Shown in pieces: positions 1 through 34,435 of a stretch of DNA of 34,435 bases (the first letter of the stretch is position 1; each line of letters opens with the position of its first letter). Under the pieces are notes generated by a model. That model worked only from the letters and a program-made list of their open reading frames with translations, ran no database searches and was not told the DNA's origin. Location of the stretch: positions 1-34,435 of the forward strand of contig JAKOQZ010000062.1 of assembly GCA_029778105.1 (NCBI GenBank). The letters are read 5' to 3'. The stretch comes from Pseudomonadota bacterium (GTDB lineage: Bacteria > Pseudomonadota > Alphaproteobacteria > Micropepsales > Micropepsaceae). A program made the translations under genes and the position numbers.

Positions 1-544
1 CGACGATGGTGAGCGCCGCGCGCCAGCCGAGCGCATCGGTCACGCCGGCGAGCATGGGCAGGAAGACGAGCTGGCCGGTGGCGTTGGCCGCCGTCATGAG
101 GCCGACGACGAGACCGCGCCGTGCGCCGAACCAGCGCGTCGCGACGGTGGCGCCGAGAACGAGCGCGGTCATCCCCGTGCCAATGCCGATGACGACGCCC
201 CACAGCGCCACGAGCTGCCACAGCTCTGTCATCGCGAAGGAGGCGAGGATGCCGCCGGCGATCATCACCATCGCCGTGAGCGCGACGGTGCGGATGCCCC
301 ACTGGTTCATGAAGGCGGCGGCGAAGGGGCCGAACAGGCCGAAGAGCACGAGGCGGAGCGCCATCGCGGCGGAGATGTCTTCGGTGGTCCAGCCGAATTC
401 GGTTTCCAGCGGCTTCATCAGCACGCCGGCCGAGCCCATCGCGCCCGCCGTGGCGAGCATGGTGAGGAAGGTGATGCCGGCGACCACCCAGCCATAGTGG
501 ATGTTGCGGGCGGCCAGCGCGGATGACAGGCGGGTGGAGAGCAT
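1..544 (-). CDS. MFS transporter, partial (C-terminus runs off the left edge)
   Basis: Hand reverse translation from ATG at 544: MLSTRLSSALAARNIHYGWVVAGITFLTMLATAGAMGSAGVLMKPLETEFGWTTEDISAAMALRLVLFG...; hydrophobic helices and MFS oxalate/monocarboxylate-type N-terminus. Not in ORF track because no stop in window. Confidence 0.8.
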   Translation of the reverse strand, partial: MLSTRLSSALAARNIHYGWVVAGITFLTMLATAGAMGSAGVLMKPLETEFGWTTEDISAAMALRLVLFGLFGPFAAAFMNQWGIRTVALTAMVMIAGGILASFAMTELWQLVALWGVVIGIGTGMTALVLGATVATRWFGARRGLVVGLMTAANATGQLVFLPMLAGVTDALGWRAALTIV

Positions 545-596
545 GACGGATCGCCGCCGGGCGGAAGGCCCGGGCGAGTCATATAGACCTATTTGT

Positions 597-608
597 GTGT
601 ATTTACAC
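597..608. promoter_or_regulatory. 12-bp perfect palindrome GTGTA-TT-TACAC, candidate operator upstream of the MFS gene
   Basis: Direct reading: gtgtatttacac, about 50 bp upstream of the 544 start codon, in an AT-rich patch. Confidence 0.35.
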
Positions 609-665
609 TATTGACGCCACGGCAGCGTCGTTACGATGGCGCGCGGCTTCCTGCCGGTGCGGTGT

Positions 666-770
666 GGATGCCCGCCTGCGCGGGCATGACAGCGGGGTTT
701 GGGCTGTCGGCCCTGTTCTGCAAGGCCCCCTTCCGCCCTTCGGGCACCTTCCCCCGATGGGGGAAGGTCT
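666..770. repeat. Intergenic palindromic repeat-like element with two perfect hairpins
   Basis: TGCCCGC-CTGC-GCGGGCA (669-686) and ACCTTCCCCC-GAT-GGGGGAAGGT (746-768). Confidence 0.5.
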
Positions 771-810
771 TGATCCTGCATCGTCGGTGCGGCGGCGGGG
801 AGCGCTATTC

Positions 811-1368
811 CTACTCCGCGTTGCGGGCGTAGCGCAGTTCCGCGCCGAGCGTGGACTGGCCGTTGCCGACGATCTCGCTGCGTTGGACCCAGATGTCGGG
901 GGTTTCGAACTGAACGGCGGTGATCATGACCTCGCCCGGCGTTTGGGTGGTTTCGAATCGCGTTTGAAAGCCGGTGTCGGACAGCATCACTTTTCCGGTC
1001 ACGGTGAGGTTGGTCTGCCCCTCAATCCTCGTGGACGCGGCATCATCAAAGACGCTGGTGGACGTGATGGAGTCGTTCGACGGATCGTAGGCGTAGGTGA
1101 TGTCGAAGATCTGACGGATGCCCGCGATGCCACCCGACCGGTCAATACGGCCCTTGATGGTTTGAGATGCGCTGTCCCAGCCATACGTCATGCTGGTGCG
1201 GATTTCATCGGGATAGGCGGGATGATCGGGCTGCCACGTGCCGCCGCAGATCAGATCGCAGAGGGGCGACAGCGGATGGCCGACAGAGGGGCCGGCGGCA
1301 TCCTGGGCGGCGGCGGGAAGCGCGACGCCGAGCGCGATGGCTGTCAGGGCCGCGCGGAGGAACTGCAT
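811..1368 (-). CDS. Hypothetical secreted protein
   Basis: 185 aa ORF with signal peptide (MQFLRAALTAIALGVALPAAAQ) and coherent composition; no family recognised. Confidence 0.7.
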   Translation of the reverse strand: MQFLRAALTAIALGVALPAAAQDAAGPSVGHPLSPLCDLICGGTWQPDHPAYPDEIRTSMTYGWDSASQTIKGRIDRSGGIAGIRQIFDITYAYDPSNDSITSTSVFDDAASTRIEGQTNLTVTGKVMLSDTGFQTRFETTQTPGEVMITAVQFETPDIWVQRSEIVGNGQSTLGAELRYARNAE

Positions 1369-1420
1369 CTTTGCTCCCTTCCCTGCCCCTTGCTAAGCAC
1401 CTGCCCGCAAGGAGCCAATC

Positions 1421-2632
1421 ATGTTGAACGTCACCACGGCCGGTGCGCTGACCGGGATTCGCGTCGTCGATCTGAGCCGCGTGCTGGGCGGGCCTTACGC
1501 CACTCAAGTGCTGGGCGATCATGGCGCGGATGTGGTGAAAGTCGAGCCGCCGGGGGGCGACGAGACGCGCGAATGGGGACCGCCGTTCCGCGAGGATGAG
1601 GGCCGGCGGGGCCCAAGCGGCTATTACCTGAACGTGAACCGGAACAAGCGCGGGATCGCGCTGGATCTGCGCAAGGCGGACGGGCGGCTGGCGCTGCTGC
1701 GGCTGCTGGAAGATGCGGATGTGTTGGTCGAGAACTTCAAGGCGGGGACGCTGGAGAAGTGGGACCTTGGGTTTGAGGCGGTGCTGCAGCCGATGTTTCC
1801 GAGGCTGATCCATGCGCGCATCTCGGGCTTCGGCAGCGAGGGGCCGTATGGCGGTTTCCCCGGCTATGACGCCGTGGTGCAGACGATGACCGGCATGTCG
1901 AGCGTGACGGGATCGGCAGCCAGCGGCCCGGTGAAGATGGGCGCGCCGGTGGTGGACCTGGCGAGCGGCCTCAATGCCGTGATCGGCATTCTGCTGGCGC
2001 TGCGCGAGCGCGAGCGCACCGGCAAGGGACAGTTTGTGGAAGTGGCGCTGTATGATGTGGGAATCACGCTGACCCATCCCCATTCGGCCAACTGGCTGTG
2101 GGGCGAGAAACTGCCGACGCTGACCGGCAATGCGCATCCCAATGTCGCGCCCTATGACCTGTTCGCGACGGCGACGCGGCCGATCTTCCTGGGCGTCGGG
2201 AATGACGGGCAGTTTGTGAAGGCGATGGCCGTTCTGGGGCGGCCGGAGCTGGCGAAGGATGCGCGGTTCGCCAACATGGCGGGCCGCAACACCAACCGCG
2301 CCGCGCTGACGGCGATCCTGGCCCCGATCTTCGCGGCGGCGGACGGCGTGGCGCTGGCGCGTGCGCTGCTGGAGGCGGGCGTTCCGGCGGGGCCGTTGAA
2401 CAATATCCAGGAGGCGCTGGACGATCCGCAGACCGCGGTGCGCGCGATGCGGATCGAGACGGCGGGCTATAAGGGCATCGGCAGCCCGATCAAGCTGAGC
2501 GAAACGCCGCCCTCGCTGCGCCGCCTGCCGCCGGATTTCGGCGCGGACACCGACGCGGTGCTGGCCGAGGCAGGCTTTACGCCGGACGAGATCGCGGCGT
2601 TCCGCAAAAGCGGCGGCGTGCCGGAAAAATAG
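1421..2632 (+). CDS. CaiB/BaiF family (type III) CoA-transferase
   Basis: GIRVVDLSRVLGGPYATQVLGDHGADVVKVEPPGGDETREWGPPF, NVNRNKRGIALDLRK, ENFKAGTLEKWDLG. Confidence 0.95.
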   Translation: MLNVTTAGALTGIRVVDLSRVLGGPYATQVLGDHGADVVKVEPPGGDETREWGPPFREDEGRRGPSGYYLNVNRNKRGIALDLRKADGRLALLRLLEDADVLVENFKAGTLEKWDLGFEAVLQPMFPRLIHARISGFGSEGPYGGFPGYDAVVQTMTGMSSVTGSAASGPVKMGAPVVDLASGLNAVIGILLALRERERTGKGQFVEVALYDVGITLTHPHSANWLWGEKLPTLTGNAHPNVAPYDLFATATRPIFLGVGNDGQFVKAMAVLGRPELAKDARFANMAGRNTNRAALTAILAPIFAAADGVALARALLEAGVPAGPLNNIQEALDDPQTAVRAMRIETAGYKGIGSPIKLSETPPSLRRLPPDFGADTDAVLAEAGFTPDEIAAFRKSGGVPEK

Positions 2633-2656
2633 ATCGGACTTTTTTCCTGATCGCGC

Positions 2657-2685
2657 TTGACCGCGCGGCCGGAACGGCTTATATT
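2657..2685 (+). promoter_or_regulatory. Near-consensus sigma70-type promoter TTGACC-N17-TATATT
   Basis: TTGACC at 2657-2662, 17-nt spacer, TATATT at 2680-2685, in the gap between two convergent genes. Confidence 0.5.
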
Positions 2686-2691
2686 CCCATC

Positions 2692-2758
2692 GTGGCGGCA
2701 GGTGGCGATCAGGAGGGCCAAGGCCCTGCCGAAATCGAGAGCTGATCAGAGGGGTTTT
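2692..2758 (+). ncRNA. Candidate short transcript (sRNA or leaderless 17-aa peptide)
   Basis: Starts 7 nt after the -10 box; contains AGGGC-CAAG-GCCCT hairpin inside a GATCAG/CTGATC pairing and ends at GAGGGGTTTTTT. The same stretch reads GTG...TGA (2692-2745). Confidence 0.25.
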
Positions 2759-3276
2759 TTGAGTTCGACGAGATCGAAGTCGCGGCGGAGCGCGCCGGGG
2801 GCTTCGTCGAAGGGAAAGGGCTCGCGGTTGCCGGTGAGGGTGTAGCCGCGGCGTTCGTACCAGGCGATGAGCTCGCTGCGCAGGTTGATGACCACCATGC
2901 CCATCGCCCGGGAATTCCATTCGGCCCGGGCGGCTTTCTCGCAGGCGGCGAGCAGCTTTTTCCCCAGACCCTGCGCCTGAGCCGCAGGGTCGACCGAAAA
3001 CATGCCGAAATAGCCGTCTTCGCCGTCTTTCTGGACCAGCGCGCAGCCGACCAGCTCGCCATTCTGTTCGGCGAGGACGAAACGGCTTTCGGGATCGGCG
3101 ATGAGGCCGGCGATCTCGTCTTCGCCCGTGCGCGGGCCGGTGAGGAGATGGGCTTCGTTAGTCCAGCCGGTGGCGGCGGCGGGCCCGCGATAGGCCTTTT
3201 CGATCAGCATCGCGACGGCGCGAACGTCATCCCGCGCAGCATAGCGGAAGTTCGGAGCCGCCGGAGGTTTACTCAT
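2746..3276 (-). CDS. GNAT family N-acetyltransferase
   Basis: FRYAARDDVRAVAMLIEKAYRG..., CALVQKDGEDGYFGMFSVDPAAQAQGLGKKLLAACEKAA (acetyl-CoA binding motif), LIAWYERRGYTLTG. Confidence 0.92.
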   Translation of the reverse strand: MSKPPAAPNFRYAARDDVRAVAMLIEKAYRGPAAATGWTNEAHLLTGPRTGEDEIAGLIADPESRFVLAEQNGELVGCALVQKDGEDGYFGMFSVDPAAQAQGLGKKLLAACEKAARAEWNSRAMGMVVINLRSELIAWYERRGYTLTGNREPFPFDEAPGALRRDFDLVELKKPL

Positions 3277-3339
3277 GCGGCGGAGCGTGGCGGCATCGCG
3301 GGCGCACGGTCAAGACGCGCGCCCGCGTTTATTGTCGCC

Positions 3340-4107
3340 CTATTTCCCGGCGAGGAGGATTTTGACCGCCTGTGTTGCAAACGCCCACACTTCCGGCGAG
3401 CCCGGCATTTGCGCCGCAGTTTCAGGATTGGCCCGGGCGTCGGCGTTGAAGCGGGCGGCCGCGTTCCACAGATCGGCGCGGCCCTGGGTGAATTTGTCGA
3501 CGGCGGCCTTCCAGCGCGCGGCCCAGGCCTGGGCTTCGGGCGAGGCCGGGTCGCCGTGACGCAGGCGTTCGCCGTCGGCGAAGATCTGCGCCCACTCGGC
3601 GGCGATGGCCTGCTGGTCGGCCATGTCGAACTTGCGGGCCTTGAGTTCGTCGATCTGCCCCGGGGTGTAGTGCTTCTCGGCCAGAGCCTGAAGCTCGGGC
3701 GTCCATGTGGTGTCGGTCATTGCGGCGGTCCTTGCCAGTTGCGTCAGATCCTCCGTCGAGAGCGGGTGCCCCGAGGCCAGCCGGGCGCGCGCCGCCCTGA
3801 CGAGCGCCAGCGCCGTGCCGAGCTCGGCCTGACGCTGTGTCAGGGCGCGCTCCTGCAGGGACAGCACCACGTCGAGGTCGCCGCGAAAGCCGGTGAGCAG
3901 TTCGCGCACCCGGGCGAGCGGAAGGCCGAGCCGCTTGAGCGCCAGAATGGCGGTCAGGCGTTCTTCTTCCGCGCGGCCATAGGCGCGCCAGTTGCTGCCC
4001 GAACGGGCGGGCCTCAGCAGCCCCTCGCGTTCGTAGACGCGCAGCGCCTTGACCGTCACGCCGAAGCGGGCGGCGAAGGCGGCGGCGTTGTCTCCGGCTT
4101 TGGTCAT
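3340..4107 (-). CDS. MerR family regulator with TipAS-like C-terminal domain
   Basis: N-terminal MerR HTH (VTVKALRVYEREGLLRPARSGSNWRAYG), C-terminal TipAS-like YTPGQIDELKAR...EWAQIFAD.... Confidence 0.88.
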   Translation of the reverse strand: MTKAGDNAAAFAARFGVTVKALRVYEREGLLRPARSGSNWRAYGRAEEERLTAILALKRLGLPLARVRELLTGFRGDLDVVLSLQERALTQRQAELGTALALVRAARARLASGHPLSTEDLTQLARTAAMTDTTWTPELQALAEKHYTPGQIDELKARKFDMADQQAIAAEWAQIFADGERLRHGDPASPEAQAWAARWKAAVDKFTQGRADLWNAAARFNADARANPETAAQMPGSPEVWAFATQAVKILLAGK

Positions 4108-4112
4108 CTGGT

Positions 4113-4145
4113 CCTCATGCGTCCGCTCCGATCGGACGCATGAGG
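4113..4145. repeat. Perfect 13-bp inverted repeat (CCTCATGCGTCCG-N7-CGGACGCATGAGG)
   Basis: Direct reading, just upstream of the MerR start (4107) and downstream of the MFS stop (4179). Confidence 0.7.
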
Positions 4146-4153
4146 GTTTGGAG

Positions 4154-4170
4154 CCGGACCCAGGGTCCGG
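4154..4170. repeat. 17-bp palindrome CCGGACCC-A-GGGTCCGG
   Basis: Direct reading; adjacent to the 13-bp inverted repeat. Confidence 0.6.
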
Positions 4171-4178
4171 CGCAAGCC

Positions 4179-5522
4179 CTATCCGCCGGCGCGGGCGGCG
4201 CGGCGTTCGATCAGGCGGCGGATACGCGCCTGCCGGTCGCGCCCGATGGGGAAGCGCCAGAGGAGCAGAACCGAAACGAGGAAGAACGGCCAGGGCATCC
4301 AGACATAGGTGAAGACGAGCGCGTCGATGGCTTCGGGCGAATTGCCGAAGGACATCGCGTTGAAGCCGGCGCTGGACAGGATGGTGAGCGCGATGAAGCC
4401 GCCGATGGCGTCGGCCAGCTTGCCGCCCATGTTCCAGAAGGCGAACAGGAGGCCGGCGCGCGAGCGGCGGGCGCGCAGTTCGTCGAGGTCGATCACGTCG
4501 GCCGAGATGGAGAGGCCGAGCGTCGCCGCCGCGCCGCCGCCGAGGCCCGCAAGCGCCATGATGAGCATGGCGAGATTGGCGTCGCCCTTTGGCACCAGCA
4601 GGAGGCAGGCGAAGGCGACGAGCGAGGAGACGACGGCGAAGATGAGGGCGTTGTGCTTGGAGAAGCGCGAGCCGGCCCAGACCCAGATGGGCACGCCCAG
4701 CACGGCGGCGAGGAGATAGACGATGACCGGGTTCGCCGAATTGGCACCAAGACCCAGCGCGTGAATGAAGAACCAGAGGACGACGGTGGTGTTCACCGCC
4801 GAGCCGATGCGGCCGATGGTGGTGGCGGCGAGGATGCGCATGAAGGGCGCGTTACGCATCGCGATCTTCATGCCCTCCAGCCAGCCCGTGTTGTGCACCG
4901 GCCCGGCAGGTTGGCGATCCGGCACGAACAGCCACATCAGGAGGCCGCTGACAGGGAAGAGAATGAGCGCCCAAAGGCCCAGACCCTGCATCACAGGCGT
5001 GAGGCCCTGCGGCGTACCCGCGCCGCCGCCGGTGAAGACCGGCGCAAGCGTGGCGATCATGATGCCGACAAAGGCGAAGAGGGTACGCCAGCCGGTGATG
5101 CGGGTGCGTTCAGCGTAGTTGCCGGAGATTTCCGCGCCCCAGGCGCCGTAGGGGATCTGGATCATCGTCCAGCCGAGATAGAGCAGCATCAGCCAGACGA
5201 GGAGATAGAGCGGGCCGACGCCAGGGGCGGCGAAGAACACCATGTAGATGCCGGCCATCTTGAGCGGGATGCCGAGCAAAACCCACGCCTTGCGGCGGCC
5301 GAGCTTCAGGCCGGTAGAGCGATCCGACGCGATGCCGATGAGGGGATCGATGACCACGTCCGACAGGCGGGCGACAAGGAGGACCCAGGCGAGATCCTGC
5401 AGCGAGACGCCGAGATCGGTGCCGTAGAAGGTGGTGAGATAGATGACCAGCGGCAGGTCGGCGATGGACAAAGGCAAGGCGATCTGGCCGTAGGCGGCCA
5501 GCGAGCGGCGGGTCAGGCGCAT
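4179..5522 (-). CDS. MFS transporter, GPH (glycoside-pentoside-hexuronide:cation symporter) type
   Basis: Start chosen at MRLTRRSLAAYGQIALPLSIADLPLVIYLTTFYG with GGGAGAG upstream; LSDVVIDPLIGIASDRSTGLKLGRRKAWVLLG. Confidence 0.9.
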   Translation of the reverse strand: MRLTRRSLAAYGQIALPLSIADLPLVIYLTTFYGTDLGVSLQDLAWVLLVARLSDVVIDPLIGIASDRSTGLKLGRRKAWVLLGIPLKMAGIYMVFFAAPGVGPLYLLVWLMLLYLGWTMIQIPYGAWGAEISGNYAERTRITGWRTLFAFVGIMIATLAPVFTGGGAGTPQGLTPVMQGLGLWALILFPVSGLLMWLFVPDRQPAGPVHNTGWLEGMKIAMRNAPFMRILAATTIGRIGSAVNTTVVLWFFIHALGLGANSANPVIVYLLAAVLGVPIWVWAGSRFSKHNALIFAVVSSLVAFACLLLVPKGDANLAMLIMALAGLGGGAAATLGLSISADVIDLDELRARRSRAGLLFAFWNMGGKLADAIGGFIALTILSSAGFNAMSFGNSPEAIDALVFTYVWMPWPFFLVSVLLLWRFPIGRDRQARIRRLIERRAARAGG

Positions 5523-5671
5523 GTCTCTCCCTCGTCGGGCCGTCTGGTGCGGCCTCTTGGCCACAGTCGGGGCGCAAACGCCGGGACGCAAGGGGGTCGT
5601 CACATCCGCAAGGCGGGTTTGGGCGTTAGATTGCGACGCAAGACCTTTTCGGTACGACTCCGGGAGATTTC

Positions 5672-6454
5672 ATGAAAACCGCCCTCGCCTGCCTCGCCGC
5701 CGCATCGGCGCTGGCCCTGATGCCCGCCGCCGCCGCGCCCAAGCCGAAATGGGAAGTGGGCGTCGGCGCCTTCGCGACCTACAGCCCGGCCTATTGGGGC
5801 GCGAGCCGGGACAGCGACGATTTCGGCGGGTTTCCGGTGGTCTATTTCATCTATCGCGGCGAGGACATTTCGATCTTCTCGAACGGATTGTTCGACGTCG
5901 ACTCGAACAACACGGAACGCTTCACGTTCGGCGTCTCGGTGGACGGCAGCGGCGGCGTGGACAGCGAAGACCGGCACGGCCTCGGCGACATCGACCCGGT
6001 TCTGGAAATCGGACCGAAGATCACCTTCGCGCTGTTCGCGACCGGCACGCAGCGCCTGGAGGCGAGCCTTGCGGCGCGCGTCGCCTATCAGTGGGGCGAA
6101 GGGTTCGAAGGCTGGGTGTTCGAGCCGTCGCTCGCCTATCTGGTGTCGCTGAACGATACGACGCGCCTCGGCTTTACGCTGGTCTCCAAGTTCGGCAGCG
6201 AGGACTATAACGATCTTTGGTACACGGACGGTTTCTACGTGGCCGACAGCGGCTATATCGGCTCGTCGCTGGCGATCAATCTCGTCCACGATCTCTCCGA
6301 CAAACTGCGCATGAGCGCGCAGGCTAAGATCATGACCATCGAGGGATCGGACATGGACAAGTTCGCATCTCTGGTGGAAGAGGACACGAACTATTCGTTC
6401 CGGATCGGCTTCACCTATTCGATCTGGCAGTCGAGCGAGATGGCGCGCGAGTGA
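5672..6454 (+). CDS. MipA/OmpV family outer-membrane protein
   Basis: Signal peptide; WEVGVGAFATYSPAYWGASRDSDDFGGFPVVYFIYRGEDISIFSNG; C-terminal beta-strand-like end. Confidence 0.88.
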   Translation: MKTALACLAAASALALMPAAAAPKPKWEVGVGAFATYSPAYWGASRDSDDFGGFPVVYFIYRGEDISIFSNGLFDVDSNNTERFTFGVSVDGSGGVDSEDRHGLGDIDPVLEIGPKITFALFATGTQRLEASLAARVAYQWGEGFEGWVFEPSLAYLVSLNDTTRLGFTLVSKFGSEDYNDLWYTDGFYVADSGYIGSSLAINLVHDLSDKLRMSAQAKIMTIEGSDMDKFASLVEEDTNYSFRIGFTYSIWQSSEMARE

Positions 6455-6475
6455 TCGCAGCCTCAGACCACAGCC

Positions 6476-6502
6476 AAAGGCCGGGCCCCGCGCCCGGCCT
6501 TT
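6476..6502. terminator. Bidirectional Rho-independent-like terminator
   Basis: AAGGCCGGGC-CCCGC-GCCCGGCCTT followed by TTC; lies between convergent genes ending at 6454 and 6510. Confidence 0.8.
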
Positions 6503-6509
6503 TCTTTGG

Positions 6510-7766
6510 TCAGTAGGGCATCAGGCCGATGGTCGCGCCGACGAGCAGGCTGGAGAGCGTGCCGGAGATGAGCGAGCGCTGGGCGAGCTGGACGATCTCT
6601 TTGCGGCGATTGGGCGCCAGCACGGTGACGCCCGCGATGGTGATGCCGACCGAGGAGAAATTGGCGAAGCCGCACAGCGCATAGAGCATGATGAGATCGG
6701 TGCGGTCGGACAGCGCGTCGTGCGGAAGCGCCGCCTGGTGGAGATAGGCGACGACCTCGTTGACGATGAACTTGATGCCGAGCAGCTGGCCGGCATCGAC
6801 GGCCTCGCCCCACGGAATGCCGAGACACCAGGCGATGGGCGCGAAGACCCAGCCGGCCATGCGTTCGAAGGTGAGCGGGGCGCCCCAGACATCGCCGAAG
6901 CCGCCGAGCATGTAGTTGGCGAGCGCGACAAGGGCGATCACCACCACGAGCATCGCTATGATCTGGAGGAACATCGAGAGGCCGTCGGCGGTGCCGCGCG
7001 CCACGGCGTCCATCGTGCCGTGATATTCGACGCCGAGGCCGGCATCGGCGGGCGTCGTTTCCTTGCCGGGGATCATCACCATCGCGACGACGATGGAGGC
7101 CGGCAGCGAAATGAGCGAGGCGATGATGATGTGGCCGAGCGCGCCGGGGCCGACCACGGGCGTCAGAATGATCGAATAGAAGACGAGGATGGTGCCCGCC
7201 GCATTCGCCATGCCGCAGGTGAAGACGATGAAGAGCTCTGACCGCGTGAGCCGCTCCAGATAGGGCTTGATGAGAAGCGGGCTTTCGATGGTGCCGAGAA
7301 AGACGTTGGCGCCGCACGAGACGCCGACCGCGCCGCCGATGCCGAGCGTGCGGCGCAGCAGGAACGACATGCCGGCGACGATCATCGGGAGAATGCGCCA
7401 GTGCCAGGCGAGCGCCGAAAGCGCCCCGATCACCATGAGGCTGGGCAGGATCTGGAAGGCGAAATTGCCCATCGCGTTGGGATTGGTGATCTGGAACGGC
7501 ACATCCGGCCCACCGCCGATATAGCCGAAGACGAAACCCGTGCCGGCCCTGGTGGCGAACTGGATCGCCTCGACCACCGCGTTGAGGCTGAGCAGGCCGT
7601 CGCGCATGAAGGGGATCTGCAGGAAGACGACCGCAAGCGCGATCTGGAGCGCGAGGCCGGCGAACACGACGCGCCAGGGGAAATCGCGGCGGCGCTCGGA
7701 CAGCGCCCAGGCGATGGCGAGCAGCACGCAGATGCCGAACGCGCTTTGCAGGTTCAGAAGAGTCAT
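6510..7766 (-). CDS. CNT family concentrative nucleoside transporter (NupC-like)
   Basis: FATRAGTGFVFGYIGG, GMSFLLRRTLGIGGAVGVSCGANVFLGTIESPLLIKPYL, FTCGMANAAGTILVFYS, ALCGFANFSSVGITIAG. Confidence 0.95.
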   Translation of the reverse strand: MTLLNLQSAFGICVLLAIAWALSERRRDFPWRVVFAGLALQIALAVVFLQIPFMRDGLLSLNAVVEAIQFATRAGTGFVFGYIGGGPDVPFQITNPNAMGNFAFQILPSLMVIGALSALAWHWRILPMIVAGMSFLLRRTLGIGGAVGVSCGANVFLGTIESPLLIKPYLERLTRSELFIVFTCGMANAAGTILVFYSIILTPVVGPGALGHIIIASLISLPASIVVAMVMIPGKETTPADAGLGVEYHGTMDAVARGTADGLSMFLQIIAMLVVVIALVALANYMLGGFGDVWGAPLTFERMAGWVFAPIAWCLGIPWGEAVDAGQLLGIKFIVNEVVAYLHQAALPHDALSDRTDLIMLYALCGFANFSSVGITIAGVTVLAPNRRKEIVQLAQRSLISGTLSSLLVGATIGLMPY

Positions 7767-7933
7767 GGACGAGAAAAGCCCCCGGGAATCGCGGGCAGCG
7801 TGGCATACGGCCCGCCCGGATCAAGGGCATGCCCTGACGCTTCCGTAAAGGCATCTTGCAATCGGCCCACCCCAGAGTCAGAAGGCTTGCCGTCACGAAA
7901 ACGGCGCGGACGGCGCTCGCGAGGAGAACTCAC

Positions 7934-8836
7934 ATGACCATTCGTTTCGACGGCAAGGTCGTCATCGTCACGGGCGCCGGCGGCGGCCTGGGCAAGCAGC
8001 ATGCGCTGGAATTCGCGCGCCGCGGCGCAAAGGTCGTGGTCAACGATCTGGGCGGTTCGGTGGACGGCACGGGCGGCAATTCGGCCGCTGCGGAAGCCGT
8101 GGTCGCCGAAATCAAGGCGGCGGGCGGCGAAGCGATGGCCAACGGCGCGTCGGTGACCGACGACGCGGGCGTCGCGCATCTCGTCAAGCAGACCATGGAC
8201 ACCTGGGGCCGCATCGACGTGCTGATCGCCAATGCCGGCATCCTGCGCGACAAGTCGTTCTCCAAGATGGAGCTGAAGGACTTCGACGCCGTGATGCAGG
8301 TGCACGTGATGGGCACCGTGAAGCCGGTGAAGGCGATCTGGGAGATCATGAAGACCCAGAAATACGGCCGCATCGTCGTGACGACCTCGTCGACCGGCCT
8401 CTATGGCAATTTCGGCCAGACCAATTACGGCGCGGCGAAGCTGGGCCTGGTCGGCTTCATGAACACGCTGAAGCTGGAAGGCCAGAAGGACAACATCAAG
8501 GTCAACGCGATCTCGCCGGTGGCGGCGACGCGCATGACAGAATCGCTGTTCCCGCCTGAGGCGCTGAAGGTGTTCGCGCCGGAATACGTGACCCCGGGCG
8601 TCGTGTTCCTGGCCAGCGAAGACGCGCCGACCGGCGTGATCCTGACCGCCGGCGCGGGCACGTTCTCGAAGGCCGAGATCATCGAGAGCCAGGGCGTGTA
8701 TCTGGGCAAGGATGGCGTCGATGCCGACGAAGTCGCCGCCAACTGGGGCAAGATCGCCGACATGACCGGCGCGAAGCCCTATTTCCAGGGCGGCGAACAG
8801 ACCGGCAAGTTCCTGGAGCGACTGGCCGGCAAGTAA
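7934..8836 (+). CDS. SDR family oxidoreductase (17beta-HSD4/MFE-2 dehydrogenase-like)
   Basis: VVIVTGAGGGLGKQHALEFARRGAKVVVNDLGG, NYGAAKLGLVGFMNTLKLEG; start at MTIRFDGK with AGGAGAA upstream. Confidence 0.93.
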   Translation: MTIRFDGKVVIVTGAGGGLGKQHALEFARRGAKVVVNDLGGSVDGTGGNSAAAEAVVAEIKAAGGEAMANGASVTDDAGVAHLVKQTMDTWGRIDVLIANAGILRDKSFSKMELKDFDAVMQVHVMGTVKPVKAIWEIMKTQKYGRIVVTTSSTGLYGNFGQTNYGAAKLGLVGFMNTLKLEGQKDNIKVNAISPVAATRMTESLFPPEALKVFAPEYVTPGVVFLASEDAPTGVILTAGAGTFSKAEIIESQGVYLGKDGVDADEVAANWGKIADMTGAKPYFQGGEQTGKFLERLAGK

Positions 8837-8857
8837 GACCGGCCGGCAGTCAGGCCG

Positions 8858-9595
8858 ATGCCGCGTTTCGCCAGCTTTGATGGGGCGGAGATCGCCTTCA
8901 CCACGATCGGTGAGGGCCGCCCCACCCTGCTGGTGCATGGGTTCATGGCGAATGCGGATCTCAATTTCGTCCAGCCGGGCATCGCGGCCCGGGTGGCGCG
9001 CGAGGGCCGGCAGGTGATCCTGCCGGACCTGCGCGGACACGGGGCGAGCGCGGCGCCGGACGATGCCGCCGCCTATCCGCCCGACGCGCTGGCGATGGAT
9101 CAGGAAGCCCTGCTGAGGCATCTGGGGATCGTCGACTACGATCTGGTCGGCTATTCGCTGGGCGCGCGCACCGCGATGCGGATGCTGGTGCGCGGGGCGC
9201 GCCCGAAGAAGGTCGTGCTGGGGGGCATGGGCGACAGCGGCATCATGAATGTCGCGGCGCGGCGGGCCTATTTCGCGGACGGCATCAGGAACGGCGACAA
9301 GGCGAAGAACCCGCAGGCGGGCGCCTATATGCAGGCGGCGCTGGCCGAGCGCGGGCTGAAGGCGCAGGCCATGCTGAACGTGCTGGGCCAGCAGGTGGAC
9401 ACGACCGCCGCCGAGCTGGCGAAGATCGACGTGCCGATGCTGATCGTCAGCGGCGCGGACGATGCCGACAACGGATCGGCGGAAGCTCTGGCGGCGCTGT
9501 TGCCCCACGCCTCGGCGCAGCGCGTGCCGGGCAATCACCTGACCGCGGTGATCGCCCCGGAACTGGCGGAGGCGATCGCCGGATTTCTGAGCTAG
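8858..9595 (+). CDS. Alpha/beta fold hydrolase
   Basis: LLVHGFMANADLNF, LPDLRGHGAS, LVGYSLGARTAMRM (nucleophile elbow GYSLG), GNHLTAV. Confidence 0.92.
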   Translation: MPRFASFDGAEIAFTTIGEGRPTLLVHGFMANADLNFVQPGIAARVAREGRQVILPDLRGHGASAAPDDAAAYPPDALAMDQEALLRHLGIVDYDLVGYSLGARTAMRMLVRGARPKKVVLGGMGDSGIMNVAARRAYFADGIRNGDKAKNPQAGAYMQAALAERGLKAQAMLNVLGQQVDTTAAELAKIDVPMLIVSGADDADNGSAEALAALLPHASAQRVPGNHLTAVIAPELAEAIAGFLS

Positions 9596-9622
9596 GCTGG
9601 CGGCTCCATACGGGAGGCGGCA

Positions 9623-9982
9623 ATGGGCGTGACAGGTATCGGCGGCTTTTTCTTTCGGACGCGCAATCCCGACGCCGTGAAGGCGTGGTACGCGGAGCAT
9701 CTGGGCATCGGCACGGGGCCTTACGGCCAGTGGGACACCGGGGCGGGGCCGTGCGTGTTCGCCCCCTTCCCGGCCGATTCCGACTATTTCGCCGCCGACA
9801 AGACGTGGATGCTGAACCTGCGGGTCGACGATCTGAACGCCTTGACTGCCAAGCTGAGCGCCGCCGGGATCGAGGTGATCACCAAGCCGGAGTGGAACAT
9901 GCCGGGCGTCGGGCGCTTTGCACGTATCCACGATCCGGAAGGCAATCCGATCGAGCTCTGGGAGCCCGAGCCGGCGGGCTGA
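9623..9982 (+). CDS. VOC family (glyoxalase/bleomycin resistance fold) protein
   Basis: FFFRTRNPDAVKAWYAEHLGIGTGPYG...RIHDPEGNPIELWEPE. Confidence 0.92.
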   Translation: MGVTGIGGFFFRTRNPDAVKAWYAEHLGIGTGPYGQWDTGAGPCVFAPFPADSDYFAADKTWMLNLRVDDLNALTAKLSAAGIEVITKPEWNMPGVGRFARIHDPEGNPIELWEPEPAG

Positions 9983-10567
9983 TTACTTCAACGCCTTGAG
10001 GCCGGCGAAGTTGATGTTCTCGGCGTAGGACTTGCGGACGTCTTCGGCGGCCGAGCCCGACACGGTGACGAGCGTGCGCTTGTCGATGATGAAGGTGTAC
10101 TTGCCGCCGCCGGGCTCGACGATGGCCGTTTCCCCGCCGATCGTTTCGGTCTTCATGCCCATGGCGGCGAGCGTCTGGACGTCGGCATACATGTCGGCCA
10201 TCTGGGCGACCAGATCGCTGTCGGCGATGATTTCCAGCCGTACGTCGTTGCCGGAGGCATCGTTATAGGTGCGGTCGAGCGTGATGCCGCCGCCGAGGAT
10301 CAGCATCGAAGCGTCGGCGACGGCGCCGTCGCTGACCGTCCAGCCGTCGAACGGCTGAGGCAGGAAGCCCAGAAGGGCGGCGGCATGCTTGGCGGCGACC
10401 GAACGGGTCGCCTGTTCCAGCGCGCGGCGGGCGTGACCGATTTCGCCGGCCTTCCAGGCCGCGCCGGCTTCCTCGATGAGGGGCAGCGGATCTTCGGCCG
10501 GCGGCGGGCGATCCTGCGCCATGGCGGTCGAAGCGAGCAGAATGGCGGCGAGCAGGAGGCGTTTCAT
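9983..10567 (-). CDS. Hypothetical secreted protein
   Basis: Signal peptide MKRLLLAAILLASTAMAQ; coherent 194 aa ORF; no family recognised with certainty. Confidence 0.75.
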   Translation of the reverse strand: MKRLLLAAILLASTAMAQDRPPPAEDPLPLIEEAGAAWKAGEIGHARRALEQATRSVAAKHAAALLGFLPQPFDGWTVSDGAVADASMLILGGGITLDRTYNDASGNDVRLEIIADSDLVAQMADMYADVQTLAAMGMKTETIGGETAIVEPGGGKYTFIIDKRTLVTVSGSAAEDVRKSYAENINFAGLKALK

Positions 10568-10636
10568 CTTGGGTTCCCTTGCGTCGGTGGCGGGGGAAGG
10601 CAACATGGCCGGGCGGGGATTTCAAGCGAGGGCGCG

Positions 10637-12193
10637 ATGAGAGTGCGGGCGTTGTGCGCAATGATTGTCGTGGCGGCGGGCATGGCCCAGGCCGAGCCCT
10701 TTCGCCGCGCCAACGGCAACGAACCGGACACGCTGGACCCGCAGAAATACGAGCTGACTTCCGAAAACAATATCCTGCGCGACCTGTTCGAGGGGCTGGC
10801 CAGCACCGACGACCAGATGCGCATCGTGCCCGGACAGGCCGAAAGCTGGGACGTTTCCGACGACGGGCTGACCTGGACGTTCCATCTGCGCGCCGGCCTG
10901 ATGTGGTCGGACGGGGAGCCGGTGACGGCGGACGATTTCGTGGCCGGGATGCGGCGCGCGGTCGACCCGGCGACGGCGGCGAAGCTGCCCGACATCGCCT
11001 ACAAGATCGAGAATGCGCGGGCCATCCTCGACGGCAAGATGGCGCCGGACCGTCTGGGCGTCAGCGCGCCCGACGCGCGCACCGTGGTGGTGCATGTCGT
11101 CGCGCCCTCGCCCCTGATCGACGACATCATGGCGGCGACGCTGCTGGTGCCCGTGCCGCGCCATGCCATCGCCAAATTCGGCGACGACTGGGTGAAGCCG
11201 GGGAACATGGTTTCGAACGGCCCCTATATGCTGGAGAAGTGGGAGCCTTCGAGCGAGGTGCGGATCGTGCGCAATCCGCGCTATCGCGAGGCGGACAAGG
11301 TGGCGATCGAGCGGGTGAGCTTTTTCCCGTCGGACGATCTTGAGATGGCGCTGAAGCGGTTTCGCGCGCACGAGATCGATTTCATCGGGACCATCCCGGC
11401 GCTGAAAATCCCCTGGGCCAAACAGGAGCTGCCCGAGCAGCTGACGCTGACGACGGTGAACCAGGTTCGCTATATCGAGATCAACCATGCCCTGGCGAAG
11501 CTGCAGGACGTGCGGGTACGCAAGGCGCTGGCGCTGGCGATCGACCGCGAGGTGTTCACCGAGCGCCTGATGCCGGGCGCGGGAATTCCGGCCTATGGCT
11601 TCGTGCCGCGGGCGATCGAGGGCTATACCGGCGCGAGCTTCGACTTCGCGGGCAAATCGCGCGCGGATCGCCTGGCGGAGGCGCGGGCGCTGCTGGCGGA
11701 GGCGGGATACGGCCCGTCGAACGCGTTCGTCGTCGATCTGCGCCTCACCGGCGAAAGCTGGGTGAAGCCGATCGCCAGCGCCATCGTCTCGATGTGGGCG
11801 GAGGCGGGGATCAAGGCGACGCTGAACGTGTCGGAAGCCAAGGTGCACTATGCCGCCATCGACCAGGGCGACTTTGAGCTGGCGATCAGCGGATGGTTCG
11901 GATCGGACGATCCCGAGACCTTTATGTGGCTCTTTCTCACCGGCGGCGGTCTCAACGAGAGCAAGTATTCAAGCGCGGCGTTCGACGCGGCGAGCGCGGT
12001 CGCCGAAACCACGATGGATCTGAGCGAGCGCTATGCCGGCTTCGCCAAGGCCGAGCGCATTCTGATGGACGACGTGGCGATGATCCCACTGTTCTGGACG
12101 ATCCAGGCCGGTCTGGTGGCGCCGGAGATCAAGGGCTATCGCCCCACCCCGCGCGGTTTCCCGCGCAGCCGGTGGGCGAGCTTCGGACGCTAG
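10637..12193 (+). CDS. Peptide/oligopeptide ABC transporter substrate-binding protein (SBP_bac_5/OppA-like)
   Basis: EPDTLDPQKYELTSENNILRDLFEGLASTD, AESWDVSDDGLTWTFHLRAGLMWSDGEPVTADDFVAGMRRAVDP. Confidence 0.93.
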   Translation: MRVRALCAMIVVAAGMAQAEPFRRANGNEPDTLDPQKYELTSENNILRDLFEGLASTDDQMRIVPGQAESWDVSDDGLTWTFHLRAGLMWSDGEPVTADDFVAGMRRAVDPATAAKLPDIAYKIENARAILDGKMAPDRLGVSAPDARTVVVHVVAPSPLIDDIMAATLLVPVPRHAIAKFGDDWVKPGNMVSNGPYMLEKWEPSSEVRIVRNPRYREADKVAIERVSFFPSDDLEMALKRFRAHEIDFIGTIPALKIPWAKQELPEQLTLTTVNQVRYIEINHALAKLQDVRVRKALALAIDREVFTERLMPGAGIPAYGFVPRAIEGYTGASFDFAGKSRADRLAEARALLAEAGYGPSNAFVVDLRLTGESWVKPIASAIVSMWAEAGIKATLNVSEAKVHYAAIDQGDFELAISGWFGSDDPETFMWLFLTGGGLNESKYSSAAFDAASAVAETTMDLSERYAGFAKAERILMDDVAMIPLFWTIQAGLVAPEIKGYRPTPRGFPRSRWASFGR

Positions 12194-12203
12194 CGCCAAA
12201 CAG

Positions 12204-12227
12204 AAAGGGCGCCTGCCGGCGCCCTTT
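12204..12227. terminator. Rho-independent-like hairpin
   Basis: AAAGGGCGCC-TGCC-GGCGCCCTTT between convergent genes ending 12193 and 12251. Confidence 0.7.
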
Positions 12228-12250
12228 CGTCGTCTCGCCGTGACGCAAGA

Positions 12251-13462
12251 TCAAAGGCCGAGAACGGCCTTGGCCATGATGTTGCGCTGGATCTCGTTGG
12301 AGCCGGCGTAGATGGAAGCCTTGCGGAGGCTGAAATAGTAAGGCGCGGCGGGGCCGGCATACTCAGGACCCGGGCGACCCTCGTTGGTCTTTTCCCAGGT
12401 GTTGCGGATGAGCGGCTGAGCGTAGTTGCCGACGGCTTCGAGCGTCAGCTCGCTGATCGCCTGCTGCAGCTCGGAGCCACGGCATTTCAGCATCGACGAG
12501 GCGGGTCCGGGCGCCTGACCGCTGGACAGCTCGGAGAAGATGCGCAGTTCGACGAACTCCATCGCCGCGATCTGGACGCCGATCTCGTCCACCTTGCGGC
12601 GGAAATCGGGATCGTCGATCAGCCTGCCGCCATTGCCCGACAGCTGGTCGGCGGCGATCTTCATCGTCTTGGCGAGCGAACGGCGCAGGCCCGGCGCGTA
12701 GGCATTGCCGCGCTCGAACTGCAGAAGATATTTGGCGTAGGTCCAACCCTCGCCGGCCTTGCCGATGAGGTTTTCCTTGGGAACCTTCACGTCCTCGTAG
12801 AAGACCTGGTTCACTTCCTGCTGGCCTTCGACCGGATCGTCGAGCGTCGGCAGCGGGCGGACGGTGATGCCGGGCGTCTTCATGTCGACCAGGATGAAGC
12901 TGATGCCTTCCTGGAGCTTGCCGGTGTTTTCGGTGCGCACCAGGTTGAACATCCAGTCGGCCCACTGGGCGTGGGTCGTCCAGATCTTGGAGCCGTTGAT
13001 GAGATAGTGGTCGCCCTTGTCCTCGGCCTTCATCTGCAGCGAGGCGAGGTCGGACCCCGAACCCGGCTCGGAGTAGCCCTGGCACCACCAGATGGTGGAG
13101 GCGAGGATCGGCGGGAGATGCTGCTTCTTCTGCGCCTCGTTGCCGAACTTCATGATGACCGGCGCGACCATCTTGAGACCCATCGGCGAGACGATGGGCG
13201 TGCCGGCAGCCGACATCTCCAGATCGAAGATATATTTCTGCGCGGCGTTCCAGCCGGTGCCGCCGTGTTCTTTCGGCCAGTTCGGCGCGGCCCAGCCCTT
13301 CTTCGCGAGGGCGCGCTGCCACTTCAGCTGGCCTTCCTTGTCGAGATAGCCGTTCTTCGACTGGGACATCTTGAAGCGCAGGTCTTCATCGAACGCTTCG
13401 GCGATGAAGGCGCGCACCTCGTCGCGGAAAGCGGCGTCTTCCCTGGTGAAGTTCAGATCCAT
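12251..13462 (-). CDS. Acyl-CoA dehydrogenase
   Basis: MDLNFTREDAAFRDEVRAFI..., WWCQGYSEPGSGSDLASL, C-terminal ASIYAGSNEIQRNIMAKAVLGL. Confidence 0.95.
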   Translation of the reverse strand: MDLNFTREDAAFRDEVRAFIAEAFDEDLRFKMSQSKNGYLDKEGQLKWQRALAKKGWAAPNWPKEHGGTGWNAAQKYIFDLEMSAAGTPIVSPMGLKMVAPVIMKFGNEAQKKQHLPPILASTIWWCQGYSEPGSGSDLASLQMKAEDKGDHYLINGSKIWTTHAQWADWMFNLVRTENTGKLQEGISFILVDMKTPGITVRPLPTLDDPVEGQQEVNQVFYEDVKVPKENLIGKAGEGWTYAKYLLQFERGNAYAPGLRRSLAKTMKIAADQLSGNGGRLIDDPDFRRKVDEIGVQIAAMEFVELRIFSELSSGQAPGPASSMLKCRGSELQQAISELTLEAVGNYAQPLIRNTWEKTNEGRPGPEYAGPAAPYYFSLRKASIYAGSNEIQRNIMAKAVLGL

Positions 13463-13466
13463 GAGA

Positions 13467-13754
13467 TCAGACCTTGTCGAGGAACTGGAGAACCGGACGG
13501 CCGGCCAGGAAGCCGCCCATCTTGGCCATGCCGGCCTTGCCGGCATCGGACTTGGCGTGCACCTCGAGCGCAGCCTGATCGGCATACTGCTCGTAGACGA
13601 CATAGGTGTCGGCCTCTTTGGCGCGGAAGAGGTCGTACTGGAGATTGCCGGGCTCTTCGGCCTTTACGACCTTGGCGAGTTCGGCGAAGGCGGCTTCGAA
13701 GTCAGCGCTCTTGCCGGGCTGAATCTTGAGCGTGGCGAGCAGGCCGATGGTCAT
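13467..13754 (-). CDS. ABM-domain putative quinol monooxygenase / antibiotic biosynthesis monooxygenase
   Basis: MTIGLLATLKIQPGKSADFEAAFAELAKVVKAEEPGNLQYDLFRAKEADTYVVYEQYADQAALEVH. Confidence 0.9.
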   Translation of the reverse strand: MTIGLLATLKIQPGKSADFEAAFAELAKVVKAEEPGNLQYDLFRAKEADTYVVYEQYADQAALEVHAKSDAGKAGMAKMGGFLAGRPVLQFLDKV

Positions 13755-13846
13755 GGCATTTCCTTCCGAATTCTTGTGATGCGTCAAATTTGCCTTCCGC
13801 AGAGCCGCCGCGCAAGGCGGCCGTCATGCCCTTGGGGAAGGTGGAT

Positions 13847-14140
13847 TCAGGAGACTTTTTCGTAGGCCAGAACCTGCGGCCGGCCGGCCAGCGTGGCCCC
13901 GACGGCAGCGCCGAGTGTCCGGGCGTGCGGCGCGCTGCGATGCGCCTCGAGCGCAGCCTCGTCGGCGTATTGCTCGTAGACGACATAGGTGTCGGCCTCG
14001 TCCTTGGAGCGGAAGAGATCGTACTGGAGATTGCCGGGTTCGCCGGCCCGCACCGCCGCCTGCAGCTTGCCGAACGCCGCCTCGAATTCCGCGCCCTTGC
14101 CGGATTGAACCTTAATCGTCGCGATAAGACCGATGGTCAT
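13847..14140 (-). CDS. ABM-domain putative quinol monooxygenase, tandem paralogue
   Basis: MTIGLIATIKVQSGKGAEFEAAFGKLQAAVRAGEPGNLQYDLFRSKDEADTYVVYEQYADEAALEAH. Confidence 0.9.
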   Translation of the reverse strand: MTIGLIATIKVQSGKGAEFEAAFGKLQAAVRAGEPGNLQYDLFRSKDEADTYVVYEQYADEAALEAHRSAPHARTLGAAVGATLAGRPQVLAYEKVS

Positions 14141-14317
14141 GGCGAACCTCCCATATTGTTGTGGCGGCAGGCTACAGGCGGCGCGGCGCAGGGAGCAAGC
14201 AAGGCGGATGGCGCGCGCGAAAGGTTAACGGCGGCGGCGAAATTGCGTCTTTATCCGTGCCCAAATCTTCAGCGGCGCGCCTCACACTGCGACACGGGGA
14301 TAACCGCCGATCGACTT

Positions 14318-15715
14318 ATGGGACTGCTCCGCAAACCGCTTGCCTGGCTTCGGCCGACCGATCCGCTGGCCTGGGAGCTTCGCCGCGACCAGCTGCTGAT
14401 GGTCGTGCGGAGTTCGGAACGCAGTTTTCCGGCGATGTGCGTCTCCAATATCGGCACAGGCGCGGTAGCGCTGCACTGGCAACCGGCCGGCGGCATCCTG
14501 ATCTGGCTGGTCGCGATGCTGGCGTGCATGGCCCTGTCGCATGTCGCCAACAGAATCTATCTGGCCCAGAGCGGCGATCTGTCGAAATTTCCCCGTCTGG
14601 TCCTGATGTGCATGAGCGTCAGCGGCCTCACCATGGTGACGATCGCGGCCGGCGCGGTTCTGTTCTGGGCGCCGGGCGTGCCGGTCAACCACCTGTTCGT
14701 CCTGCTCATGATGACGACAAGCGCGGCGATCGGCACGGTCTATACCGCGCCCTATGCGCCGATCTCGCTGCTGCAGGCCATCTATATCGGCACGGCCATG
14801 GCGCTGTGCTTTTCGGAAGGCACGGCCGAATACGCCATGATCGGCGCCATGGGCTTCGCGATCGCCGCGATGCTGGTGGGCGTGGGCTTTTCGATCAATG
14901 ACGGGGCGCGGCAGATCCTGACGCTGCGCATTTCGGAACGCGATCTCGTGTCCAAGCTGCAGGACGCCAGTCGTGCGAAGAGCGCCTTCCTGGCCAATAT
15001 GAGCCACGAGCTGCGGACGCCTTTGAACGCCGTGATCGGCTTTTCGGACGTGATGCGTCAGGAGCTTCTTGGGCCGATCGGAACGGACGCCTATCGGGGC
15101 TATGCGGACGACATTCACGCCAGCGGCACGCATCTGCTGACGCTGATCAATCAGGTGCTCGATCTGTCCAAGATCGAAGCCGGGAAATACGAGCTGCGCG
15201 AATCCAATGTCGATCTGAATCGCATCCTCGACGAGGCGGTGCGCATGATCGCACGGCGCGCGGAGGAAGGCGGCGTCACCATTATCAACGACGTGCCGCG
15301 CAATGCGATCATCCGCGCGGACGAAACGGCGATCCGGCAGGTCGCGCTGAACGTCGCGATGAACGCCGTGAAGTTCACCCCGCCCGGCGGCAAGGTGCGT
15401 GCATTCGGCACGATTCTGCCCGACGGCCGCCTGGCCATCGGCGTACGCGACACGGGATGCGGCATCCGCCCGGAAGACACCGAAGCCGTGTTCGAGAATT
15501 TCGGGCAGGCCCGGCACGATCTCGCCGTCCGCGAGAAGGGCACGGGACTGGGACTGCCGATCGTGCGCAGCCTGATGCGCGCGCATGGCGGCGACGCGAT
15601 CCTGGACAGCGTCCTGGGAATCGGCACGACCGTCTATCTGACGCTGCCGCGCGAGCGCGTCATCGACTTCGGCCTGGCGATCGAACCGCCGCCGCCCGCC
15701 TCGCGCGCCGCCTAG
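14318..15715 (+). CDS. Membrane sensor histidine kinase (HK1)
   Basis: Hydrophobic N-terminal half; H-box FLANMSHELRTPLNAVIGFSD; N-box NVAMNAVKFTPPGG; G-boxes RDTGCGI and GTGLGLPIV. Confidence 0.93.
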   Translation: MGLLRKPLAWLRPTDPLAWELRRDQLLMVVRSSERSFPAMCVSNIGTGAVALHWQPAGGILIWLVAMLACMALSHVANRIYLAQSGDLSKFPRLVLMCMSVSGLTMVTIAAGAVLFWAPGVPVNHLFVLLMMTTSAAIGTVYTAPYAPISLLQAIYIGTAMALCFSEGTAEYAMIGAMGFAIAAMLVGVGFSINDGARQILTLRISERDLVSKLQDASRAKSAFLANMSHELRTPLNAVIGFSDVMRQELLGPIGTDAYRGYADDIHASGTHLLTLINQVLDLSKIEAGKYELRESNVDLNRILDEAVRMIARRAEEGGVTIINDVPRNAIIRADETAIRQVALNVAMNAVKFTPPGGKVRAFGTILPDGRLAIGVRDTGCGIRPEDTEAVFENFGQARHDLAVREKGTGLGLPIVRSLMRAHGGDAILDSVLGIGTTVYLTLPRERVIDFGLAIEPPPPASRAA

Positions 15716-16509
15716 CGGCCCTTGTAATCGGGCGTGCGCTTGTCGAGGAACGCGCCGACCGCCTCGGCGTGATCCTCGGTGTGGTGGGCGAGCGCCTGCA
15801 TCGAGGCCGACAGCTCCATGATGGTGTCGAAGCCGACGCCCATGCCTTCGCGCAGGAGCTTTTTCGTCATCCGCAGCACGTCGGGGGGCTGGCGCGCGAT
15901 GCGCAGCGCCGTGGCCCGCGCCTCGTCCATCAGCGATTGATCCGGAACGACCCGGCTGACCAGACCCCATGACAGCGCCGTGGCGGCGTCGATCGTGTCG
16001 CCGGTGTAGAGAAGCTCGGATGCGCGGGCCATGCCGATGACGCGGGGCAGAAGCCACGCGCCGCCATCGCCGGGAATGAGGCCGATCTTGAGGAAGGTGG
16101 CGCCGAAAATCGCCTTGTCGGATGCGATGCGCGTGTCGGCGAGGCAGGCGACGTCGTTGCCCAGACCGATCGCGGGACCGTTGACCGCGGCAATGACGGG
16201 AACCTCGATCCCCCACAGGCTCTTCACGATGCGATGGATGCCGGTGCGATAGCGCTCGCGGATGGCGACGCCCGGACCGGCGAACGCCCCGCCCTTCTCG
16301 CGCATCGCCTTGACGTTGCCGCCGGCCGAGAACGCGGGCCCGGCCCCGGTGAGGATGACGGCGCGCACATCGCGATCTTCGTTAACCCTGGCCGCCGCCT
16401 CGGCGAACAAGGCGCCGTCGCCTTCCTCGCCCAGCGGATTACGGCTTTCGGGCCGATTGATCGTGAGCGTGACGACGGAGCCGTCCTTTTCGAACAGAAG
16501 CGCGGACAT
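15712..16509 (-). CDS. Enoyl-CoA hydratase/isomerase family protein
   Basis: VVTLTINRPESRNPL, LTGAGPAFSAGGNVKAM, PVIAAVNGPAIGLGNDVACLADTRIAS, RVVPDQSLMDEA. Confidence 0.94.
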   Translation of the reverse strand: MSALLFEKDGSVVTLTINRPESRNPLGEEGDGALFAEAAARVNEDRDVRAVILTGAGPAFSAGGNVKAMREKGGAFAGPGVAIRERYRTGIHRIVKSLWGIEVPVIAAVNGPAIGLGNDVACLADTRIASDKAIFGATFLKIGLIPGDGGAWLLPRVIGMARASELLYTGDTIDAATALSWGLVSRVVPDQSLMDEARATALRIARQPPDVLRMTKKLLREGMGVGFDTIMELSASMQALAHHTEDHAEAVGAFLDKRTPDYKGR

Positions 16510-16616
16510 CTGGTTCCTCCCGGGATTTCGTTGGCCGGGAGTGTGACCAGAACCCTAACGAAGACGCTAGACCCCTCTTGATCGGCCTAACCGCGTTTTC
16601 AGGCACAGCCGCTAAA

Positions 16617-18062
16617 ATGAGCGGCATGAGTGGGGTTTTGCAGAAATCCAGCAACCCGGTGGGGCCGATCCTCACCCTGCCCGCGTTCGGCTCGATCAGG
16701 GCGACGCTGCGTTCGGAGGTGTTTCCCACCGACGATGAAGCGCCGCTGGCGCTCGCCAAGATGCACCACGGCATGGCGTCCATGACGGGCGCGATGCGGA
16801 CCATGCCGGTCCTGGCGTTGCTGTGCGCGGCGATTCACCTGCAATGGGCGCCGTGGCAGGCCGTCGCAGGCTGGCTGGCGGCCTTCTTCGGCGTGCTCGT
16901 CTTCCGCATCGCCGGCGAGCGGCGGATACCGAAGGCCGGGGCGAGCCCGGATGACGTGCGCCGCGGCGCGATCCGGTTCGTCACGATGTCGGGTCTGTTC
17001 ATCGCGTCGTGGGCGGCGCAAGGCTTTCTGTTCTGGGTGCCGGGCGACCCGAACAACCACCTGATCATCGCCATCATCATGCTGACATCGGCGATGACGG
17101 CGACGCTGACCGCCGCGTGGCTGATCAATCCGATGATCCAGATCACGATCTATATCGGCGGGATCGGCGTGCTGATGGCCACCGAGGGAACGACGCAGGG
17201 CTTCGTTCTGGCCGGCCTCGCCGCGATCTACGGCAATCTGGTGGTCAGCGCGACGGTGCATATCAACCGCAACATCGCGCGGATGCTGACGCTGGAGAGC
17301 GAAAAGGACGCGCTGATCTCGGACCTGCGCTCGGCGGACAAGGCCAAGAGCGAATTCCTGGCCAATATGAGCCACGAACTTCGCACGCCGCTCAACGCCA
17401 TTCTGGGCTTCTCCGAGCTGATGAAGGATGAGGTGATGGGGCCGATGCAGAGCGCGGCCTACAAATCCTATGCCGGCGACATCCATTCCAGCGGCACGCA
17501 TCTGCTGGGCCTCGTGAACGACATTCTGGATCTGGCCAAGATCGAGGCCGGGCGAATGGAGCTGAGCGACGACGCCTTTACGATGGCCGCCATCGTGGAT
17601 GAAGGATTCCGCCTTTTCGCGCTTTCGGCCGCCAACAAGAACGTACGCCTCATCAGGACCGTCGACCCGTCGATCATGCTGCGATGGGATCTGCGCGCCG
17701 CCAAGCAGATCGCGATCAATCTGTTGTCCAACGCGCTGAAGTTCACGCCGGACGGCGGCGCCATCACCGTTTCGGCCGGCATGCGCCCGAACGGCGGATG
17801 CTATGTGACCGTCGCCGACAGCGGCTGCGGGATCGACGAGAAAGACCGGGAACTGGTGTTCGAGAGCTTCGGTCAGGGACGTCATGACGTGGCGACCGCG
17901 GTGAAAGGCACCGGCCTTGGACTCGCGATCGTAAAGGCGCTGGTTGAGCTGCACGGCGGCGAAGTTTGGCTGCAGTCCCGGCCGGGCGAAGGCGCTGCGT
18001 TCACGATCGAAGTGCCGCCGGATCGCGTGACACGGCTGGCCGGGGCGAGCGCCGCCGCATGA
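16617..18062 (+). CDS. Membrane sensor histidine kinase (HK2)
   Basis: H-box FLANMSHELRTPLNAILGFSELMKDE; NLLSNALKFTPDGG; ADSGCGIDEKD; GTGLGLAIV. Start could be 16578, 16617 or 16626. Confidence 0.92.
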   Translation: MSGMSGVLQKSSNPVGPILTLPAFGSIRATLRSEVFPTDDEAPLALAKMHHGMASMTGAMRTMPVLALLCAAIHLQWAPWQAVAGWLAAFFGVLVFRIAGERRIPKAGASPDDVRRGAIRFVTMSGLFIASWAAQGFLFWVPGDPNNHLIIAIIMLTSAMTATLTAAWLINPMIQITIYIGGIGVLMATEGTTQGFVLAGLAAIYGNLVVSATVHINRNIARMLTLESEKDALISDLRSADKAKSEFLANMSHELRTPLNAILGFSELMKDEVMGPMQSAAYKSYAGDIHSSGTHLLGLVNDILDLAKIEAGRMELSDDAFTMAAIVDEGFRLFALSAANKNVRLIRTVDPSIMLRWDLRAAKQIAINLLSNALKFTPDGGAITVSAGMRPNGGCYVTVADSGCGIDEKDRELVFESFGQGRHDVATAVKGTGLGLAIVKALVELHGGEVWLQSRPGEGAAFTIEVPPDRVTRLAGASAAA

Positions 18063-19411
18063 CCCGCGCCTTCACGCCCAGCCACGACCGCCTGATCTGG
18101 GATCAGACCGACGAGGTCGCACGCGGCGTGATCCGCGAACAGCACATGATGCCGCTGTCCGCCCTGGGGCTGACGACCGTCGGCTGGATCTATACCGGAC
18201 CGGGCCTGGCGCTGTTCTGGGCCGGCGCGATGATCCTCTCCACCGCCGCGCTTTTGGTCGCGTGCCACTGGTTCAAGCGCCAGACCTACGGCGTCACGCC
18301 GACCGCGAAGGCCCAACGCACGGTGCTGTTGGGATCGCTGGCGCAGACCGTCGTGACGGGCGGCCACATGCCGCTGTTCTGGGTCGCCGGAAACACCGAG
18401 GCGAATCTCGTTCTGCTGCTGATCTTCATGGCGAGCGCGATGCTGGCCGTCGCGCTGACGGCGGCTTCGCTGCCGATCCTCATTTCGAATGTCGCGTTTC
18501 ACGCGGTCGTCTGCGAAGCGGTTCTGCTGATCGAAGGCGGCGATACGGCCAACCTGCTCGCCATGCTGGCGCCGCTCTATTTCGCCGCGCTCGCCAGCTC
18601 CGGCGCACGGACATACCAGCGCCACCGCGAGGTCCTGACGCTGGCGCAGGAACGCGAGGCGATGATCGAGGACCTGACGCAGGCCAACCAGGCCAAGACG
18701 CGGTTTCTGGCCAATATGAGCCATGAACTCCGCACGCCGCTGAACGCCATTCTGGGGTTCTCGGAGATGATGAAGACGCAATCGTTCGGCCCGCACGGCT
18801 CGCCGAAATATCTGGAGTATGCGTTCGACATTCATTCGAGCGGCGCGCACCTGCTCGACCTGATCAACGATCTTCTGGACGGCGCGCGCGTCGATGCGGG
18901 CACCTATGTGCCGAGCGATGAAATCTTCGCCCTGCCGGACCTGTTCGACGAATGCGTCCGCCTGCTGCAGGGGCGCGCGATGGAGAAGAACCTGTCGCTA
19001 CGCTGCGTCGGCGGCTTTGCCGGGTATCTGAAGGCCGACCGGCGGGGCATCAAGCAGGTCGTCATCAACCTGCTGGCGAATGCGGTGAAATTCTCACCGG
19101 GGCGCGGGCGCGTCGCGTTGAGCGCGGCGCTGGAGCCGAACGGCGATCTGCAGATTCTCGTCAGCGACAATGGTCCGGGCATCGACGCGGCCGATCTGCC
19201 CCGCATATTCCAGAGCTTCGGTCAGGGCCGGCATGACGTCGCCGAACGCGACCGGGGGGTCGGCCTTGGACTGGCCATCGTGAAGGGCATCGTGACGGCC
19301 CATGGCGGCACGATCGAGGTGCGCAGCAAGCCGGGCGACGGCACGGCGATGATCGTGCGTCTGCTGTCGGGGCGCGTTCTCACCGCCCTGCCCGGCGCGC
19401 TGGTCGCCTGA
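18059..19411 (+). CDS. Membrane sensor histidine kinase (HK3)
   Basis: H-box FLANMSHELRTPLNAILGFSEMMKTQ; NLLANAVKFSPGRG; SDNGPGIDAAD; GVGLGLAIV. ATG overlaps the HK2 TGA. Confidence 0.92.
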   Translation: MTRAFTPSHDRLIWDQTDEVARGVIREQHMMPLSALGLTTVGWIYTGPGLALFWAGAMILSTAALLVACHWFKRQTYGVTPTAKAQRTVLLGSLAQTVVTGGHMPLFWVAGNTEANLVLLLIFMASAMLAVALTAASLPILISNVAFHAVVCEAVLLIEGGDTANLLAMLAPLYFAALASSGARTYQRHREVLTLAQEREAMIEDLTQANQAKTRFLANMSHELRTPLNAILGFSEMMKTQSFGPHGSPKYLEYAFDIHSSGAHLLDLINDLLDGARVDAGTYVPSDEIFALPDLFDECVRLLQGRAMEKNLSLRCVGGFAGYLKADRRGIKQVVINLLANAVKFSPGRGRVALSAALEPNGDLQILVSDNGPGIDAADLPRIFQSFGQGRHDVAERDRGVGLGLAIVKGIVTAHGGTIEVRSKPGDGTAMIVRLLSGRVLTALPGALVA

Positions 19412-19423
19412 CCCGAACAAAAA

Positions 19424-19444
19424 CGGCGGCCCGCCGGGCCGCCG
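19424..19444. terminator. Rho-independent-like hairpin after HK3
   Basis: CGGCGGCCC-GCC-GGGCCGCCG between convergent genes ending 19411 and 19469. Confidence 0.65.
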
Positions 19445-19468
19445 CTTCGTCGTCGCCGTGAGCCGAGA

Positions 19469-20599
19469 TCAGCCCAGCGTCGCGTAGCGCTTGAGGTGAT
19501 GATCGACGTTGCCGAACAGCGTGTCGATCATGGTCAGGCGCTTGAAATAGTGGCCGACATTCAGTTCGTCGGTCATGCCCATGCCGCCGTGGATCTGCAC
19601 CGCCGACTGGCCGATGAAGCGGCCGGCCTTGCCGATCTGCACCTTGGCGGCCGAGGCGGCCTTCTTGCGCTCGGCTTCTTCCTCTTCGAGCTTCAGCGTC
19701 ACCATGTAGGTGATCGAGACCGACTGCTCGTAGTTCATGAACATGTCGACCATGCGGTGCTGAAGCACCTGGAACTTGCCGATCGGCGTGCCGAACTGCT
19801 TGCGCGTCTTGGCGTATTCGATGGTGGTGTCGTTCAGCACCTTCATGGCGCCGGTCGATTCCGCAGCCAGCGCGGCGATCGCCTGATCGGTGACCAGCTC
19901 GACCGTCTTCAGGCCGCCGCCGACTTCGCCGATGACGGCATCGGCGCCGACCGTGACGTTCTCGAGCGTGACTTCCGAGGCGCGGTTGCCGTCGACCGTG
20001 GGATAATCGCGGGTCGAGACGCCCTTGGCGCTCTTGTCGACGATGAAGACGGTGACGCCGTCGGCGTCGCGCTGGCCGCCGGAGGTGCGGGCGGTGACGA
20101 TGAGCTTGTCGGCGAAGGGCGCGCCCAGCACGACCGCCTTATGGCCGTTCAGCACGTAGCCGTCGCCCGACTTCTTGGCCGTGGTGGTGAGGTCGGCGAG
20201 GTTGAAGCGGCCCTGCGGCTCGGCATAGGCGAAGGCGAAGACCGTCTCGCCGGCGGCGATGGCCGGAAGCAGCTCTTCCTTCTGTGCAGTGCTGCCCGCC
20301 GCCTTGAGGAAGCCGGCCGCGATCACCGCGTTGTTCAGCCAGGGCTCGATGACGAGGCCGCGGCCGAATTCCTCGGCGATGATCATCGCGTCGACCGCGC
20401 TGCCGCCCAGACCGCCGAAATCTTCCGGCATCGCGACGCCGAGAAGGCCCATCTCGGCGATCTGGCCGTACACTTCCTTGCGCCAGCCGGCGTCGGACTT
20501 GCTGACCTTGCGGCGGGTTTCGAAGTCGTAGGCGCCCTGAATAAACTTCTGCACGGAGTTGCGCAGCAGGGTCTGTTCTTCAGTGAAGGAGAAATCCAT
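19469..20599 (-). CDS. Acyl-CoA dehydrogenase
   Basis: MDFSFTEEQTLLRNSVQKFI, LLGVAMPEDFGGLGGSAVDAMIIAEEFGRG, QIHGGMGMTDELNVGHYFKRLTMIDTLFG. Confidence 0.94.
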   Translation of the reverse strand: MDFSFTEEQTLLRNSVQKFIQGAYDFETRRKVSKSDAGWRKEVYGQIAEMGLLGVAMPEDFGGLGGSAVDAMIIAEEFGRGLVIEPWLNNAVIAAGFLKAAGSTAQKEELLPAIAAGETVFAFAYAEPQGRFNLADLTTTAKKSGDGYVLNGHKAVVLGAPFADKLIVTARTSGGQRDADGVTVFIVDKSAKGVSTRDYPTVDGNRASEVTLENVTVGADAVIGEVGGGLKTVELVTDQAIAALAAESTGAMKVLNDTTIEYAKTRKQFGTPIGKFQVLQHRMVDMFMNYEQSVSITYMVTLKLEEEEAERKKAASAAKVQIGKAGRFIGQSAVQIHGGMGMTDELNVGHYFKRLTMIDTLFGNVDHHLKRYATLG

Positions 20600-20637
20600 G
20601 ACGTTTCCTGAAAGCTTATGTTGGGGCGAACCGGGGC

Positions 20638-21819
20638 TTAGAGCCCCAGCACCATCTTCGCAATGATGTTGCGCTGGATCTCGTTGGAGCCGCCATAGAT
20701 CGAGGTCTTGCGCATGTTGGCGTAGTTCTGCGTCGTGCCTTCGGCATAGGCGGGGCCGGGCGCGAACTCGTTGTGCGACAGCGGGTCGGAATAGGGCAGC
20801 GAGTAATAGCCCACGCCCTCCATCACCAGCTCGGTGATGCGCTGCTGGATCTCGGTGCCCTTGATCTTGAGGATCGAGGATTCGAGGCCCGGACCCTTGC
20901 CGGCCTGTTCGGACGCCAGGGTGCGCAGCTCGGTGAACTCAAGCGCCGTAAGATCGATCTCGAGCTCGGCGATCTTGCGTTCGAAATCGGCGTCGTCGAT
21001 CAGCTTCTCGCCGTCGATGACTTCCATCGCCAGCATGTCCTTGAGGCGCGAGATCGCGCGCTTGGAGCGGGCGACGCCCGCAATGCCGGCGCGTTCGTGG
21101 CTGAGCAGGAACTTGGCGCAGGTCCAGCCCTTGTTCTCTTCGTGGATGCGGTTTTCGACCGGCACCTTCACGTTGTCGAACCAGACCTCGTTGACCTCGT
21201 GACCGCCATCCATCGTGATGATCGGCTTCACGGTGATGCCCGGCGTCTTCATGTCGATGAGCAGGAAGGAGATGCCTTCCTGGGCCTTGGCGTTCTTGTC
21301 GGTGCGCACCAGGCAGAAAATCCAGTCGGCGAACTGGGCGAGCGTCGTCCAGGTCTTCTGGCCGTTGACGATGTAATAATCGCCTTCGCGGACCGCAGTG
21401 GTCTTGAGGCTGGCGAGGTCGGAGCCGGCGCCCGGCTCGGAATAACCCTGACACCACCACACGTCGCCCGAGAGGATGCCGGGGATGTACTTGTCCTTCT
21501 GCTCCTGGGTGCCGAAGGTGTAGATCACCGGGCCGACCATGGACACGCCGAAGGGAAGGATCGCCGGGGTTTCGGCGCGGGCGTTTTCCTCGTTCCAGAT
21601 ATATTTCTGGGTCGGCGTCCAGTTGGTGCCGTAGGGCGCCGGCCACGAGGGAACGAGCCAGCCCTTCTTGTAGAGAATGCGGTGCCAGACAAGGAAATCT
21701 TCCTTGTTGCGATATTCGCCCCGGCGCACGCCCTTGAGGTGCTGCGGCTGATTCTCCTCGATGAAGGCGCGCACTTCGGCGCGGAACGCTTCATCTTCGG
21801 GCGTGAAATTGATGTCCAT
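20638..21819 (-). CDS. Acyl-CoA dehydrogenase
   Basis: MDINFTPEDEAFRAEVRAFIEEN, WWCQGYSEPGAGSDLASL, SIYGGSNEIQRNIIAKMVLGL. Confidence 0.95.
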   Translation of the reverse strand: MDINFTPEDEAFRAEVRAFIEENQPQHLKGVRRGEYRNKEDFLVWHRILYKKGWLVPSWPAPYGTNWTPTQKYIWNEENARAETPAILPFGVSMVGPVIYTFGTQEQKDKYIPGILSGDVWWCQGYSEPGAGSDLASLKTTAVREGDYYIVNGQKTWTTLAQFADWIFCLVRTDKNAKAQEGISFLLIDMKTPGITVKPIITMDGGHEVNEVWFDNVKVPVENRIHEENKGWTCAKFLLSHERAGIAGVARSKRAISRLKDMLAMEVIDGEKLIDDADFERKIAELEIDLTALEFTELRTLASEQAGKGPGLESSILKIKGTEIQQRITELVMEGVGYYSLPYSDPLSHNEFAPGPAYAEGTTQNYANMRKTSIYGGSNEIQRNIIAKMVLGL

Positions 21820-21923
21820 GGCTTCTCCTCGAGCCCTTCGGGAATGTCGTGCCCGGCATAGGCCGACAAATTGTCAAAAGGCGCGCGATGATAGCCAGCA
21901 AGACCGCGCGCGCAAGCCGACGT

Positions 21924-21940
21924 TGCGTCAAGTCGACGCA
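21924..21940. promoter_or_regulatory. Inverted repeat TGCGTC-N5-GACGCA, candidate operator
   Basis: Direct reading, about 105 bp upstream of the acyl-CoA dehydrogenase start (21819, minus) and 93 bp upstream of the 22033 gene. Confidence 0.3.
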
Positions 21941-22032
21941 GGAATCTTCACCCCGCCCGGCGGGGCCGCAGCCGCACTTGTTGCCCCCGGGGATGCCCCC
22001 CTAGCCTGCCCGCCCTGGGGAGAGAGCCGCTG

Positions 22033-22668
22033 ATGGCCGACACCGACGATGCCCTGCGCCGTTTCCGGGCGAGCATGATCCTGAACTTCGACGTCTGGCA
22101 TGACGGCATTCCCTACGATCTGGACGCGCTGATGGCATTGCCGGAGGCCGAGCGCAGCGCCATCGGGCGCGAACTGGCCGCGAAGGGCGAACTGGACTGG
22201 CGCGACGTGCAGGCGCTGGAGCGGATCGGCACGCCGGAAGCGCTGGCGCGGATCGCCGCAGCCGCAGGCGCGCAGGCCGATCATGGCGGCGCCAGCGCCC
22301 TGCGCGCCGCCGCATCCCACGGCTGGCCGCGCGAGCGAGAAGATCGCTTCATCGCCCTGCTGGAGGCGGCGCGGCCGATGGAGACCTCGTTCGATACGCT
22401 GTTCGACGTGGCCGAAGCCCACCCGACCCCGCGCGTGCGTGCAAAGCTGCTGGAGCTCGCGACCGGCGGCGCGCCGGAGACGCGATATGCGTTCGGGGCA
22501 TTTCTGCTCTATCTGCACGGACAAGCGGAGGACTGGTATGGGCTCGACACGGAGCATCGGCCGCACCTGCTTGGCCTGTCGGACAGCGGCGCGGCGCGCG
22601 CAGGTGCGGAAGCATGGCTGCGCAACATGATCGCCTCGCCGATCCATACGCGGGAAGACGCCCGATGA
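22033..22668 (+). CDS. Hypothetical soluble alpha-helical protein
   Basis: 211 aa, helical-repeat-like composition, coupled by ATGA to the next gene. Confidence 0.75.
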   Translation: MADTDDALRRFRASMILNFDVWHDGIPYDLDALMALPEAERSAIGRELAAKGELDWRDVQALERIGTPEALARIAAAAGAQADHGGASALRAAASHGWPREREDRFIALLEAARPMETSFDTLFDVAEAHPTPRVRAKLLELATGGAPETRYAFGAFLLYLHGQAEDWYGLDTEHRPHLLGLSDSGAARAGAEAWLRNMIASPIHTREDAR

Positions 22669-23690
22669 TCACCGCGCTGGCGCTCATCGCCATGATGATG
22701 ACCCTGCCATTGCTGGTGACGCTGCCGTGGTTCGGCTGGGGACCGGGGATCGACGCCGCAGGCAGAGGCATGGCGATGTTCTTTCCCGTCATCGCGATGA
22801 CCGTGCGCGTGCTGTGCCTGGGCGCGGCGGTCGTCGTCCTGGCGGCCGAAGGCGGACTGGCGTGGAGCGGCCTTGGAGCGGCCGCATCCGGCGCGCTTGG
22901 GATTGCGTTCATCGCCGCGACCGGCGGCGTGTCGTTTCTGTCGGTTTCGCAACTCGTCGAGGCGCCGCCGCCGGACTATTCCGCCGCACCGGCATGGCTG
23001 GCGAGCGTCGCCCTGCCGATGGCGGTCGCGATCTGGATGCTCGCCGAAACCTATGGAGCGCCCGATGGCGCTCAGCTTTGGGTGTTGCGCGGCTTTCTGA
23101 TCGTGCTGGCGCTGTCGCCCCTGCCCTTCCTTCTGCGCAACATGAAGGAGCGGGAGGCCGCCGCCGCGCACGACCGGTCGGAGCAAGCCGCGGCAGAGGC
23201 CAGCGCAGCCGCACGCCTGGACGCACTGCCGCAGGATGCGGATCTGGCCCAGACGCTGGCCTTCATCGACACGATCCCCGAAAGCGACTGGCGGCTGCAG
23301 GAGATGGCAAAGCAGCGTGCCGCGGCGCTGCCCGATGCGCCGTCGGCGGTGATGGCGATGCTCGCCAGCGACGACCGCGCAGAGCGCCTGCGCGCCGCCC
23401 TGCACACGGTCAATGTCGCGATGCCTTTGACGCCCGACTATTTCGCGATCGCCGAAACCGAGATCGCCGCGATCATCGACCGCCTGCAGACCAAGGCCGC
23501 CCCGGACGCCGAGCTTTACCGCGAGGGACGCGCCGCGATCCGGCTGGCCTGGCCGGCGATGCACCGGAGCGATCTGAAGAAGACGCAGATGGAGGCGCTG
23601 CGCGCCGCGCTGGAGGCCCAGGGGGACGGGTCGGCCTGCCGGGCGCTCGTCTACGACGCGGGGCTGCTCGCCGCCTATGTGAACGGCTGA
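22665..23690 (+). CDS. Hypothetical membrane protein with cytoplasmic C-terminal domain
   Basis: MITALALIAMMMTLPLLVTLPWFGWGPG..., several hydrophobic segments then a helical soluble region; start overlaps upstream stop. Confidence 0.75.
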   Translation: MITALALIAMMMTLPLLVTLPWFGWGPGIDAAGRGMAMFFPVIAMTVRVLCLGAAVVVLAAEGGLAWSGLGAAASGALGIAFIAATGGVSFLSVSQLVEAPPPDYSAAPAWLASVALPMAVAIWMLAETYGAPDGAQLWVLRGFLIVLALSPLPFLLRNMKEREAAAAHDRSEQAAAEASAAARLDALPQDADLAQTLAFIDTIPESDWRLQEMAKQRAAALPDAPSAVMAMLASDDRAERLRAALHTVNVAMPLTPDYFAIAETEIAAIIDRLQTKAAPDAELYREGRAAIRLAWPAMHRSDLKKTQMEALRAALEAQGDGSACRALVYDAGLLAAYVNG

Positions 23691-23728
23691 CGCTTGCGGC
23701 GCGCGGCCGCCGCGCATACCACTGCGCT

Positions 23729-23920
23729 ATGCCCGCCGCCGCGCAGCCCATCGAAACGCCTTGCGTCAAGGTCTGCGTCCTGGACCCTGCGAGCGGGCTC
23801 TGCACCGGGTGCCGGCGCAGCTTGCGCGAGATCGCCGCCTGGGGCTCGATGCCGCCCGAGATGCGCGCAAGGATCATGTCGGAGCTGCCGGGCCGCGCCG
23901 CCGGGACTGCGGGCGCATGA
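23729..23920 (+). CDS. DUF1289 family protein
   Basis: PIETPCVKVCVLDPASGLCTGCRRSLREIAAWGSMPPEMRARIM: the C-x3-C ... C-x2-C pattern of DUF1289. Confidence 0.88.
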   Translation: MPAAAQPIETPCVKVCVLDPASGLCTGCRRSLREIAAWGSMPPEMRARIMSELPGRAAGTAGA

Positions 23921-24615
23921 AGGCATTCGGCTATTTCATCCTCGCCTTGCTGATCCTCATCGCGCTGGCGGCGCTGGGCTCGTGGGCGCTGGGCATTCGC
24001 CTCGGCGAGGACTGGAGCGACACGCGGGGCGTCAGGCTCGCCTGGGCTGGAACGCTGGCGGCGCTGTTTTCGGTGGGGCTGCTGGCGAGCTCGCGCCAGA
24101 AGGCATCGACCACGATCTTCAGTCTGCTGGCCTGGGCCGGGGCGTTCCTGATCCTCATTCTGGCGTATTCCTATCGCGACGAGGCGAAAGCGATGTGGAC
24201 GCGCATCCGGGGCGAATTCTTCGGCAGCGAGGCGGTCGTGACAGCGACCGGGAACGTCGAGCTGCGGCGCATGCCGGACTCCCACTTCTATGCCGACGCC
24301 GACGTGAACGGGGGCAAGGTCACCTTCATGGTCGACACCGGCGCAACGACGGTGGCGCTGTCGTGGCGAGACGCCCGGGCTGCGGGCATCGACCCCGCCT
24401 CGCTGGATTTCTCGCAGACCGTGATGACGGCGGGCGGGCCTGTGAAGTCCGCTTTTGTGCGGCTCGGCCGGCTGGCGATCGGCCCGATCGTGCGGCTCGA
24501 CGTGGCTGCGGCCGTCCTGCCGGAGGGGATTGAGGGCTCGCTGCTGGGTCTCAGCTTTCTCGACACATTGACGTCATACCAGATTTCCGGCGACCGGCTG
24601 ACGCTGCGGGATTGA
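23917..24615 (+). CDS. TIGR02281-type clan AA retropepsin-like aspartic protease, membrane anchored
   Basis: VNGGKVTFMVDTGATTVALSWRDARAAGID, VRLDVAAAVLPEGIEGSLLGLSFLDTLTSYQISGDRLTL. Confidence 0.9.
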   Translation: MKAFGYFILALLILIALAALGSWALGIRLGEDWSDTRGVRLAWAGTLAALFSVGLLASSRQKASTTIFSLLAWAGAFLILILAYSYRDEAKAMWTRIRGEFFGSEAVVTATGNVELRRMPDSHFYADADVNGGKVTFMVDTGATTVALSWRDARAAGIDPASLDFSQTVMTAGGPVKSAFVRLGRLAIGPIVRLDVAAAVLPEGIEGSLLGLSFLDTLTSYQISGDRLTLRD

Positions 24616-24641
24616 TCGCCGCCCCCGCGACCGCCTATCTA
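24612..24641 (+). promoter_or_regulatory. Candidate sigma70-type promoter TTGATC-N18-TATCTA
   Basis: Direct reading upstream of the 24668 start. Confidence 0.35.
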
Positions 24642-24667
24642 GACTTTCCCTCACATACGGAACGCAC

Positions 24668-26203
24668 ATGCTCGCCACACCGCGCGACGACCTGAAGCCC
24701 AACACCGCCCTTTGGGAGAGCGTACCGCACATCGCGGCGACCGGGTTCCGCGAATATGACGCGCGCTGGAAATACGGCGTCGACATCAACCTGATGGGGT
24801 TCCAGGCGCTGGGTCTGGCGCTGGGCACCATGGTCTACGACACCTGCACGGCGCGGGGTGAAAAGCCCCGCATCGTGGTGGGCCACGACTATCGCGACTA
24901 TTCGCTGATGCTGAAGCATTCGCTGACCGTCGGCCTGATGGCGGCGGGGTGCGAGGTGAACGACATCGGCCTGGCGCTGTCGCCCGTCGCCTATTTCGCC
25001 CAGTTCGCCTATGACTGCCCCGCCGTCGCGATGGTGACCGCCAGCCACAACGAGAAGCCGTGGACGGGCGTGAAGATGGGCGTCGAGAAGCCGCTGACCT
25101 TCGGCCCGACGGAGATGAACGCGCTTAAGGACATCACGCTGGGCGCCAAGTGGAAGGCGCGGCCCGGCGGGGCGTATGTGTTCCACAGCGACGCCCGCGA
25201 TCTCTACATCGCCGATCTGCTGAAAGACGGACCGCTGAAGCGCAAGATCCGCGCCGTCGTCGCCTGCGGCAACGGTACGGCGGCCCATTATGCGCCGGAG
25301 GTGCTGGCGAAGCTGGGCGTGGAGGTCGTGCCGCTGGACACCGAGCTGGACTACACCTTCCCCCGCTATAACCCGAACCCCGAAGACCACGAGATGCTGC
25401 ACGCGATGAGCGTGGCGGTGAAAGAGACGGGCGCGGAGCTGGCGCTCGGCTTCGACGGCGACGGCGACCGTTGCGGGGTTTGCGACGACAAGGGCGAGGA
25501 GATCTTCGCCGACAAGATCGGCGTGATGCTGGCGCGGGATCTTTCGGCGCTCTACCCGAACCGCGTGTTCGTGGCCGACGTGAAGTCGACCGGGCTCTTC
25601 GCGGTCGACCCGGTGCTGAAGGCGAACGGCGCGAGCGCCGACTACTGGATGACCGGCCACAGCCACATCAAGCGGCGCAATCACCAGATCAACGCGCTGG
25701 CCGCTTTCGAGAAGTCGGGCCACTTCTTCTTCAACGCGCCGGTCGGGCGCGGCTATGACGACGGGCTGGTCTCGGCCATCGCCGTGCTGCGCATGATGGA
25801 GCGCAACCCGGGCAAGTCGCTGTCGCAGCTTTACGGCGAGCTGCCGGTGACGCACGCGACGCTGACGATGGGGCCGTATTGCGGCGACACGGTGAAGTAC
25901 GGCGTCGTCGACGAGCTGGTCGCGAAATTCCAGAAGATGAAAGCCGACGGCGAGTCGGTGACCGGACAGAAAATCGTGGACGTGCTCACCGTGAACGGCG
26001 TGCGCTTTACAACCGAGGATGGAACCTGGGGCCTGATCCGCGCGTCGTCGAACAAGCCGCAGCTGGTCGTGGTGGCGGAGAGCCCGGTCTCAAAAGCGCG
26101 GATGTGCGCGATGTATCGGTATTTGAAACAAATTCTGGACGCCGATCCGCGCATGGGCGAGTGGGATCAAAACATGGACGCAATCTGTCAGGATTGTCAT
26201 TGA
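24668..26203 (+). CDS. Phosphomannomutase/phosphoglucomutase
   Basis: GFREYDARWKYG, VTASHNEKPWTGVKMG (phosphoserine loop), LGFDGDGDRCGVCDDKG (metal loop). Confidence 0.94.
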   Translation: MLATPRDDLKPNTALWESVPHIAATGFREYDARWKYGVDINLMGFQALGLALGTMVYDTCTARGEKPRIVVGHDYRDYSLMLKHSLTVGLMAAGCEVNDIGLALSPVAYFAQFAYDCPAVAMVTASHNEKPWTGVKMGVEKPLTFGPTEMNALKDITLGAKWKARPGGAYVFHSDARDLYIADLLKDGPLKRKIRAVVACGNGTAAHYAPEVLAKLGVEVVPLDTELDYTFPRYNPNPEDHEMLHAMSVAVKETGAELALGFDGDGDRCGVCDDKGEEIFADKIGVMLARDLSALYPNRVFVADVKSTGLFAVDPVLKANGASADYWMTGHSHIKRRNHQINALAAFEKSGHFFFNAPVGRGYDDGLVSAIAVLRMMERNPGKSLSQLYGELPVTHATLTMGPYCGDTVKYGVVDELVAKFQKMKADGESVTGQKIVDVLTVNGVRFTTEDGTWGLIRASSNKPQLVVVAESPVSKARMCAMYRYLKQILDADPRMGEWDQNMDAICQDCH

Positions 26204-26350
26204 GCGGCGATTGCGGGCGGAGTCACGCACTGCTACTGAATCTTTCAAGGACCGGAGTGACTGTGGGCGTGAAGCCAACTGCAATCGGACCGATCGCATG
26301 GCGCGCCCCCCGCGCCGACCTTATGAGACCCTAGACTGGAGTTTGGCTAC

Positions 26351-26554
26351 ATGGCGACTGGTACCGTGAAATTCTTCAACACGCAGAAGGGCTTTGGCTT
26401 CATTAAGCCCGACGACGGCGGCAAGGACGTCTTCGTGCACATCACCGCCGTGCAGGCGGCCGGCCTGCGTGGCCTCGATGAAGGCCAGGCCGTCGGCTAT
26501 GAGGTTGTCATGGAGCGCGGCAAGCCCGCCGCCGGCAATCTCAAGGCGATCTGA
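26351..26554 (+). CDS. Cold-shock protein (CspA family)
   Basis: MATGTVKFFNTQKGFGFIKPDDGGKDVFVHITAVQAAGLRGLDEGQAVGYEVV: RNP1 and RNP2 motifs. Confidence 0.97.
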   Translation: MATGTVKFFNTQKGFGFIKPDDGGKDVFVHITAVQAAGLRGLDEGQAVGYEVVMERGKPAAGNLKAI

Positions 26555-26577
26555 ATTCCATCACGATGGACTTCGCG

Positions 26578-26610
26578 AAGGCGGCGCAGCGATGCGCCGC
26601 CTTTTCGTTT
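26578..26610. terminator. Rho-independent terminator of csp
   Basis: AAGGCGGCGCA-GCGA-TGCGCCGCCTT followed by TTCGTTT. Confidence 0.82.
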
Positions 26611-26622
26611 GCCGCGAGGCGT

Positions 26623-27450
26623 TCAGCCCAGCAGCATCCTGAGGCCGGAGGCCGCCAGGAAGAACCCGAACACGACGCGCAGCGTGCGCACGGGAAGCGC
26701 GTGCGCGATGCGGGCGCCCCACGGCGCAGCGAGGATCGAGGTGGGCGCGAGGATCAGCAGCGCGCCCCACGAGACATAGCCAAGCGACATCGGCGGCAGA
26801 TCGCTTTCGCCAAGACCCAGCAGAACGAAGCCCATAGCGGCCGGCGCGCCGATGAGCACGCCAAGCCCCGCCCCCGTCGCGACGGCACGGTGGATGGCGA
26901 CGCCGCAGAGCGTCATCGCGGTCACGCCCAGCGTGCCGCCGCCGATGCCCATAAGGGCCGAGACGCAGCCGAGAAGCAGCGAGAAGGCATAGGACAGCGG
27001 GTGGTTCGGAATCGCCGGCGCCAGCACCCAGTGCAACGGCGCAAAGGCGATGTAGATCGCGAAGAGCGTCGCGACGATGCCGAAGAAGGCCTTGAGGCCC
27101 GCGCCGCCGATGAAGGCGGCGAGCACCGCGCCCAGGATCGCGCCGAGAAAGACGAAGGGGCCGTAGCGGCGCAGGATCGGCCAGTCGAGCGCGCCGCGCT
27201 TGTTGTGGGCGGCGGCGGAGCGCAGCGAGTTGAAGACGATCGCGGCCAGCGACGTGCCGACCGCCACGTGCATCGCCACATCCTGCGAGACGCCGGCCTG
27301 GTGCAGGATCTCGAAGAAGACCGGCACCATGACGATGCCGCCGCCGATGCCCAGCATGCCGCCGGTGATGCCTGCGAGGAGCCCGGCTACGGTGAGCACG
27401 GCGACAAGGGTGGCGAGTTGCCCCGCCGACAGCGATTGAAAAAGGTCCAT
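26623..27450 (-). CDS. TauE/SafE family sulfite/sulfoacetate exporter-like membrane protein
   Basis: LLAGITGGMLGIGGGIVMVPVFFEILHQAG, GCVSALMGIGGGTLGVTAMTLCG. Confidence 0.93.
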   Translation of the reverse strand: MDLFQSLSAGQLATLVAVLTVAGLLAGITGGMLGIGGGIVMVPVFFEILHQAGVSQDVAMHVAVGTSLAAIVFNSLRSAAAHNKRGALDWPILRRYGPFVFLGAILGAVLAAFIGGAGLKAFFGIVATLFAIYIAFAPLHWVLAPAIPNHPLSYAFSLLLGCVSALMGIGGGTLGVTAMTLCGVAIHRAVATGAGLGVLIGAPAAMGFVLLGLGESDLPPMSLGYVSWGALLILAPTSILAAPWGARIAHALPVRTLRVVFGFFLAASGLRMLLG

Positions 27451-28455
27451 CTAGGCGGCGTCTTCCAGCTGAGGCGCACCGAGGCGCGCAAGGGCGTCTT
27501 GCAGAACCTCGACACCTGCGCCCTTTGCATGGGCGTTCTCAGCGAGATGACGGCGATAAAGCCGGGCGCCCGGCCGCCCGGCGAACAGACCAAGCATATG
27601 CCGGGTGATGGCGGCGAGCGGAACCCCGAGCGCGAGCTGGCGCTCGACATAAGGCATGTAGGCCTCGGCGGCCTGGAGCGGCGAGGCGACCGGATCGGGC
27701 GCGCCGAAGATCAGGCTGTCGACCTCAGCCAGTCGCCACGGCTGTTCGTAGGCGGCGCGTCCGAGCATGACGCCATCGGCCCATGAGAGATGTTCGGCGG
27801 CGGCCTGAAGCGACGGGAGGCCGCCATTGAGGACGATCTTGAGGTGCGGGCGCTCGGCCTTGACGCGGCGGACGAGATCGTAATCGAGCGGCGGGACGTC
27901 GCGGTTCTCTTTCGGGCTGAGGCCCTTCAGCCAGGCCTTGCGGGCGTGGACGATGAAGAGATCGGGGCCGGCCTTGGCGACGGTGTCGATGAAGGTGCGC
28001 AAGGCTTCTTCGGGGTCCTGATCGTCGATGCCGATGCGGCATTTGACGGTGACCGGGATCTTCACGGCCGCGCGCATGGCGGCGATGCAATCAGCCACCA
28101 GTTGCGGCTCGGCCATCAGGCAGGCGCCGAAGCGGCCGTTCTGCACCCGGTCGGACGGGCAGCCGCAATTCAGGTTCACCTCGTCATAGCCGCGCTCCTC
28201 GGCCATGCGGCTGCATGTGGCGAGAGCCGCCGGGTCGGAGCCGCCCAGCTGGAGGGCGACGGGGTGTTCTTCGGGCGAAAAGCCGAGCAGGCGGTCGCGC
28301 GGGCCGTGGATGAGCGCCCCGGTCGTGACCATTTCGGTATAGAGCAGCGCCTTGCGCGTGAGGACGCGGTGGAACGACCGGCAATGGCGGTCGGTCCAGT
28401 CCATCATGGGCGCAACACTGAACCTATGCGGCTGATCTATATAGCTTTTTTCCAT
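27451..28455 (-). CDS. dusA: tRNA-dihydrouridine(20/20a) synthase DusA
   Basis: FSVAPMMDWTDRHCRSFHRVLTRKALLYTEMVTTGALIHG, VNLNCGCPSDRVQNGRFGACLM, KCRIGIDDQDPEEALRTFI. Confidence 0.96.
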   Translation of the reverse strand: MEKSYIDQPHRFSVAPMMDWTDRHCRSFHRVLTRKALLYTEMVTTGALIHGPRDRLLGFSPEEHPVALQLGGSDPAALATCSRMAEERGYDEVNLNCGCPSDRVQNGRFGACLMAEPQLVADCIAAMRAAVKIPVTVKCRIGIDDQDPEEALRTFIDTVAKAGPDLFIVHARKAWLKGLSPKENRDVPPLDYDLVRRVKAERPHLKIVLNGGLPSLQAAAEHLSWADGVMLGRAAYEQPWRLAEVDSLIFGAPDPVASPLQAAEAYMPYVERQLALGVPLAAITRHMLGLFAGRPGARLYRRHLAENAHAKGAGVEVLQDALARLGAPQLEDAA

Positions 28456-28972
28456 ATCTTCAAACGTCAGCTCATCTCGTCGCCACGCTGTTTTACGACA
28501 CGACGCGGCGGAATTCGCTGGCTTTCAACGGCTCAGCGCACACGGCGCGCACTCGCTTTGGCGACGTCACGAAACTCAAATCCGGGTCGTGGCGTGTACA
28601 AATTGCCGTCAGGGGCGTTCTGTCAGCGAGACTTTTCCCCGACGCGAGGATGCCCGCCTCTGGGCCAACGACACCGAGCGCCCGGTTGATCGCGGCCAGA
28701 CCCCGCTGCCGCCACGCACCTCGAACACGAGAGCACAACCACCCGGCTCAGTCGCAGCCTGTATCAGCTGCCTGCTGCGCAGATCAACACACCTCACGCC
28801 CCGGGTGAAGCCGGCAGGCCCGTTCATCGCTGAGGCCGTCCCAGCATTCTGCGACGGACGAGGTGGCCGCCGGGTCGGCAGCGTCAGACCTTTCCGAGGG
28901 CTTCAACCCACCCCGGAAGGAAGGCCCACTGCCCAGCCGCAGGTGTTGGCAGTTGCTTCGTACCCTCGAGCG

Positions 28973-30031
28973 TCAGCGATCGTCTTCCAGGCCGGAAATG
29001 ACGGTCGCGACGCAGCTGCCGATCGTGACGAGGTTATAGCCGCCTTCCTGAACGATGACGGTCGGCAACCCCATACGACCGAGCCGGGCGCCAGCTGCGC
29101 GAAACCCGCTCAGCGTCACTTTCATTTCGTCGGTCAGGTCAGCCTCGTGCCCATCAACGCCCAGGGACAGCACAAGCGCGTCGGGCGCGTAGGCGGAGAT
29201 GCGGGCGCATGCTGTCTCGATCGCGGCAAGAAACCCGTCATCGCTCGTATGCTTGGGTAGCGGAAGGTTGAGGTTGTATCCGTGGCCCCTTCCCGCCCCC
29301 CGCTCATGGTCATAGCCGACAAAATACGGGTAGCAGTCGTCCGGGTTGCAGTGAATCGAAACGAACAGGACATCATCCCGATCGTAAAAGATGCGCTGCG
29401 TGCCGTTGCCGTGGTGAACGTCAATATCCAGGATCGCGACGCGACCGACGGCGCTGCGGAGATACTGCGCAGCGATCGCCGCATTGTTCAGATAGCAGTT
29501 GCCGCCCCCACGATCCTTGTCCGCGTGGTGCCCCGACGGGCGGCAAAGAGCATAAGCGAACCGCTCGCCTTTCAGCACGGCATCGGCGGCTGCGACGGCG
29601 AGATTGGCGGAAGCAGCGATCGCTTCCCAGCTGCGCTCGCCGATCGGCATCCAGAGATCGCTCGCATGGAAGCCAGCGCGGGCGACGATCGAGCTTGGAT
29701 AGCGACTTTCAACGCCGCGATCGGGAAATATGAGGGGATAGACGTCTCTGGCGTCAGCAAGCAGCCCGGATGCCAGGGCCGGTTCGGCAGCTTTTCGCCA
29801 AGCAGCCCATGCTGTCTTGAGATATTCCAGATACTCAGGCGTATGAATGTCTGCGATGGGGCGAAGGCCATATTGAGGCGCTTCCAGAAGTGTGTGGCCG
29901 TCCCTTTTCAGAGCCGCAAGAATGTTGTCGGCGCGTGCGGGGGGATCTGGCGTGAAGGTCAAAAACTGGCCCCAAATGTAGAACGTGTCGGGGCTATGGT
30001 TCGCGTGAGCGGCGGTGTGGAAGACTTTCAT
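28973..30031 (-). CDS. Histone deacetylase family protein, acetylpolyamine amidohydrolase-like
   Basis: LCRPSGHHADKDRGGGNCYLNNAAIAAQYL, ILDIDVHHGNGTQRIFYDRDDVLFVSIHCNPDDCYPYFVGYDHERGAGRG, LSLGVDGHEAD: Asp/His/Asp metal ligands in place. GGAAGG upstream of start. Confidence 0.93.
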   Translation of the reverse strand: MKVFHTAAHANHSPDTFYIWGQFLTFTPDPPARADNILAALKRDGHTLLEAPQYGLRPIADIHTPEYLEYLKTAWAAWRKAAEPALASGLLADARDVYPLIFPDRGVESRYPSSIVARAGFHASDLWMPIGERSWEAIAASANLAVAAADAVLKGERFAYALCRPSGHHADKDRGGGNCYLNNAAIAAQYLRSAVGRVAILDIDVHHGNGTQRIFYDRDDVLFVSIHCNPDDCYPYFVGYDHERGAGRGHGYNLNLPLPKHTSDDGFLAAIETACARISAYAPDALVLSLGVDGHEADLTDEMKVTLSGFRAAGARLGRMGLPTVIVQEGGYNLVTIGSCVATVISGLEDDR

Positions 30032-30136
30032 CGGATAAACCTTCCGGGTTCGTGACCCAGATTAACTTGACGCCGCCGCCACGGTCGCGAGGAAGCGGTC
30101 GTGTTCGATTTGCCCGTCGCCTATGCCGGCTCGCGT

Positions 30137-30561
30137 TCAGTCATGTCTCGCTTGCGGCGCGAAAGCGGTCGCAGCGATCTCGATCTGAGCACCCGGAACC
30201 GCAAGCGACGCCACTCCAACAGCTGTCCAGGCCGGGTGCGGGACGCCCAGTCTGGCTGTCTTGATGGCGATGAAGGTCGCCATCTGAGCGGGGAGATCGC
30301 CGACATGGTAGGTTGTCAGGCTTGCGACATCCGACAGAGCCGCCCCCGCTCCGACAGAACCAACTCAAGCGTGGAGAACGCATTTTCAACTTGCGCCGCG
30401 AAGTCGTCGGGCAGGCTCATATCCGGAGCGAAGCCGATAATGCCTGAGACGATGACCTGTTCGCCGACTCGGACGGCCGGCGCGAACTGAAAAGTGTCGT
30501 AAGCCACCTGAAGAGGGGCGGGAACAATTGGTGTGAACGGCTTGGGCAAAGGCTGCTCCAT
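30137..30561 (-). pseudogene. RidA/YjgF-family protein, frameshifted (1-nt loss near 30340-30352)
   Basis: N-terminal frame MEQPLPKPFTPIVPAPLQVAYDTFQFAPAVRVGEQVIVSGIIGFAPDMSLPDDFAAQVENAFSTLELVLSE ends early; adding one G after GAG gives AGAALSDVASLTTYHVGDLPAQMATFIAIKTARLGVPHPAWTAVGVASLAVPGAQIEIAATAFAPQARHD*. Confidence 0.85.
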
Positions 30562-30565
30562 AGGA

Positions 30566-31894
30566 TTAAACGATCCCCCGCCGCAAATCTGCATCGACGA
30601 CGCCATCGGTCCGCCCAAGGCGCCATTTCAATGCGTGCAGCGCGAGCCAGCGCAGAGGCTCAGGCGGCAGCGGGAAAACCCGCCGCTTCAGGAGCGCAAC
30701 GTCCTCGTTGGGCCGACCGAGCACCTGATCGGCGAGCATCGTCCCGTTCAGGGTAGCCTGAGCGACGCCGTGACCATTATAGCCCAAGCCATAGAAGACA
30801 TCTCCTCGCGCATTGCCAAAGCTGAGGGGCAGGAAGTCGAGAGTCATGCAGATCCATCCCCCCCAAAAGCTCTCGATGGCCAGATCAGGGACTTCGGGAA
30901 AACGTACCTTGAGAAGATCTGCGAATTTTTGAAACAGAGCGGGATCATTCCCGCCGATCAACGCGCCGTTGTAGCCGTATTGAACGTGCTTCGAGCCGCC
31001 GACCAGGCGGCCATCGGCGGTAATCCGGTAGGATTCCAGACTTTCATGGGCGGTATAAACACCCTCGCGACCGGTCCAGCCCAATCGATCGAGTTGCGCG
31101 TCGGTCAGCCGCGCTGTCTGGAACATCGTATCCCGCAGCGGGAACACTTTGCTTTTCAGGCGTTTGAGGGTCGAGGGCGTATAGGCATTCGTCGCGACGA
31201 TCAGCTTGTCGGCGCGCAGCATTCCCCTGGGCGTCAGCACTTTTATTGGAGAAGCGCCGTCTTCGATGCCCGTGACCGGGGTCGCTTCAAAAATCCGCAC
31301 GCCTGCCGACAGCGCCGCGCGACGTAGTCCGAGAACATACTTGCCGGGGTGAAGGTGACCGCCGCAACTCTCCAGCACGCCGACCCGAAAGACGGGCGGC
31401 AGTTTCCGCGCGCGCATTTCATCCTCGTTGAGGTAGCGGACCTCAGCGCCGATGCCCGCAGCAAGCTCAGCACTTCGCTGTAGCGGCTCGGTATGACGGG
31501 GATGAACGCCGGCGATGATATTGCCGACGGGGCGATAATCGCAGTCGATGCCATAGCGCTCGAAAATCTGCTGTGTATGACGTACGGCGCGCTCGCCAAA
31601 TCCTATATACTCAGCCGCGCGGGCGGCGCCGACTTGCTTGACCAATGTCGGCACATCTTTGCCTATGGCGGGGGTCAGATGGCCGGCGTTTCGGCCGCTT
31701 GCGCCCTTGCCGCAAAAGTCCATTTCGAGAAGGACGACATTGACGCCCTCGGCGCGCAAAGCCAGCGCCGCGTTGAGCCCCGTCAAGCCGCCGCCGACAA
31801 TGGCGACATCGCAGCGAAGCTCAGCGTCTAGAGCCGGCTGCAGATCCGCCGGCTCTTCCACCCAAACACTGACATCACGATAATCGAAAGACAT
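30566..31894 (-). CDS. DAO-family FAD-dependent amine oxidase (PuuB-like gamma-glutamylputrescine oxidase family)
   Basis: CDVAIVGGGLTGLNAALALRAEGVNVVLLEMDFCGKGASGRNAGHLTPAIG (Rossmann motif), FWGGWICMTLDFLPLSF, FYGLGYNGHGVAQATLNG. GTG 3 nt upstream is an alternative start. Confidence 0.92.
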   Translation of the reverse strand: MSFDYRDVSVWVEEPADLQPALDAELRCDVAIVGGGLTGLNAALALRAEGVNVVLLEMDFCGKGASGRNAGHLTPAIGKDVPTLVKQVGAARAAEYIGFGERAVRHTQQIFERYGIDCDYRPVGNIIAGVHPRHTEPLQRSAELAAGIGAEVRYLNEDEMRARKLPPVFRVGVLESCGGHLHPGKYVLGLRRAALSAGVRIFEATPVTGIEDGASPIKVLTPRGMLRADKLIVATNAYTPSTLKRLKSKVFPLRDTMFQTARLTDAQLDRLGWTGREGVYTAHESLESYRITADGRLVGGSKHVQYGYNGALIGGNDPALFQKFADLLKVRFPEVPDLAIESFWGGWICMTLDFLPLSFGNARGDVFYGLGYNGHGVAQATLNGTMLADQVLGRPNEDVALLKRRVFPLPPEPLRWLALHALKWRLGRTDGVVDADLRRGIV

Positions 31895-32027
31895 CACTCA
31901 CCGCGCAGCTTCGAGCTTTGGCGCAACGCTATGGCAAGCAAATCGCCGCTGCTGTATCCTTCCACGCCAGATCAAGACCACTTCGCGCCAGAGATCGCCT
32001 ATTACCGGAACGACGCTGATCCAGGGT

Positions 32028-33029
32028 TTGACTCTTGACCGCGCCCTTGAGACCGCGCGGCGTAAGGGACTCGACCCGAAACCATACTTTCGGTTGGCCG
32101 GTATTCGGCAAATCCCCAGCTCGTGGGCGAATCAGAGAATCCCCAACAGTTTGTTCGCCCATTTTCTTTACTGGGCGGCGCTGGAAACCGGAGATCCGGC
32201 GTTCGGGCTGCAGGTCGGCGCCGACTTCACATTGGGCGATCTGGGCGCGCTGGGATATTTCCTCATGCATGCGCCGTCGGTCAGCGCAGGGCTCCTCGCA
32301 TCGGAGAAATGGTTCGCCTATCAGCAGGATGGCGGCTTCTTCCGCACGCGGCGCTACGGCGCCGATCTGGAGCTTCTGTATGATGGCGGAGAACTTCCCG
32401 AAGGCCCGCGCCGGCAGGACGCGGAGTGTGGGCTCGCCATCATCGCGGGCTTATTCCGCAGGTCCAGCGGCGCTCATCCCCACGAAGTCCGCACCAGGGA
32501 TCAGCAGCACGTGGTCGGTGACGTGCTCCGGTCCCATTTCGGATGCCGCATCCTGTATGGATGTCCAGACTACAGCGTGGTCTACGATTCCGACATTCTC
32601 CACAAACCCGTCCGTGGCGCCGATCCGGCGCTTTTTCAGATTCTGGGCGACTATCTTTCGCTGAAGATCGCCGAATTGCCGCCGAAGGACGACATCGTCG
32701 CCGAAGTAAGATGGCACCTGCGGCGCGCACTTCCGACCGGGGCGGCGCGGCTGGCGATTGTCGCGAAAGAGCTGGGGCTGAGCTCCCGAACGCTCCAGCG
32801 GAGGTTGGCGGAGCGCGGAGAAGTCTTTGAAGCGCTCCTCGAACAAGTCCGGCTTCAGATCCTCTCCGAAATCTCCCAAACACGGCGCATGAGCAACAAT
32901 ATCATAAGTGTCGAACTGGGATTTTCAAATCCGAGCGCCTTCTACAGATGGCGGACGAAGCACCGCCAGACTGACAGCGAAAGCAGTAAGGCCGACAGCA
33001 GATCCGGAGAGAAGCGCCCGATCCGCTAA
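32028..33029 (+). CDS. AraC family transcriptional regulator (AraC/OruR-like with Arabinose_bd-type N-terminus), TTG start, C-terminus atypical
   Basis: LETGDPAFGLQVGADFTLGDLGALGYF, HTH AKELGLSSRTLQRRLAERGEVFEALLEQVRLQIL...NNIISVELGFSNPSAFYRW, then non-canonical tail. Confidence 0.87.
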   Translation: MTLDRALETARRKGLDPKPYFRLAGIRQIPSSWANQRIPNSLFAHFLYWAALETGDPAFGLQVGADFTLGDLGALGYFLMHAPSVSAGLLASEKWFAYQQDGGFFRTRRYGADLELLYDGGELPEGPRRQDAECGLAIIAGLFRRSSGAHPHEVRTRDQQHVVGDVLRSHFGCRILYGCPDYSVVYDSDILHKPVRGADPALFQILGDYLSLKIAELPPKDDIVAEVRWHLRRALPTGAARLAIVAKELGLSSRTLQRRLAERGEVFEALLEQVRLQILSEISQTRRMSNNIISVELGFSNPSAFYRWRTKHRQTDSESSKADSRSGEKRPIR

Positions 33030-33160
33030 CCGGGGGCGTCGCGGAGCGGACGGCGCGGTTCGGGCAGGCGGCTGGCTCGTACAAGCCGATGCGCGGCATG
33101 CCGCACATGTCCAACGGCAAGCACGTAAAGCCGTTCTCATGGGGTCTCCCCGCGCTATAA
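32990..33160 (+). pseudogene. Orphan C-terminal coding fragment of an unidentified gene
   Basis: Open frame ...DPLTGGVAERTARFGQAAGSYKPMRGMPHMSNGKHVKPFSWGLPAL* with no long N-terminal part; a stop cuts the frame just upstream of 32990, within the AraC gene. Confidence 0.4.
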
Positions 33161-33170
33161 GCGGGGAGAC
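33144..33170. terminator. Hairpin GTCTCCCCGC-GCTATAA-GCGGGGAGAC followed by TTT
   Basis: Perfect 10-bp stem; the loop contains the TAA of the orphan fragment; ends 22 nt before the pip ATG. Confidence 0.6.
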
Positions 33171-33179
33171 TTTCCATGA

Positions 33180-34435
<1,256 letters not shown>

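Follow-up and report, generated by a model that had tools for sequence, protein, structure and literature searches.

A putative remnant of a dusA-associated genomic island carrying a predicted amine-release and oxidation operon

Closest described systems

The 5′ end of dusA provides attachment sites for genomic islands, which replace this end of the gene (Farrugia et al. 2015, PMC4482086). In that report, the dusA islands range from 4,758 to 184,808 bp and carry varied metabolic cargo. The locus described here, located in a window of 34,435 nts (i.e., the whole stretch of DNA analysed), is read as a remnant of such an island. The kind of island is known; the cargo is new.

Each cargo enzyme has described relatives. 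The acetylpolyamine amidohydrolases (APAHs) are represented by the M. ramosa (3q9b) and M. subterrani (6phr) enzymes and by PA0321 and PA1409 of P. aeruginosa, a species in which true APAHs enable the use of acetylputrescine and acetylcadaverine (PMC4784309). The RPP motif (RPPGHH) marks robust bacterial polyamine deacetylases (PMC11532494), and the marker motifs and positions considered below were drawn from PMC11532494 and PMC5454378. PuuB, the gamma-glutamylputrescine oxidase of E. coli, belongs to the FAD-dependent DAO family. Finally, on Burkholderiales plasmids (e.g., pNK84 of Caballeronia sp. NK8), genes for an FAD enzyme and a RidA lie ~6-14 kb apart in clusters with AMP ligase, thiolase-like, acyl-CoA dehydrogenase, ETF and phytanoyl-CoA dioxygenase genes.

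Extent and boundaries of the foreign block

The foreign block extends from ~28417 to ~33196 (4.78 kb), between dusA on the left and pip on the right, and contains four genes, encoding a regulator, an FAD enzyme, a broken RidA and an HDAC-fold enzyme, together with an integrase remnant (Table 1). The original prediction had placed the genes correctly but had limited the region to 28973-33029, which is short of the block and of its integrase remnant. It had also proposed a lower GC content than in the flanks, which is confirmed, and a horizontal acquisition, which is well supported. The GC content is 61.5% for 28417-33196 versus 66.3% in the rest of the window, and the GC3 of the block genes is 0.68-0.72 versus 0.86 ± 0.035 in neighbouring genes. 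In GC3 and codon usage, each complete block gene is 4-5 SD off a reference of 17 host genes (GC3 z of approximately -4 to -5); composition, a check set beforehand, is not uniform with the flanks, in favour of the original prediction.

Table 1. Features of the foreign block and its flanks (positions in the window)
Feature	Position	Strand	Basis
dusA, tRNA-dihydrouridine synthase A, left flank, host gene	27451..28455	-	translation; 87% aa, 83% DNA to G002
21-bp dusA attachment-site-like motif CCAGTCCATCATGGGCGCAAC, left edge of block	28396..28416	.	position in dusA 5′ end
Decayed 5′ end of tyrosine-recombinase (integrase) gene, divergent from dusA	28530..28753	+	DNA and aa similarity
HDAC/APAH-fold amidohydrolase, 352 aa	28973..30031	-	Pfam Hist_deacetyl, E=4e-72
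RidA-family gene, broken frame	30137..30561	-	N part 30316-30561, C part 30137-30349
FAD-dependent DAO-family oxidase	30566..31897	-	outside the PuuB clade
AraC-family regulator, divergent from three-gene operon	32028..33029	+	Arabinose_bd and HTH_18 domains
Strong hairpin by right junction, just upstream of pip start	33144..33169	+	-33.8 kcal/mol, z -5.6
pip, proline iminopeptidase-like alpha/beta hydrolase, right flank	33183..34139	+	translation; 94% aa to G002

Both flanks of the 34-kb contig match a single contig of the congener G002 with the order preserved, at a DNA identity of 89% on the pip side and 83% on the dusA side. Synteny breaks off at 28416 and picks up again at 33197, and in G002 dusA and pip are ~100 bp apart, which constitutes an empty site. 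The left break coincides with the last base of the 21-bp motif, which occurs only once in the window even when up to 3 mismatches are allowed (0 expected) and is equated with the published attachment site by its position in dusA rather than by the published consensus. The first ~13 codons of dusA (28417-28455) are unlike those of G002. In a comparison of 5′ ends, the N-terminus of DusA also differs from that of the congener G001 and shows a partial likeness to that of the congener G003, given which this end may have long belonged to the host and need not have come with the island.

The short decayed 5′ fragment adjoining dusA is all that remains of the integrase gene. On a plasmid of Mesorhizobium sp. 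AR10, the 5′ end of an integrase gene matches it at 74% in DNA and at 57% at the amino acid level over 49 residues (E=6e-11), with an additional frame at 28569-28661. The full-length Mesorhizobium integrase matches Pfam Phage_integrase, and its gene follows a dusA 5′ fragment on the plasmid, in the same position and orientation as the remnant here. The island reading has its basis in the foreign composition, the empty congener site, the boundary at the dusA motif and the adjoining integrase remnant.

The islands described in PMC4482086 share with the block a left edge at the 21-bp motif in the dusA 5′ end and a foreign metabolic cargo, and the 4.78 kb fits their published size range. They have an integrase gene just past dusA and divergent from it, of which the block keeps a fragment at this place, and they are flanked by imperfect direct repeats (attL and attR), of which the second was not found in the window. 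The present cargo set was not seen among the cargo described for them. At up to 3 mismatches the window contains no second attachment site (attR), the best candidate being a 15/21 match inside the FAD gene; the block is therefore named a remnant and not an intact island member, and we infer, rather than observe, that a dusA-specific integrase put the island in place. Most of the integrase and the right attachment site would have been lost later. As for other traces of insertion, no tRNA was found in the window as a target, the flanking direct repeats are only short, chance-like pairs, and no relative of the FAD enzyme that could suggest a phage origin was found in a viral collection.

The cargo genes and their relatives

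The predicted HDAC-like amidohydrolase and FAD oxidase genes and the divergent AraC regulator were confirmed. The RidA gene is present as well, but its frame shows a break near 30340-30351, next to a G run, which the original prediction did not mention. Its two halves match positions 10-60 and 60-119 of Pfam Ribonuc_L-PSP in different frames, with GC3 values of 0.69 and 0.68, and an intact ~130-aa domain is absent in this assembly. The frameshift may reflect operon decay or an error of the draft assembly. Together with the reduction of the integrase to a fragment, the missing attR in the window and the empty site in the nearest congener, it is consistent with a dead passenger, i.e., four decaying genes for which expression and selection are gone. 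However, the three remaining ORFs retain their full length and their domains, including the catalytic motifs of the amidohydrolase, and in a draft split into 291 contigs (89% complete, 3.8% contamination) a single indel can be an artefact, which makes this reading rather unlikely.

Returning to a cargo that functions, or once functioned, as an operon, the RidA start is 4 nts from the stop of the FAD gene, which itself begins at GTG 31897 or at an ATG one codon further on. Relatives of the FAD enzyme sit in acyl-CoA/xenobiotic-type clusters, several of them near RidA, and close relatives of both proteins are encoded ~2-14 kb apart on several plasmids. The Burkholderiales plasmid enzymes fall in the same FAD clade (38-43%) and include the nearest plasmid RidA relatives (43-48%). 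The 4-nt spacing and the pairing of relatives on plasmids support a working FAD/RidA pair. No APAH was seen in the Burkholderiales clusters, and plasmid relatives of the amidohydrolase are instead encoded beside aminotransferases, Zn hydrolases and ABC transporters. These separate associations, as well as the 105-bp gap between RidA and APAH, could indicate two unrelated halves on one island: the substrate of the FAD/RidA pair would be an amine or amino acid, that of the HDAC-fold enzyme a different compound or acetylated proteins. This possibility appears doubtful, as the genes share their strand, their composition and a single divergent regulator, and both chemistries target nitrogen compounds.

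Recurrence of the four-gene set, by which the original prediction could be checked, was not seen. None of 80 APAH relatives had the partner genes within the sequence examined at each locus, and the set was not found via the FAD enzyme in relatives and in the class and phylum samples, or via the regulator in the phylum sample. Close relatives of the FAD enzyme and of the regulator are nearly absent from the 399-genome phylum samples, although scoring in the class and phylum scans was confined to a few top candidates from each genome and may miss rare copies. Only at the present locus was this APAH seen together with the FAD enzyme. The best NCBIfam matches of the regulator, whose start codon (TTG) is uncertain, are QhpR and GliR (E=7e-44 and 5e-24), with which it shares a two-domain layout while scoring well below their cut-offs (150/250 and 85/570 bits).

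With the acetylpolyamine amidohydrolases listed above, the block enzyme shares by homology the HDAC-like fold and, over a full-length alignment, the zinc ligands, the HH pair and the catalytic tyrosine of the EGGY motif. Its best relatives of solved structure are acetylpolyamine amidohydrolases (E=2e-82). Unlike these enzymes, it is a member of a broader QEGGY-type group, with RPSGHH instead of the RPP motif, as in its four closest relatives, LTD in place of the PIS gatekeeper motif and W127 aligned to E117 of M. ramosa. The E117 and PIS positions also vary among its relatives and are thus weak markers. No characterised enzyme of its exact clade was found in the literature consulted. The host has its own APAH at another locus, 44% identical and common to congeners, and the block APAH is therefore an extra copy.

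The FAD enzyme shares with PuuB the FAD-dependent DAO family and a similar length. However, the two are 31% identical, and the block oxidase belongs to a supported clade with oxidases of plasmids and degradation clusters from which PuuB is excluded; the label “PuuB-like” is loose. No puuA, puuC or puuD was recognised near the oxidase among the ORFs of 26.5-34.4 kb, and a PuuA query against the genome gave glutamine-synthetase-like hits outside the block only (best 41%), which is not decisive.

In the acetylpolyamine pathway originally proposed, the APAH would act on N-acetylputrescine, N-acetylcadaverine or N-acetylspermidine, a PuuB-type oxidase would follow and RidA would clear the imine. 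The best relatives of solved structure, the conserved catalytic residues and the role of true APAHs in P. aeruginosa speak for it. The position of the oxidase, the amidohydrolase marker positions, the broken RidA, the failure to see the gene set elsewhere in the samples examined and the lack in the block of a gamma-glutamylation (gamma-glutamate ligase) gene, an aldehyde dehydrogenase and a transporter speak against it, and such an operon is unlikely.

Possible role of the cargo

The best explanation, which we hold as probable, is that the dusA-island remnant carries an inducible amine-release and oxidation operon, the substrate of which need not be a polyamine. It is very improbable that there is no island and that the dusA-pip interval reflects a lineage-specific loss in G002, a misassembly or contamination, as the 3.8% contamination of the draft and the separate loci of dusA and pip in G001 and G003 might suggest, since both flanks of the 34-kb contig that encloses the block are collinear with one G002 contig and an integrase remnant marks one edge.

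The cargo of the putative island remnant consists of the regulator and the divergent three-gene operon. Judging from the chemistry of the families, the HDAC-fold amidohydrolase would deacylate an N-acyl compound, probably an N-acetyl one, and so free an amine, which the FAD enzyme would turn into an imine or aldehyde, and RidA would have hydrolysed the resulting imine. The AraC protein is probably a sensor of the substrate or product. When induced, the operon would most likely release and oxidise an N-acyl amine, while RidA removes the imine. The block probably served the breakdown of some acetylated amine, which need not have been a polyamine. More tentatively, it may represent a mobile N-acyl-amine deacylation/oxidation operon for a non-polyamine substrate, combining a distinct APAH clade (RPSGHH, an aromatic residue replacing the polyamine-binding glutamate) with an FAD/RidA pair otherwise found in Burkholderiales plasmid degradation clusters.

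The locus suggests that the dusA site can admit a small metabolic operon into a genome, where it outlasts the decay of its mobile machinery, and cautions against pathway names derived from family labels alone. If the amidohydrolase clade does act beyond polyamines, this would help to assign the large and mostly uncharacterised “histone deacetylase family” group encoded beside aminotransferases and transporters in proteobacteria. A scan for promoters and terminators gave chance-level results only. The hairpin by the right junction is a single copy, unique in the genome.

Composition and boundaries of the block between dusA and pip

The block occupying 28417-33196, between dusA and pip, is foreign to its host. 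Its GC content is 61.5%, against 66.3% elsewhere, and the GC3 values of the genes encoding the amidohydrolase (0.69), the FAD enzyme (0.68) and the regulator (0.72) contrast with 0.864 ± 0.035 for host genes (n=17), from which the codon usage of these three genes also deviates by 4-5 SD. The two halves of the RidA gene, read in their correct frames, have GC3 values of 0.69 and 0.68. In the congener G002, pip and dusA lie ~100 bp apart on a single contig, and the alignment of its DNA to the window reaches base 28416 and picks up again at base 33197. The lower GC content and horizontal acquisition originally predicted for the locus are thus upheld, both by composition relative to host genes and by a congener possessing dusA-pip without the block. 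The host has its own acetylpolyamine amidohydrolase (APAH) at another locus, which is 44% identical to the window copy and common to congeners; therefore, the window copy is an additional one.

The 5′ end of dusA is known to receive islands and prophages, which integrate at a semiconserved 21-bp site, place their integrase gene beside dusA and replace the dusA 5′ end (Farrugia et al., PMC4482086). In the window, the 21-bp motif CCAGTCCATCATGGGCGCAAC, located within the dusA 5′ end, ends at base 28416, and the decayed start of an integrase gene is found immediately past dusA. This remnant shares 74% DNA identity, and 57% amino-acid identity over 49 residues, with an integrase of Mesorhizobium sp. 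AR10, whose protein matches the Pfam family Phage_integrase and whose gene is preceded by a dusA 5′ fragment in the same position as in the window. We read the block as a degraded dusA-associated island and infer its mechanism of insertion, because a search of the window for a second attachment repeat found none and because the N-terminus of DusA, which differs from those of the congeners G002 and G001, shows some resemblance to that of a third congener, G003.

The Mesorhizobium integrase gene is unannotated and adjoins the dusA fragment at 2860-4151 of the AR10 plasmid locus (L126), the integrase apparently carrying its own dusA attachment end along on the plasmid. At the right junction of the block, directly upstream of pip, lies a strong hairpin (33144-33169, TCTCCCCGC...GCGGGGAGA), with a folding energy of -33.8 kcal/mol and a z-score of -5.6 for 33120-33185, which is present as a single copy in the genome.

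Gene content and putative pathway

All four genes that were originally listed are present; the RidA gene, however, is not intact.

Genes of the block between dusA and pip
Gene	Position	Strand	Remark
HDAC-fold amidohydrolase	28973-30031	minus	
RidA family	30137-30561	minus	N-terminal and C-terminal halves in different frames
FAD-dependent DAO-family oxidase	30566-31897	minus	
AraC-type regulator	32028-33029		divergent from the three minus-strand genes

The spacing is 4 nt between the FAD enzyme and RidA genes and 105 bp between the RidA and amidohydrolase genes. The RidA halves match positions 10-60 and 60-119 of the Ribonuc_L-PSP profile, with the frame slipping near 30340-30351, next to a run of five G. 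The host assembly is fragmented, a draft of 291 contigs with 89% completeness and 3.8% contamination, so the frameshift may be either an assembly error or a real lesion. With RidA broken, the present state of the block may be one of decay.

From the chemistry of the respective families, the block most likely worked as a pathway in which an N-acyl amine would be deacylated, the resulting amine oxidised by the FAD enzyme and the imine hydrolysed by RidA, under the putative control of the AraC protein.

Substrate of the amidohydrolase

The original prediction suggested acetylpolyamines as substrates of this pathway, a version that appears unlikely. It agrees with the amidohydrolase, whose best matches among solved structures are acetylpolyamine amidohydrolases and whose alignment shows all catalytic residues to be kept. 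However, the window enzyme carries RPSGHH instead of RPPGHH and LTD instead of PIS, RPP and PIS being motifs named for bacterial polyamine deacetylases (PMC11532494), and has a W at the position of M. ramosa E117, a polyamine contact (PMC5454378). Since the E117 and PIS positions are variable across the wider APAH group, these motif differences lower, rather than remove, the likelihood of a polyamine substrate. The FAD enzyme further argues against polyamines, as it shares 31% identity with E. coli PuuB and falls in a supported clade of a maximum-likelihood tree that excludes PuuB, where its companions are plasmid oxidases and a relative (52%) from its own bacterial family. Hence, of the "PuuB-like oxidase" first proposed, the FAD-dependent DAO-family oxidase stands and the likeness to PuuB is loose. 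In the draft host genome, a glutamine-synthetase-like gene (G000:C132:3542-4870), 41% identical to E. coli PuuA, contains one in-frame TGA.

The closest relatives of the amidohydrolase (59%) belong to Neoroseomonas and Rhodovarius, where the next gene along is class IV aminotransferase-like, as read from its translation. Plasmid relatives neighbour genes for class III/IV aminotransferases, Zn-dependent hydrolases, GNAT proteins and ABC transporters. On two rhizobial plasmids (L129 and L131, ~4200-8020), genes for an APAH-like enzyme, an aspartate aminotransferase family member, a 3-keto-5-aminohexanoate cleavage protein and a GNAT protein stand in a row, possibly forming an uncharacterised catabolic cluster. 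Pairs of APAH-like genes ~3 kb apart, one encoding RPSGHH and DPIS and the other RPPGHH without PIS, occur in Variovorax, Comamonas, Pseudorhodoferax and relatives (L007, L008, L013, L014, L017, L021-L024, L027, L034 and others, ~4.3-9.0 kb).

Recurrence of the gene set and of its parts

Recurrence of the gene set elsewhere, the check named with the original prediction, was not borne out, as no FAD enzyme, RidA or AraC gene was found in the flanking sequence available for any of 80 APAH loci from genome contigs. A 399-genome sample of the phylum contained no relative of the regulator at E < 1e-35 and, the window aside, a single relative of the FAD enzyme at E < 1e-62. As far as these scans reach, this lineage may be the only one to combine the four genes.

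A partnership between the FAD enzyme and RidA, independent of polyamines, is plausible because the nearest plasmid relatives of RidA (43-48%) are located near relatives of the FAD enzyme, in Caballeronia NK8 (two plasmids), Cupriavidus necator C39 and two Burkholderia. In Rhodococcus koreensis, one RidA relative is likewise close to an FAD-enzyme relative. The clusters in which FAD-enzyme relatives reside contain AMP-binding, acyl-CoA dehydrogenase, ETF and phytanoyl-CoA dioxygenase genes.
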